From assembly GCA_030068145.1 (NCBI GenBank), contig JAPJBO010000073.1:283501-347500 (forward strand): a stretch of DNA of 64,000 nt, given 5' to 3'. The notes under the pieces are model-generated. The model was given only the letters and a program-made list of their open reading frames with translations, ran no database searches and was not told where the DNA came from. Within the stretch, counting starts at the first letter, position 1; each line of letters opens with the position of its first letter. The DNA is from Diplonema papillatum. Lineage: Eukaryota; Euglenozoa; Diplonemea; Diplonemida; Diplonemidae. Positions 1 to 64,000 of this stretch are shown here, one piece after another. Position numbers and translations under genes: made by a program.

Positions 1-473
1 GCAGGACCCTTGTCCCTGAAGGTGCGGCTGTCGGTAAGCAGTACACTGAAAAGCCGACGTGAGTACTTGGCTGCGACACGAGCGCCAGTTCGTGTGGCGA
101 TATCTAGCTTCGTCCCGCAGGGACCGCAAAATGCGTGGGTTGTACTCATATTCTTTACTTTCCGCTGTCGACAAGATTGCTTACTGTCAGTGCCAGGGAT
201 CCCTTCGGCCATTTTCTGCCATCTCCCGCTTACTTCATCCTTGTGAACGAAGGGAGATCACAGGATCGCTGGGCCATGCTTTCACACCGAGGATCGGCTG
301 ACGATGTGTGCATCGACACGCTATTGGAAGCCGACTTCTATGTTGTCAAGATGCACCGACACCGTTTTATGGGATCTGATGAGCGATCACTCGGAAACCT
401 TGACTTCAGCTTTCGGTGCATCCCGTGCCGCCAGTCTTTGAACCCGAGCGGAGGCGCTGCGGTGGCGGGGCTA
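1..473. other. no recognisable gene; contains one short dispersed repeat
   Basis: No convincing coding region is seen. Positions 258-302 are nearly repeated at 6928-6970 (shared core ggccatgctttcacaccgag), so part of this stretch is dispersed repeat. Long open frames on the plus strand are shadows of the minus-strand LYR gene that follows. Confidence 0.5.
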
Positions 474-776
474 TCAGCGAAGGCCGCCCAAGTCGTTGTT
501 CAAAAGCCACTCTGCCTTCTCGAACATGCACCGCTGAAGGTCCAACCGGTCCTCGGCAAGACGGGACGTGACGGTGAACTCGAAGCGCACGGCTCTGCGG
601 AACCAATCCTTGTCTGTCCACACGAGCTGATGCTCGGCCTTCTTCAACAAGGCCCTGTACATCCGTATGGCCTCCTCTTCGGTCGGCTTCGGTCGTCGGC
701 TGAGGTCGAGCCTCGGCTTCAGGAAGGCTGCCGTATCGTAGTCATTCACGAGACGCACGACGGAATTCGGCCGCAT
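474..776 (-). CDS. LYR-motif (Complex1_LYR) mitochondrial protein
   Basis: A 100-residue protein starting at an ATG (774-776) and ending in TGA. Around residue 39 it reads MYRALLKKA, followed by a TDKDWFRRAVRFEF segment, a Glu/Asp/Arg-rich helix and a short hydrophobic end. This is the layout of LYR proteins: M/LYR-x-LLK, then a downstream F and a basic helix. LYR proteins are small helical adaptors that bind acyl carrier protein in mitochondria and help assemble respiratory complexes, Fe-S clusters or mitoribosomes. The match looks closest to the short MIEF1-microprotein type, which is a judgement from memory. The first L of LYR is M here. A pyrimidine-rich stretch ending in AG lies just upstream of the ATG on the coding strand, so an upstream non-coding or coding exon is possible. 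The family call is fairly firm; the exact subfamily is not. Confidence 0.72.
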   Translation of the reverse strand: MRPNSVVRLVNDYDTAAFLKPRLDLSRRPKPTEEEAIRMYRALLKKAEHQLVWTDKDWFRRAVRFEFTVTSRLAEDRLDLQRCMFEKAEWLLNNDLGGLR

Positions 777-904
777 GATGCTCCTGTGTTCGCGTGGTCA
801 GAATGGAATCATCGATCCTCATCACGGCGCAAGTTCAAAAGATTTCCCATCCTCTTCCCGATAGGTAGCCGGAAGGCTCTCAAACTCGTGTAATGCGCCA
901 GTGT

Positions 905-1178
905 AGTGCGCGTGCAGCCTAGGACATTTAGGAGCATCACAGACCTGCTACTGGCTCGCTCTTCCGCGCGCTATAAGTCGCGCGCAGTGCCCTCAAGAAG
1001 TAGTGCGCGTGCAGCCTAGGACATTTAGGAGCATCACAGACCTGCTACTGGCTCGCTCTTCCGCGCGCTATAAGTCGCGCAAGAAGTAGTGCGCGTGCAG
1101 CCTAGGACATTTAGGAGCATCACAGACCTGCTACTGGCTCGCTCTTCCGCGCGCTATAAGTCGCGCGCAGTGCCCTTA
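905..1178. repeat. tandem repeat, three copies of ~86-94 bp
   Basis: Three consecutive copies begin at about 906, 1000 and 1087, each with the core gtgcgcgtgcagcctaggac and ending in a palindromic ttccgcgcgctataagtcgcgc-type segment. The copies differ only by a short indel after the terminal GC-rich part. Confidence 0.9.
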
Positions 1179-1416
1179 CGAAGTCAGCAAGCTGCCGATG
1201 CCAAAAGACGCAAAGGGCGGCACCCAGCGACAGCCCGACGCTGAAGTGTCATCCCCATTTACTATCGCAACTGGCAGTCTCCGCAAGAACTTCCTACCAG
1301 GTGCTAAAGAGAGTTGAAGTATGGCTAAAGAAGCGAGAGATGAGTTAGAGTGCAGGGACAATCTCTCAAGGAGTTTCCGGTCTCCTCACTTCAAAAAAAA
1401 GTGAATAACAATCGTT
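1179..1416. other. intergenic; partial family-A-like fragment
   Basis: No gene is recognised. About 1266-1312 carries a diverged piece of family A (caactggcagtctccgcaag). Confidence 0.5.
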
Positions 1417-1548
1417 TTGTTGAACGCCCGCCACTGAACCAAGATTCACCTGTGTTTCGTGGGCTACATTACATTTACCTCCTTTGATCTTTTGCAGCTG
1501 GCAGCCTCCTCAAGTATTTCCTACAAAGCAGGTGCTTATACAAAAATA
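1417..1548 (+). repeat. dispersed repeat family A, copy 1 (partial)
   Basis: Shares the segments cgcccgccactgaacc, gattcacctg and gcctcctcaagtatttc with copies at 4201-4420 (+), 53335-53612 (-) and 61525-61716 (+). The shared order of segments shows one family of roughly 210-280 bp. No coding capacity is seen and the class is unknown. Confidence 0.8.
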
Positions 1549-2097
1549 TAGGCACGATGGTGTTCACGTGCCGGGGGGGATTGGCCTGCTAGTGAGTGAA
1601 TATGACGTTGGAATAATCTTCTCCCAAACACGCTGCCAGCGTTCTCTTTCGTGTTTACAATTAAATACTATTGCGAAAAAGCATACTTTGGATGCTGCTT
1701 CTCGTACTCCTGCGCGGGCCGTCCCGCGGGGTTGATCTTTCGACCGGTGTTCATCGAGTTTCCGAATTGCTGCGTGCGGCCATAACCCTTCGCTGCTCCT
1801 CCCGAGGACGTGCCGAGCCGAGAAGTGCACAGACAACGCACTGTCGACCGCAGCATGTTCTCAAGCCGGCTCCGACCCCCTCCCCTGAGCTGATCTTCCC
1901 CCTGTATCTGCACCCGTGTCAGCTGAAACGAGAAGTACTGAAGTACACGGAGGAATCCAGCCTCAAAGGGTGGAGCCAAAGCTCGTTAACTCCAGTGGTA
2001 CGGCTGGACTCCACTGAGTTGGAGCTGGAATAGAGTGAACCTTTGCGGTGTTGGGCTTGCACTGATAAACAAAGTAACGGACGATCAGCATCAAACT
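1549..2097. other. no recognisable gene
   Basis: Open frames of up to 120 codons occur on both strands, but none shows a motif or convincing composition. Confidence 0.4.
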
Positions 2098-2245
2098 GGC
2101 CGATGATGATGAAAATGATAAGGCAGATGCTTCCTGTTCGTCGCCTGTACAGGGAACAAACCTCTCTGGAGGGGCTTCTTGCACTGTCTTTTCGTTGGCT
2201 TCGGTTTTCTTTTCGTGTGCAATCGTTGTTTTAGAAATGACAAAT
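2098..2245 (-). repeat. dispersed repeat family E, copy 1, with conserved reading frame
   Basis: Read on the minus strand, this matches 63845-63990 on the plus strand. Both encode a similar hydrophilic peptide containing TEANEK / NEANKK, then PPER, then PCT and EQE, then ALSFSS. Part of the same family is at 7917-7985. Similarity at the protein level suggests the remains of a mobile coding sequence. I do not recognise the protein. Confidence 0.65.
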
Positions 2246-2273
2246 GTGCTAGTACTACTAAGTACGACGAAGG

Positions 2274-2723
2274 TGTTGGCATTCCGACAGCCAGAATGTG
2301 TTGGCATTCCGACAGCCAGAATGTGTTGGCATTCCGACAGCCAGAATGTGTTGGCATTCCGACAGCCAGAATGTGTTGGCATTCCGACAGCCAGAATGTG
2401 TTGGCATTCCGACAGCCAGAATGTGTTGGCATTCCGACAGCCAGAATGTGTTGGCATTCCGACAGCCAGAATGTGTTGGCATTCCGACAGCCAGAATGTG
2501 TTGGCATTCCGACAGCCAGAATGTGTTGGCATTCCGACAGCCAGAATGTGTTGGCATTCCGACAGCCAGAATGTGTTGGCATTCCGACAGCCAGAATGTG
2601 TTGGCATTCCGACAGCCAGAATGTGTTGGCATTCCGACAGCCAGAATGTGTTGGCATTCCGACAGCCAGAATGTGTTGGCATTCCGACAGCCAGAATGTG
2701 TTGGCATTCCGACAGCCAGAATG
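2274..2723. repeat. perfect 25-bp minisatellite, 18 copies
   Basis: The unit starts tgttggcattccgacagcca and ends gaatg. Units begin every 25 bases from 2274 to 2699 with no mismatch visible. Because 25 is not a multiple of three and the unit has no stop in any frame, all six frames are open across the array. Each unit holds a short inverted repeat (cattc / gaatg). The open frames are a by-product of the repeat, not genes. Confidence 0.97.
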
Positions 2724-2997
2724 GTGACATTTCTAGGCCTAACGATCCTTTGGTCTAGCTTCTTGTCCAAGGAACGAAGCCGGAGGTGGCAGAAAGATTA
2801 CCACAGGAGATAACTGGCTTGCGGCAGCCAAGCGTTCATAGCGACGTTGCGTTTTGATCCTTCGATGTCGGCTCTTCCTAACCTAGACAAGCAGAATTGT
2901 CTAAGGGTTGTATTGTTCACCCACTAGCACAATCCGTGGCCTACAAAGCCAAGCGCCGTCAGCGTGGGAAATGCGGGGACGTGTAGAACATGAGGTT
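2724..2997. other. no recognisable gene
   Basis: Nothing convincing is seen on either strand. Confidence 0.4.
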
Positions 2998-3133
2998 CCG
3001 TTTTGTTTGTACGTGCTGATTGATCGTTTCCCACTTGTATTCGCCCACTTTCATCTGCAAGGGCAGGAATTCTGATCAACCCCCAAAACACGCTGTCTAC
3101 GTCTTTTTGGCCTGCACTACATCGAAGGGCAAG
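2998..3133 (+). repeat. dispersed repeat family Q, copy 1
   Basis: Shares cgttttgtttgt, gatcgtttcccacttgtatt, gatcaacccccaaaacacgc and tacgtctttttgg-type segments, in the same order, with copies at 57630-57735, 57964-58098 and 58450-58602. About 135-150 bp long; the class is unknown. Confidence 0.75.
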
Positions 3134-3195
3134 GTGCGCACGAGCGGAACTCACCTGCCTTGGTACGTTTCATGTAGAACGCCGCCAACTACTAA
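3134..3195 (-). repeat. dispersed repeat family C, copy 1 (splice-donor-like core)
   Basis: On the minus strand it reads tacatgaaacgtaccaaggc, then AG, then gtgagttccgct and gtgcgcac. The other copies are at 31851-31906, 32045-32100, 54061-54125 and 56721-56783, all on the minus strand. The constant core is an AG|GTGAGT donor-like site, preceded by codons for a Y-M-K-x-T-K-A-like peptide. Confidence 0.7.
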
Positions 3196-4200
3196 TTTTG
3201 AGTACCAACAATGCATTAACACAAAAACCCCGAGAATGAGGGAAGCTGCAAACGGAGCATTTTTTTTTTTTTTTTTTGCTTGCGTCGACCTTTGCGTAGG
3301 CCTGCGGAAAAAAGGACCTTTTGTACTAATTTTATGCTTGACGAAACGGAGGTAAACGGAACGGCGGCCAGACCAGAGGACACACATGAAATCAAAAGAG
3401 GTGGGGGGGGGAGCAGGCGTGAGGGGAGGAGAGGAGTCGAGAGGAGGGGCCGAGAGACCGACGGCGAAGGTGCTGAAGGTTGCGGTGTCTTTCGGCCCGA
3501 ACCACTGCCCCCCCTCTCGGTGCCGCCGCCGAATCCCCGACGCAGTGCGCTGCTCGGCGCGAACGCACTGATACTATACACCGCGAAGGAAGTGAAGAAC
3601 TGCGTTGATCGCGCGAACAAGCGTAGGTAGCGGCACCGGCTCCGGACGCATCTCCAGCTCCATCCGCAAAGCGGTGAACTTCCGTACGAGGAACCTGGGC
3701 ACCGGGAGCCAGTTCTTGGGCCGTCGCTCACCCCTTGCTTATCGCCGAGGTTATTGAATTGCCTGGTGCCAAAAACTCTGAAGCAACCGGTATCATGAAA
3801 AACGGGTCGGAAGGACCACGGCTACCCCTCGTGAATTCCCCAGTATCTCGCTCCCACCATCTCTCTCGGCAATGAATCCTTCATACAAAGGGTGGATTCC
3901 CTCCGGAATGGATGCCTGATGTAGCCCACTTCACAGCAGGGTACGACTGCGGGCTCATTTGAAGTTGACGTTTGGCTTGGCGCTTTTCATGACCGTTTTG
4001 AGGTGGTGCCCCCCCTGTATTCAAACGGGATGGCCACGTCTTGCGAAAGCAACTGGTGCCGTGGGGCCCTTTATTCTGTCCGAGGCGAGCAGGACGTGGG
4101 TCGACTGTAGCCTGGACAGGCACGCGCGGCAGTGGCTATCGTCTCCCAGGATTCTACTGCAGGGGGCAATGAAGTAACCCCGAGCTCACGCCCATTTAAT
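3196..4200. other. intergenic, G-rich and low complexity in part
   Basis: Contains a T19 run near 3259 and a purine-rich (G/A) block at about 3400-3470. Long open frames here are low complexity and carry no motif. Confidence 0.45.
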
Positions 4201-4420
4201 GTTTTGAGAAATACTCAAGGGGCTGCCTTGTGCTGACTTCGAAGGAGGCTAGAGGCGGAGAAAACAATCCAGGGCCATTTTTGTTGAGCGTTTACGCCCG
4301 CCACTGAACCCAGATTCACCTGAGTTTCGTGTGGGCTACAGCACATAAACCTCCTTTTGATCTTTTGCAGCTGGCAGCCTCCTCAAGTATTTCTTACAAA
4401 GCAGGTGCTTATACAAAAAA
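4201..4420 (+). repeat. dispersed repeat family A, copy 2 (most complete)
   Basis: Contains all blocks of the family in order: gagaaatactcaaggg, the ggagaaaacaa block, cgcccgccactgaaccc, gattcacctg, and the block ending gcaggtgcttatac. Used as reference for copies 1, 3 and 4. Confidence 0.8.
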
Positions 4421-4580
4421 ACTCAAGGACGCGGTTTCCCCGATACCTCTACTATCCTGGGGGGAACTTCGGAGCGAACCAGCTTACTAGATGGGTTGAT
4501 GGGTCTTTCGCCCCTTGCCCAGCTTTGACAGGCGATTTGCACGTCAACACCGCAGCTTGCCTGGGCAAGGCGAGCTCTTC

Positions 4581-4880
4581 TTGTCTATCCTTTCGTGACT
4601 TAGTCCGACTGGTTGGCAACATCTTCGGCGACCTTTTCTTGTCTATCCTTTCGTGACTTAGTCCGCCTGGTTGGCAACATCTTCGGCGACCGTTTCTTGT
4701 CTATCTTTTCGTGACTTAGTCCGCCTGGTAGGCAACATCTTCGGCGACCTTTTCTTGTCTACCCTTTCGCGACTTAGTCCGCCTGGTTGGCAACATCTTC
4801 GGCGACCTTTTCTTGTCTATCCTTTCGTGACTTAGTCCGCCTGGTTGGCAACATCTTCGGCGACCTTTTCTTGTCTACCC
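4581..4880. repeat. 58-bp tandem repeat, five full copies and a partial
   Basis: Units begin at 4581, 4639, 4697, 4755, 4813 and 4871 (ttgtctatcctttcgtgact...). A few substitutions are seen. No gene is associated. Confidence 0.95.
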
Positions 4881-5489
4881 AACACCGGGCCTTTGGACTG
4901 CAGCTGCACTACTGCCCGTGATAGCTCTCGATTGGCACTTTATTGCGCACCTGGACACTGGTGGAAATGCGTCAGTCAGACCACCGCAGCCTATCCCTCT
5001 CGGAGTGTTCCCACTCCCAGAGGGGGAAGGTTTCGCTTTCTGTTTGGTCCGGTCGTTGAACCTGGGACATAGAGAGGGGCGGTATGTATTGTCCTTTGAC
5101 CGAGTGAGCCAATGCCTCTGTCACGACGCATGGAGGGCCGGTGTACGGCTTGCGGCTTTGCGCGGGGCCGTCGGCGTCGAGCCCGCGGGCACCTCCCATG
5201 CGGCGGTTCGAAGCGCGGGGCGACTCTAGGTCGCACTGAGCAGCCGGCAGGCGGTCTCGTGCGGGGGGGTCGGCGTCGCGGCGCGGGTACGACGGCGATT
5301 CGAGCACAGCGTCCGACAGTGTGAATGCGTGTTACAGTTGTTGGGTGGTATTGACAAGGGGTTATATCGGACACTCGGATGAGCTTCGTTGCTACCTCGG
5401 ACATGGAGAGGGGTGAAGCGCAGCCTACGCACTGTTGGTGATGCTCGATTGATAGATGAAGCCCTTGTCGCTTGAGCGAGCGTGGTCGG
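4881..5489. other. no recognisable gene
   Basis: GC-rich open frames on the minus strand show no motif. The stretch ends in the degraded membrane-protein tail described next. Confidence 0.4.
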
Positions 5490-5636
5490 TTGCGCCATCG
5501 CTTCTCTCGCACATTCTTCACCGCAGTCGGGTTCTACTACGTAAGTGCAGTGATCAGGGACATGTCCAGCAACAAACAATGACAACGCAACAGCCGTAGA
5601 AAGCTCCGGATTGTAATCTCGCAGGCCTTTCGGCAT
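5490..5636 (-). pseudogene. degraded copy of the membrane-protein tail
   Basis: On the minus strand a hydrophobic segment (AVALSLFVAGHV) is followed by YVVEPD and acidic residues. The gene at 5985-6505 has the same order: a hydrophobic segment, then YVVEPD, then an acidic run. The copy lies about 0.5 kb further downstream of that gene on its own strand. Beyond the acidic stretch the similarity ends. This fits a partial duplication that has decayed. It could also be the 3' exon of a diverged paralogue. Confidence 0.45.
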
Positions 5637-5895
5637 TCATGCCAAGCACGAATCCAGCACAACCTCCTATAGCTCAAACGTAAAAAATAGGTACAGCAAG
5701 AAGACCTATTCGCAGTAATCTCGCAGGCCTTTCGGCACTCATGTCAAGCACGAAACGGCCAGCACAACTTCCTATAGTTGCTCAAATGCAGGGTAAAGCA
5801 TAGATACGGCAACAAGACCTATGCACAGTAATCTCGCATGCCTTTCGGCGCTCATGACAAGCACGGAGCAGTCAGCACGAGGCTCCTACGGTTGC
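5612..5895. repeat. tandem repeat, ~103-114 bp, about three copies
   Basis: Copies start near 5612, 5715 and 5829 with taatctcgcaggcctttcgg, then catg-caagcacg, then a tatagttgctcaaa block. The last copy runs into the 3' end of the membrane-protein gene region. Confidence 0.85.
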
Positions 5896-5984
5896 TCAAA
5901 CGGCGGCAACCAAGCCCGTGCAGGCTGCGAGGAGGACCTTGCGCGGACACCGCCCGACTAGGGTGCCTTTCGGCTCGGCCGGCA

Positions 5985-6505
5985 TCAGTCGCCTTGCCGG
6001 ATCGTCATGTCGTGCTCCGAAATGGGCTCCGGGTCTGGCTCTAGCGGTTGCATCATGGTTCCCTCCTCTGGCGGCGCGTCGTACTCGTCGTCGGAGTCGG
6101 GTTCGACGACGTAGCCGGTTCCGCCGCCCGAAGCGTTCACGGACACGTTGGCCAGGAGCATGCCCAGCAAGAAGCAGAAGGCGCAGCAGCCGAACAGCAC
6201 CGCGAGCCAGAACGCGTTGCGGAACGTGCTGCGGCGCTCGCCTTCCTCGCGGAGGACGGCGGGGGCCGGGCTGTTGACGGTGGTCTCCGATATGTACTTT
6301 CGGACGCTCGAGCCGGGAGGCATCAGCGTGCGACCGAGCGCCCCTGTCGTCCTTATTGTGTGGAAGAGCTCGTTGACGAAGTTGTCGGTAGCCTCGTACT
6401 TGTTCCAGCCGTTCGCATCCACCGACAGCGGCAGGTTGACCAGCATCAGGTGGATCTCGAGCGTCTCGTCATTCACCTTCAGCTCCTGCAGCCACAACGG
6501 GTCTC
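5985..6505 (-). CDS. single-pass membrane protein, 3' exon
   Basis: The frame begins without an ATG directly after cccccccgcag on the coding strand, a good 3' splice site, and ends at TGA (5985-5987). I therefore read it as the last exon, entered in phase 1. About 95 residues of a mixed alpha/beta segment (begins DPLWLQELKVND) come first. A short basic stretch (RREEGERR-like) follows, then one transmembrane helix (WLAVLFGCCAFCFLLGMLL). After a Gly/Ser linker comes an acidic tail with YVVEPDSDDEYD. The arrangement suggests a type I-like protein whose upstream part lies in the lumen or outside, with an acidic cytosolic tail. No donor upstream gives a matching phase without a stop, so the 5' exons are unresolved. 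The family is not recognised. Confidence 0.6.
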
Positions 6506-7489
6506 CTGCGGGGGGGATTGGTCGCGCTAAAGCTTCTAGACTTGTATGTACGTGTGATGGGAGTGATCAAACTCACACTAAGCGGTCTATCGCCGCGAGT
6601 GGCATAGACAGTCCCAAGGTGGACATACCTATCGCAACGCCTCGGCAGGCCCGCACGTCGTCACGCGGCGGTTCGATGTTGATGTAGTCTGTCAAAGCCA
6701 GTGGTTCTGTCGTGCTGCAAACTTTCAGAATTTTGATCGCATTGCTTGAATAGCTCGCCTTCGTCAAATCGGACAGGATTTCACCCAGGTCATCTGTGTG
6801 TGTGCCGGGGTTTCAGGATACAGAGGGTGCAGGGCATTGAAACTACAAAGTAGACCCGACAGACGGAAGCAGCCCCAGTGGTAATTTTCTATCACCTCCG
6901 GCGCCATCCATTGAACATGAAGTGGGACCAAAGGATCGGTAGGCCATGCTTTCACACCGAGGATCGATACTGAAGATCGAACAAGCTGGAGCGTGGCCTG
7001 CACCCTGGTATCCAGAAGCAGAAGATCGGACAAGCTGAAGCGTGAGCTGCACCCTGGTGCCCAGAAGCACAGAAGATCGGATCGAGTGTTCACCGCAAAC
7101 AGAGAAAAAGGCCGCTCCGGGTCAGGAACCAGCCGAGTTATATTGGCCTCTCTGTGAGGCGGAGGAGACGTGCTTCTTCGGCGGCTGTCAGCAACATCGG
7201 CCCACGACAGCAAAACATTCCTGACTTTTCACGGCAAAATCAGAACGACCAGAACGCACCCTTCGGCGCGTCGAAGGGCACCCATTGTCGGTGAGGAGGA
7301 AGTGTCGGCGTCCTCGGCCTTCGCCCTCAACACCCTCCACCCATCCTTACCGCGATCAATCGGTGGCACCGAACTCGGCCGTCTGAAACCGCAAACTTAC
7401 TCAAGCTCAGAGGACGCATAGTTCTGCTTCTTGCACACGACACCTTTTGAGCCTGTGACAACATCTTCGATTTGCAGTATTCCACCATC
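6506..7489. other. intron/intergenic sequence, 5' exons not resolved
   Basis: Contains the 6928-6970 copy of the 258-302 repeat. A duplicated agaagatcggacaagctg-type motif lies at about 6970-7085. The site gatcaaactcacactaagc (6567-6585) recurs at 30231-30250. No further exon can be supported. Confidence 0.4.
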
Positions 7490-7985
7490 GAGCTCTCCCG
7501 TCAACCACAGCTTGCGAAGTCGAAGGCAGCACAGTGCTACAACCCCGTCCGCTCTGCGCTGTGGCTGGCCGTCTCTACGAGCTTGTGTTCATCGCAAGCG
7601 CCAAGTCCCAAGGTGCGCCACGTCCACCCACCGAAGGCTCCCGTGCAGCAAGCGTTCCCCGGTACACTCGTGCTCGCAATAAGGGGAAGTGGCACCGCTC
7701 GGCCAGATCCAACTGCTGCCTCACCGCAGACAGAAGAACGCCGCCCATAATGAGGACGGATGCCATCAGCAAGGCCCGTAGCAATCGTCGCAGAAGTGGG
7801 TCTGTCCACTTTGATATCAAGCACTCGCGGAAGGAGACGCGTCCACAGAGGAGGCATTGCTGGCTTCTCTGGTCTCGGTGCGTACAGTTTATGACCGACA
7901 CCAAGATCTCACCGTGCGTTTTCTCTTTCGTGCGCAACCGTTGTACCGGAAACGTTCCTTCCGTGCCAGTGTACTGTTCAGAAAC
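7490..7985 (-). pseudogene. family B: broken copy of the Cys-rich ORF element
   Basis: Read on the minus strand it is clearly homologous to 29244-29965. It shows the QCLLCGRVSFRECL stretch and ISKWTDP, matching QCILCGRISFRECL and ISKWTDP of the 29.2-kb copy. Downstream it keeps the caccccgtccgctctgcg-like tail at 7490-7600. A deletion after WTDP shifts the frame and removes the last CxxC region, so this copy cannot make the full protein. 7917-7985 also carries part of family E. Confidence 0.7.
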
Positions 7986-8018
7986 GAAACAGAAAATCCC
8001 CTCTTCCCCTTTTGGAGA

Positions 8019-8473
8019 TAAAGTTCGCTTGAAATTCGGGGCTTTAGGATCTCCGTGTGACCGTTCATGAATGGGTTCTCTTAGAGCAAGAAAGGGCTAT
8101 ATGGTTACGGGTTGTATATTTGGTGCACGCTTTCGGTATGGGGTATGGCTAGCCATGTCCGGGACTGTTTGTGACCGACACCAAGTACATTTTGCAAGGG
8201 GTTTGGGCATACCGCGGAAGGCGTCGATGTCGAACGTTTGCGGGATGAACTTTGCGGTGGGTATCGAGACCTTGACGATGCTGTTGACGTAGCGTGCGTC
8301 GTAGAGGCTCCGCAGTGGCGTGAGCCGCGTCGGGGTCGGAGTTAACGCGGTGACGGACGGCCTGTGCGATTGATTCGCATTTTTCCAAGGTTATTTAGAG
8401 ATATAGTTCGCTTGAGAATCCGGGATTTTAGGGTCTGCCGGGTGACCGTCGTCGAATGGGTTCTTTTAAAGCT
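8019..8473 (+). repeat. dispersed repeat family D, two copies
   Basis: Copies at 8019-8093 and 8397-8473 share aaagttcgcttgaaattcgg, a tctccg/ctgccg-gtgaccg block and gaatgggttct. Shorter pieces recur at 26228-26252, 53906-53975, 54645-54680, 56893-56935 and 57073-57112. A related gaccgacaccaag box sits near 7893 and 8170. Confidence 0.7.
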
Positions 8474-9688
8474 AATACGTACTGGGTGGGTTTGGGGGAT
8501 CTGCGCACAGAAGTACAACGACGCGGCAGCGGCGTTTTCGTTGCTGCTGGCACCCCCACCCATTGGGCACCTCTCGTGCCACTGCGAAATCGTACTAGAA
8601 CCAGGGTCTCCCCCGCCGGCAGCTTCAAGTTCCCTTGACCGCTGCTTCGCCAGAGTAGTAGGTAGGGACACTTATCATGCTTCTGCTCTCAGCTTGTAAG
8701 TCTGCTCTACTTATTAGAGAACGTCGTCCGAAGACGGTCTCAATGTGGACGAAGCTGGTGATACCCAGCTCCATTTTCCGAGTCTAGAGGTTTGGCAAAT
8801 TTAGCTCTCTAGCGAGCTATCCCACTTTTCTGGGGCAGGCCGTGGGGTACCCCCACCCCGGACATTTCTCTACCGTTTTTTCATGGTACTTCTGAGAATT
8901 CACAATTCATCAAAAAATTTCTCGCGGGCGCCAAGCCTGGCAACAGCAACCCTCAGACCGAGTCGGAGGAATGCACGGTGCACCGACAGCATGCACACCT
9001 GACCATGGGAAAGGTCAAAGTAAGGGTGAAGCAAGCTTACGAGCGGTCACCGGGATGCAGATAGAAAACTGCATGAAACAACGAACAAGTGCACTTGCAA
9101 CCAACAAGACAATCACCTGGTCCAGAACCGGCGCCAGGAAAAGCCCGCATCGGACTGCCGCCGCGCAACAGCACCGCGCAGACCGGATCTCTCTTTTCTC
9201 CACTTCTTATTTCCATTTCCCCTCTGTTCAGTTCCGGGAGTAGGGGAGGGCGGGCAAAGTAAAAAGCTCACTGAACCCCCCCGCCACAACGCGAGACCGT
9301 AAAAACAACGAAGAACGAAACCGAAGACGAAAACAAACAACGCGCCAAGGATGGCGACGGGGAGGCACAAGGAACCACCTCACCTGTTCTCAAGAACTAA
9401 CTCGAGACAGGTATCCACCGTACCGAGAACCGATAACCGATAACCGATCGCGGGGCACTGCGTCATCTTGAGGCCCGAAACGCGAGATTCCGATGAGACC
9501 GTCGCAGGCGATGGCGCAGCTACCCCAGGCAAGCAAACCTGGGATGCCCGCCATCATATGCCGGGTATGGTGTTTTTGTCCAGCACAGCACCTACTTTCC
9601 CCCCTTTCCTTGCACCCCCGTCCTTGTTCTTCTCCACAGCCCGGCACAAGCGGGACCAGTACAGCCCGACCTCTAAGGCGCCTGATGC
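8474..9688. other. no recognisable gene
   Basis: Short open frames only, and nothing with a motif. The stretch ends at the outer edge of the DIRS element. Confidence 0.5.
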
Positions 9689-9992
9689 ATTTTATTTCCC
9701 TTCACTGTGTTTGCGACGCAGCGGTCGAAGCGTTCGAATGGTCAGAGAAAAAAGTAGCAAGAGGCAAGTTCTTGGGATTTTGTGTAGGGCGCAAGGCGAG
9801 CGCCGGGACCCGTGGATTCACACAGGCCACCTTGCTCCAGGGAGGGGCACGGGCTGCCTAAATTTTCACGAACTGTCCAGTTTCAGATCCGCTTTGGAGA
9901 GGACGCGCCATATAACACGCAGCGACGAGGGGTACTCATTTTGCGTGGCGCCCTCTTCCGTGTGCAATCACGCGGAAGGAAACATCAGACAT
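9689..9992 (-). repeat. DIRS split direct repeat B2
   Basis: 304 bp, identical to B1 except for one base near 9753 (g here, a in B1). It is the outer 3' end of the element on its coding strand. Confidence 0.95.
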
Positions 9993-10071
9993 GCCCGAAA
10001 AACGTCAGAACATCCTGGCCGCAAGGGTTTTTTAACGTCTAAGGCTCTCCCCGTCTGGGAGGGTGGGAGGG

Positions 10072-10219
10072 ACTTCAAAAAATGTTTCTGACCTGCGGGT
10101 CAAGAAAAAAGACGTCGCAAACCACAGGAAAAGGGAAAAAGAGGTGTGTACGGGTGGTTACCTGTTTGTGGCAGGATAATAAAACCTTCCGGAAAAAGTC
10201 TTCGTGTTTTTCCTCTCGA
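10072..10219 (-). repeat. DIRS split direct repeat A2
   Basis: 148 bp, matching A1 at 15063-15210 with one substitution (aaaacc versus aaagcc). It joins B1 directly. Confidence 0.95.
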
Positions 10220-10522
10220 TTTTATTTCCCTTCACTGTGTTTGCGACGCAGCGGTCGAAGCGTTCGAATGGTCAGAGAAAAAAATAGCAAGAGGCAAGTT
10301 CTTGGGATTTTGTGTAGGGCGCAAGGCGAGCGCCGGGACCCGTGGATTCACACAGGCCACCTTGCTCCAGGGAGGGGCACGGGCTGCCTAAATTTTCACG
10401 AACTGTCCAGTTTCAGATCCGCTTTGGAGAGGACGCGCCATATAACACGCAGCGACGAGGGGTACTCATTTTGCGTGGCGCCCTCTTCCGTGTGCAATCA
10501 CGCGGAAGGAAACATCAGACAT
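10219..10522 (-). repeat. DIRS split direct repeat B1
   Basis: 304 bp partner of B2. It lies just downstream of the RT/RNase H frame and abuts A2, as expected for the circular-junction copy that templates element closure. Confidence 0.95.
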
Positions 10523-10695
10523 ATTAAGAAAAAACGATAAGCAGCTCCCCCCCCCCCCTTTTTTCCTTGACCACGCATCCTCTCCTCTCAGTTCATCTGA
10601 CCACTCAGCAACAGTACGTTAGCGTTTCATAATGCGCATCCCCACGCGCAGATCACGACAGAAGCTAGAAGAAGCGGTGGGGGAAAAGAACGCGC

Positions 10696-13600
10696 TCAGG
10701 TTCTTTCTCTGGTGTCCACATCCGCCACCATTTTTGCGCTTGCCACCAGGTGAGTCTCGACCTGTGCCTCCCCAATGGCCCTGTGCATGTCAACCAGTAG
10801 CCGATTTTCTACGGGATGCGGTGACGCCAACTTACGGAACCGGCTCTCTGCGGTGCTGTTATCGTGGAAAACGCTAAACAGCACCCAGCCGTTCGTGATT
10901 CTCCTGGCAACCCGCAGCCCAATCACGGCACATGCGAGCTCTCGGCGCCTGATCGGGACTGGAGGCGAAAGCTGAGCTAGCTTCATCGTCCATTTCCAGC
11001 TGCTTCGTACCAGAACGCATCTCTCCACCGGGTCCAGAATGGCAATGGCACCCCCCTCATCTGAGGCGTCCGTCCAGACGTGGACGTTGCGCGTTGGGTG
11101 CTGAATCCTTCTGGGCTTACAATGCAACAGCCATGCCCTTCCTCTGTTAACCTCCTCTACGATGGCTCGGGGGAGTCTGATCACAGTGTCCCAGTCCTTG
11201 ACTGTCGTGCATACGCTGCTTAGCTGTCGATTTGCCCGCAGCAATTCCGGATACACCGCTGCAGGACTCCGCATGACGAATAAACCCCATCTGAGACATC
11301 CAATGAACTGAGCCAGAGCCCTGTACGACGTAATCTTTTGTCCGAATAGAGCGTTCACCGACTCCGCCCATTGCCGTGGGATCGAAAGCGTCTTTTCCGT
11401 GAGATTGAGTTCTATCCCATCGAAAGTTCCCGATGCCGAGGGTTCTGTCACTTTGTCTTCCCTAACGACAATGCGGGCCTCCCGGAGGGTCTGCCTCAAT
11501 CGCTGTTCCTGAGCCCTAACATCGTCAACTCCTTCGCCTCCAAGAGCAATGTCGTCGTAAATTGCCAAGCTCGAGGAGTCCACGCCTGCACCGCGCCGCA
11601 CACCCAGTGTCGTCAGCTGCGCAATGGTGGGCGACCGCGATATGCCCGGCACTGCGATGGTAAATAAGTAATATTTTCCGTCGCGTGCCCTAAAACCCAG
11701 GTTCTCCATCAGAGCCGCTGACACAGGCAGCTGATAAAAATACCCGAGGAGGTCGAGTGTCATGAACACCTCAAACTCGAGTGTAAACGCCTCGATGTCA
11801 GCGAGTGACGGCGTCTTCGGGGAAAGAACTGGGGCTGTTCGGAGGTCAAACGGCCGGCCATCTATGAGAAGCCGCGTCTCTTGTTTATTTTTCTTCGGGA
11901 TCTTGAACACACAGAGGGTGATTCGTGGCCTTCGAGCGGCGCGCTTCACCACACCACTTTCGAGCATCGCCTGCAAATCAGCGTCGGATATATCCCGACT
12001 TGGTAGAGCTTGATGTCTTTCTGTAGACGTGAGAAGTGGCTCCTGCGTGCACTGCCTGAGGACAAAAATCTCCTGTGGTGTCAACCCCTGCTCAACGACT
12101 TCGTAATTCGCCCTGGAGGAGGGCAGCTTATCCAACGGCCCCACGGCTCCTCGAAACGGCGTCTTAGGCAGGGAACGCATGTACGTCTTTGTAGTCAGAG
12201 TGGCGAGCGCCAGTTCTTGCTTCCTTATTTCGCTTGTGCACTCGCTTCGTTCTTTTTCGATAGTCTCGGCAATATTGAATTCTCCCTCAAAAGCAGCTTC
12301 GCTTTGCTCGCCTAAGTCACCACACAGGAGGCTGCTCGCCCAGTTGAGCTCGTCGTCCACGATGTTTGAAATGTCAGGGTGGTTCTGCCTTTTCCAATCT
12401 TTGAGGGGATGCTCCTTCTGCAGGTTCTGGGCATACGCCGGGCAATAAGAACTGACTTTCGATGTTCCTTTAACCTTCAGTGCCCCTTGGTCTTGCAGCC
12501 TTCTTTGTTCTGGCACTCTGCCTTCTCGCTGCTGCGAGGTATGGGCATCGCTCAGCTTGGCGTGGCGGTCATCCTGTTGCCCTGCGAGGCAACGGCCCTT
12601 GCTCTGCGGAACAGCACTCTGTTTGCCTGGCGAGGCAGCGCTCCTGTTGCTCTGCGGAGCAGAACTCCCGTTACCTGGGGAGACGGCGGTTTTGTCGCTC
12701 TGCGGAGCTGCATCCTTGTTGCCCTGCGGGGCGGCGGCCTTGTTGCTCTGCGGAGCTGTCTTGTCGTTGCCCTGCGGGGTGGCGGTCTTGTTGCTCTGCG
12801 GAGCTGCTTTCTCGTTGCCCTGCGGGGCAGCGGCCCTGTTGCTCTGCGGAGCTGCCTTGTCATAGCCCTGCGGGGCGGCGGTCTTGTTGCTCTGCGGAGC
12901 TGCTTTCTCGTTGCCCTGCGGGGCAGTGGCCCTGTTGCTCTGCGGAGCCGCCTTGTCGTTGCCCTGCGGGGCGGCGGTCTTGTTGCTCTGCGGAGCTGCT
13001 TTCTCGTTGCCCTGCGGGGCAGTGGCCCTGTTGCTCTGCGGAGCTGCCTTCTCGTCGCCCTGCGGGGCTGTGGCCCTGTTCTGCGGAGCGGCCTTCTCGT
13101 TGCCTTGCGAGGCGGCGGCCCGCGTTGTGTGGCTTTCTCGTTGCCCTGCGAGGCGGCGTCCTTGTCGCCCTGCACAGCGGACTTGTTGTTGCTCTGCGGA
13201 CCAGGTGCCACTTACTCGCGTAACGCCACATGCAGCCTTGCAGATACCCTTGCCGTTCTCGTGTGGTCTGGTGTGACGCAGCCCCACAGGTATCTCCTCA
13301 GAGTGGCGATGGACGTGTGCCGTGCAATCAACAGGAGCTCGTCCCATTGCGCCCCGCTCTTCGCCAGATGCTGCAACGCGCCCCGTTTCCAGCTGTGTTC
13401 CGCGCAACCTGGAACCAACTTTCTTGCCAGGGCTAGGAGGTGCCTGATCGTGGCCCTCTGGAACGGCTGCTTCAGGCCTATCCACCTCTTCACTTTCTCG
13501 CGTTGCAAGGGCGGCAGCTGGTAGAGCACTTCTACCTCGCGTAGCCTCAATTTCGCCTCTTTGGTGGTCCACCAAGCTATCCGTAGCACCCCTCGCGCTG

Positions 13601-14235
13601 TCAGCGTGACATCCTCTGGCTTGATCTCCAGAAGATCGGCCATCCGCAGGGCGCAGCCCCACAGAAGAGCCGCCGCAGCTACTACTTCCATGTCCGCAGC
13701 CGCGTGCATCACGCTTCGCGCTTCCTCGAGCGTCAGAGGGTGTGCGTGATCTGGCATTTCCCGCCTTTCGAGGCGCCGCTTCAGCAGCGCCCGCTTCGTC
13801 TCCTTCATCTCTGCGGCCGAAACGCCCATCTTCGGGCCCAAAGCGCTGAGGTAAGACTCGACGCTGGTCGTCCGCATGTTGCCCTTCCTGGGGCGGCCTC
13901 GCTTTCCGCTTTCCCGTGCGACGAACTTCGCCAACTGCGCTTCGCTCATCCCACCGTCCACCATGGCAGCCGCAAAAGCCTTCAACTTGAAAACTGCTGG
14001 TGCCTGCTGCAGGTCTGTCGCTTCCGCAAACTTCGCAACGGTCGCTGCCATCGACGCCCGCTGCGCCGCCGTCCCTTCGGTCGTTGCTGCCGCTTCGAAC
14101 GTCTCCACTTTTTCCTCCCAGCTGTACCGGGAGGAGAGTCAATGGTTTTTTGGCGTTTTCTGCGGAACCTGCTGGTGGACATGCCTGAATCGGCAGTCCC
14201 TTCGGAAGCATCGTCCACTTCGAAAATTCTGACAC
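10696..14235 (-). CDS. DIRS RT/RNase H polyprotein frame, overlapping YR and the Gag end
   Basis: One uninterrupted frame of 1179 codons. The reverse transcriptase lies at about 11.35-12.05 kb: a PKKNKQETRLLIDGR palm entry, motif A TLDLLGYFYQLPV, motif B VPGISRSPTIAQ, and motif C AIYDDIAL with the YDD catalytic pair. RNase H follows: HVWTDASDEGGAIAI (first catalytic Asp), a RRRELACAV helix, FHDNSTA, and a final VADVDTRE. Together they copy element RNA into DNA. Upstream of RT is a 16-residue repeat block (12570-13150). Further upstream the frame overlaps the recombinase ORF completely and the Gag end partly. That upstream part is rich in Arg, Gly, Ser and Ala and may be a shadow frame. The true start is therefore uncertain. 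A ribosomal frameshift or re-initiation is plausible. Confidence 0.88.
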   Translation of the reverse strand: MSEFSKWTMLPKGLPIQACPPAGSAENAKKPLTLLPVQLGGKSGDVRSGSNDRRDGGAAGVDGSDRCEVCGSDRPAAGTSSFQVEGFCGCHGGRWDERSAVGEVRRTGKRKARPPQEGQHADDQRRVLPQRFGPEDGRFGRRDEGDEAGAAEAAPRKAGNARSRTPSDARGSAKRDARGCGHGSSSCGGSSVGLRPADGRSSGDQARGCHADSARGATDSLVDHQRGEIEATRGRSALPAAALATRESEEVDRPEAAVPEGHDQAPPSPGKKVGSRLRGTQLETGRVAASGEERGAMGRAPVDCTAHVHRHSEEIPVGLRHTRPHENGKGICKAACGVTRVSGTWSAEQQQVRCAGRQGRRLAGQRESHTTRAAASQGNEKAAPQNRATAPQGDEKAAPQSNRATAPQGNEKAAPQSNKTAAPQGNDKAAPQSNRATAPQGNEKAAPQSNKTAAPQGYDKAAPQSNRAAAPQGNEKAAPQSNKTATPQGNDKTAPQSNKAAAPQGNKDAAPQSDKTAVSPGNGSSAPQSNRSAASPGKQSAVPQSKGRCLAGQQDDRHAKLSDAHTSQQREGRVPEQRRLQDQGALKVKGTSKVSSYCPAYAQNLQKEHPLKDWKRQNHPDISNIVDDELNWASSLLCGDLGEQSEAAFEGEFNIAETIEKERSECTSEIRKQELALATLTTKTYMRSLPKTPFRGAVGPLDKLPSSRANYEVVEQGLTPQEIFVLRQCTQEPLLTSTERHQALPSRDISDADLQAMLESGVVKRAARRPRITLCVFKIPKKNKQETRLLIDGRPFDLRTAPVLSPKTPSLADIEAFTLEFEVFMTLDLLGYFYQLPVSAALMENLGFRARDGKYYLFTIAVPGISRSPTIAQLTTLGVRRGAGVDSSSLAIYDDIALGGEGVDDVRAQEQRLRQTLREARIVVREDKVTEPSASGTFDGIELNLTEKTLSIPRQWAESVNALFGQKITSYRALAQFIGCLRWGLFVMRSPAAVYPELLRANRQLSSVCTTVKDWDTVIRLPRAIVEEVNRGRAWLLHCKPRRIQHPTRNVHVWTDASDEGGAIAILDPVERCVLVRSSWKWTMKLAQLSPPVPIRRRELACAVIGLRVARRITNGWVLFSVFHDNSTAESRFRKLASPHPVENRLLVDMHRAIGEAQVETHLVASAKMVADVDTRERT
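12570..13150 (-). repeat. 48-bp tandem repeat coding a 16-residue repeat in the RT frame
   Basis: About twelve units of 48 bp, for example KAAPQSNRATAPQGNE in the RT frame. Since 48 is a multiple of three, each frame carries its own 16-residue repeat, and several frames on both strands are open. Units vary by a few substitutions. Confidence 0.9.
13212..14108 (-). CDS. DIRS tyrosine recombinase (YR)
   Basis: A frame of 298 codons with the tyrosine-recombinase catalytic residues in order: Arg in GCALRMADLL (about residue 155), His in EHSWKRGAL (about 238, with K/R after it), His in IARHTS (about 264), and the nucleophile Tyr in LRRYLWG (about 273). An N-terminal helical core-binding region precedes them. 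The enzyme would integrate the circular element DNA by strand exchange. The frame starts with GTG, not ATG. It is in the same frame as Gag, with only one TGA codon and about ten codons between them. Expression by stop read-through, or from the first ATG near residue 20, is possible. The RT frame covers it entirely in another phase. Confidence 0.9.
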   Translation of the reverse strand: METFEAAATTEGTAAQRASMAATVAKFAEATDLQQAPAVFKLKAFAAAMVDGGMSEAQLAKFVARESGKRGRPRKGNMRTTSVESYLSALGPKMGVSAAEMKETKRALLKRRLERREMPDHAHPLTLEEARSVMHAAADMEVVAAAALLWGCALRMADLLEIKPEDVTLTARGVLRIAWWTTKEAKLRLREVEVLYQLPPLQREKVKRWIGLKQPFQRATIRHLLALARKLVPGCAEHSWKRGALQHLAKSGAQWDELLLIARHTSIATLRRYLWGCVTPDHTRTARVSARLHVALRE

Positions 14236-15026
14236 ACAGGCCGGGGTCGGTCGGTCGTCTGACGGGTTTGCTGCTTGTATGTCGTTGCAAAGCGCCGCCT
14301 CGCCTCGCGCTGGCGCTCGGGAAGCCGGTTCGTCTCCTGGACGGTCCGCATAACCCTTCCGGCCTTCGGGTCTCTCGTGTCGTATATGGCCTGTTGTTGT
14401 TCCAGCTCATCGAACATGTGGACAAGTTTCAAGACCCAGAGGCTCGTCCCTGTTCCGGTTCCACGCATTCTGAGATGCTCTCTGATCCTCAGCACCGTGT
14501 CGTGGCGCTGCTCCTGCAGGCGCTGGTTCTCTTTGAATCGATAGCACCGGGCGATAGCCGACTCAAGGAGTAGGAGTTTTCCCGCTCCGATGGGCCCTTC
14601 CCTCCAGTACCCGGCGTCCAAAAGAGCAAAATCGTCCTCCTTTTCCTCGTCAGACACGGCGTTGTCCAACGGCGGAAGCAACTGGTCCAGGATCTCCACT
14701 GCTTCCTTCTCGTCTGAGATCAGCGCCAGTTCCCGGAGTGCATCTGAGTCGACCCGACTCCAAAAGCCCGGTTGCGCCTCTTCATAAGCGGATACGAGAA
14801 CGTCCGCCCTGTCCGAGGGCAGGCTTGGAAATACCTGCTCCGGTCTCACCATAACATCCCTACGTCGCCTTTTCGCTGCAGAATTCTCCAGCTCGCCCTC
14901 TAAGAGGCGTTTCTCCGCCGTCTGCACCTTCGCCTCACGGTCCATAAGCTCCTTCTCTTTCTCGGCAGCTTTTCTCTCCCTCTCCTGCAGATTCTCTTCG
15001 TCGGCCGGTCTCATTTTCGGCGGCAT
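14139..15026 (-). CDS. DIRS Gag-like protein with CCCH zinc finger
   Basis: 295 residues from an ATG at 15024-15026. The first 60 residues are a charged helix that looks coiled-coil (repeated E/K/R). A central conserved-looking region contains FWSRVDSDALRELA and GYWREGPIGAGKLLLLE. A basic stretch NRLPERQREARRR follows. The C-terminus has CQNFRSGRCFRRDCRFRH, a C-x7-C-x4-C-x3-H zinc finger suited to RNA binding. Gag would package the element RNA. It ends in TGA followed by C, a leaky context, with YR next in the same frame. A basic motif of the same form recurs in the remnant at 33122-33260. Confidence 0.85.
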   Translation of the reverse strand: MPPKMRPADEENLQERERKAAEKEKELMDREAKVQTAEKRLLEGELENSAAKRRRRDVMVRPEQVFPSLPSDRADVLVSAYEEAQPGFWSRVDSDALRELALISDEKEAVEILDQLLPPLDNAVSDEEKEDDFALLDAGYWREGPIGAGKLLLLESAIARCYRFKENQRLQEQRHDTVLRIREHLRMRGTGTGTSLWVLKLVHMFDELEQQQAIYDTRDPKAGRVMRTVQETNRLPERQREARRRFATTYKQQTRQTTDRPRPVCQNFRSGRCFRRDCRFRHVHQQVPQKTPKNH

Positions 15027-15062
15027 GATTTTTGATTTTTTCAAGCGGACTTTAATCTTTTA

Positions 15063-15210
15063 ACTTCAAAAAATGTTTCTGACCTGCGGGTCAAGAAAAA
15101 AGACGTCGCAAACCACAGGAAAAGGGAAAAAGAGGTGTGTACGGGTGGTTACCTGTTTGTGGCAGGATAATAAAGCCTTCCGGAAAAAGTCTTCGTGTTT
15201 TTCCTCTCGA
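15063..15210 (-). repeat. DIRS split direct repeat A1
   Basis: 148 bp at the 5' end of the element, just upstream of Gag. It probably holds the promoter. An A18 run follows directly at 15211. Confidence 0.95.
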
Positions 15211-15420
15211 AAAAAAAAAAAAAAAATCGCGGCGGACAACGGCGTGGCACAGTCGTCAGTGGACGACGTTCCTGACCTACGGGTGGGAGGTTCGGTTCCC
15301 GCCGGTGGACCTTTTTCCGAGTCTGCACTCAGCATCAAAGGTTCACCCCCACCAGGGGCGGTCCGGAGGGGCCCTCCTCCCGGGTGCGCCCCGAACTTGC
15401 TATCATCCCAAACTTAGCAC
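15211..15420 (+). repeat. poly-A plus tRNA-like SINE head
   Basis: After A18 comes tggcacagtcg (A-box-like), then about 40 bases later ggttcggttcc (B-box-like, one mismatch), then a T5 run at about 15311. This spacing fits a tRNA-derived Pol III promoter. The stems do not form a clean cloverleaf, so it is read as a SINE-like relic, not a tRNA gene. Confidence 0.45.
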
Positions 15421-15439
15421 CAGGCCCCGAACTTGCCAT

Positions 15440-15945
15440 CAGGGTTCAACGGGTTCGTGTTTGCACAAACGCCGAACTGGACAAAAAGGTTCGGGTTGCA
15501 CCAACGCCGGACTGGGCAAAAGGTGCGGATTTGCACCAACGCCAGACTGAGCAAAACAATTCGGGTTGGACAAACGCCGGACCGGCAAAAAGGTTCGGGT
15601 TTGCACAAACGCCGGACTGGGCAAAACGGTCCGGGTTGCACAAATGCCGGATTGGCAAAAGGTTCGGGTTTGCACAAACGCCGAACTGGACAAAAAGGTT
15701 CGGGTTTGTACCAACGCCGGAGACAAAAAGGTGCGGTTTGCACAAACGCCGGACTGAACAAAACGGTTCGGGTTGCACAAATGCCGGACTGGCAAAAGGT
15801 TCGGGTTGCACAAATGCAGGACTGGCAAAAGGTTCGGGTTTGCACAAACGCCGGACTGGGCAAAAAGGTTCGGGTTTGCACCAACGCCGGACTGGACAAA
15901 AAGGTTCGGGCTTGCACAAACGCCGGACTGAGCAAAAGGTTACCT
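15440..15945. repeat. minisatellite of ~36 bp, about 14 units
   Basis: Units resemble gttcgggtttgcacaaacgc plus cggactgggcaaaaa, with indels. Long open frames on both strands come from the repeat. Confidence 0.9.
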
Positions 15946-16213
15946 CTAGACTCGCTAAGGGTGGTCCTAACATCGTTGTACTTTGAATGCTGCGCTTTCG
16001 CGCCGCGAGTTTTTTCTTGGGTTTCCCCGCCGGAAATTCTGCCGAGGCAGTCGCTCGGGGGAGCCGATCTTAATGTGGTGGACGATGAAGAAGATGATGA
16101 GGTGGTAAGGCTGATATCCAGCTCCATTCTCGGTCCTCCATCCCAGATTTAGCAACGGAGTGCCACATCACCCGAAACGAGCTGTGTTCTCTCACCGTTT
16201 TCAGCCCTCTTCC
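15946..16213. other. no recognisable gene
   Basis: Nothing convincing on either strand. Confidence 0.4.
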
Positions 16214-16412
16214 CTGCCCAAGCTGTGACGAGCTACGAACAGCCGCCTGACAAACCAGACTCACACTGCTGTCCTGTCTGCAGACTTATGTGTCCGTGGC
16301 TTAACGGACCGAAACACGGCCAGTGCAGTGTTGAGCACATACCCATTCCAGGCACGTTCTTGCAATCCTCCCTGCCCAAGCTTCTACGGTCTACCGGAGA
16401 CTTTAAATCACC
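16214..16412 (-). repeat. dispersed repeat family G, copy 1
   Basis: Reverse-complement match to 38535-38775 and 44465-44720, sharing gagctacgaacagccgcctg, caaaccagactcacac and gttgagcacatacccattcc. The distal part (16371-16412) also matches 26627-26668 (gtctccggtagaccgtagaa-type). Confidence 0.8.
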
Positions 16413-16601
16413 CGACCTTCTAACCCACAAATACGCCACGCGCATTGAAAAGCGCGACGATTCGTTACTACACACCCGCAAACCTCTCTGAGCTGTTCTA
16501 CACATAGCACAGCCTCTACTTAGAGCCATGGTGCGAACAATGGACCGGTACGGCTTACGGGGCAACTCCTGCTCAACTTGTGCTCGCCTGCCTTGATGGC
16601 G

Positions 16602-17246
16602 CTTGCACTTTAAAGAACTCAATGCTCAACTTGTAAATGACCAATAAACTGTCCGAGTCGCCCAAGGGGCGGAAGCGTATCCTGCGGAGACCCCGCGACC
16701 GACCACCCACCGGGGGCCGAAGCGCCCGGCCAAGAAAGCAGCAAACGCGTGCGAGCGGCGCTCGCCAGCTCACCAGCTCCGAACTCGGAGTTGTCCTCCC
16801 CGCCCTCGCCATCAGCGTCACCGTCGCCCAAGACATCATCAACGGGGAACATCATCCCCATACAAACAACCTCTCCTCGCACAGCGAGCTCAAAGACGCG
16901 CCTCCCAGAAGGGGGCGGAAGCGACCCCTGCAGGAGTCCTCGAAGCTCGCATCCCCGACAGGGAAGCCACGAAGATCGAAGCGATCGCGGCAGGCCACGA
17001 ATAACTCTACGCTCGATCACGAAATGGAATGCCTGACTTCTTCCCCATCGTCGACCCGGAAACAGCCAAAAACGGCCCGGAAAGTCCGCACCGCGAAAGC
17101 GAGCGGGAATAGAACTTGACTCGGAAATGACCAGTTTGTTCTTATCCTCGTCATCGTTGACTCTCCCGACGGACGACGTCATAAAGTAACACCAGCCCGT
17201 GAACATGGCACTTGCACTTTAAAGAACGCAATGCTCAACTTGTAAA
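16602..17246. repeat. 36-bp direct repeats flanking a 0.6-kb segment
   Basis: 16602-16637 and 17211-17246 match with one difference (cttgcactttaaagaac, then t/g, then caatgctcaacttgtaaa). They bracket the basic ORF at 16637-17119. Confidence 0.85.
16637..17119 (+). CDS. possible basic, AT-hook-like nuclear protein
   Basis: 160 codons from an ATG that overlaps the end of the left 36-bp repeat. The product is strongly basic and Ser/Pro-rich. It has clusters such as PKGRKRILRRPRDRP, PPRRGRKRPL and GKPRRSKRSRQ, which resemble AT-hooks or nuclear localisation signals. No folded domain is evident. A long minus-strand frame overlaps it, so composition alone cannot prove coding. It could be an exon of a larger gene or the cargo of a small mobile element. 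Confidence 0.3.
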   Translation: MTNKLSESPKGRKRILRRPRDRPPTGGRSARPRKQQTRASGARQLTSSELGVVLPALAISVTVAQDIINGEHHPHTNNLSSHSELKDAPPRRGRKRPLQESSKLASPTGKPRRSKRSRQATNNSTLDHEMECLTSSPSSTRKQPKTARKVRTAKASGNRT

Positions 17247-18904
17247 ACGTGGGGAGCCCAAGAACACTCCCCTAACCTGGTGAGATCTTGGTGTCGGTCA
17301 CAAATTGTTCGAACCTGACTTGCCAAAGCAAGTAAGTATAGTGTACACGAAAGAAGCCATGCATTGTCTGTCAGAGCCTGTTTCAAATCTCTCAAGGGGG
17401 CTAAGCATACGAGCTCGTGGGCTGCACCACACCCATAGACAGAGGTTCTCCTTCAAAAGGTGGGAAACCAGCTTCTCGTTCGGCGAGCGTCGGCTGAGTG
17501 TTTTTTTGTATCGATGTGGCGCCAGGAGACGATGGCATAAAAGTCGGCGATGGGTGCGGTGAGACCAAAAGCGGAGATAGTTGTTGTAGTAGTTTGAACT
17601 TGATATGCAGCAACAATCTGTGACGATAGACTGCACAAGTAGTAGTAGTTTGAACTTGATATGCAGCCACAGTAGTAGTAAGTGTCGTCTGCCGAAGCAG
17701 CCGGAGACAGCAGGCGCAGGGGGCAGGTCTTACTGTTTGCTTTACTTTTCTCTTCGTGGAGACCCACCCCCGGCAATCCCGACTGTCCAATCACGGTCGC
17801 GAAAGGTTTGTGCCTAAAGTGATGAGGTGGTTAACCAGGCCCCCACGAAGCCTTATACGCAACACGGCTACAACACGAGGAAGCAGCCCTGCTGAGGTGT
17901 GCACTCAGCCATCACAGGTCATTGGCTGCTAAGCAGCACTTCGTTCCGCGTCGCGTCAAGTACATAATGCTGGCGGTTGCGGGATCGGCGACCGCAGCTC
18001 AATTCAAGGCGGCGGGCAAACAAATGAGTAACTGCATACCTCGATTTTGAAGTCCTGAGGATGGGTCACATTCCCGTTGAACTCATCAAGAAAGACATCC
18101 ACTATGACGAGCACTGTGACGTGGGTTGCGTTTTTTTTTTTGTTTTTTTTTAGCCACATGCAATCAGGGGTTTATAAGGAAAGCTGGGTCCTCTGTATTC
18201 CTCCACATGCTTGGGGGTGGTTAATTTTTTACCAAGAAAGTGTTTTCTCAGTGTACCCAAGAACCGCCCCATTCCAGCCCAGTGCAGCCCAACGCAGCAT
18301 AGCGCAGCCCAGCACAGCCGAATTGTGTCTCGTTCGTGTCTCGTTCGGAAAAGGTGTCAAGTTACGGCAGGGAGCTTCAAGTCAAAACAACGTAAGCTGC
18401 AAACGGGGTACGGCAGGCCAACAATACTAGCCTCAAAAAGGGACACTGGATGTGCAACAAGCAGGGTTCTTTTTGTATGGACAGCTGCTGCTGTATGAAA
18501 GTATAACGAAGCCCTTGCAAACTTGAGCTGCGTAGTGCGCACATTTGCATAGGTCACTGTTGCTTCCTGAGTTCGAAGCTCCTCAGTATCACTAGTGTGA
18601 TGCATCTCCAGAATCATTGTCGTGATCACTCTCATGACATGTGGCCACAACCAAGTACTCCCTCATAAAAGAGTCAACGAAGTCCGCTGTGACTGGCTCA
18701 TTCGACTGAAAACTGGACGCCAAGAACAAGCACCGGCGTACAGAGGCATCCAGCAATTTATTTCGCAGGTAAGTGCGCGTCAACTTTACGAGAGAAGAGA
18801 AGTATTTGAAATGCTGCAGATAGTTCGCTTGTTTTGCCTCCCCTCAGCAGAGTCTGCGATAATGGACCTACTGGTAATTAGTCGCCCGGCTGCGCCCACC
18901 CCCA
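17247..18904. other. intergenic, repeat-containing
   Basis: Apart from the family F copy no gene is supported. A T11 and a T9 run near 18131-18150 lead into agccacatgcaat, which recurs at 28990. Confidence 0.4.
17577..17815 (+). repeat. dispersed repeat family F
   Basis: Two tandem gtagtagtttgaacttgata boxes are followed by gccgaagcagccggagacag and ccccggcaatcccgactgt. The first box recurs at 36443-36490, 36618-36665 and 47049-47110. The second part recurs at 61880-62026. Confidence 0.75.
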
Positions 18905-18926
18905 CCCCCCCCCCCCCCCCCCCCCC
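18905..18926. repeat. C22 homopolymer
   Basis: An uninterrupted C run directly against the left end of the hAT-like MITE. Its counterpart is C12 at 21151-21162. Confidence 0.95.
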
Positions 18927-19710
18927 AGGGCAGTGCTGGCTGCAAACGTGCAAACGTTTGCGTTTGCGTTTGCAGATCTGGCAGATGCCGTTTGCAAACG
19001 TTTGCAAACGGCAACGGTGCAGTGCAAGGCTAGCAATGGATAGACACATGCGAGCGATATAGACGTGGGCAAGTGACATTTATGCTGTCGTGAGTGGCAG
19101 CAGTGACAGTGGGATGTCGACAAACCGCAAAGGAAAAGGCTTTGTTTCTGTGGGACCCTTAGTCGGACTTCTGCTGTGGAGGATTTATTACCGGCGTCCC
19201 CTCCACGAAGCCGCCGCCGCTCTCAGCCCGCAGTGGAAAACGGAGATCTACACCAACGCGACAGAGGGATTGCGAAGGTCCTCGCTTCTTTCCGGACTAC
19301 ACGACCAGCTCTGTGCATTGGCTGAGCACTCCGACTGCCTCACCGTACGAGAGGGACTAGGTTTGAAAGCAGCAAACAAGTGGCTCGGGGAGATCTGGTG
19401 GCACGCATTTGGCACCAAGTGGCTGCCATTGCAGGCGGTAGCCAAGAAAAGTATTATTGGCCAGCCCAGGGTGGTCGGTGTATGACGCAGTGAAGGACAA
19501 CAAGCGAAGCAGCATGGGGATAAAAATAGCAGATTCCCTCGTGCGGCTGAACTACAACAACAGGAACACCGCCAAGACTCTCCCGCCGTATAAACCCTGT
19601 AAAACGGTGATGACGTTTGCAAACGTTTGCAACGTTTGCACTGCAAACGTTTGCCGTTTGCAGAATCGGTGCAAACGCGTTTGCAGCCGTTTGCAGCCAG
19701 CACTGCCCTA
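18926..19710. mobile_element. hAT-like non-autonomous element inserted in poly-C
   Basis: 23-bp terminal inverted repeats, 22/23 matching. The left end starts cagggcagtgctggctgcaa; the right end is its reverse complement, ending in tgcccta. Subterminal GCAAACG motifs are repeated many times in both orientations, typical of hAT ends. Removing the inserted element at 19711-21148 leaves poly-C on both sides, consistent with an 8-bp CCCCCCCC target duplication, although this cannot be measured inside a homopolymer. A 131-codon frame inside (19090-19485) has no transposase motif. Confidence 0.75.
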
Positions 19711-21148
19711 GGGGGTCCAATGGCCAAAGGAAAAAACGTGGTGTTCAAACGGGAGGCAAGAAAAGGCCAAAACAGCGCCCTTCGAGGCCCGGAACGGTGC
19801 TGGAAATATGCTGGGGGGTATCAAACATCGGGGGATGTGCGGTATTCCCCCTCAGCAAATGCGAAAACATGGATTTCAGGCCGTTTTGGCGTGTTTCCCG
19901 CAGCCCCAAATAAATCACCAAAACGTTCCTTCGACTCTTCAGCGGTCGTTTGCGGCAGAACTGACACACACCTCCTGCAAAATCCATATTTGTGGACCCA
20001 TCTGAGAAGTGACTTACGTGATTCCCACTTCATCTCCTGTCTTGCCTTCGTAAAACTCGTGTTTTCGACTTCGAGCTCACATCCCAGTTGCGGCACTGTT
20101 CGACGGCGAACCCAGGTTTTGCTGTGGAGGTCAACTTTTGAAGATGGAACGTCGGTTCGAGCCTGTTTCCAGCGTTGCCAAGTTGCCAAAACACCTCAAG
20201 CGGCAGTCATTGGTAGCTCAAGTTGCCTTTGGGGCTTGCTAGCCCGGATTCATTGGTATTCTGAAGTATCCTTCCAAGCAGCTGACCGAGCTTCCAAAGT
20301 TCTTAATTGCTGCATTCCGTATGCAATGAAGAGCGAGAGAGAGACGACGAGGATGAAGGGTGTTGAGGGCAGAAGGCGGCTATTCAGGGAGATTTGGAGC
20401 ATTTGGGCCAAACAGGTGCGGATTCCATGGGTCTGCATGTTGAAACTACATGCACCGCACGTCATGACGGTGCCAACTGATTTCTCAACCGCAGACGAGA
20501 GAGCAGGCTCACAGTCGATGTCTGGAAGCAGCTTAAAGTCAAACAAACCCACTTTCTCCGCCGTCTGCTCCCAGGCCGGCACCTCTGAACGTCACTGCCA
20601 GCAGTACTATAGTTGGGGACCACTCTCGACCCGACTAAACGCTTCTCGGCGTTCGAAACTCCTCGAGTTCTTCTTCACGCTGTTTGCCTCTTTGTTTCGC
20701 CTGCGCACAGTATCCTGTAAGGCGGTGCTCTGACTGTCGGAACCATAAAATGTGGCCAAGGAGCCGTACAAACGAGTCTGTGTGAGGCTGCACAGTCTCT
20801 GAACGCTTCTGGAGTCCAGAATGCACCCGGATACATCTTTTAGTGGCAACATGACCCGCAAGATGGTATGCTTGGCTGAAACTCAGCTCGGAGTCGCACT
20901 TTATTGTCGCCGGCGGCTGAAAGGAGAGAATTGTGCAAAGAGTCCACACTTTGTCCACACTTTCAAAACCCTAAAAAAGAGATTTTGCGACCAAATGCGG
21001 GCGGTAGGTGGCTATTTGATGCAGTTTTCGGTATTTTTATGGTGTGAAGGCGCCGGTATGGGGGTGGTACCTCATGCAGTCAACCGACTTTGCCGCCAGA
21101 GCTTGAAAAAATGCAAAACACGTTTTTTTGGCTTGCCATTGGACCCCC
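19711..21148. mobile_element. 1.44-kb TIR element with TA target duplication
   Basis: Ends are inverted: left gggggtccaatggccaa and aaaaaacgtg; right reverse complement gggggtccaatggcaag and aaaaaacgtg. A TA dinucleotide flanks both sides (19709-19710 and 21149-21150), as for Tc1/mariner-like and other TA-targeting transposons. Inside, frames of 110-368 codons occur on both strands, but I cannot place a DDE/D triad. Autonomy and superfamily are unknown. It sits at the right end of the hAT-like MITE. Confidence 0.75.
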
Positions 21149-21162
21149 TACCCCCCCCCCCC

Positions 21163-21265
21163 TAGGGCTAAGTTGGATGGAAACGCCGTTTCTTTTAGTT
21201 TTTTCGAAATATGGAAACGGAAACGGAAACGGAAACGGAAACGTTTCCGTTTCTTTTAAAAGAAA
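21163..21265. repeat. hAT-like terminal sequence with GGAAACG repeats
   Basis: After C12 comes tagggctaagttggatggaa, the same format as the MITE end at 18926 (tagggc, then gttgg/gctgg, then aaacg). Five or more tandem ggaaac motifs and an inverted gtttcttttaaaagaaac follow. No matching right end was found, so this may be a truncated element. Confidence 0.5.
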
Positions 21266-23217
21266 CGCCAGAAGGCTCCTCGTGCTGAGGGGTCCTATAG
21301 GATACCACTTCGCGGGTCCTTCTGTGTGTCCGTCGGGTGTCCGTTTCCAGCCAAATTTTGGCTTTCCTTTCAGAGGGCGGGATCACCTTCTTCTTTTGAT
21401 CTACCAGCGGGCACTTCTCTTCCTCCGTCTTCTGGCGGGCTCTCTGACTCTTCAGGGCCCTTCCTGGGCTGTTCTTCGACTTGGCTCGGCCCCTTCTTGT
21501 GTGTCGTCGCGGTCTCGTTTGTGCAGAGCAGTCGCTGATGCTCACCGCTTTCTTTCGTCGGCGATCTGAGACGAGCAAATAGGAAACCACAAGCTAATGA
21601 TGCAGAATGTCGTTACATGCGGATGCTGAGGTTTTCTGGCACCAGATTCCACTCTTCTGTGCCTACCACTTCGTCCTCTGCTGCTTCCAACCCACGTTCT
21701 CATGTTTACTTGTATCGGCGGCCGTGCCGCGTGGGGCTTTTTGAATCTGCAGTCCTCTTCTGCATTGTCGGTGGTTCTTCCTGCCGTCGCTGTCTATGCT
21801 CCGACAACACCGCCCGATGGTGCCCCTTCCGGTGACGGTTGCCACCCGTCGTTGTATGCAAGGTGCACTGTGGCAATCGATGTTTAACACACACGTTACT
21901 GCGTGGCCATCGCTTTTCTGGCGGGTTCAACATTGCCCCGGCATACGTGTGCCCTTCTCACCTCTTGATGCTGCTTGCACTCCCTCTTTGTCTTACACCG
22001 CTGAAAACCCCGGTCTTGTAGCCTTTGGTGCGGCGGAGCTCCCGCTGTCCTGTGCTCGACACACGAGCAGGAACGAGACTTGTGCTGGATACGGCCCTGC
22101 CATTACACCATTACACGCCGCCTACCTCTGCGACGCTACCACTGGATGTATTGTACTGTAGCAACCGAGTGAAGAGTGCCCATCTGGTCCCTGGTATCCA
22201 CGAGTGCGCGTGCTGTATCCGGCTGCGCACACTCTGAATGGAGATCGCGGAAGTTACACATACCATCGCCTACCGAAAAGCCACTGAAGCCCGGCAGCAT
22301 GTGAACGATCAGCGTAACCGCCTGTACAGACTGGAGGCATTCAAACGTGTACGTGAACGTCGTACGAACACCTGCGGGTATTGGCTTGAGGTTACGTACG
22401 ACTTCGTTCATTTAGAGTTAAAGGGTTGTAAGCTGCTGGTTTCAAACCGAACATGCGAGAACGTGCAGTAGACGCACAAAAGAAAAGACGAACAAGAAAA
22501 TAATTGGCAAAGGTGTCCTATTACTGTGGGTATTTAATGTGGCTACCAAGGTCGCGCTTGCTTTGGGTGCTATGGATCCGCCTCTTAGTTGCCGTAGATT
22601 CAAATCGCCCAGGCGTGCCGCAAGTGAAGCGGAAAACAGAAGAAATGACAGGAAATCAGCGGCAGAAGGAAAGGTTTGCTCGTTTTGTTTCTTTTTGGGA
22701 AGGCGGTGTTTTCCCGTCTCCGGTCGGGGTGGGGCGCTCGAAGAGTTAGGTCTCATAGATACAAGAAGGTGGGTTAGCACGGTCACAATGGTTTCTGTCG
22801 ATTGGGTCGATCTTGCTTTTCTGTTAACTGTCACATTTAGAGGAAGAGCGAGAGAGGGAGAAAGAGAACACATCAAAACAAGTCAAAGGGTGTGGTCCTC
22901 TTCCCATTCACCTGTATATGTTCTCGTGGTCATAGCTACCGCGCTGACCCTTCCCGAGAGGGGAAAAATGAAAGAGAGAGGGCACATAAAATAAGTCAGA
23001 AGGTGTGGCCCCAGGCTCGATGCGGGATGGCGCCTTGGGCGGGGCAGTACATACACTACACCACAACGTATGAGGTAGATACGTGTACATTTAGAGGCAC
23101 ATCCGTGTAATTTCACGAGCAACCTTTGGCCCGCCACTTTATTTTGCCCTTATCCTCCCGAGTTTCTTTTTCGTGGCACTTAGGCGTGGCGTACCGTGGG
23201 GATTGCCTGTGTTGAGC
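21266..23217. other. no recognisable gene
   Basis: Many short open frames. The best (22238-22471 plus strand, 77 codons, charged) has no motif. 22850-23000 shares acaagtcaaagggtgtgg with the 34.3-35.0 kb array. Confidence 0.4.
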
Positions 23218-23312
23218 ACAGGCCGGTCGAGACGGCCAACCACAGGGCAGAGTGGGCAGGGTTGTGGCACTGTGCAAACTCCGACACCGGCGTTTGCTGC
23301 GGTTGACGTTAT
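23218..23312 (+). repeat. family B tail, partial copy
   Basis: Matches 29870-29960 (+) and 7490-7600 (-): cagggcagag-ggc-ggttgtggcactgtg, then gcggttgac. The Cys-rich coding part is missing. Confidence 0.65.
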
Positions 23313-23647
23313 TTGCACCAGTGCGAGCTTCTTCTCGTCTCTTCTCTCTCTTTGTTTCTTGGAAACTAGGCACTCCTCGCGGTGGTCCCCGTCAACGTGC
23401 GCAAGCACGGCTAATGGAAACACGTAGCAGAGTGCGCTGCTCAGCGTAGTTGCAGGCCTATCAGTCCGAGGGACTAATGCAATCCCTTACTAAATCGTCA
23501 GCAGCCAGAGCAGATTATTTATCCCTTCTTGTGCCCTGGTTTTGCCGCCCAGGCCCTTTATAAGTCACGGATTTTCTGAGTTGTTTGCGTCAAGGAGGCG
23601 GGGGGAACTTATAAAAGAAGAAACTGGGGGAGAGAATCTTAGTGTAA
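23313..23647. other. no recognisable gene
   Basis: Nothing convincing up to the piggyBac-like left end. Confidence 0.4.
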
Positions 23648-23762
23648 CCCCTTACGGACGGAGGGGGGTTAATTTTGGGAAAGGTACTTTTTCGGGAACT
23701 TCGGGCCGCAGTCAAAAATGCGGTCGCAAATGGAGAGAATGGGTGCCTAGGGATGCATTTTA

Positions 23763-24540
23763 ATGATTTTCGCAGCCGATCTTTCAACTGCGCACCTCAG
23801 AATTGAACGCGTACACATGCAGAGTGACACAGGAGACACGCGGTCACAGGAGATACCTGGTCGGAAAACCCAGCACAAAATATCCGAACACCACCTAGAA
23901 TTGTTTCCTGTTGGGGAAACCACTACCACAGTGGAGCGCAAAATCTCCAACGAGGAGACACGCAAGGTGGAGAAGCCGGATATCGTCAGCTCCTACAACA
24001 CGTACATGGGCGGCGTCGACATGGGCGATCAGCTCATGGCGAGTTGCGGGCGACTCATGAAGGTACCTCAAACTTAGTCGAGGTCGCCACTGCCACATCG
24101 TGTGGAAAATGCTGAGGACTGACAAGAAAGGAAGAACACCTTCACTTCCCGATTTCAAGCGCAAGCTGGTGATGGAGCTCCTTTCCGCCGAAAAGGACTG
24201 CCCAACAGGAGACGGGAACCCCTTCCAAACAAACGATGCCGCCACCCTCACCTTCGCCCCAATCTGCTCGCAAGACAGAAAAGCAGAAGCACGGCGTTAA
24301 TCACAGGTTGAACGGGCTATTTCACAACCTCGTCAAGCTGGATCAGCAGCGACAGTGCATATGCCACGTGCAGCGCAAAGGTGCTCTTTACAAATGCGAG
24401 CAGCGCAATGTCCCTTTGTACCACACCATGGCGCAACATCTCTTCCATGACCCAACCATGCAAGGCACCGTTGACCGTTTGAAGGACCTCAGCGGCCAGC
24501 ACTTCAAGAGAGGGAGGGATCGTACACTGTCGGCTGGCCA
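23763..24540 (+). pseudogene. piggyBac-like transposase, C-terminal remnant
   Basis: The first frame carries VSSYNTYMGGVDMGDQL, the conserved piggyBac motif around the last catalytic Asp (GGVDxxDQ). After a stop at about 24077 the similarity continues in another frame (KMLRTDKKGRTPSLPDFK...). A third frame then gives a Cys/His-rich C-terminal piece (CICHV...KCEQRNVPLYH), as in the terminal zinc-binding domain. The N-terminal half with the first two catalytic Asp residues is absent. At least two frame breaks exist, so the gene is dead. Confidence 0.8.
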
Positions 24541-24709
24541 CAGAATCAGCAAAGTTGCAAAAGAAGTAGTGGGAACAGAGACCCTTTCTCCCCGTCGCTG
24601 CACCAAATCAAATGATTCTCTTCGCACGCCCGTTTTTCCCTGTCCGCCTTCGAGCACTCACCCCCCGTCTTTTGTTACTGTCCCATGCTGGCTGGGTCCC
24701 GGGTTTCGC

Positions 24710-25055
24710 GGTGGCATCTGTTCGTCACACGGGCAACAGTTTTGTCAGATGAAGGGCACATTTGAAAGAGCTGTGACGTATCTTTCCAAAGAAGCAACCA
24801 TCGACCACTTCAGTTGGATATGCACTGGCTGGATGTGGCTTGGTTCCCTGGCACGTGCCAGAGCTTGGGTTCTGTAATGAGCACAGGCAAGAATTCGAAA
24901 AACACCAATTTCTGGCCAGGCCCCAAGTTTTGCAGTGGCATCTGGTTGGCAGCTCGGGCAGCACTTTTGTCCGATGAAGGTGACTTCAAAGGATTTGCGA
25001 CATATCTTTCCAAAGAAGTAAGTATAGACCACTTTCGTTGTGTCTTCATAGGCGA
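24710..25055. repeat. tandem duplication of ~240 bp near the piggyBac right end
   Basis: About 24710-24805 and 24945-25045 match (ggcatctg, gatgaagg, gacgtatctttccaaagaag). The second copy leads into the (AT)n tract before the right TIR. Confidence 0.75.
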
Positions 25056-25084
25056 CATGATCTCCGCAACCTTTTTTGATTTTT

Positions 25085-25121
<37 letters not shown>

Positions 25122-25418
25122 TCCCGTCCGTAAGGGGTTAATGTTCTCTCATGCCTGTTTGATGCTAGCATCAAGTCTTCTTCAAAGAAAGTGTAACACC
25201 CATTCCACGAAAAAAGTGCACAGATTTTCCGTCTGAAAAGCAGCCCGTTTTGGGTCAAAATTTTGGAATTTTTGGAAATTTTTTTTTTGGGATGGAAAGA
25301 GCTATCCCTGGCGATTATGGGCAAGCAATCAGCTCGCGTGGCGACCAAAATCTGGCGTGCAGATGGACAAAAGGTCGGTTTTGGGGCTGTTTCAAAACCC
25401 CAAAAAAACGATTTCTGG

Positions 25419-25485
25419 CGGGAATCGAACCACCGACCCTCAAACCCCTGTGTGGGTGTGGTAACCTCTGGACCATGGGCTAAAA
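25419..25485 (-). tRNA. tRNA-like sequence (probable pseudogene)
   Basis: On the minus strand: tggtccagagg (A box), then ggttcgattcc (B box) at normal spacing, then a T7 run shortly after. The T-arm and acceptor stems pair poorly. This therefore looks like a tRNA-derived sequence with Pol III signals, not a functional tRNA. Confidence 0.5.
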
Positions 25486-25683
25486 AAACGGCGGAAATTT
25501 TTTTTGTTCACTACCGAGTGAGAATTTTTGGACTCATTTTGAGTTCTTCGCAAACCGGGCGAAATAAGCTCCCAGAGGGCAGAAATACCGTCCTGGGACA
25601 CTGGAAACGAGTAAATGACGATCTCGCACTTTCCGATAAGAATTCCAACTGAGCAGGCGCTAAAAGCGAATTTTGGCCCGAGG

Positions 25684-25756
25684 TTTGGCAACATAGCCTA
25701 ACGGTTACCGCACCCTCCTGGGCCCCTGTAGGCCGTGGTTCGATTCCCCCGGTCCG
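25684..25756 (+). tRNA. tRNA-like sequence (probable pseudogene)
   Basis: Plus strand: tagcctaacgg (A box), ggttcgattcc (B box), then T14 at about 25759, an excellent Pol III terminator. D-arm-like ggttaccgca is shared with the minus-strand copy at 25419-25485. Acceptor pairing is poor. Confidence 0.5.
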
Positions 25757-26158
25757 ATTTTTTTTTTTTTTGCGATTTTTCGGTGTGAAAAGCAGCCGTC
25801 TGGAAATTATTTTCGAGGTCTTTTTGGGAAATCTTTTGGTTTTCGAGTAGTTCTGGGATGCGCGATTATGGGCAAGCTGCCAGCTAGCCCAGCGATCAAA
25901 ATCTGACCCCCTCCTGGATGCAGAGAGAAAAAAAACCGATCTCCAGGACCCCATTTTTTCGGGTGCCGACCTCCATTTCCGGGGGGGGGGTCGGTCAAAA
26001 ATTTTATCCGACCAAATATTCGGAAAGCCCTGTCCTCAACGGATTCAAACGTGTCCTCAAAATCTCGAAACCGACCATTTTCGGACCTGCAGATGGAAAT
26101 TTTCGGCAGAAATCCGAAAAAAGCCGAAATCTGTGACACTTTTTCGTGGAATGGGTGG

Positions 26159-27151
26159 TAAGAATATGCCATCGCTCTTTCGCTATCCTTTCAGAAAATG
26201 TTGCGTTGACACATCCACACTTTTTAGAGTGAAAGTTCGCCTGAAACACTTTTTGTGTTTCCGGCGATATTCGCTCAGTCAGTTGCCTGTGACGGCGTCT
26301 TTTTTTTTTTTTTTTGACGAGCTTCCCTCGGCCCTCTCATCAGGTTGTCCATCTTCTTTTTCACCTGGTATGTCTTGAGTTAGGGATCTCCATGTGAAGC
26401 ACGGACATGTAAACTGTGACAGTGACATGATCTTCAGTTTGGCGTTGGTTCGCTCATTGCTCAGGCTTACATTTTTGGAACACATTGCAATGTCTCGAAA
26501 AATAGAAAAGGGGGATGGGGGACTACAACAGGAAAGCACAATACACGTGTCGCGAGTCTCACTGTCTGTGAATCGAGTTGGCACCCGATTTTTCTAACGT
26601 TATTCGTGAATTGAAGCTCGGTATCTTGAAGTCTCCGGTTGACCGTAGAGACTTGGGTAGGGAGGGGGTTGAAAGAGTTGAAAACAGTGAGAGGGTGCAG
26701 CTGTCTTTTGCCCGGCCGATCAGACAGCAGACGGTCTCACGGGCGAGAGCGCGTGGTGTAGAGCTCAGCAACGCGCAGGAAGCCGTTTGAGATCATCATG
26801 ACGCAATTCCAAAGTGTTGCGAGATCAATCTGCAGTACACCCCGGTCAGTACGAGGCCGCGACCCTGCGGGTGGCATGTGCTGGCGGTGTTCTTCGAAAG
26901 CCGAAGGGTTGGCAAGTTCATCAGACAACTTCTGAAACGCCTGAGTCCAGCGCTTTTTTCCCAGTTGCGCACAGCAATGCGCACTTTTGTTGTTTGAAGG
27001 CTCCCCAGTACAGCTCGGTACGTGCCCAGTACACGGCTTGTCCATTCCTATTTTCGGCTTGACGCAGTGCACCTTCTCTGCGGTCAAAGTGTGGGTTCGG
27101 ACAAGGAGGAGAGATGAGTGCTGTGGCGCTCGAGCCCAGCCCAGCCCACCA
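26159..27151. other. intergenic
   Basis: No gene is supported. Contains a short family D piece (26228-26252) and a gtctccggttgaccgtagag block shared with 16371-16412. Confidence 0.4.
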
Positions 27152-28330
27152 TCAGACGACGCACGAGTCCGGCGCCTTCCCGGCGGTCGGAGCCGGCAAA
27201 ATGCCGAGACGCGCGAAGAACGCTCTGCTGGCGGCAACGACGGCTTCGGAGCCCCTCAAATTCGCCATCCGCGCGAAGTAGGCGGTGAGGTTCGGGTGCT
27301 CGTGCTCGGTGACTAGGTGCTGCCACTGCATGAGCTCCGGGAAGTACAGGAAGTCGGCGACCGTGAGCGCCCCGCCCGCTATGAAAACCTCGAACGTTTT
27401 CGGCGGCCTGGGGCCGTACATGAGGGACATGCACGCCCTGGTTTGGTCGTTGAGCATGGCCTCAGCGAACGTGAGCACCTCGCGGACAAGAGGCAGGACC
27501 TTGTCCATCAACCGCATGGTGGCGAACGGCGGCTGGCTCGACAGGTACGCAATGCTCTCCGAGAGCTTCCGGATTGTGCTGTCGTGGAGGCCGAGCGCCT
27601 CGAACACGACGGACGCACGGTCGGTGCCTGCCTGCGGCCCAGAGTCGAGCTCTGTGTTTTCCGCGAGGTACAACACGATAGCAGCTGGGTCCGTCAACGG
27701 GGGCAGATCGTCTTGGAGGAGAAATGGAGGAGGAGCTGCGGTCAGACGGAGGTGGGGGTGGTGGGGGTCGGACGACGCGCGTTCGACTGCGATTGGCAGG
27801 TCGAGGTAGTCGATGAGGAGTTGGATCGAAAGGCTGCCAGCGTCGGGGATCCGGGACAGGATGACCTTCCGGTGCGCGCCGCGGCGTGTCGAATGGGGTT
27901 GGCCTGCAGTTGGCGGGGCTGTGCTGCGCCATGGGTTGGTGTCTAGCCGGCTCTCCCGGGCGGGAACGGAGAACGCGTCGGTGACGGAGAGGTAGGGCCG
28001 GTCTTTCGCTGCGAGCGAGAAGTCGACGGTCGAGTACTTGTGGTCCATCGGCGTTCGCCGGACGAGGCGGGTCACGCCAGACACCCGACCGCACGGCGGG
28101 AACTCGCGCCGCGCAGCGCCGAGCCGGAACGCGGGTGTGAGCAACCCGTCGTCGAGTGCGGGCACCCCGCCCGCCCCGCTCCGCCGCCCCCGATCGCCGC
28201 CGTCGCCAGCCGCGCCGGCCACGCCAAACGCGAGGGGGGGGCCCCGCTGCGAGAGCGGGCTACCTTGCCTCGGCGTCGGCAGCACGCGGCCACCCAGCAT
28301 TCCCCGGTCCCTGGGTGCAACCGACGACAT
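27152..28330 (-). CDS. glutathione S-transferase-like protein
   Basis: 392 codons from the first ATG (28328-28330); an internal ATG at 28046-28048 would give 298. From about residue 152 a thioredoxin-like N-domain can be followed: RKVILSRIPDAGSLSIQLLIDYLDLPI, then PPFLLQDDLPPLTDPAAIVLYLAE. The latter matches the GST pattern of cis-Pro loop and T/S-E/D-x-x-A-I-x-x-Y-L. The C-terminal all-helical domain ends with FIAGGALTVADFLYFPELMQW and HPNLTAYFARM, the conserved GST-C N-capping and core motif (AxxxxADFxxFP). Such enzymes conjugate glutathione or act as binding proteins in the cytosol. The first 95 residues are Gly/Arg/Pro-rich and may be untranslated or a targeting extension. No intron is needed. 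Part of the N-terminal region is duplicated upstream at 28855-28976. Confidence 0.75.
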   Translation of the reverse strand: MSSVAPRDRGMLGGRVLPTPRQGSPLSQRGPPLAFGVAGAAGDGGDRGRRSGAGGVPALDDGLLTPAFRLGAARREFPPCGRVSGVTRLVRRTPMDHKYSTVDFSLAAKDRPYLSVTDAFSVPARESRLDTNPWRSTAPPTAGQPHSTRRGAHRKVILSRIPDAGSLSIQLLIDYLDLPIAVERASSDPHHPHLRLTAAPPPFLLQDDLPPLTDPAAIVLYLAENTELDSGPQAGTDRASVVFEALGLHDSTIRKLSESIAYLSSQPPFATMRLMDKVLPLVREVLTFAEAMLNDQTRACMSLMYGPRPPKTFEVFIAGGALTVADFLYFPELMQWQHLVTEHEHPNLTAYFARMANLRGSEAVVAASRAFFARLGILPAPTAGKAPDSCVV

Positions 28331-28704
28331 GTTTGTGTTTCCGACGATCCCGTGTTTTTTTTTATAGACTGCTTCTCGTAGTAAGCGGCCGGTTGTTTTG
28401 AAGTCTCCGTTTGACTTGTGAGCTGTTAGAGCAGGGTCTAGGCAGTGTGTCTTTCATTCATTTTCATGCTTTGAGTCGCTTTTACTTTACTGCTTACCGT
28501 CACGTGTGGTTGCGCATCCGTTTATCTTCGTGTTGTCGGGGGAAAATCTTGCTCTCCGCTTGTTGTGGAAGCTGCAATATTGAAGATTCCATCCTTGGAT
28601 GGCGTGAATACCGTGGGCCTGGACCCCATCTGGACCCTAGCGCTAACCCGGGGCCCGGGGCCCGGGGCCCGGGCCCTGGAGGCCCTGGATTTACAGGTAC
28701 CCTT
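28331..28704. other. no recognisable gene; GC-rich palindromic run
   Basis: A ggcccggggcccggggcccg run at about 28650-28675 is self-complementary. Otherwise nothing. Confidence 0.5.
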
Positions 28705-28854
28705 GGGGGGGGGGGGTCGTTGCTATTGGTGCTGGGTTTGTGGAATAAGGAAAGGCAAGGAAACTTTTTGCGGCCCGTTGGGTCTCGGCAGTTTTGTGGC
28801 CTCCTTCGATCTCGTACACTTCGTTCTCCATTCTACTCCTTCGCTCCTTACTCG
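28705..28854 (+). repeat. dispersed repeat family W, copy 1 (diverged)
   Basis: G11 then tcgttgctattggtgctggg, ggaaaggcaaggaaa, and later a cattctactccttcgctcct block. These match 48932-49160 and 62660-62882 in order. A further partial piece is at 29610-29700. Confidence 0.6.
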
Positions 28855-28976
28855 GTCGAGTATTTGTGGTCCGTCGGCGTTCGCCGGACGAGGCAGGTCA
28901 CATCGGACACCCTGCCGCACGACGGGAACTCGCACCTCGCGGCGCCGAGCCGGGACGCGGGCATGAGCACTACTTC
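28855..28976 (-). pseudogene. duplicated fragment of the GST-like gene 5' region
   Basis: Matches 28029-28147 over about 115 bp. On the minus strand both give RLGAAR-x-EFP-x-CGRVS, then LVRRTP-x-DHKYST. The internal ATG of the GST gene is ACG here, and the frame lacks the GST domain. A T-run and agccacatgcaat adjoin it. It is a truncated duplicate, not a gene. Confidence 0.7.
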
Positions 28977-29243
28977 ATGTTTTTTTTTTAGCCACATGCA
29001 ATGTGTGAGGAAACTGAACCGCCCAAGTAGGACCTTCTGATCATGATCATTTGCCAAATTTGCCACCTGAAACCACGTCCAGGATTTGGGCTCAGGGTAG
29101 TGCGGTCAACGAAAACTCTAGTTTCCCTTTTCTACTTTCTCCTACTCTCGCGGTGTACGGTTTGGGGGGTGTCGTAAAAACCGCACAACTCGCGAGGAAG
29201 GCCGAGGCTCCCCAGCGAGGAGCTAAGCACTGAAGCGCGGAGG
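28977..29243. other. no recognisable gene
   Basis: Nothing convincing. Confidence 0.4.
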
Positions 29244-29504
29244 ATGCGAGATATCAATGCCCGGAAAAAGTTGGACCAACTGGTGTGTAAGGCATGTCAC
29301 CACCGGGACTGTGCCCAGCACTGCCAAGTCTGCAAGAGTGCGCTGTCAACGCATCGAGAACAGAGAAGCCGACAATGCATCCTATGTGGACGCATCTCCT
29401 TCCGGGAGTGCTTGGAAGTACCCATATCAAAGTGGACGGACCCTAACTTCACCCACCTCTGCGACGATTGCTACGTCCTTGCTGATGACATCCGTCCTCA
29501 GTGA
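29244..29504 (+). CDS. small Cys/His-rich (zinc-finger-like) protein of repeat family B
   Basis: 86 codons from an ATG. Paired Cys/His sites run along the whole length: CKACHHRDCAQHCQVC, then QCILCGRISFREC, then HLCDDCYVLADD. At least four CxxC-type pairs are present, so binding of two or more zinc ions is likely. Basic residues between the pairs would suit nucleic-acid or protein binding. I do not recognise the family. A homologous but frameshifted copy is at 7490-7985, and a coding-less tail copy at 23218-23312, so the ORF belongs to a dispersed repeat. A (TTTTC)n-like tract follows at 29512-29575. Confidence 0.5.
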   Translation: MRDINARKKLDQLVCKACHHRDCAQHCQVCKSALSTHREQRSRQCILCGRISFRECLEVPISKWTDPNFTHLCDDCYVLADDIRPQ

Positions 29505-29965
29505 GGGCGGCCTTTTTCTTTTTCTTTTCTTTTTGAAATTTTCTTTCTTTTTCTTTTTCTTTTTCTTTTCTTCTTCTTCGGGGGTGTCGTCGTATGGTCT
29601 ACCTTTCGGGGGGGTGTGTGGGGGGTTCGCTATTGTTGGCGCTCGTTTTGTGTGGAATAGGGAAAGCGAAGAAAGTACTGTTGGTTACCTCCGTTCTTTT
29701 TTTCCGGGCAGCAGGTACCAGGGAAAGCCTGCTACACGGGAGCCAAGCTCCACGTGTTCGGCGGTACTGCAGAGCCACGGGCCTACGGGTCAAGTGGCTA
29801 CCGATTTCCCAAACTAAAGCATCAAGGCTTGGCGCACCTTGGGCCTTGGGGGCGCTCGCACTGAAACACAAGCTCGTCGAGACGGTCAGCCGCAGGGCAG
29901 AGCGGACGGGGTTGTGGCACTGTGCTGCCTCCGACTCAAGCTTTGCAAGCTGTGGTTGACCGTCA
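29505..29965 (+). repeat. family B, 3' part
   Basis: After the pyrimidine tract, 29820-29960 carries tcaaggcttggcgcaccttg, cacaagctcgtcgagacgg and the cagggcagagcggacggggt tail. These are shared, inverted, with 7490-7630. Confidence 0.65.
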
Positions 29966-30958
29966 CGTTCCTGGACCAGGAGCGGCCTTTTTCTTCTTCT
30001 TCTTCCGGGCAGCAGGACACCTTGTCCAGGTGGGTAGCGTCACCTTCCCGATGCGAGCTGGTTGCCGGATGGATGCGGGCAACTGCACCTTTGTACCACC
30101 GACACCCTCTGGGTGCTTCCGGGTTACGCGCAATCGAGGGTTTGAAACACTGATGATTAATATCAAAAGCCCGCACCCACGCGGCGTTGACTGAGGCTGG
30201 TCTTTGTAAGGGCTGCCTTGATGTTACTTTGATCAAACTCACACTAAGCTGAAACTACCTCCGTTCTTTTACACTCGTTCTCTTCTCTACTCGGGGACCA
30301 GTTTACGGTCGGCCTTCTTGGTGCTGGTCGGGAGGCCTACCCTTGGCGGTGGCTCGCCTTGCCATCCAGCGAACTGGACTTTTCATGCTGTGTGCACGGT
30401 CTGGTCGCTGGGTGCGACCCAGTAGAGTTCTCGAAACTGTGTTGTCGTGGTTGTGCTGGTGCACACAAGAGAGAGAGGCGGATCATCTGTAGCTGGCACA
30501 TTTTCCTTTCTTCGTGCATCGGGTTTGGTGGAGATTGGCGGTGAATACCTTCACTGTTCGCGCGTGACCTTGGATAGCACACAATGGGTTCTTGGAGCGG
30601 GCGGAATTCGTCTTGCTTTAGCAGAGATTTGGCTCGGGCGTTGGTTGCCATTATTCAATTCTGTGATCCGGACACTCTCTGCGCTAGATTTCTTCAGATT
30701 GGATCAACTTACGGGTATCTGCCACCGGGCAACGACTGCCCGCCCCACTGAGTCAGGCAGAAGATCGCCCTCTTCGCTTTGCTCCGCTGGTAAAACGAGA
30801 GCACCGGCAGCAGCAGCAGAAGCAGCAGGCAAACAGGGCAAAGCGCACCCTCGTCTTATTTTCGCCTTCGTCAAGCCCATTCGGTTCTTCTCGGGGTTTT
30901 GCGTTTTCTGGCGATCCCGCCACGACGCGCGCACGGGCGCAGGGGATGTTTCACCACG
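29966..30958. other. no recognisable gene
   Basis: Contains gatcaaactcacactaagc (30231-30250, also 6567-6585) and a tcttttacactcgttctctt block of family W. No coding motif. Confidence 0.4.
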
Positions 30959-31906
30959 TTAGCATGTCCAGATGTGCAAGTGAGGATGGGCCATACCGGT
31001 GACGACGAACTGGTGGATTCCGCCGTAGGTGTCCGTTCCGAGGTCGGACTGCATGCTGACGAAGACGCGTCGCGGGTTCGCGTTGTCGGTGTTGGTCATC
31101 CGGGCAGTGACGGATACCCGGTATGTCTTCCCCTTCGAGATCGCGAGGGCATGCCGCGTCAAACGACCCTCGCCTTGCGCGTTTGCGACCATCTGCACCT
31201 CGCCTTGGTAAAAGTCGTTGCTGTTGATCAGGGTGTACGTCCACGCGTCGTTTTCGACGGTCCCGCCGCTCCAAGGGTAATAGGGAGTAGTCGGGTTTTC
31301 CGTTAACCTCCAAGACTTTTCTACGAGACGGAGTCCAGACCAAGCATCGGACGCTGTGTCGAGGGCCACCCGAAGGGTATAGAGGAAGTCGATTTCGACG
31401 CGGTAGTAGATGTACTCGGTGACTGCGTTGTACGTGCCGAGCCAGGCAATGACTTCGACGGTCTCCTCCGCGCTGAAAACGTAGCACGTGTTGAAGAGCT
31501 GCCAAGCGCCGGGGGCCGTGTTGATTGTGTACACGGGTGCCGGGAAGTACGACGGCGCTTGCGTCCCGCGGGCGGTGACCGCCATCGACACGTTCCTCGC
31601 GAAGTCGCACCTTATTCGCGCCACCGAGCAAAGCACTTCGCCAGCGGGCACCACCATCTCGCGGCCGGCCGTGATCGACGACTCGTTCACGCCGGCTGCG
31701 GACACCGACACGATCAGCTCCCCTCCGGCTGCCGGGGACACCATTGCGGTTGCCGCGGCCTGTGTGTTTGTGGTCCTAGAGTTCTCACTCACACGTGGTA
31801 GGGTCTCGGTGTGATCTACACAACACCCTGCATGAAAAAATATTGTTTGAGCGCGCCAGCGGAACTCACCAGCTTCGGTCAGTTTCGTGTAGTCCGCTGC
31901 CAACAT
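30959..31906 (-). CDS. beta-sandwich protein, carbohydrate-binding-module-like
   Basis: 315 codons from an ATG at 31904-31906 to the stop at 30959. From about residue 60 the sequence is beta-rich, with regularly spaced aromatic and Val/Thr strands. The C-terminal half resembles CBM4/9-type modules: a W-rich face (NDAWTYTLINSNDFYQGEVQMVAN), then ISKGKTYRVSVTARMTN, then RRVFVSMQSD. That arrangement binds glycans in many extracellular proteins. No signal peptide is visible. The first 13 codons (MLAADYTKLTEAG) belong to the dispersed family C and end at a GTGAGT donor-like site. A tttttcatgcag acceptor lies 42 bp away, exactly in phase. Either the ORF starts here, or these are the remains of an exon-intron junction and the true 5' exon with a signal peptide is missed. 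The fold call is tentative. Confidence 0.55.
   Translation of the reverse strand: MLAADYTKLTEAGEFRWRAQTIFFHAGCCVDHTETLPRVSENSRTTNTQAAATAMVSPAAGGELIVSVSAAGVNESSITAGREMVVPAGEVLCSVARIRCDFARNVSMAVTARGTQAPSYFPAPVYTINTAPGAWQLFNTCYVFSAEETVEVIAWLGTYNAVTEYIYYRVEIDFLYTLRVALDTASDAWSGLRLVEKSWRLTENPTTPYYPWSGGTVENDAWTYTLINSNDFYQGEVQMVANAQGEGRLTRHALAISKGKTYRVSVTARMTNTDNANPRRVFVSMQSDLGTDTYGGIHQFVVTGMAHPHLHIWTC
31851..31906 (-). repeat. dispersed repeat family C, copy 2
   Basis: gactacacgaaactgaccga, then agctg, then gtgagttccgct. It overlaps the 5' end of the CBM-like frame. Confidence 0.65.
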
Positions 31907-32044
31907 AGACGGCAAACAACATCACGATTTTGCGTAAGCTTGCTTTGGAAATTTTCGGTTGGTGTGGTCCAGTCAGCATCAACTAATGCCGGCGGAGAGG
32001 ATGCCAGTAGGCTAAAAAGATTAGTATGACGTTCTTTCTTTTTG

Positions 32045-32100
32045 TGTGCGCACTAGCGGAACTCACCTGTTTTGGTGAGTTTCATGTAGTACGCATGGCC
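32045..32100 (-). repeat. dispersed repeat family C, copy 3
   Basis: tactacatgaaactcaccaa, then aacag, then gtgagttccgctagtgcgca. It lies 190 bp upstream of copy 2 on the coding strand of the CBM-like gene. Confidence 0.7.
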
Positions 32101-33121
32101 GCTCCTGGTTGGTCGAGTGATGTATCAGTCGGTTGATTCCGCAAACGAGATTTCGACCCCTAAATAGGTGGAGCGGGGGGCACATTAACAACGGCAACCG
32201 CAAAGGGCATTGGAGAGTTGCATCGCAAAAAGCGGCGTGACCAACAGTACGGGGAGCTTGGCGAGTGCACAGCTTGTCTTGCTTCAATTCTCTTACATAA
32301 GCGCCAGCTTGGAAGGAAATGCTCAAAAATGGCTGCCAGACAAAGGACTGCGTAGTTTTGTTTTAGAGAGGAATTCGGTTCAGTACACTCATAAAGCCGT
32401 ACATTCAGTTCTACCACTTTTAAAGCCATAAATTCAGTTCTACCACTTTTAAAGCCGTAAAAATTCAGTGCTACCACTTTTAAAGCCGTAAATTCAGTTC
32501 TACCACTCTTTACCCAAAATTCAGTTCTGCCACTTCAGACGAAGTTGGCAGCGACGAAATGGAGACAACCGTTGTGTTTTCCGACCTGACTATCAGGCTG
32601 GCACTAGCCTGAGTCGTCTAACCCAGAGTCAGAGGGCCGCCAGAGGGCCGCCAGAGGGCCAGACGAGTGTCAGACTGATTCGTCACGCCGTCAGTCTGAC
32701 GGTCAGAGACACGATCCTACTGAACCACTGGCATATGCGCCTTGGTGGGGTCCACTGGGCCCAGCCTGGGGACGGAGATCAAATTCGGACCCCAAATTGA
32801 CTAAGTCCACTGCAGTACGTTGCAGAGAGATGAACTGATATGGGATGGACCAAGATGGACGAGGCACAACCAAAAGCAATCTGCGATGGAAGGGAAAACC
32901 TTAGAAGCATTTGCCAGTTCTCTCGAGTTGAAGCTTGAGAAACACCTGCTGGTAAACCCCCGATTTGTCCAAATGCGCAGAAGAACCCCTTCGAGGTCTG
33001 CGTGTTCAGATACTGACTTGGATAGTGCTGAATGCAGGCTGGATGAGGCGGGTCAGCTGCCCTCCTGGACGATGCCTGGTCTCCCTTGCCTGGTCTAATA
33101 TTTTGGTCATGAAGTGCAAGA
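32101..33121. other. intergenic with short tandem repeats
   Basis: 32383-32535 is an irregular ~30-bp tandem repeat (gttctaccacttttaaagcc, then gtaaattca; about five units). 32630-32665 repeats ccagagggccg three times. No gene is seen. Confidence 0.6.
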
Positions 33122-33490
33122 TCAGGTCAAGGTCGGCTTGGCCTTGAACTGCGCTGTGAGACGGCGCCTGGCCTGTCTCACTCTCTCGGGCAACCGATCC
33201 ACTTGCTGGATCTGGCGCATTGCTCCCGCCGCCTCCACCCTGGCGGGGGGGCCCTCGTTGCAAGTTGGCCGGGCATACTGGCTATTGTAGGGGGATTGCT
33301 TGTGCGCAAAACCGGGCTCTCGGGGTATCACTCCCGGGCGATTGAGGCCCGGCGCGCCGTGAGAGAGAGGGGGGGAAAAGGAAGAGGAGCGGGAATTCTC
33401 TTCTTCCGTCTCTGCGTGATCGAACTGCCTAGCAGGGGTGCTAGGACTCGGCAGCCCGAACGAGGGCTTCGCGCGCAGGGCATCCCGCAA
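33122..33490 (-). pseudogene. Gag-like remnant related to the DIRS element
   Basis: The end of this frame, QQVDRLPERVRQARRRLTAQF, parallels NRLPERQREARRRFATTY in the complete Gag at 14139-15026. The CCCH finger expected next is missing, and no RT or recombinase follows. The rest of the frame is Ser/Pro-rich with no motif. It is most likely a decayed fragment of a related element. Confidence 0.45.
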
Positions 33491-33535
33491 TGGTCTGGCG
33501 GGGCCACTGGCGCCGGGAGCGGGCTGTGGAGGTAG

Positions 33536-33796
33536 TCAGCTCGTGCAAGTCTTGCACGCGCTGACGTCGCAGCCCTCGCATTCCGAGCGAAGCTGACCCT
33601 TCGCCTTCCTCTTCCCACATATGCCGCAGGTGTAGCCGGCGGCGGCCTTCGTCGGGTTCACGAAGCCGTGGACGTGCTCCGCACCGTCCATCCGGACGTC
33701 GCTTCCCGCGGTAACCGGCCCGTCCCCTGCCGGCTCCGGCGTCTTCCTCTTCTTCTGCGCTGCCGCGTCCGCTGGCGGGGCCGCTTTGTTAAGCAT
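33536..33796 (-). CDS. small CxxC zinc-finger ORF
   Basis: 86 codons with a good ATG. The first half is Ala/Pro/Lys-rich with KKRK, a possible nuclear signal. The second half reads YTCGICGKRKAKGQ...SECEGCDVSACKTC. Three CxxC pairs and one further Cys fit a small treble-clef or PHD/RING-like zinc site. It lies 45 bp upstream (on the minus strand) of the Gag-like remnant and may be the N-terminal ORF of the same dead element. I do not recognise the family. Confidence 0.4.
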   Translation of the reverse strand: MLNKAAPPADAAAQKKRKTPEPAGDGPVTAGSDVRMDGAEHVHGFVNPTKAAAGYTCGICGKRKAKGQLRSECEGCDVSACKTCTS

Positions 33797-34110
33797 TGAG
33801 TTCCTTTAAGTACATGAACCACATGGATTAGCATGCACTGTTTAAGCAGCGGAACCGAAGGGATCCCAAGTGCGGTAACTACCCAACCACGTGTTGAACG
33901 GACGTGAGGTCATGCGGGTCTACCCCAACACGACAAATCACACAAACACAACAGGTCAAAAGTCCTGAGTGAGAAAGCAACACACGGTGGTGTAAGCGAA
34001 GAACAAATCAGACTGTGTTCGTATTGTATTTTGCCCCTCTACCTCTATATTTCCTACCTTCCATTCGGAGTCAAAGCAGCCACGTCGAGTATTTCCTGTT
34101 GCCTCGAAGG
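33797..34110 (-). repeat. dispersed repeat family H, copy 1
   Basis: Reverse-complement match to 43569-43730, 56335-56520 and 60238-60365: cacgtgttgaacggacgtga, ggtcatgcgggtctac, then a gcttacaccaccgtgtgttg counterpart. 33810-33838 (atgaaccacatggattagca) also recurs at 62132-62160. Confidence 0.8.
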
Positions 34111-34284
34111 CCGGCACGATTCTTCGGGGGATTGGTTTACGTTTCATTTGATGAATACGTCACCGCTCGAGACTGGATCATGAACTGATCACGACGGAGG
34201 GGAATGCGTCCAAGGAAGAGGCAGGTGGTCCTTTCCTTTCGTTCGTGCGGTTTTCCCGTGCGTTCCCTCGTGTTTCTTTGGGAC

Positions 34285-34975
34285 TGCTGGGGCAGACTAA
34301 CCCCGTCCCTGTCTCTCCCAGGGAGCCACCCCGAATCTAGCCTGGCCCACCTGACGGTGGAGGCCCGCACCCTTTGACTTGTTTTGATGTGTTCTCGAAG
34401 TTGTCAGGGCGGTAGCGATGACAGGGAGAACACATATTGGTGGGTTGGGAGAGGCCCTGGGACTGCTAAGGCGTGACAACCCCCGCCCCTGTCTCTCCCA
34501 GGGAGTCACCTGAATCTAGTCTGGCCCACCTGACGGTGGAGGCCCGCACCCTTTGACTTGTTTTGATGTGTTCTCGAAATCGTCAGCGCGGTAACGATGA
34601 CAGCGAGAACACATATAGATGGGTTGGGAGAGGCCCTGGGACTGCTAAGGCGTGACAACCCCCGCCCCTGTCTCTCCCAGGGAGTCACCTGAATCTAGTC
34701 TGGCCCACCTGACGGTGGAGGCCCGCACCCTTTGACTTGTTTTGATGTGTTCTCGAAATCGTCAGCGCGGTAACGATGACAGCGAGAACACATATAGATG
34801 GGTTGGGAGAGGCCCTGGAGAGGCACTGCTAAGGCGTGACAACCCAGCCCCTGTCCCTCCCAGGGAGCCACCCCGAAACTAGCCTGCCCACCTGACGGTG
34901 GGGGCCCACCTGACGGTGGGGGCCCACCTGACGGTGGAGGCCCACACCCTCTGATTTGATTTGCCACACCCTTTG
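34285..34975. repeat. ~180-bp tandem repeat, about four copies
   Basis: Units start near 34322, 34502, 34681 and 34864, each with ctgacggtggaggcccgcac, ctttgacttgttttgatgtg and gggttgggagaggccctgg. Related short segments occur at 22860-23000 and 36945-36975. Confidence 0.92.
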
Positions 34976-35122
34976 ACTTGTTTTATGTATTCTCTCTCTC
35001 TCTCTGAACTTCTTACCTCGGGCTTTTTTCGGACCGGCCGCGTTGCTGCCCTCAAACCTCGCCCTCGTGTGCTTGCTAACAAGAAAGATAAACGGCAAAC
35101 CAAGCTAGACCACTAGACTGCA

Positions 35123-36334
35123 CTACTTGTGCCACGAAAGATACAAATCCCGATACCATACCGCATAAAGAACATGAGTTTGCAAATTAAAACCGCCCGA
35201 ACAGTACAGTTTTTCGGGAGGGGAGTTGCTGTGTGCTCCTGCGGTCTTTGTGTTTTTTCCGTACTTGACCAACAGGTTCACCCCCCGCACGCCAAGTCCG
35301 CCCTTCGGTATAAGTTCGTCCAGAACTTCACTCACTTCGTTCACGAAGTTCTTGATCCCTCTCTCTCTCTCGCCGCCTTGGACCCACCCGATTCCGGCCG
35401 CGCGGGCGGCGCAAAAGTAGAAGCATACGTGGGCGTCCGCGGTCACCCGCCACAACGTGGCGTTGGGCTGGTCGGGATAGGCCAGCAGGTCCGGATCGGT
35501 GTCAGCGCCCTCCTGCGACGTGTACATGGTGAACCCTGTCGTAATCCGCAGGGTCGCGCCCGAGCCCGCCACGCTCTCGGGCACGAGAACCGCGTACGGG
35601 CTGAACGCCGGCGTCGAGCCCCTGTAGTCGCTCCCCTTCCCGACGATCCACGCCCCGGACGCGAGGTTTGCCGGCCAGTCGGTCACCTCGAAGTTCAGCG
35701 CCGCGCCGGTGAATTTCACGCCGACGAACGCGCTCGTGCTCGGGAGGCAGGCCGCGGCCGGCTTCGGGTCGCGCGCCGCGATCGAGAAGACGTGGAGGCT
35801 GTGCGGCTTCGCGAACGCCGCAACGTCCTCCGGCTCCGTCGGAGCGAACGTCAGCGTCGGCGCTGCCGCCAAGCTTCCCAAGATTGGGACGGTGGTGGCG
35901 ATCACGACTCCGTCGACCATAAACCGGACGGACCCTGCAGACCATTCGATCGCCAGCTCCATCCCCGTCAACGTCGGGTCCGCAGCCGCCCACCCGCTTC
36001 CGGTGAATGCGGAGACTTCCTCCCTCGTCGAGGAGAGGGTGCGTGTCACGGACGCGTGGAATAGGGCTTCATTCGGGCTGTACCACAGCGCGATGTCGTG
36101 CAGCTCGCCGGTCGCGGCCGTGTCGTCTCTGAACAGGCTGATCCCTGACGCAATCCCGATGCACGGGTCGGCGGTCACGAAGGCCGAGGCCGTCCCGAAG
36201 AGGAAGCTCGACGCCGTCGACACTTCGCCGGACGCGTACCCCTCGGCGAACGCCTTCACCGAAGACGCGGCCCCCGCCGCCCCCGGCAGCTGGCTGAGGG
36301 AGGCCAGAAAAAGCCACGCCCATGTTGCGCCCAT
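35123..36334 (-). CDS. secreted LamG/ConA-like beta-sandwich protein
   Basis: 403 codons from an ATG at 36332-36334 in a gagaaaATGG context. A clear signal peptide (MGATWAWLFLASLSQLPGAAGA) predicts entry to the secretory pathway. The next 180 residues look like a concanavalin A/laminin-G-type domain. There are strands with ELHDIALWYSP and ALFHASVTRTL, then GMELAIEWSAGSVRFMVDGVVIATT, the typical 'RFMVDGV' strand of such lectin folds. A second beta-rich segment (CLPSTSAFVGVKFTGAALNFEV) follows. The last 90 residues contain a few Cys and a short charged helix. A pyrimidine-rich acceptor (tttttctctcggcag) lies about 29 bases before the ATG on the coding strand, so a 5' UTR intron is possible. Ligand unknown. 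Confidence 0.6.
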   Translation of the reverse strand: MGATWAWLFLASLSQLPGAAGAASSVKAFAEGYASGEVSTASSFLFGTASAFVTADPCIGIASGISLFRDDTAATGELHDIALWYSPNEALFHASVTRTLSSTREEVSAFTGSGWAAADPTLTGMELAIEWSAGSVRFMVDGVVIATTVPILGSLAAAPTLTFAPTEPEDVAAFAKPHSLHVFSIAARDPKPAAACLPSTSAFVGVKFTGAALNFEVTDWPANLASGAWIVGKGSDYRGSTPAFSPYAVLVPESVAGSGATLRITTGFTMYTSQEGADTDPDLLAYPDQPNATLWRVTADAHVCFYFCAARAAGIGWVQGGERERGIKNFVNEVSEVLDELIPKGGLGVRGVNLLVKYGKNTKTAGAHSNSPPEKLYCSGGFNLQTHVLYAVWYRDLYLSWHK

Positions 36335-36429
36335 TTTCTCTATCTTTCCGCCCGCTGCGCTGCCGAGAGAAAAAGACGAAGTAAACCTTGCAGAATACAG
36401 TTTGACCAAAGCAGTTATTCTAAAGCACC

Positions 36430-36690
36430 TTTTGCGCCGCGCTTACGTAGTAGTAGTTTAAACTTGATATTATGCAGCAACAAGCTGTGTAGCAGTCGTC
36501 GTCTCATCCCCGCAGATGTGGGAGCGAGCAGTGTTTGCATCCAAACGATTCGAGCGCGGCGGCGGCTAGACACAGTTTTATAAAAGCCGTTTTTCTAAAG
36601 CACCTTTTCGCCGCGTTTACGTGGTAGTGGTGTGAACTTGCTACTATGCAGCAGCAATCTGTGTAGCCGTTGTCGTCTCATCCCCGCAGA
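36430..36690. repeat. two tandem ~170-bp copies containing family F
   Basis: 36430-36560 and 36590-36720 share ttctaaagcacctttt, gaacttg-atgcagca and cgtctcatccccgcagatgt. The second copy runs into the palindrome. Confidence 0.8.
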
Positions 36691-36748
36691 TGTGGGAGCA
36701 AAACGGGGCAGTGTTTGCATCCAAACACTGCTCCGTTTTGCTCCCACA
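36691..36748. repeat. 27-bp inverted repeat with 4-base loop
   Basis: Left arm tgtgggagcaaaacggggca plus gtgtttg; loop catc; the right arm is its reverse complement with a single difference (a G.U in RNA). The neighbouring upstream copy has only the left arm. Confidence 0.95.
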
Positions 36749-37316
36749 CCATACCCGGATCAGCCCGGACCACACCCGGACCATACCTGGATCACCTCAG
36801 ACCAACCCGGACTGGGCCCGGTTCAAGGTCAAATGGCCCAGTGGGCTCTCCACAACGCCCTAAATCTTCGAATTTATACTCGAAAAAAGCTACAGAAAAT
36901 CATAATAGGAGCTGTGACGACTGAGGCGAAGCGGTTCTTGGAGAAGATCACACACAAGTCAACGGGTGTGGCACGTGACCGCGGAAGCAGAAGCTGCGCC
37001 GGGAACCGAGGCAACGAGGTCCCCCGCGTGTAGGAGTCCGTGTCCGTCGGCCGGCACCCGTGGGCTCTGGGCAGGGGAGATATTGGACCAGGAATGGTGG
37101 ATTCTGGACCAGGAGGTGCATTCCAAGGACGATAAAATAAACTGATGCAGCCTGAATAAAATACAATAAAAAGAATACAATAATAAAATACTCTTCCTCC
37201 TTGGTGCATTCCGGACCAGGTTGGGCCAGAATCCACCCTCTGAACCGCAGAAGTTGCAATAAGGGCCAGGGAGGTGTATTACGGACCACAAAGGCGAATT
37301 CTGGATCATGCATCCA
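36749..37316. other. no recognisable gene
   Basis: Degenerate ggaccacacccggaccatac repeats at 36765-36830 and inverted tggaccagg/cctggtcca-like motifs at 37085-37240. No coding motif. Confidence 0.4.
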
Positions 37317-37475
37317 AGCGTCCGCCTCACGCGCCGGTTCGCAGGCGCGCGGCAGACGTGAGTGTTTCAGGTCAAAAGCGTCCGCCTCGCGCGCCGGTTC
37401 GCAGGCGCGCGGCCGCACATGTGAGTGTTTCAGAAAGTCGAAAGCGTCCGCCTCGCGCGCCGGTTCGTCGTCGTT
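37317..37475. repeat. ~60-bp GC-rich tandem repeat, three copies
   Basis: Units read gcgtccgcctcgcgcgccgg, ttcgcaggcgcgcgg, then gtgagtgtttcag. Confidence 0.85.
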
Positions 37476-38289
37476 GTGCGCGTGCGCGCAGCGCGGATGA
37501 GGCCCCTGTTTGCGAACTTGCAGTGCTCCTTCTCGGCTACTCGCGTTCTCCGCTTCTGCGTGCCTGCCAGCGCAAACGAGGAAGCGAAGATTCCGGTTCC
37601 TTTTCGGATTACGAACTTGTCAGGCAATGTTAACACCGCCATTTGAGATTATCGAGGCGAGGTCATGCCAGATTAGTTAGCTATGTCACTAGAGCGGAGT
37701 GCTGCTCCGATTCAGAATGTGATTGACTCACTCTAGTGATTAGCGTTCTTGCCTTGTGAATACCAGTCTCTTTAATTTGCCAGTCTTTGATTTTCATTTC
37801 ATGCGTGGTTGACCATCATATTACCAACAGGAGAGGTAGTGATCCTTCCGTCCTCATGGAGCTCTAGAGCTTCCAGGAGGGGAGGACCCCCTTTCCTATA
37901 TTGGGCATGACCCCTTTTCCCGAACTGGGGGGGTCGGCGACGCGCGTCCCTCCCCTCTCCTTTCCCCCTCCCTCTCGCGCCCCCTACAGTTGCCTGTAGA
38001 GAGAGAGGAGAGAGAGGAGAGAGAGGAGAGAGCAGCGCGCGAGAGTCACTTGGCAACAGCTCGCCCACCTGATAGCCTTGCTCCTGAGCACAACACCTCC
38101 ATCTCCAATCTTCTCCGCGCCGGGAAGCTCCGGCACCGGCCCAGAGCTCAACCTTTTTTCAAAGGGAGCCAAGGGCCAGAACAGGAACTTTTACGCGAAA
38201 AGAAATGGCGAGGGGGTGAGGGCCTGAAACCGGGGGCAGTGCTGACACTACCCTGAGAGCCCCCAACGACTTTGCAAGGGACCCCCCCC
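37476..38289. other. no recognisable gene
   Basis: (GAGA)n purine tract at 37999-38032. Otherwise nothing convincing. Confidence 0.45.
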
Positions 38290-38516
38290 CCCCCCCTTCT
38301 ACAGTGCAGTTGCCTTGGAGGCTGGGTGGTCGAATTCTCTAAGGTGAAATGGTCAAAATTCCCTGGCAAAAGTGGGCCCACAAAAAATTTTCAAAGTGTG
38401 GTTTTTTGGGTATTTGGGCCAAAAAAAAATTTTTTTTTTCTGACCACCCACCGTGGTGACCACCTTAGAGAGTGACAGGTAGCGTCCCCCCTCCACAGTG
38501 AAAATAGCCTGTATAT
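38290..38516. repeat. dispersed repeat family M, copy 1
   Basis: Matches 48705-48929 over about 220 bp (acagtgcagttgccttggag ... cactttg ... ccgtggtgaccaccttagag ... acagtgaaaatagcct). It is bounded by C16 on the left and G13 on the right; the second copy is bounded by C9 and G9. It is MITE-sized, but its ends are direct (ctacagtg / tccacagtg), not inverted. Confidence 0.85.
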
Positions 38517-38534
38517 AGGGGGGGGGGGGGTTTG

Positions 38535-38775
38535 CAAGAACGTGCTTGGAATGGATATGTGCTCAACACCGCACTGGTCCCGTCTGCGCCGTGTTTCGGT
38601 CCTTTAAGCCACGGACACATAAGGCGGACCATCATCAGCGTGGAACCTGAGTGTCTGCAGACAGGACTGCGGTGTGAGTCTGGTTTGTCAGGCGGCTGTT
38701 CGTAGCTCGTCACAGCCAGGACCACCCGTGCTACTAGAGCACAGGCGAATCCGTCACGGGGAGAAGGCCCCTACA
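38535..38775 (+). repeat. dispersed repeat family G, copy 2
   Basis: gcaagaacgtgcttggaatg through the ctacaatagag end. Near identical to 44465-44720. About 240 bp, non-coding. Confidence 0.85.
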
Positions 38776-39425
38776 ATAGAGTCCTGTTTGGCGCCACCAG
38801 GTGGCCGGGCACCCCCCCACCCTTTTTTCCGGGGACCCCCTTAAACGCGCTCTTTCGCGATGGATCTTTCCACTCCGTCCTCAGTTCGTCTGTGAGGCCT
38901 GAAATTTGACGTGCAAAACACAGGCTGAAACCGGGAAAATCTGCCCTTTCGTGGTTTTCTTGGTGCCGTTTTTTCGAAATTCTCTTAAGTACGTTTCCCA
39001 GCGGATTTGCCTGAAAAACAGTTTTTGGGGGGTATTGGCATTTTGGGGAAAGCACATGGTAAATCGGCCCAATCGGCCCGAATTTTCACTTTTTGGGCCA
39101 ATTTTCCAGATTTTGGCTGATTTTTGAGTGCATTGCAGGAATCTTGGTTTTCGGGGAAACTGACTTTGCCCAAAAGTTGCCAAGTACATTTCCCTGCCAA
39201 AAAAGTGCAGGAAAACATTTTGGTGGGGAATGACCTTTTTTTCCGCAAAAGTGGGGTTCGATTTCGAAAACGAGGAGAACGGATTCATCTGGAGGAAACG
39301 GAGTACCCACTCGGCACCGGGGGGTCTGGCAAACACCCCAAAAACAGCCCCCAAAACGACCCCCCCCCCCCCAAAAGGGGGGTGCAACGTGCAACGGGGG
39401 CAACGTCCCTTACTGCGCACCCTGG
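38776..39425. other. no recognisable gene
   Basis: Overlapping low-quality open frames only. A C-run lies at 39361-39372, near the left end of the next element. Confidence 0.4.
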
Positions 39426-41009
39426 GCCCGCATAGTGGTCAAACGATTCGCATTATCGCATATTATCGCATTTGGGATTTTGGCGCCGATTATCGCATTT
39501 TCATTCGCATTATCGCACGATTATCGCACATTATCGCAGAATCCTTTGGGGCACCCGGAGCGAGGCAGGATGGCTTGACAGGCGCAGAAAGTGAGAAAAC
39601 GAGTCCGCGGAGCTCCTCGTGAGCCCTTCTCACTCGCGCCATGCTACCGTGACGCTTCGACAACTGACATCCGACCACTACCAGTATCACCTAACTTGAC
39701 AACTGCATGGCTCGATCCCTTCTTGGTCAACAAACGTGCAAGCTCTCTTTCATCGTCTTCATCAACGACTTAAGCTTTGCCGACACGGGAGCCTCACGGG
39801 ATTCTCAGCCTTCCCCGGGAAGTGGCGACAAGGTGTACAATGCCGAGATTCACACACCACCCCGTTTTGCAGCTGGAAGGAGGACAGAAGTGATGTTAAA
39901 CGGCATAGAAGCAGCTTGCTCGGACCGCTGGAACGACGCCAAACCCGTGTATCCGCAGGACGTACCCTTCGCCCAATGGAAACTGAAGTTTCCCATCAAG
40001 GCGTTTAGCCGCCGCCGAAGGCCGTGCCGTGACGTTGTGGGTGTCTATCAAGCTCACAGTTCCTTGTATTTTCTCCTGCTTCATCCGGAAGTCGTCCAAC
40101 GAAACAACCTTTGCACTGGTAGGGCGCCGCCTGCCATATCATGACTTTGCACCCACTTCCGTACCCTACTCATGGCCGAGACCATCGTCAGCAACCCGAC
40201 GACAGACAGATGCCTCTTGCAATGTCAATCTCTGGCTGGCGGGTGAGCTCGCCTCGCGGGGGATCGCGCATTGTAGCGCTGTGGGCTCTCTTCTTCTTTG
40301 TGACTGCACGGCCAACGGTCTACGTAACGCCTTGATGAGAAACTTCAGTTTCCATTGAGCGAAGGGTACGTCCTGCGGACACACGGGTTTGGCTTCGTTC
40401 CAGCGGTCCTTGGAGGCAAGCTGCTTCTATGCCGTTTAACAGCAGTTTCGTCCTCCTTGTGGCGTATCCAGGCAGCGTAAAGAGCATAAACCTTGTCGCC
40501 ACTTCCCGGGGAAGGCTGAGGCTCCCGTGTCACCAACGCTTAAGTCGTTTTGGTGCCGGTGCGTGGATATCTCTCACGCCGGGCATTTGTCTGGCTCCGG
40601 CTGTTTCACTGGGGCTCGCCGAACATGGTCTTCCCTCGTAGGTCTTGTTTCGGCGGTTTGTCAAGTTCCAGAATGACACTGTCTTCTGGAGACCCCCAGT
40701 GTGCTTCTTGCGTCTGGGGAGCGTCTGGACAACTTCAGCTGTCGTAGTATCAGCTGGCACGATCGATGGGGCGGCAACGGAATCTGGATGTGGTTGCCAG
40801 AAAGGACAGGTTCTCATAGCACTCTTGCTACAAACCCCAGAGAAAGTCACAAAGCTTTCCCCCGGAACCCACCCCTACAGGGGTACATCCTCTGTACAAA
40901 TATAGTATAATGGATTATCGCATATTATCGCATGCCGATTATGTGCGATAATTTTGTGCGATAATGCGATAATTATTATCGCATGCGAATCGTTTGACCA
41001 CTATGCCTA
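39426..41009. mobile_element. hAT-like TIR element with ATTATCGCA subterminal repeats
   Basis: Inverted ends gcatagtggtcaaacgattc, then gcat, at 39430-39453 and 40983-41006. The right end finishes in cta directly against G22 (41010-41031). Subterminal attatcgca and gcgataat motifs are repeated near both ends. Inside, about 39785-40030 is an inverted copy of about 40300-40520, giving a foldback of ~220-bp arms. No transposase motif was found. At 1.58 kb it is probably non-autonomous. Confidence 0.72.
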
Positions 41010-41031
41010 GGGGGGGGGGGGGGGGGGGGGG
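41010..41031. repeat. G22 homopolymer
   Basis: Abuts the right end of the hAT-like element. Confidence 0.95.
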
Positions 41032-42984
41032 TCCGGGTTTTTTATTTTTGTCTCCCGAGCACCCGCTAGCACCCTTGGTCGTGGAGATTTCAGGCTTCGC
41101 GGTGGATTTTGCCACGTTTCATGATCGCCTGGTGCTCGTGGGGGTTTGTCCCGCTCTTTGCGGTCCCTCGCCCTTCTGTTATGTTCAGCCTATGGGCTTC
41201 GGTATCGTGAATATTTTGTTGGTTTGAGGCCCCTTCTGTAGCTTGGAAAACGGAAAGAGAAGCAGCATCTCCATCGATCAGAACGAGGGACAGAAGTTCC
41301 CACGCTCAACCCGCTCGGCTGTGTCATCGGAACAGAAGTCGGCAACAAGCGGTTCGGACGGGCGGGTTCCCCGCCCATCAAGTACAACCGGTTTTCCCTC
41401 GCCTAGAAGGTGCTGTCGGATGGCTTAAGATGGCCTGAGCAGACTGCTACCTTTGGTTCCGCATCCTTTCAAACTGTGGCTGACCAAGCCGCTGTTTGAG
41501 CTCTGCAGGGGTTTTGATGCACTCCAAAATGCGGGTACCAACAACCCCGGCAGCTGGGAGGAATGGCTACCGAGCATGGGTGCGTGGCGTTCGTGGACGC
41601 GCAACTGCGTGCAAACAAGCGTCACGCAATTAGCAGAGACAGGTCACCACTCGTTCTGCAGTGGAGTTAGCATTAGCTCAATGTGTCGGGAGCAGTAGTT
41701 GTCGACTGAAAAGTAAGCACGTACCGCGGATGCAGAACATCGATGCAGACGATGAGTGCCGCAAATGCAGGCATTCGAGGCCGTTCTACGAGCAGGCAAG
41801 ATGGCAAGCGAGAGAGCGTGCCGTACCTCAGGCAGGTCGCTCGAAAACGGGGACCCGAAATGGACGATTCACCCCCAGGAACAATACCCAGCGGACTGGA
41901 AGCGCAGGCAGGCCCGGATGGAAGCATGGGGTGAAGCAGAAGAGACAGAGGAGCGGAGAAACGGGGCCGCACCAGTGGCAGACCCGGACGTTGGGGTTAA
42001 ACAATTGAAGAAGAAGTGTAAAGACGAGGAAACACCGACTCGGGCATACCGGCCGAGAACAGCCAATCATGGAACCCAGGGCACAAGGGAGGCTACGGCG
42101 CGGTGGTGAAGTAACGCTCGCTCGCTAGCATCCGGCAAGAGCCAGCATGACACATGAATTTGGAAATGATGCTTCATTTGGAAACAGCGAGGGCAGAGGG
42201 TTAATCTGCTTGTACTAGGCTCCTCGGTTCCCGTAGTATCGGGGGAGTTTGAGGCAATTGCTGGCTGGTGGTCGGTTGTAGTCCGTTGCGTCAAGCACAA
42301 CCGGGCTTGCCCTCTGGAGGCTTTGGAAAATAGTGGTTCCTGTCTGTCAGAGATGTGCATTCAGCGCTGCCATGGCAAAGCATTCCGGGTACCTTCTGCG
42401 GTGGACCTACACTTTCGGTGCCGCCTTACATATTAATTGGTGTTGGTTTTTACTCGACAGGACCCTGGTGCAGTCGGTTTAGCTTGATTGCAGCGATCAC
42501 CTGCCATAACCTGAAGGGGTGGTGCAAAATAAAAAATCGGACCCCCTTGAGTTTTTCCGGGTTTGTGCCGGGTTTGCACCGGGCATATGGATCACACCAT
42601 TAAATATGATGATTCAACCATTCATTCCATTCAAATTGACCAACATCGAGAGACTCTGGGTGGATTCATCACTTTCCAAATTCACATCCGGGTTTCTGTG
42701 AATTTGGAAGTTGCCGTTCGCCGAAGCTAGTCGTGGCCCGATAAATCCGATGAGCCTTGGCAGAGGGATACCTGCCGATTAGCTCAGCATTCCCAAACTG
42801 AGCGACTCGTGCTAACAAGGAGTTAACCAACATGGCTCGTCGAGGAAATACGGGACTCTCACCCTCTGTGGATACCCCATTCCAGGAGACTTACCTCGAC
42901 GCCAGTTGTGTCCCCTAAGATTTTGCCAGTTGCATGCACTTGTGTGCTCTACAGCCCGGCTGTGGACACTTCGACTCCCAATCA
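41032..42984. other. no recognisable gene
   Basis: Plus-strand frames at 41661-42109 are charged, but they overlap one another and lack motifs. 42809-42835 (tgctaacaaggagttaacca) has an inverted partial match at about 46480. I see no functional element. Confidence 0.4.
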
Positions 42985-43560
42985 AGGACGAGGTTCTCAA
43001 GTGTGCACTACCTGACGGTTGTGGAAGCTTCATCTCCCACACGAAGACGAGGTCCTAAAGTGTGCACTACCTGACGGTTGTGGACGCTTCATTTCCCACA
43101 CGAAGATGAGGTCCTCAAGTGTGCACTACCTGACTGTTGTGGACGCTTCATTTTTCACACGGTGCACTACCTGACGGTTGTGGACGCTTCATCTCCCACA
43201 CGAAGACGAGGTCTTCAAGTGTGCAGTACCTGACTGTTGTGGACGCTTCATTTCCCACACGAAGACGAGGTCCTCAAGTGTGCACTACCTGACTGTTGTG
43301 GACGCTTCATTTCTCACACGGTGCACTACCTGACGGTTGTGGACGCTTCATCTCCCTCACGAAGACGAGGTCCTAAAACGTGGTCTACTTGCCGCTTGCC
43401 TTCACTTCATCTCTCATTCGAGGCCGAAGTCCTAAAGTGTGCCCTACCTGCCGGTTGTGCAGTTCATCTCCCATTCGAAGTCCTAAAATCTGCTCTACCT
43501 GCCAGTTGCTTTCACTGCATCGCCCATTCGAGGACGAAGTTCTAAATGGGCCCCTACCTG
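42985..43560. repeat. 59-bp tandem repeat, about nine units, decaying to the right
   Basis: Unit: cgaagacgaggtcctcaagt, gtgcactacctgacggttgt, ggacgcttcatttcccaca. Some units are shortened, and the last three are diverged. Confidence 0.9.
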
Positions 43561-43568
43561 CCGGATGT

Positions 43569-43730
43569 GGGCTCTCACCACCGTGTGTTGTTTTTCGCTC
43601 AGGACTTTGACCTGTTGTGTTTGTGTGTCGTGTCATGTAGGGGTAGACTCGCATGACCTCACGTCCGTTCAACACGTGGTTCGGTAGTTACAGCACTTGG
43701 GATCCCTTTGTCTGGCAGCTTTGTCGAGCA
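43569..43730 (+). repeat. dispersed repeat family H, copy 2
   Basis: ctcaccaccgtgtgttgttt through the cacgtggttcggtagttaca block. Same order as copies 1, 3 and 4. Confidence 0.8.
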
Positions 43731-44464
<734 letters not shown>

Positions 44465-44720
44465 GGGGAATTGCAAGAACGTGCTTGGAATGGGTAAGTG
44501 CTCAACTCCGCACTGGTCCCGTCTGCGCCATGTTTCGGTCCTTTAAGCCACGGACACATAAGGCGGACTACCATCAGCGCGGAACCTGAGTGTCTGCAGA
44601 CAGGACTGCGGTGTGAGTCTGGTTTGTCAGGCGGCTGTTCGTAGCTCGTCACAGCCAGGACCAACAATGCTACTAGAGCACAGGCGAATCCGTCACGGGG
44701 AGAAGGCCCCTACAATAGAG
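44465..44720 (+). repeat. dispersed repeat family G, copy 3, with possible target duplication
   Basis: Near identical to 38535-38775. It is bracketed by aatagagcggggggg on the left (about 44453) and aatagagcggggggaaa on the right (about 44714). Since aatagag is also present at the end of copy 2, only the agcgggggg part can be a target duplication. Confidence 0.8.
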
Positions 44721-46074
44721 CGGGGGGAAAGAGGGAAAGGGGTCGCGGAGATTTGCATCAGAGCGCTTGTAAACCAAGTTCGTGACCGGCGTTGCTCATG
44801 AAGCAGTCAGAACCCGGATATCACATCGACGTTGCGACGGTACTTGCTTTGTCTTTCCAACGTATGCATTTTCTTCTTCTTCTTTTCCTCAACGACAGTA
44901 AAGTCTGGTACTTGCCCAGAAGGATTTATCTACGGTTGGCTTTTCCGGCGATATATTCGCCCAGCCAATTGCCTGCGACGGCGTTCCTCCTCGGTCGCTT
45001 TTTTTTCTTTTTATTTCCTCCTTTTTCTTCAGGGGACTTTAGCACTTTGGCTGGCCGAGCAAAAAAGCCGGTTTCAGCCAAAACCCCGGTTGTGGGGCTC
45101 AGCGGTGCCTGTGGGTGTCTGAGTGCCTGGAACCGTCGCCGCACACGCAAACAAGGGGTGGTGAGATATAGGCTTGCGGTACACTACGGAGATGGTGAGT
45201 GACAAGCTTCGAATAGCAGTCTGCGGGGGCCACTTGAAAGCGAATTCTAAAAATTATTTTTACGGAAAACCCCATATCGGACACACTTAAGTCGGAAAAT
45301 TATTTATCGGAAACTGTTACCGATAAGTAATTATTTTAGACGCTGGGAAATGTGCGCCTGTTTTTCGAGGAGCGCTTTTTCAGAGCCTTTTGCGCGGTTT
45401 TCAGAGCCTTTTGCGCGGGTAGACGCTACCACTTTTTCGTTTTTGTTCGTGCGATTTAACCTGTATGTGATTTGGTTAAACCGCTGCCAACGTTCTTTTT
45501 AGCTGTAACAAATACTGTCTCCAGGGAAGCAGAAATTGGTTGTCGCAAAAAAAACGAGAGTATTTTTGTTGCCCCTCCTCCCCACATTTGGTGGCAATGC
45601 CGAGCGTACGAACGGATCCGAGTGCAACACCAGTATGCCGAAATTGTTGGCGCGGGCCTCATGGTCGGTGTTCTTCTCCTTCGTTTGTTTGTAAGTATCC
45701 GCTTTGGTTTCACCTTTTGTTTTCAGATGGAGATGCACGAGCCGACCGGAGGAAGGGGTCAGCGCAAGCCTCATGTAGCCAAGCCAGTGCGAGAGGCCAG
45801 AAGACGCCTGCTCCAATTCTTGCAGTTTACTGAGGGAATAGGAGCAAGACGCATGGCTAGACGAGCGCGACCACCTCGAATCGATACCAGAAGAATCGGG
45901 GTGGGGCTGGCTTCGATATCCCGGTAAATGGTAGCACTTCTGAACTAGCCCGAGCCAACAGGAGAGAAGAGCGAACGCCCCTGCTCCCGTTGACTGCTGG
46001 GGCGGGCGCGGATTGAAAGGGCGAGAAGGAGCGGATGCAGGGATCCCTGTTAGGTAGGCCTGGGTTTCTATCAT
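44721..46074. other. no gene supported; one long opposing-frame region
   Basis: 45472-45927 (+) and 45499-46074 (-) are both open, and neither has a domain. The plus frame contains KPVREARRRLLQF, faintly like the basic Gag stretch, which is not enough for a call. 45270-45335 is AT-rich with inverted ttatcgg/ccgataa motifs. Confidence 0.4.
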
Positions 46075-46215
46075 TTACACACGTCCCGGACTCCCACTCC
46101 GGGTTGCGGGAGTGGTTTTGCGGTCGTGCGTGCGGTCGACCTCAACGCGGGAGTGGCACTCCCGCAATGCGGAGCGGCCACTCCCGCACTTTTTTTTTTC
46201 ACTCCCGCGTTGACT
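46075..46215. repeat. cluster of GCGGGAGTG motifs in both orientations
   Basis: At least six copies of gcgggagtg or cactcccgc lie within 140 bp, separated by unrelated sequence and a T9 run. It resembles hAT subterminal repeats, but no terminal repeats were found. Confidence 0.6.
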
Positions 46216-47599
46216 CAGTGTATTGGCTGCTGAAGTCCGGGGTGCATTGTCCGTAGCTATGCTTCCAGAAGATCAGCCGTCATTCCTTTCGTTAATGGTT
46301 CCGCAAGGCCGACGCGCATCACTCAGCGCTAAGAAAAGGAAACAGCCGTGATGCTCCTAGTAGCGGCACGGGCGGGTTAGAGTCCAAGCCTGAGCCGAAA
46401 TTCTACTGGTGACGCAAGCTGCTGGGGACAGAACTGGCGTCGTAATGGTCACCTGGAATGGTGGGTACCCACCGAGGGTGGAGTACCAACTCCTTGTTAA
46501 CACGAGCGTCAGTGGTGTGCCTACCGGAGGAAGGGGACGAAGGGATGTATGGGGGATGTATGAGGGGAAGGTTTTTTGTAACGAAAATCGGGCTCACGAG
46601 GCTCCGATGCGTTGGGAGACTCTCAGGGGAAACAAAAAGCCCTTGAGGGAGGCGGGAGGGAACAGCTCTCCTCTGGTTGCGCTTCCGTCTCGGCGGGCGG
46701 GCACTTTGCACCCGCGCAGAATGCGGGCGTGGCAAGCTATTTTTCGAACCTACGGATAATACTACCTAACGTCCGTCGCTAAGAGGGCGTGCACCGTGAA
46801 AGATCCGAAATAGACCAGTCACTGCGATGCAGCGGCAGCTGCATCTTGTCCTCTATCGATACTCACATCAGCTTCGGTGCTGGAGTTTCGAGCGCCGAGT
46901 ATACGTACGTAGGTTTGCGAAGCATGCGCAGCATACGTAGAGGAGTACATACGTAGTAGCACCAAGTACCCGCTGAGAGGACAGGTATGCAATGCACACC
47001 ATACCATACAGCAGTACGCGTACACATTGTAGCACCACCATGCAGGACGTAGTAGTAGTAGAGGTTTGAACTTGATATATGCAGCAACAAACTGTGACGA
47101 AAGACTGCACAGAGAGGCATGCATGCATAGCACACCACGTACCTACTTACTAGGGTTGCGTTGCGCCACTGAACAGGACAGGAACCCCTGAAGGGCAGCA
47201 CGGAGCCACTGAAGAAACAGCGTGGAACCCGAAGGGCAGCATGGAGCCAGTTCGGGGTTGCGAAGACCCTCGTTCGTTCGAAAAACGCTTGCCAGTACTA
47301 CGCCGCGGGAGAAAGGGCGACAAAAGGGAGGATGGGTGGCGTGCAAGAGAGGTGAAGACTGAAAAGGGGCGTTCATCACGGTCGCGGGTCCTGTGACGAT
47401 AGAGAAAAAAGAGGGGGGGAAACAGGGCGGAGGGTCCAAAAAAGAGCCTCCCCCTTCCCAGTGTACTTCCTTCCCGTTTGTCGATGTTCGTTTCACGTGG
47501 CTTCCTTTACCGGTGCCAGGCTTGTACCCTCGAATCGCCGATTTTGAGGATGGTTCACGCCAGAGAACAAGAGATCGATTCTCTCGACTCGTTTTGTTC
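46216..47599. other. no recognisable gene
   Basis: A family F box is at 47049-47110. The rest is unassigned. Confidence 0.4.
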
Positions 47600-47780
47600 G
47601 TCTCTCAGCCCGAGAAGGAATAATCAAAACGAAGTTCTTAGCGGTTCTCTTTTGAGTTTCGTCTCAAGGCCTCGTTGCGCGGGATCAATAGGGACTGCCG
47701 GGGGTCGTACGTACTCCTACGTCAGAGGTGAAATTTCTAGATCGTAGGAAGACGAGCTTCTGCGAAAGCATTCGACAGAG
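47600..47780 (+). rRNA. 18S rRNA fragment (stray, partial)
   Basis: 47680-47775 reads caatagggactgccgggggt, then gtcagaggtgaaattt, then taggaagacgag and ctgcgaaagcattcg. This is the highly conserved central 18S block (normally ...GGTGAAATTCTTGGAT...GCGAAAGCATTTGCCAAGGA). Upstream, ggaataat and a U-rich hairpin region fit the same molecule. Homology stops after gcattcg, and no rest of the rDNA unit is present, so this is a dispersed fragment and not a working gene. Confidence 0.8.
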
Positions 47781-48001
47781 ACAAATTGCCAGCATTCTGA
47801 TGCCGTATCCGTCCGCCGCAGTAATCGATACGGTCCGCTTGGCATTCCAGTTTGTCAGCCCCTTCAGTGTTCGTGTGTCTACAAAACTGGCCCGGATCGA
47901 GTATTCCCTGCAAAAGCCCAGTGCGTACTACGAAAAGAAAGGCGTAGCTTTTGGCTTATCGAAAAAAGGTTGTGGCACAACGTACGCGGTGTGCTGGAGG
48001 G
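47781..48001. other. no recognisable gene
   Basis: Unassigned sequence between the rRNA fragment and the TIR element. Confidence 0.4.
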
Positions 48002-48555
48002 CGGGACTTAAGCGGTGCGGTCCATTTTTGCGGGTGTGGCAAACCCGCAAATCCAGTGTGAATCCGGTGTGATCACCTGTTTTTTTTGCGGTGTTTACTG
48101 GATTTCACACGGGATTTGCGGGTGGCACACCGGATTGCATAAACTGGATTTGCGGGTGTGGCACGCCGGATTTGCGGGGGTACCGACACTCGACACTTTG
48201 ACCGCACAGTTAACTCCTCGTACACCGTGTACACGGTGGAGTACAGCCTCTGAAGCTGAGGAAAGAGGGTGCACCCGAGCCACACCCGAAAGTGCAATCG
48301 GGTGTGCTACAACCGAAAACAAGTGTATACCCACCCAATGGAGTGGCTGGTATGTACACTGGATTTGCGGGTGTCACACTGGATTTCACACTGGATTTGC
48401 GGGTGTGGCACACTGGATTTGAGGGTGTGGCACACTGGATTTGCGGGTGTGGCGCACTGCATTTGCGGGTGTGGCACACTGGATTTGCGGGTGTGGCACA
48501 CTGGATTTGCGGGTGTGGCACACCCACAAAATCGACCGCACAGTTCCAGTCCCCC
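48002..48555. mobile_element. foldback/TIR element with 22-bp subterminal array
   Basis: Left end gcgggacttaagcggtgcgg, then tcc-attttt, then gcgggtgtgg; the right end is an inverted, diverged match (cacacccacaaaatcgaccg, cacagttccagtcccc). Inside the right end, 48356-48520 holds seven or so units of ggatttgcgggtgtggcaca. Inverted copies lie just inside the left end (aacccgcaaatccag). No coding capacity. Confidence 0.6.
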
Positions 48556-48704
48556 AACCAATGCTGCAGCACACCGTGTAAACACGTACACCCGAAAAGC
48601 GGGTGCGGCACCTGCTTTTCAACTCCAGCGCTGGTAGGGGGGGGGTCAGCGCTCTTGTTAAGGATCAGCCACTTTGGCCGGATGGCCGGATAAACCAGAC
48701 CCCC

Positions 48705-48929
48705 CCCCCTCTACAGTGCAGTTGCCTTGGAGGCTGGGTGGTCAAATTCTCTAAGGTGAAATGGTCAAAATTCCCTGCCAAAAGTGGGCCCACAAAATTT
48801 TTCCAAAGTGTGGTATTTGGGGTATTTGGGGCAAAAAAAAAAATTTTTTTTTTTCTGACCGCCCACCGTGGTGACCACCTTAGAGTGTGACAGGTAGCGT
48901 CTCCCCCCTCCACAGTGAAAATAGCCTGA
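48705..48929. repeat. dispersed repeat family M, copy 2
   Basis: About 90% like 38290-38516 and again placed between a C run and a G run. Confidence 0.85.
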
Positions 48930-48931
48930 GG

Positions 48932-49160
48932 GGGGGGGGTCGTTGTTGTTGGTGATGGTTTTGTGGGATGAAGTAGGGGAAAGAAAATTTCTTTTTGCGG
49001 TGGTCTCCGCTGGCCTGGTAGTCCGTGCTACCTCCTTTCTTTTACACTCGTTCTCTTCTCTACTCACTACTGTACGTACTCTTTCGCTCTTTTTCTCTCT
49101 TTGGCTAGCCAAAACAAAAGACTTCTGCGACCGACACCACGAACACATTCGCAATGAATG
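48932..49160 (+). repeat. dispersed repeat family W, copy 2
   Basis: tcgttgttgttggtgatggt, gcggtggtctccgctggcct, ttacactcgttctcttctct and gaccgacaccacgaacacat, shared in order with 62660-62882. Confidence 0.8.
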
Positions 49161-49586
49161 TGGCCCTGGGCCCCCCACGTGCATACATGTTGAGCAGGGG
49201 TTGCCATGTAGCCCGTATCGGTCTAAGTCAACACTGTTACTTTCATGGGATGTTCACCGGGGAAGGGTCCGACCTAACCGTTAGTCAACAGCAACGTCGA
49301 AAAGGGGGAGGGGGAAAGAAGATAGAAAATCGGTGGGGTTGACAAGCTCGTAAGTGGTTGTTTGTAGATCAGTACAACCTTAAACTACGCCTAGCACACG
49401 GCCAGGCGGTCTTTAACGAACCTCCAGTACATTAAACGCAAGTCGGCAGGTCGTCATCAGACGCGGCACGAAAAGCAAACGTCGCCGACGCAGCACTTCA
49501 GCAATGCGTCCTCTTATTTACAGTGGGCACCGTACCTGAACTCAGCCCCGCTAGGCCGAGATTCCGGCTGTTCCGCAGGGCATACA
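49161..49586. other. 3' flank of the RT-USP frame
   Basis: No gene and no obvious terminal repeat or poly-A tail that would mark the end of a retroelement. Confidence 0.4.
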
Positions 49587-52500
49587 TCACTCCCCGAAGT
49601 TGACGTACGTGCAGAGACGTTCGTGCACATGCAGGCCTCTGAGGCCCCGGAACAATCGACCGTCCTTGGTGCGGTCGGTGAAGCAGCGCTTGCAGCGCAG
49701 TTCCGGGGGGTCCTTGGGCTGTTCAGGTGGCTGGTCGTGTGCTGCCAAAGCAGCGTCGGAGGGCATGGGTTGGCAAGATGCCAGATTCGCGTCGGTACAG
49801 GGCGGACTAGAAGGTATCAGCGGGACCTGCAGTGGGACTGTTGTTGCCATCATAGTAGGTGATGGCAAGCGTTCGACCACCTCGTGGGACGCATTGGGGA
49901 TTCGTACGTATGCGGCGAGGTATATGTCAGTCCAAGGAACGTTGTCGACGTGCAAGACTCGTTCGTCATCGAAAAGCGTCCATTGCATCCCTTGCAAGAC
50001 GTATGTGACAAAATGGCCGCTTGTCGTATTTTGTCCCGTGTGTACAACCACCGCGGAAAGGCGTAGTGTGCCGTCCGGCAGTCGCAGGAGGAGCGGTAGG
50101 GAAGCGTCATTCCGTAGTCTCGCACCATCGCTTGCGTAAATGCCGAACTGCAACAGCAGGCACTCGGACGCCACATGCACGTTCATGGTCTCCACAACGG
50201 ATCCAGCAGCTCCGCAGTCACACCTCCTCTCCGGATTCATAATTCCACGAACACAGAATGCGTCCTCCACCGGCCTTCCACGAGGGACTTGAAGACACCG
50301 TACCAGTTGATGACGGGTGGATGTGGCGCCACAGGCGATACATCGTGTTGTTGTCGTCATCGTGTTTTCCAGGCACGTCTGGAAAAGCCGCCAATCCGGA
50401 CAAGCCTCCGTCGTCTCGTCCGGCCCTAGGGAGCTGTCTGTCCTATCCAGAATTGCAACCAAAGCCTCGTGCGCGTCGTGCTGTCGCGCATCGCAGAACA
50501 TTGGGAGCATGGCGAGGATTGTTTCAGCCCCTATCCTTCGGCTGTCTTGGCTGAGCTGGCTCCTCCCCGAGCGCGAGCTTACCAGTAGGACGAAGTACGT
50601 CAAGAACTCCTTCAGGAACCCCCGGAAATTCAGAGGATTCTGCGCAAGACTGTAATACATGTTCTCGATCGGTTCCACACGCAACAAGAGCTGCAGTACC
50701 GCATTGAGAAAACAAGTATTCCCAAGGTTCGGGAGGCCGGCAGGTTCAAACGGTGACGGGTCGAACATGCGGGAGGGCCGTTGGATACAAATGACAGCTT
50801 GGCGGCCGACAGCGGGTGATGATTCCAGCATGTCAGGCACTGCATGGGACACGTCGCAGCGCCGTTTCGGTCCAGGCTGAGCAGCCTCATCGTCTCTGCG
50901 CTTGCGCTTTCCTTTAGTCGTCCCATCCTGGGGCACAAGATCACGACGCTGCTTCGGAGCCGCAGTGGAAGGCCGATCGGGCGTATCTCGTTCCGTTCGT
51001 GTGCCAGGTCGAGGACGGTCCCTGTATCTCACGAAGGCCTTCTCAGCGAGCAGCCTCTCGACCGCTTGGTCGATGGACTCCAAGTCGGGCATCTGCAGAA
51101 TGCGTTCCACTTCATGTACGAGCCACACGAAGTGCGCACGGATCTTCTCGCAGTGATCACCGAACTTCGCTTCTGGGTACGTGTCTAGTAACCATTTACG
51201 AAACCCACTTTTTAAGACACTCTTGCGGTACCCCCGTCTCATGAGCTTCAGCACCGTGTTGTTCATCTCGGTCTTAAAGTCATGGAGGTTGTTCGCAATC
51301 CTGCCGTTACGCACAAGCGCTCCGATGAGGATACTCGACCCAAAGTTCGATGGAGCCGTGGAGAGCACGGATGTGTACGCCAAGGGCTGGTATCGGTATG
51401 CCTTCGCTTTGTCGAGGACTGACAGGCGCATGTATCTCCTCCCGGACATCTCGGAGACTTCATGTCGAATCCGAATACCAAGGAAAGTGGCGTCCCCAAC
51501 CTTGGCGTTTGTCTGTTTGTACCTCATGTTGTACACAGATTCCGGTGGGGGTTTTGTGCCGAAACACAACAGATCGTCAATGAAGCGGCGTGTCAGGCTA
51601 AGCAATGCCGCACGTTGCGTGTCCCCGTCTTCCAAGAGTCGCATCATGTATTTTCGCTCTTTCGCATAGCAAAAGAGGTTGGCGATGTCCGGGGAAGCGT
51701 TCGCACCCATTGGGATGCCTAGCGTCTGCCTCATGAGAACCCTATTGACCAGAACATAGGTATTCACCAGGCAGAAAGACAAGAGGGTCTTGAGCTCCTG
51801 CGCCGAATACGCTGCTTCATGTGACCGTACCTCCGTGTTTACCTTAAAGGCGAAACAGCGCTTCTTACGAGTCGGCCCGTGTTGGCTCTTCGGACGTACT
51901 AATACGAGTCTTCCCGCGTCCACGTTCAAACGTGCAGCCTCCGCCGCGAAGGCCTCATTAATCGTGTCCGCAACCGCATTAAGAAGCTCCTCAAGCTCCA
52001 GCTGGTCATACATCGTTGTGAAGTCAAATGTACCAGCGTCCAGCTGCGCGAGTTCGTCCGCGTGTGTCTTCAGGAAGAAGGCCGTGTCGTCGCTCGACTC
52101 CGTGATCCAGAAGTACCGGTACCCAGTCGCGTTGAACCGAATGTCGTCTTCCCGCCGGAGGATGCTCATGATCGCCTTCAGCAAGCCGGTCAGGTCCAGT
52201 TGCGCGTCCGTCGTAGACGAGAACGTGGTCTTAGGGCGGGCGTCCCGTCCAGCATCGGCCGCCTCGGAGTCGGAGTCGACACAGTTCTTCCGCGAAACCC
52301 CAGCGATGTACCGCATGGACGTCACTTCCTTGTGCAGCTTCAGGGTGCCATATAGGTATGGGAGGACGTTCGATGAGTGTAATCCTTCCCGTCCGAGGTA
52401 GGCCTTGTGCCTCGCAATGACTTGTTGAGGCGTCTCTTCGCTCGGGGAGTAGTTCGTACTGTGATTGACCTTCGCGTGTAAGTCCTGGTTGTAAAATCTT

Positions 52501-52916
52501 TTACACACGAAGCCGAAATCATGCGAGCTCTTGTCCACGGGCAGGATCACGAGATGTTCCTGCAACTCCAGCAGTTTTTTACGCGCTCCAGCCGTCAGCT
52601 CCGGATCGGCTCCCACCCGGGAGAGGTCAACCGTGGCTAGTATCTTCCTCCGTAGCATCCTTGCGAAGTGCGGAGGGGCGTCCTTGAATTGCTCCTCAAC
52701 GAACTGGGTCACAGCTTTGTCGACCTCCCTGCAAACGGCTTCTTCCCCACCGTCCGGTCGGAACTTGCGACCCTTGTCAAAAAGCGAAATTAGCTCGCTC
52801 GACGTTTTGAGGAGGTGTGCCTGCCCGCACGCATGCCCTTGGATGTGGTATCCGTCTAGAAGGTAGCGTTGGCAAGGGCATTCACCAGGGGGAGGGGCCG
52901 GGGCAGGGTGGTTTGG
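49587..52916 (-). CDS. reverse transcriptase fused to a ubiquitin-specific protease (USP) and a zinc finger
   Basis: The frame stays open from the G26 tract to the stop at 49587, with no ATG near its start. Residues below count from the GTG at 52712. The frame upstream of that codon (CPCQRYLLDG..., KGRKFRP) looks coding. RT: LVILPVDKSSHDFGFVC; motif A FDFTTMYDQLE (about 229-239); motif B LGIPMGANASPDIANLF (331-347); motif C RRFIDDLL (375-382, both Asp present). This is the Penelope-related/'IPMG' RT type. A basic linker (about 560-650) contains GKRKRRDD. USP: Cys box GLPNLGNTCFLNAVLQ (Cys 667), QHDAHEA (744-750), zinc-ribbon pairs C791/C794 and C831/C833, and His box SGHFVTY...WTLFDDERV (His 900, Asp 915/916), so the catalytic residues are all there. 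The C-terminus has CKRC...HVHERLC, a C2HC-like finger. No GIY-YIG or other endonuclease is seen. The 5' end may be truncated or lie in an unseen exon. Confidence 0.85.
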   Translation of the reverse strand, partial: PNHPAPAPPPGECPCQRYLLDGYHIQGHACGQAHLLKTSSELISLFDKGRKFRPDGGEEAVCREVDKAVTQFVEEQFKDAPPHFARMLRRKILATVDLSRVGADPELTAGARKKLLELQEHLVILPVDKSSHDFGFVCKRFYNQDLHAKVNHSTNYSPSEETPQQVIARHKAYLGREGLHSSNVLPYLYGTLKLHKEVTSMRYIAGVSRKNCVDSDSEAADAGRDARPKTTFSSTTDAQLDLTGLLKAIMSILRREDDIRFNATGYRYFWITESSDDTAFFLKTHADELAQLDAGTFDFTTMYDQLELEELLNAVADTINEAFAAEAARLNVDAGRLVLVRPKSQHGPTRKKRCFAFKVNTEVRSHEAAYSAQELKTLLSFCLVNTYVLVNRVLMRQTLGIPMGANASPDIANLFCYAKERKYMMRLLEDGDTQRAALLSLTRRFIDDLLCFGTKPPPESVYNMRYKQTNAKVGDATFLGIRIRHEVSEMSGRRYMRLSVLDKAKAYRYQPLAYTSVLSTAPSNFGSSILIGALVRNGRIANNLHDFKTEMNNTVLKLMRRGYRKSVLKSGFRKWLLDTYPEAKFGDHCEKIRAHFVWLVHEVERILQMPDLESIDQAVERLLAEKAFVRYRDRPRPGTRTERDTPDRPSTAAPKQRRDLVPQDGTTKGKRKRRDDEAAQPGPKRRCDVSHAVPDMLESSPAVGRQAVICIQRPSRMFDPSPFEPAGLPNLGNTCFLNAVLQLLLRVEPIENMYYSLAQNPLNFRGFLKEFLTYFVLLVSSRSGRSQLSQDSRRIGAETILAMLPMFCDARQHDAHEALVAILDRTDSSLGPDETTEACPDWRLFQTCLENTMTTTTRCIACGATSTRHQLVRCLQVPRGRPVEDAFCVRGIMNPERRCDCGAAGSVVETMNVHVASECLLLQFGIYASDGARLRNDASLPLLLRLPDGTLRLSAVVVHTGQNTTSGHFVTYVLQGMQWTLFDDERVLHVDNVPWTDIYLAAYVRIPNASHEVVERLPSPTMMATTVPLQVPLIPSSPPCTDANLASCQPMPSDAALAAHDQPPEQPKDPPELRCKRCFTDRTKDGRLFRGLRGLHVHERLCTYVNFGE

Positions 52917-53051
52917 AGGGGGGGGGGGGGGGGGGGGGGGGGGTCAGCCGGCTGATGGATGGATGGATGGTTCTTAACAAGATGCCTGGGGGGGGTATCA
53001 AGTAAAAGCGGTTGCAGGGATCACTGTCAGTCGGACTGGCCTTGCCTTTCT

Positions 53052-53087
<36 letters not shown>

Positions 53088-53334
53088 CGTTTATTTCTTT
53101 GATTCTCATTAGGAGGAGTACGATCGGGGAAACAAAAAGAAGGGATCGTGGCTCGGTAGCACACGAGGAGCGGCAGAGACGGCCCTTCTCGCAGCTGTTT
53201 TTCATTGGAACAAAAGAGGACAACGAGGAAAGGAGGATGGTAGGAGAGTGGAGTAAAAAGAGAGGAACGGGAGGGCTAAAACGCGAGGAATTTTCTTGTT
53301 TCACTCTTTCCTTCTTTTTTTTGTACACGCACCT
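52917..53334. repeat. G26, shared 46-bp segment and T35 tract
   Basis: G26 lies at 52918-52943. cagccggctgatggatggat, then ggttcttaacaagatgcctg, at 52947-52992 recurs at 56628-56673. T35 lies at 53053-53087. The rest (to 53334) is unassigned. Confidence 0.85.
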
Positions 53335-53612
53335 GCTTTGTAGGAAATGCTTGAGGAGACTGCCAGTTGCGAAAGATCAAAGGCAGGCATAGTGTGGTAC
53401 TCATCGGCATGCCGATGACTCCCCACTATCGCAACAATGTTCCAAGATCAAAGGAGGTAAATGTGCTGTAGCCCACACGAAACACAGGTAAATCTGGGTT
53501 CAGTGGCGGGCGTAAGCGTTCAACAAAAAAGACCCACTTTTGTCGTTGTATCGTTTTCTCCCCCTCTAGTCTCCTTCGAAATGAGCACAAGGCAGTCCCT
53601 CGAGTACTTCTG
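53335..53612 (-). repeat. dispersed repeat family A, copy 3 (inverted)
   Basis: Reverse complement of 4201-4420, with the same block order. It has gggtcttttttgttgaacgc where copy 2 has gccatttttgttgagcg. It is longer than the other copies and may be the fullest version. Confidence 0.8.
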
Positions 53613-56334
53613 TGCGTGAGGGAGTGTGTGTGATTGTCGGGTTCGCGTCTTGCCTTTCGTTTGACCTCGGATTATTTCCAGGTTGCCCCACTGTTGCTTC
53701 CTTTGTCGCTGTTGGATTCCTTTTATTTCGCAGCGCGAGAGGGCCTGGCAAAGGCGGCTCCCAGAGGCGCTGAGGCCGTGGGACTGAAACGCACGTGAAA
53801 GTAGCTCTCTCTTGACCCTCCCTCATTCATCACGCGGAGAGCCAATGGGGTGGCACACCGTGCTATCAAGAATTTCGAAAAGAAGGGGTTACCTTGGTTT
53901 AGAATGCAAGTTCACTTAGGGATCCGGGGTTTTATAGTCTCCGGGTGACCATTGTCGTAAAGGTTCCTTTAAGGTATAGGATGTTAGTGTGCGTATCGTA
54001 TCTGCTGTAGTGGCAGCACGTGTACTTGTGCGGGTGTCTTTGTTGCCTATTGCCTTGTTTTGTGCGCACTAGCGAAACTCGCCTGCTTTGGCAAGCTTCA
54101 ATGCAGTACACTGCTACCAACTACCTAAAATCTCGGACCAGCAATTGTGCATTGTATTAAAGCATCTAAGAACTTGTTGCGGTGGCGATGAGGGCGACAA
54201 AAAGGCCATTCACGTGCGTGACGGGGAGGTACGCATCGACGCGCAGTGCCGGTGCGGGAGGGGAAGGGATGGTTGCTGCAGAAACGGACAGTGCTGGGAA
54301 TGGGGGAGACAGAACATCCCCACGCAAGGGGAGAGAAAGAGGGCGGAAGCGCAAAGAAGAACGTCGCGGCGATCGTCGTCAGCATTCAGTCGGTGCCTGC
54401 GCGGGGCGAGCTCAGCCGCGATTGCTGGGGCTAATATATATGTGGACGTCTTTTTAGCGTTTATTGTGGTTTAGAGGTTCGGTGTTTTAGTCTCCGGTTG
54501 ACTATTGAGGCTGTGAGGCGGGTAGTATGAGGGAAGTAGGTATGAGGATTCACTTTAACTACGGCTAGCCATGTTTATAAGTGTTGCGACCGACACCAAG
54601 AAGAAATTCGCTTTGAATTTAATCTTGGACCTCCCCCCTTTTTAGAGTGAAAGTTCGCTTAAAAGTCGATTTTTAGTACGTCAGAATCTGGGCCCTTTTT
54701 GAAAATATCACCTGCCAGGTCCCCGCCCACCAGCTGAGGAGGCCCCAAACCTTTCTAGGAGTCCGCTTGAATATAAAGGCACACGAGCAGAGCCTGACAG
54801 TGAGTGAGCTTCCCTGGAAGGGCCATGGCCTTGAAGTGAGTGATGGGGCTGCCCATCCGATGTTAGCTAAATGCTGACGGTCTACCCGAGCCCTTCATGT
54901 TTTCTCTTGTGTTTTTTGGCACATCCTTTTTGTTCGGATCGGTGCCGGAGAAGGTTGCGTGCGTGTGCGGAGTCCAACACAACACGTTTCTCTCAACGGC
55001 ACTTCTTTTTTGCACTGTTCGTTTCTGCCCGTGTTGGATTGGTTTGGTATCATATTCCACGTTTCCACCTTCTTTCGTCCGTTGCTCACGTACGTGTGGC
55101 CTTTAGTGGTCGTGGGATTCATTTTCATGAACGGGTGTCAACTGCTTGCGCCGTGAACTGCCTCTGTGGAAAGGCGTGTGTGAAAATAGCTTCGTGACCT
55201 TGGGTCTTCGGTTCGGGTGTACCGGATGCCTCTGGAAGGCCCCTTCCTGTTGTAAGCAGTGTGAACAGTTACCTGTTTTCCTTTTCTTCCCCTAGCTGGG
55301 TTGGTCCATCCCCGATCTCTCGCCTCCTAGCAACTGGATCGGAAACTGCCCGCCGGGATGGATCCATCGAGGCGGCTGAAGCCCCCGCTCATTAGACGGA
55401 GCCACCAGAGGCAAGCACAACCCAAATAACCTGGGGTTTGCACGGCCAACCCCCGGGGCAACCCTTTGTGTTTCCGCGGGCTGCGGACAACATTGTCTTC
55501 CGTTGCTGAGTATTTCCTGAGCCCAAACCCCGGGGATGCAAAGCCCCGTGGCAAGGTGCTCCTCCTTTTTAGATGCTGCTCTGGATAAAGCAGCACGGTA
55601 TGTTCGTCGTCGTGTTCCATGCCGACGAGAGTGGGGTGGATCGGGACCAGCCCGTAGGAACTGCTGCACAACATCAGGGCCTCTGGGCATTCGCTCCACC
55701 ACAGAAAAGGGGCAGGGATGGGACTTTGGTTGGTGGTGTAGTCTGCTCTTCCCCGCAGTACGTCGTTCCTGGTGACGGTAAAAGGCCGTGAGCCGGTCCT
55801 GGAACACGGTCCACCACGGTCTATCAGGTCCATCCCTAGTCGCTAGAGCTGCATCGAATTGCCCGGTGCTGTATTCTTCGGTCTATCACGGTCTATCAAG
55901 AGGGGATGGACCGGATCAGGTGGCCGATCGTGGACACTTTTACCCCCAGGGAAGGAAACCCAGATTTTGCAACACTCTTAAGGAGTTTACCTCACACTGG
56001 AACTAGGCGGTGCATCAATTTTTGGACAATTCTTTTGTTTCACCGAAAGCGGAGCGTGTGAAAGAGACAGGCGGGCGCACGGGCCCTGCCAGTCTCGTGC
56101 ATTACTTGCAACTAACTGCTGTAGAAGAAGCAGACTACACCCATGTATCTTTTCTTTCACTTTTCCATTTTTTGTTTGCTGTTGTTGGACGTTTCAACTG
56201 TGTTTTGCCCGGGCCCGGTATTACGAGGCAGGTTTCGGGTTTCTGGGTTTCGGGAAGAAGGCTCCGCAATTAGATTAGCCATTGAATGATTGCGTGAAGA
56301 AGTGAGACGGTCCACCCGACCTTTAAAAATACTC
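53613..56334. other. no recognisable gene; scattered family C and D pieces
   Basis: Family D is at 53906-53975 and 54645-54680. Family C copy 4 is at 54061-54125 (donor core GCGAGT instead of GTGAGT). Overlapping open frames at 55290-55835 on both strands have no motif. A ttcttcccctag acceptor-like site is at about 55295 on the plus strand, but no exon can be built on it. Confidence 0.45.
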
Positions 56335-56520
56335 GGCGTAGCCACGTTGACTCCGAATGGAAGGGAAGACATAGAGGTAGAGGGACGAATACAAACGCAA
56401 TCTGATTTATTCTCGCTTACACCACCTTGTGTTGTTTCCTCACTCAGGACTTTGTCAATGACCTCACGTCCGTTCAACACGTGGTTCGGTAGTTACAGCA
56501 CTTGGGATCCCTTCGGTTCT
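56335..56520 (+). repeat. dispersed repeat family H, copy 3
   Basis: gccacgttgactccgaatgg, gaagacatagaggtagaggg, then gcttacaccaccttgtgttg and the caacacgtggttcggtagtt block. It matches 33870-34110 inverted. Confidence 0.8.
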
Positions 56521-56627
56521 TTGTCTGGCAGCAGCTTCGTCGAGCAGTTTTGCTTCCAAACGGGCGAATGTAAAAAAACTTCGTGATGATATCGCTTTTT
56601 TTATACCTTATACGCAGTGTGCGCGCG

Positions 56628-56783
56628 ATCAGCCGGCTGATGGATGGATGGATGGTTCTTAACAAGATGCCTGGGGGTGGGCAGATTTTTCGTTTTTGCT
56701 AGAGGGGCAAATCCTTCCTTTGTGTGCGCACTAGCGAAACTCACTTGCTTTGGTAATTTTCATGTAGTGTGCTGCCAACTGCC
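56628..56783. repeat. copy of the 52.9-kb segment followed by family C copy 5
   Basis: 56628-56673 equals 52947-52992. 56721-56783 (minus) is family C: cactacatgaaaattaccaa, agcaa, gtgagtttcgctagtgcgca. Confidence 0.75.
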
Positions 56784-57629
56784 AATGATTCGCACGCTAA
56801 GAATTAGTCCCAACACCCGGCTGGGGCGCGACAGGCGCAAGTGTTGGCATTTCAGCAGAGCAGAGGGGATCCTTCGCACAGAGTTCTTCCCCTTTTTAGA
56901 GTTAAAGTTCGCTTGAGAATTCGGGATTCTAGAAGGCGTGTCCGCACGGTGCCCGTTTGCGGAGAGTGGTGCTGGCACGATATCCAACCTGTGGAGACTT
57001 TCGGGCATTTCGTGGTGGCGCTTTTTAGCGTTTTTTCAGAGTGAATGTAGCCGTCTCTTCTCGTGTTTTTTTTAGAGCGAAAGTTCGCCGGGTGACCTTC
57101 GTCAATATGGGAAGATGTTCTTTGTGCTCTGGGTGTTCTTCGCGTGGTAGGTACACGAGGTAAGAGAATCGGTGTGTACCTTTGTCGTTGGTCATTGGTA
57201 CGGTAAGCCCTCCTCAGTATGGCGCCGTAGTAGGTGCCTGCCTTCTTGGCACCGTATGACCGTCTCTTTTCGTGCATTTTTGTTTTAAGGAGCTGTGTTG
57301 CGCAAGTAGAGTCCTCTATAACCAAAGTATTTTTGTGCCGGTTCGCACACTCTCACCCGGCTCCGGCATTGAAACTTCGTGGGGGGTGCATGTCTCCAGA
57401 CGACCTTCGAGTGCAAGGGGTGGGGGAGAAAGAAAACGGTTACACGGGCCGTTTCATCTTGTTGGATGGAGAGCTGGAAACGAAACAAACCCGCAACAGA
57501 GACTTTTGTTTTGCGCGCTCGCTCGCAACGACTGCGGGCAAGCAAATCGCCGAGGGACGTATTTAGTTGCGGCAGCAGTGTCACGACGTCGACACGAAAG
57601 GGCGATATCGAGAGTGGTTAAGTCGCAGC
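56784..57629. other. no recognisable gene
   Basis: Family D pieces at 56893-56935 and 57073-57112. Otherwise nothing. Confidence 0.4.
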
Positions 57630-57735
57630 TTCCTTGTGCTTGTCACGTGCCGGTTGATCGTTTTCCCACAAGTTGCTACCCTGTTTTGATACAGGTTCGG
57701 AATTCTGATCAACCCCCAAAACACGCCTACGTCTT
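57630..57735 (+). repeat. dispersed repeat family Q, copy 2
   Basis: ggttgatcgttttcccacaa, gatcaacccccaaaacacgc, tacgtctttt. The family core is cut by a T18 run. Confidence 0.75.
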
Positions 57736-57765
57736 TTTTTTTTTTTTTTAGCACAATACACGTTG

Positions 57766-57931
57766 TAAAAGGGGGGGTCGAATAATAACAGTTATTTGAC
57801 ACACGTCTGGTTGTCTAAAAACACTACCACTATTTGATCCTGCTACTGTTCGGCTACCCGGAACTTTTTTTATTATTCGACAAATCGAATAATAACACAG
57901 TGTGTGTTATTATTCGACCCCCCCCCCTTTA
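57766..57931. mobile_element. 166-bp MITE
   Basis: Inverted ends taaaagggggggtcgaataa, then taaca; the right end differs only in the A/G run lengths. Internal copies of tattattcga and tcgaataata can pair into further hairpins. Non-coding. Confidence 0.85.
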
Positions 57932-57963
57932 GGGGAACCCGCAAGATTACTACTGACACACGT

Positions 57964-58602
57964 TCGTTTCGTCTATGCGTGTCAGTTGATATCGTTTGAT
58001 GTTTTCCACCCTGCTTCATTTTCAGGTTAGGGGCTCCGATCAACACACACTGCTTGCGTCTTGTAGAGTCATTGCAGAGCAGCCCGCCAGATTGTTAGCA
58101 CGCAAAAAAGTAGGGACAGCTCGCGATTCGCCGATCTCACGAAAGGGTTTGAATTCTTAATATTCTCCTCCTTTGGTGTGCGTCTCGTGCTGCAACTAGC
58201 TCCAGTCTCAGTGCCGCTGCGTAAAAGGGTAAGTAGAAAACGAACCAACTGTTAATCTTCGTGTGTTTGCCACATTTCCATTTTGCAAGAGCGTGAGCGG
58301 TTGTGTGATGGAGCGAGAGGCCCTGTTTCACAGTATATCATTAGTCGGTTAATATTAATCTACTAAGACTAGCGTCTTATACGACAAAAAATTATCCCCA
58401 TTACCCCATTTTGGACTTTCGGTAATTTTCAACAAGAAAAAGACAGGCGCTTCGTTTTGTTTGTGCGTGCCGGGATTATCGCTTTCCCACTTGTATTTAC
58501 CCTGTGTCATTTTCAGGTAAGGAACTCTGATCAACCACTAAAACACGCTGCCTACGTCTTTTTAGCCTGCACAATACATTGAAGGGCAGCCCGCAAGATT
58601 GT
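57964..58602 (+). repeat. dispersed repeat family Q, copies 3 and 4
   Basis: 57964-58098 and 58450-58602 share cattttcaggt(t)a-gg, ctc-gatcaac, cgcctgcgtctt-like and gcagcccgc-agattgttag blocks. 58110-58440 between them is AT-rich and unassigned. Confidence 0.75.
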
Positions 58603-58928
58603 TAGTACTAAAAAAGAGGCCGTCGTCTAAGCTTGTGCAGGGACAATCGCCAGACAGAATGGCTAGCGTTGTCCACTTCCAGGGCCTGCGGAAGGCAAAT
58701 ACGAAAGGGAGAGACGCTGTCAAAAAAAGATAGGCCCACTTGCATCGGACATGCCACCCCGACAGCTGTGGCACGCGTTGCACATTACCCGGCGCTAGCG
58801 CCGAGCAAGAGCGTGCGGGGTGCAGCTGTGTCTTCCTGCAAGGTGAGACGAAACTGCGTCCGAAAGGAGTGAGAGGGATATTGAGCGGGAGCTTCTTTTC
58901 TTTAGAGTGAGCCTACTCGGCATCGTGG
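58603..58928. other. no recognisable gene
   Basis: 3' flank of the fascin-like gene. Nothing convincing. Confidence 0.4.
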
Positions 58929-60020
58929 TCAAGCAAGGCACGGGCACGCCGTGTCTTGGACGGGGCCGATGTTGCGGTTGGCGGGACACCACGGTTGGGC
59001 GGACGGGGGGGTGGCGAAGATGGTGAGGATGCGCGCCTCTGCGGTCAGCGCGGGGAGCGTGACGGCGGTCGCGTTTTGCACAGTGGTGTGGAATGACGCC
59101 ATCGGGTACCGGACCCCGGCCGCGCGGCCGGCGGCGAAGGAAACTGACGGCGCGCACGACGCGGCGTCGAAGGGAGACGCAGGCATCGCGAGCAGCATCG
59201 CGGGGAGTCCGCCGTTGAACACAGCGGCCGGGCACGTCCTGCAACGGTACACCGACACGTAAAACTCGCAGGCCGCGTCCCCGCAGCACCGGAGCTCAAC
59301 TACAACGCCTTCACCCACCGGCAGCGGGGGCACCACCACCGAGCCAGTGCGGAAACTCGCGGGAATCCCGTACACGTCGACCTCCGGCAGGACCGACACA
59401 ACGTCCTCCCGCCCGGCCACCGGCACAGCCGGCATCGCAACCCCGTTGAACGCGACCTCAAACCCTTCGGCACACACCTTCGTCGAAGGGCAACTCAGCA
59501 CCTCGAATTCAAGCGCAGCGTCGATCTCGTTCTGGCTGTCGGCGTACACAACACCCGTGTCCATGCCCGTGGTCATGTAGCACAGGTAGCACCGACCGAC
59601 GAACTGTCCATTGTCCCCTTGCAACGCGTAAACCGCCGCGGACAGTTCGAAGACGCTGAGTTGCGCAGCGGCCGCCGCGGAATCGTCGGCGTCGGCTACC
59701 CAATGGCCCTCGGTGTGCTTCCCGGCGAAGCAGTTCGGACACCGTCGGAGGAACTTGCCGTTGGGTGCTCGCAGGGCGATCACGCCGGGTTGCACATTGA
59801 AGGTCGTGAAATGCGCCGACGGCGCCGTGGCGTCGTCCAAAGCGAACACCGTCGAGAAGTACGCTCTGTCGACGCAGCCGTCGCACAGGCTCATGTACTT
59901 GGCCGCGGCTTCGTTCGCATTCTTGTTCTTCACTGCAACTTTGCACCCGTCTTGGAACTGCCCTACACACGCAGCTGCGCAGAGGACGACGACCAGCACG
60001 CGGTTCAGGGTCGGTGCCAT
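58929..60020 (-). CDS. secreted Cys-rich beta-trefoil (fascin-like) protein
   Basis: 363 codons from an ATG at 60018-60020 (gggaaaATGG context). A strong signal peptide (MAPTLNRVLVVVLCAAACVG) precedes the mature protein. Residues about 20-170 have the fascin/actin-cross-linking beta-trefoil rhythm: VIALRAPNGKFLRRCPNCF, then VYALQGDNGQFVGRCYLCYM, each 'x-ALx-x-x-NGxF-(V/L)xRC' with an added CxxC. These pairs suggest disulphides, in keeping with secretion; a cytosolic actin role is therefore unlikely. The C-terminal half (about 180-350) is a second beta-rich region with CGDAACEFYVSVYRCRTC and several more Cys, ending CLA. Upstream, attctaataaaggaggcgag may be 5' UTR. One exon is enough. The closest described role would be carbohydrate binding, but this is inference. 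Confidence 0.65.
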   Translation of the reverse strand: MAPTLNRVLVVVLCAAACVGQFQDGCKVAVKNKNANEAAAKYMSLCDGCVDRAYFSTVFALDDATAPSAHFTTFNVQPGVIALRAPNGKFLRRCPNCFAGKHTEGHWVADADDSAAAAAQLSVFELSAAVYALQGDNGQFVGRCYLCYMTTGMDTGVVYADSQNEIDAALEFEVLSCPSTKVCAEGFEVAFNGVAMPAVPVAGREDVVSVLPEVDVYGIPASFRTGSVVVPPLPVGEGVVVELRCCGDAACEFYVSVYRCRTCPAAVFNGGLPAMLLAMPASPFDAASCAPSVSFAAGRAAGVRYPMASFHTTVQNATAVTLPALTAEARILTIFATPPSAQPWCPANRNIGPVQDTACPCLA

Positions 60021-60237
60021 TTTCCCTTCTCCTACAATGTACTCGCCTCCTTTATTAGAATGAATTCGCCTTTTGTGTACGCGTTGTGTGTATGTACAAA
60101 TCCTTTTGAGGCGTCCGGTGTTGCTTTGCCTTCTTCCTTTGTTGTGCGGAGAAAGGGTAGGGGGGTGTGGGTAAAGTAAACCTGAAAAAGGCGTATTGGT
60201 GTACGATTGCTGGTATGGAACGACGCACTTCAATGTT
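60021..60237. other. 5' flank of the fascin-like gene
   Basis: No defined promoter element is recognised. Confidence 0.4.
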
Positions 60238-60365
60238 TTGTTCTTCGCTTATACCACCGTGTATTGTTTTTCTCACTCAGGACTGTTGACCTGTGTTGTG
60301 TTTGGGTGCCTTGGCGTGTAGAGGTAGACCCGCATGACCTCACGTCTGTCCAACACGTGGTTGGT
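60238..60365 (+). repeat. dispersed repeat family H, copy 4
   Basis: cgcttataccaccgtgtatt through the caacacgtggttggt block. Confidence 0.8.
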
Positions 60366-61524
60366 GTTGGAAGATTCAAGAAGAAAGGGAAGAATGAAAG
60401 CTCCAATGAACCTTTTCTGTTCTTTTCTTTGTAGACGACGGGTGAGGTACAGACGCATCCCTGGGCCTGTTCGATTTTGTCGCGGCAGGGCGTACCGGAC
60501 TCCGAGGGCGTGGTCCGCGCGTCACTCAGGAAGGAGGGAAAGGTTGGGAGAGGGAGACGATGAACAGTGTGTATATCGCCCGATTTAAGAACGCAATGGA
60601 ACGAAGGCGGGTGAGTGTGTGAGGGAGAGAGAGAGAGTAGTGTGTCAGTGGGTGTGCGGGTGGGTGTGTTGGACCCGTTTTTACGCGAAGCCTTCCTTTA
60701 CGGAAGTACGACCACGTGTGTGTGTGTGTGTGTGTGTGTTTAAGTTCAGGACTTTGAGTGGGTAACGTCTGAATCGAAGTATAGCCCACTTGTCACTTCA
60801 ACTTTACCAGTCGGCTTAAATTCCGACACTCTGCTTTTTATGTTCGGTGACTCCTATCCGAAGGGTGGGGGTGGGTTCCTTCGGGACGGATAGAGCGTGG
60901 GAGGTTGTCCGCTTTTTCCATCCGGCGGCTCAAGACTTCTGTTTTCATCGTGCGGTGTTTGCCACACGGGGTTTTCGGCCCCGTCGCAACAGCCGAATGT
61001 CTTTACACAGGCGGCACATCTCACCCGAGGACGTGGCAAGCTCTCTCTGTGCAATGAGCTTGGCCTGACTAGCTGTTCCAAACTCCTGGTGCAAGCACCC
61101 GTCATGGTCGGCAGTCGCTACCTGGGTCACAGTTTCGAGTCCTCTTCCGAGATTCGCTGGCACCGGAAAGCGGTGCGAGTTACTTGTCGCCAAGCATTGT
61201 GCAATGCTGACGACGGCTACCCCTATGGGTGTGTGTTCACTTTGTTCACCGTGAGTTAAAGTTTTTGTCGGCCGTATTGAGTCCTTGACAACAGTGGAAG
61301 ATTCGTGATACCCAATACCTCGCGACCGTGTTTTGTTTCGTTGGGAATTGTGTTGCCGTCGATCCCCGAGGGACGATTGAATAATTTTCCTTTTAGTATT
61401 TTCGTGTGTCAGAAATAAGGATATTTGAAGGATCTACATAAATTCATAAGAGCGCCACAGTGCAATGTAGTCGCTGGGTGGGTGTTTGGCTCTGTAGACA
61501 TAATTTGGTAGTACCGAGGGTAAA
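60366..61524. other. no recognisable gene
   Basis: (GT)n at 60714-60739. No convincing coding region. Confidence 0.45.
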
Positions 61525-61716
61525 AGCTTGAGAAATACTCGAGGGACTGCCTTGTGCTCATTTCGACGGAGGCTCAAGGGGGAGAAAACAATGCAACCAC
61601 AAAGTGGGTCTTTTTGTACTAACCCCAGACTAGCACATTTACCTCCTTCGAGAGTTTGCAACTGGCAGTCTCCTCAGGTATTTCCTACCAAGCAGGTGCT
61701 TCTACAAAAAAGAACT
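61525..61716 (+). repeat. dispersed repeat family A, copy 4
   Basis: gagaaatactcgagggactg, the ggagaaaacaatgcaaccac block, then gcaactggcagtctcctcag and the gcaggtgcttctacaaaaaa end. The middle cgcccgccactgaacc block is missing. Confidence 0.8.
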
Positions 61717-62311
61717 TTACCGGGTTTCGTACGGGCGTTAGCAAGGGCGGGGCTTTTGAAGACGGTGTTCTTCGCTGGCTGGGCGTTCGGTGTGCAGAGC
61801 GTTTCCTACAACGAACACTTGACAATACTCAAGTGCCGTCTGCTCCGAGGTACGCAGCTGCACCTCAAGAAGCACAATCCCCTCCAGTAGCAGTAGTAGT
61901 AAGCGTCGAACTGCCGAAGCAGCCGGAGACAGCAGGCGCAGGGGACAGGTCACTTGCGTTGCGGTTTCTTTATACTCTCATGACTGGACCCGCCCCCGGC
62001 AATCCCGACTGTTCAATGCCGGACGCGTCTGGAAAGCGTGGCACAGCTGTGTTTAAAGGTGAGCTGAGAGGCATCGGTTCACTCTGTCGAAAGACCATAC
62101 AAACGCTCAGCATTGACTTCTTTTGAGTATATGAACCACATGGATTAGCATGCACTGCTCAGCATGGTGCCGTAGCAGGTGACGGTCTGCCTTTCTTAGT
62201 GTCGTAGAACCGTCTCTTCTCGTGTTACCTTTGGGCTTGCATAAGTAGTGTCCTCTGTTCAACTCTTTGTCTTTCCGGCGATCGGAATTTCTCCTTCTTC
62301 TTTTTTTTTTT
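61717..62311. repeat. family F second part and flanks
   Basis: 61880-62026 matches 17676-17812 (gccgaagcagccggagacag, caggcgcaggggacaggtc, cccggcaatcccgactgt). 62132-62160 matches 33810-33838. No gene. Confidence 0.7.
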
Positions 62312-62485
62312 TTTCCCCGACGACAACTCGTGTCAGACTAGCCTACCCGAAGGCAGTTGATTTCTTTAGGCAAGGTTTCTCTGCCGGCGGAAGTTGTTTG
62401 GGTTAGCGTTTTTTTTTTGTTTTTTTTTTTTTTTTTTTTTTTTTTTTCCTGCCGACAACTCGTGTCAGACTAGCCTACCCGAAGA
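62312..62485. repeat. duplicated T-run plus gacaactcgtgtcagactag segment
   Basis: T-runs (62298-62312 and about 62409-62446) are each followed by cc-gacgacaactcgtgtc and agactagcctacccgaag. The duplication spacing is about 135 bp. Confidence 0.85.
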
Positions 62486-62659
62486 TTTTTGTCCGCTTTC
62501 TTTCCACCTCCTTTCAATGCTCAAGTGGCGACGAAAGGGAAAGGTGTGCTTGATAAAGCAACGTCGAATGGGCAGAGGCGGGAAATAATGTGCGGTGAGT
62601 CCATGCAGCAGTGCTTCGTAGCGCACAGCGCGCCGATGCTATTTCAAAATGAAATTGCG
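62486..62659. other. no recognisable gene
   Basis: Nothing convincing. Confidence 0.4.
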
Positions 62660-62882
62660 AGAAGGGTCGTTGTTCTTGGTGCTGGTTTTGAGGGATAAGG
62701 GAAAGGTAAGAAATATTTTTGCGGTGGCCTCCGCCGGTCTGGTAGTTCGTGCTACCTCCGTTCTTTTCCGCTCGTTCTTTTCTCTACTCACTACTGTACG
62801 TACTCTTTCACTCTTTTACTCTCTTCGGCTAGCCAAAAAAAAGACTCCTGTGGCCGACACCACGAACACATTCGCAATACGG
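62660..62882 (+). repeat. dispersed repeat family W, copy 3
   Basis: tcgttgttcttggtgctggt, gcggtggcctccgccggtct, cactactgtacgtactcttt and gccgacaccacgaacacatt. It matches 48932-49160. Confidence 0.8.
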
Positions 62883-62897
62883 GTATGTGGTTGGTCT

Positions 62898-63470
62898 ATA
62901 TTTAATAATACGAGCTTATTTAATAATACGAGTATATTTAATAATACGCGCACATTGAGGAACACCCATATGCACCATAGTTTGAGGCCGGAGAGGAGCA
63001 TGTGACACTGACCGGTGGGCCCCAAAAGTGCAGAAATCGCTGAACAGTGAAGACGTAAAACCCGATACAGGTCCAAATCTGGAGAAGGGCGGAGACCAAG
63101 CTAATGCCCTGAACAGACTCACCAAAAACAAAACACATTATGTCACCAGGCAACAAAAATAAAATGGCTGGTGCACCGCCTGAGCTGCCGAACGAGGCTG
63201 AGATGGATTAACAACTCGGTGTCCAATGTGCAGGATCGGATGCCGGTTCCATCGTGGCCCTCGAGACGGCCGAAATGGCTTCTTTCAGAAACGATGACAC
63301 GGCGGGGCGCGCCGATGACCATGCACCAGTACGACGCCAACCCTGACGGGCGGCAACGCCAAAAATGCGCTATTTATTAATACGAGCTATTTAATAATAC
63401 GAGCTATATTCAATAATGCGCGCTATATGTAATAATACGAGCTATTTAATAATACGAGCTATTTAACATT
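62898..63470. repeat. two clusters of atttaataatacgagc direct repeats
   Basis: Three units at 62898-62955 and about five at 63375-63466, all in the same orientation, surround 0.4 kb of unassigned sequence. A G13 run follows at 63478. Confidence 0.8.
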
Positions 63471-63814
63471 ATGCGAGGGGGGGGGGGGGGTGATTTTCCG
63501 GCTCCCGCAATCGTCAGCAAGCACAAGCTCCAGAGGTCTCGGCAACCGTTCCTCGCAGGATTTTGCATACGTATCGACAAAAATACGCTCGCCGCTACCC
63601 CGAAGGGGAACAAAAAAGACAGCCGAGGGAAGTACAGTAAGGTGCAAGCGTGAAGAGCGACGTGAAGGATGGGTCGGTAGGAGTATTGTGTTTCCGACGA
63701 TCCCGTATGGGCGTACAGTTTGGTGTCTTTCGACGTTTTGTGGTTCAGCTTTTGTGTGTGGTGTGACAGTGGGTGGGGATTGGGAAGCTTACTGTATCGG
63801 GCTATATTTTTTTT
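63471..63814. other. no recognisable gene
   Basis: Nothing convincing on either strand. Confidence 0.4.
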
Positions 63815-64000
63815 AATAGTGTGTACATCTGTACTGACGGGAACATTTCCGGAACAACGGTTGCACATGAAAGAGAAAACGAAGCCAACAAAAAAATGCT
63901 AATACAGGAAAACCCCCCAGAGCGGTGTATACCCTGTACACGCGAAGAACAAGAAACGTTTGCCTTATCATTTTCATCACCGTTGGACAGTTGATGCTGA
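63815..64000 (+). repeat. dispersed repeat family E, copy 2, runs off the window
   Basis: Shares gaacaacggttgcaca and tgccttatcattttcatca blocks and an open frame with 2098-2245 (inverted). The element continues past the window end. Confidence 0.65.

Follow-up and report, generated by a model that had tools for sequence, protein, structure and literature searches.

In the permuted Penelope-like elements (PLEs) Chlamys and Naiad, the permutation reportedly described by Craig et al. in 2021 is an N-terminal GIY-YIG domain, placed in one frame ahead of a telomerase-like reverse transcriptase (RT); the diplonemid element analyzed here is likewise arranged but differs in carrying a ubiquitin-specific protease (USP) between the RT and a C-terminal finger. 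PLEs are set apart by an RT of the telomerase-related type (PMC3846280, PMC11167929), and a GIY-YIG domain in the RT frame is a PLE trait not common to other retroelement subclasses (PMC12910113). The giant, PLE-derived Terminons carry accessory ORFs; they also combine a PLE-type RT with extra non-core functions and occur as 5′-truncated copies, and PMC6431247 names exonuclease, esterase/lipase, GIY-YIG-like, Rep, and structural ORFs among their accessory functions, with no USP in the list.

Among other retroelements, the Utopia and NeSL non-LTR retrotransposons carry an Ulp1-like protease, and a Dualen-type LINE encodes AP-type and restriction-like endonucleases (PMC4640811). Utopia and NeSL also have a retroelement protein with a ubiquitin/SUMO-type cysteine protease; however, that protease is of the Ulp1 type, lies N-terminally, and is accompanied by a restriction-like endonuclease. 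OTU or Ulp1 domains occur on Ginger1, Helitron/Helentron, and Mutator DNA transposons, and the Trichomonas protein XP_001314237.1 joins transposase_11 to peptidase C19 (PMC2836005, PMC6431247). All of these are mobile-element proteins with a deubiquitinase-type domain, but they belong to DNA transposons and lack an RT. Peptidase C19 is the USP class, and the Trichomonas protease is of the same class as the one described here. The main text of the Diplonema papillatum genome paper (PMC10161547) contains 0 occurrences of “Penelope,” and the literature searched contained no report of PLEs in diplonemids, the sole paper with both “Penelope” and “diplonemid” using the words in unrelated places. Among the matches listed, none mentioned a USP on PLEs and none placed a USP on any retroelement; the novelty proposed in the preliminary description for a USP on a Penelope-related RT is consistent with these matches, a USP on a DNA transposase being already in print.

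RESULTS

Diplonema papillatum is a marine single-celled flagellate. In a 64-kb stretch of its genome (the window), a continuous stop-to-stop frame of 1,118 codons on the minus strand (49587..52943) holds an RT, a basic linker, a USP, and a C2HC finger and is readable without an intron. The single long frame of RT, USP, and finger claimed in the preliminary description, which gave no strand, was thereby borne out, with all named motifs present. Among 60 Markov-1 random sequences of 64 kb each, stop-free frames reached at most 454 codons; given this maximum and the recurrence of the RT-USP order in relatives, a chance frame was discarded. From residue 14 (position 52904) onward, the frame is element protein, and these 1,105 residues are identical to residues 381-1485 of the relative P0002. 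The first 13 residues, poly-Pro plus three others, fall outside the element's own protein frame: they are a readout of a 26-base poly-C tract (minus strand; 52918..52943) at the 5′ truncation point together with a few out-of-frame element bases. GGGGGGGGGTCAGC occurs at 48637 and 52935, but we do not regard this possible duplication of the flank as a target-site duplication, since poly-G/C tracts of at least 9 occur 16 times in the window.

The RT (fingers/palm/thumb) extends over approximately 51096..52553 on the minus strand, where frame sequence and comparison place motif A, TFDFTTMYD, at 52005..52031, motif B, GIPMGANASP, at 51690..51719, and motif C, FIDD, at 51573..51584. Pfam RVT_1 reached 12.4 bits (E 0.13), under its cut-off, and the RT half gave no match by sequence in the PDB up to E 10; a fold model was therefore needed. 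An initial whole-frame model built from a 4-row alignment was unusable (mean pLDDT 31.4). The RT model had a mean pLDDT of 75.1, and TERTs led its Foldseek and VIA rows of solved structures, the outcome that a PLE should give. By predicted fold, the RT half is clearly telomerase-like. Named rows among the 50 matches listed in a BFVD fold search were mostly RNA-virus proteins, polymerases or polyproteins, and the best of the matches (E 7.5e-7) was weaker than the TERT matches in the PDB. A viral contig scan with query A1 returned 64 stretches that fit a pattern, with 0 confirmed.

The separate profile searches suggested at the outset gave a clear result for the other half: Pfam UCH matched frame residues 736-1001 with 83.4 bits against a cut-off of 23.9 (E 2.6e-23), and USP36, USP12, and USP46 headed the phmmer list against the PDB. 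This deubiquitinase domain (UCH, peptidase C19; minus strand, 49896..50741) contains the Cys box NLGNTCF with predicted catalytic Cys 744 (50709..50729), a QHDAHE box (50466..50483), the zinc pairs CIAC (50331..50342) and CDC (50214..50222), and the His box SGHF...LFDD (49965..50021). Families A, B, and C1 all retain the zinc pairs as well as the boxes with the catalytic Cys, His, and Asp/Asn, and in each the USP is in frame with the RT. Judged by these residues, the USP is complete and probably catalytically active, as had been claimed. Cellular USPs have the same Cys box, Q-x-D-A-x-E, zinc pairs, and His box, but they have no RT fusion and are far in sequence; over aligned stretches of at least 175 residues, the family A and B USPs are 24-33% identical to five cellular USPs other than the leading PDB matches, too low to carry over substrate choice.

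A fast-evolving basic linker (minus strand, 50742..50999) separates the RT from the USP, and its KGKRKRR...PKRRC stretch may be NLS-like. Between families A and B, identity is 60% in the USP versus 27% in the linker (Fisher p 2.9e-7), a difference that speaks for constraint acting on the USP. Near the end of the frame lies the C2HC finger CKRC...HERLC (C-x2-C...H-x3-C; minus strand, 49611..49694), which is common to USP-less relatives.

Full-length NCBI relatives of 1,485 and 1,499 aa have an N-terminal GIY-YIG endonuclease in addition. GIY-YIG is present in the same frame in P0002, P0004, P0019, and P0031, and it lies N-terminal to the RT, as in Chlamys/Naiad, at residues 88-130 of P0002, 86-129 of P0004, and 230-317 of P0031. 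In the 64-kb window it was not found by tblastn, the window copy being 5′-truncated. The PLE assignment is supported by the TERT-like predicted fold and by GIY-YIG in relatives; these two features likewise back the Penelope-related RT of the preliminary description. Neither Dualen-type endonuclease (AP-type or restriction-like) was found in P0002 or P0004 with Pfam at E up to 10, where GIY-YIG and UCH were found, and NCBIfam gave no match above cut-off for either protein. As to pseudo-LTRs or a tandem arrangement, there is no second ORF stretch within the window, which holds a single truncated copy only. A hammerhead ribozyme motif has been reported in PLEs and was not treated as required; Rfam detected no hammerhead at gathering score in the window and none to E 5 in 46000-56000, and the copy may lack the region holding the motif. 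Only two rRNA fragments in the window scored above the Rfam gathering score.

Other copies of the junction were sought, and RT-linker-USP order was found again in P0002 (identical to the window), P0004 (USP 60%), and P0025 (RT 40%). Its presence in three divergent RT families, one of them from an NCBI record, shows that the fusion neither arose by an assembly join nor stands alone. The lack of any second copy with the junction, named in the preliminary description as grounds for refutation, was accordingly not observed. P0018 combines the RT with a USP of which just the end is present, and P0003 and P0022 have only the USP start. Sister RTs on ENA contigs have the same C-terminal C2HC finger and no USP, which marks the USP as an exchangeable module.

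We built a first RT tree of 17 rows, leaving out P0016-P0019, P0021, P0023, P0024, P0031, and the chimeric models P0005 and P0007-P0010, and a second RT tree of 12 rows for the AU test, with P0027 and P0033-P0036 also out. A single RT clade of A/B and C was rejected (p 0.0044), for a group chosen after the first tree, with one long outgroup, and including P0003 and P0006, which are A/B by RT and have no complete USP. A USP tree, with C2 (P0022, partial) left out and with the five cellular USPs returned by one search, gave no resolution on a common acquisition by A/B and C1 (52/20). One loss in the ENA group and two USP gains are equally possible.

DISCUSSION

We read the window copy as a 5′-truncated Penelope-like retrotransposon of D. 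papillatum whose protein comprises GIY-YIG, telomerase-like RT, linker, USP, and C2HC finger, with the USP as a putatively selected accessory module; taken as a whole, this explanation has an about even chance of being right. Nicking of DNA would fall to the GIY-YIG part and copying of element RNA onto the nicked DNA to the RT, both steps being in print for another PLE and, we infer, valid for the diplonemid element. Acting in cis, the USP would deubiquitylate the protein or RNP of its own element, allowing escape from host ubiquitin-dependent turnover. This role, one of the two uses offered in the preliminary description, is the one we consider most likely, with a probability slightly short of even.

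Next in likelihood, and tentative, is the other use, ubiquitin removal where the element inserts, from repair proteins or chromatin. The USP would then act mainly on the host, de-ubiquitylating histones H2A/H2B, PCNA, or repair factors, and the nick would be used for target-primed synthesis and not repaired. The basic NLS-like linker and the C2HC finger that neighbor the USP are in line with such a role, as are USP36, USP12, and USP46 as top solved USPs by sequence, some of which act on histones. The OTU/Ulp1 transposon proteases have been proposed to act on DNA-repair signaling (PMC2836005). However, the low identity to cellular USPs does not carry substrate choice. Somewhat more doubtful is the wider proposal that diplonemid telomerase-related retrotransposons carry a deubiquitinase in their insertion machine, the USP at the cut site editing ubiquitin on chromatin or stalled repair/RNP proteins and licensing target-primed synthesis, with the module lost or gained between sister lineages.

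Alternatively, a host USP gene might have been captured downstream of the RT frame as passive cargo without a function in transposition. ENA relatives exist without the USP and host genes can be mobilized by PLEs (PMC3846280), but the higher identity of the USP than of the linker and the retention of active-site residues in A, B, and C1, each in frame with the RT, make this improbable. In NCBI, P0002 and P0004 bear the annotation of a putative ubiquitin carboxyl-terminal hydrolase 16, as would suit a domesticated, immobile host gene (a putative “USP16”) that took up an RT; such an origin is very hard to reconcile with several families, clusters comprising 11, 7, and 10 sequences (P0002, P0003, and P0004, respectively), broken element pieces within the unrelated gene models P0005 and P0007-P0010, a 5′-truncated window copy, and a GIY-YIG domain that has been kept. 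Spurious introns near repeats are described for D. papillatum gene models (PMC10161547) and a poly-C tract lies at the 5′ edge of the window copy, yet an assembly join or gene-prediction artifact of two adjacent genes is the least probable explanation of all; with an intron-free window frame and the recurrence in P0002, P0004, and P0025, the join was rejected.

A single protein that unites an RT with a complete-looking USP suggests that the elements may tamper with host ubiquitin tagging during movement. OTU and Ulp1 proteases are found on unrelated transposons, and the USP is now a further such protease, on a telomerase-related retrotransposon. D. papillatum has been transformed (PMC10161547), and natural USP-bearing and USP-less sister elements in a transformable protist make the role of the protease directly testable. 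If the USP does belong to the insertion machine, the elements would be the first among retroelements to carry a USP-class deubiquitinase.

Results

Complete ubiquitin-specific protease in a reverse transcriptase frame

On the minus strand, the frame under study runs stop to stop from 49587 to 52943 and comprises 1,118 residues. Because the longest stop-free frame in 60 Markov-1 random sequences, each of the window's length, was only 454 codons, a chance origin is ruled out. The preliminary description had claimed that a reverse transcriptase (RT) is fused in this frame to a complete ubiquitin-specific protease (USP), and our data bear this out: Pfam UCH, the USP family, was matched at residues 736 to 1001 (83.4 bits; cut-off 23.9), and a complete Cys box, a Q-x-D-A-x-E box, two zinc-site Cys pairs, and a His box with FDD are all present. 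A C2HC finger lies C-terminal to the USP. The best solved-structure matches by phmmer were USP36 (E 1.2e-9), USP12 (2.5e-9), and USP46 (2.4e-7). As every catalytic element is retained, the USP is predicted to be active.

Full-length relatives and truncation of the window copy

A search with the RT half returned nine proteins at E ≤ 0.001 among 7,997 scored candidates, all nine from Diplonema papillatum. The database record P0002 (1,485 aa) matches the window frame without a difference across 1,105 residues and forms family A with it; P0004 (1,499 aa) represents a second family, B, whose RT half is 72% identical. UCH lies at the same place in both records. P0003 groups with P0004, and most of its USP is missing, through either a deletion or a predicted intron. 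These records stand for clusters of 11 (P0002), 10 (P0004), and 7 (P0003) member sequences, which are database figures whose members may not each be separate loci. The USP half retrieved 10 proteins among 7,992 scored: five from D. papillatum, all from this element, and five USPs from other sources (E 2e-8 to 9e-4); no cellular D. papillatum USP appeared in this search, which scored only candidates sharing most words. At NCBI, P0002 and P0004 are called "putative ubiquitin carboxyl-terminal hydrolase 16," a name that masks their retroelement nature. Five other NCBI gene models outside the window (P0005 and P0007 to P0010) join element pieces to unrelated genes, e.g., a Mg/proton exchanger and RRP12, and are probably annotation artefacts.

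P0002 and P0004 both start with ~380 residues absent from the window copy. The Pfam GIY-YIG cut-off of 22.6 bits was reached by P0002 (23.0), P0004 (22.6), and the related records P0019 (24.5) and P0031 (28.0), with P0003 (20.9) and P0009 (20.3) slightly below it. The full-length domain order is GIY-YIG, RT, linker, USP, and finger. In the window, residues 1 to 13 of the frame correspond to a 26-C tract and a few out-of-frame element bases, the QTT codons of P0002 can be read one frame off directly before residue 14, and the first Met is residue 96. The 5' portion and the native start are missing from the window copy, which is intact downstream. That P0002 is a spliced product of this copy was ruled out by three observations: the first 386 residues of P0002 found no match in the window (tblastn, low-complexity filter on), an in-frame stop directly precedes the poly-C tract, and no AG occurs between that tract and the sequence common to P0002. 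Therefore, at least two loci encode the protein of family A.

Recurrence and probable constraint of the RT-USP architecture

When three RT sequences served as a profile query, 22 of 7,997 scored proteins had E ≤ 10: 10 from D. papillatum, one further NCBI record (P0025), eight from ENA, and three from JGI. P0025, whose RT is identical to that of P0002 at 167 of 413 positions, has a complete USP (UCH, 56.7 bits) that contains the Cys, the boxes QRDASE and GHY...YND, and two CxxC pairs; a C-terminal finger is lacking. Together with P0022, a partial D. papillatum record with 273/426 identical RT residues, it belongs to family C; P0022 holds the USP start only (15.2 bits, below the UCH cut-off). 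P0031, which has a GIY-YIG domain, is identical to P0022 at 220/239 positions over their overlap. In P0018, the RT is accompanied by no more than the end of a USP of family B (36.6 bits). The RT-USP junction, for which the preliminary description had suggested a search in other copies, was found in P0002 (identical), P0004, and P0025. Thus, an RT followed by a USP is present in three RT families.

Between families A and B, identity was 287/379 (76%) in the RT core, 22/81 (27%) in the RT-USP linker, 167/280 (60%) in the USP, 24/58 (41%) in the second linker, and 21/47 (45%) in the finger-bearing tail. The USP is better conserved than the first linker (Fisher p 2.9e-7), which speaks for selection acting on this domain, with the reservation that identity at the protein level cannot stand in for dN/dS.

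Gain or loss of the USP

Six sister RTs from ENA contigs (P0020 and P0026 to P0030) are 54 to 65% identical over 34 to 69% of the RT query, and none of the six has a Cys box or UCH entry. In four (P0020, P0028, P0029, and P0030), a Ser-rich stretch leads to a C2HC finger; P0026 and P0027 stop short of any finger. When the tails of A and B were aligned to P0028 and P0030, the scores of 56 to 66 were reached in 0/500 shuffles each; for P0020, shuffles equalled the alignment score in 0/500 (B) and 6/500 (A), and for P0029, in 1/500 (B) and 23/500 (A). By these comparisons, the fingers look homologous.

In two RT trees, the C families fell outside A/B plus the ENA group (support 89/99 and 100/100). 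A single RT group of A/B and C was rejected (AU p 0.0044, for a group defined post hoc with one long outgroup), which suggests either loss of the USP from the ENA lineage or more than one gain of the domain. The USP tree is compatible with either history (support 52/20).

Other features of the window

A 1,236-codon stop-free frame at 10699 to 14406 (minus strand) carries a Pro/Gln/Asn-rich tandem repeat of 48-base units (about 12577 to 13199) and, after it, a stretch resembling RT/RNase H (IYDD and WTDAS were recognised by eye; RVT_1 reached only E 0.04); the frame may encode a retroelement protein of the DIRS/TATE type. At 38279 to 38530 and 48698 to 48941 lie two copies of a short element whose inverted ends are poly-C/poly-G; they are 93% identical over 230 bases. 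TTTGCAAG on both sides of the former (38271 and 38531) is a possible target-site duplication. Part of another stretch was seen again by eye, inverted, near 48651, and could be a dispersed repeat or element end. G or C runs of at least 9 bases number 16, versus 0.77 expected with independent bases, and several lie at repeat-repeat junctions, among them the RT-USP copy's 5' end. Tandem arrays occupy 15452 to 15941 (35-base unit, 14.1 copies) and 48387 to 48523 (22-base unit, 6.2 copies). Isolated LSU and SSU rRNA fragments on the plus strand (2809 to 2946 and 47693 to 47787) exceed Rfam gathering scores; excerpts of the D. papillatum genome paper report ~3600 scattered 28S pieces.

Discussion

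The preliminary description had also called the RT Penelope related, and the N-terminal GIY-YIG domain of the full-length relatives P0002 and P0004 points the same way. Craig et al. are said to have described, in 2021, "permuted" Penelope-like elements (PLEs) with an N-terminal GIY-YIG, a place that the D. papillatum element would match. In canonical Penelope/Poseidon elements, by contrast, GIY-YIG is C-terminal (PMC11167929, in excerpt), and among retroelement subclasses this endonuclease is confined to PLEs (PMC12910113, in excerpt). Altogether, the fusion is real, recurrent, and unusual, and we consider it very probable that the architecture is that of a permuted-order PLE carrying a USP module.

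In full-text literature covering few subscription papers, no paper combined Penelope-like, ubiquitin-specific protease, and reverse transcriptase, and the matches listed, in excerpt, included no USP on a retroelement. Excerpts place Ulp1 protease on Utopia/NeSL retroelements and OTU or Ulp1 on the DNA elements Ginger1, Helitron, and Mutator; in Trichomonas, a DNA transposase carries peptidase C19. The excerpted genome paper lists retrovirus-related, LINE-1, SLACS, R2, jockey, TATE, MULE, and Helitron proteins; neither "Penelope" nor "ubiquitin" occurs in its main text. In the available parts of PMC9169541, PMC5405514, and PMC12278014, the term pairs "Penelope"/"diplonemid" and "Penelope-like"/"Euglenozoa" came together only in unrelated places.

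For another PLE, GIY-YIG cleavage and RNA-templated extension were shown in vitro (PMC11167929, in excerpt), and the conserved domains suggest that the D. papillatum element would do the same. The basic RT-USP linker (KGKRKRR...PKRR in A; KGHKRK...SKRRR in B) looks like a nuclear signal. Because the USP lies in cis to the RT, its simplest target would be the element's own protein or RNP; the next candidates would be chromatin or repair proteins where the element inserts. The sequence data are equally compatible with both uses.
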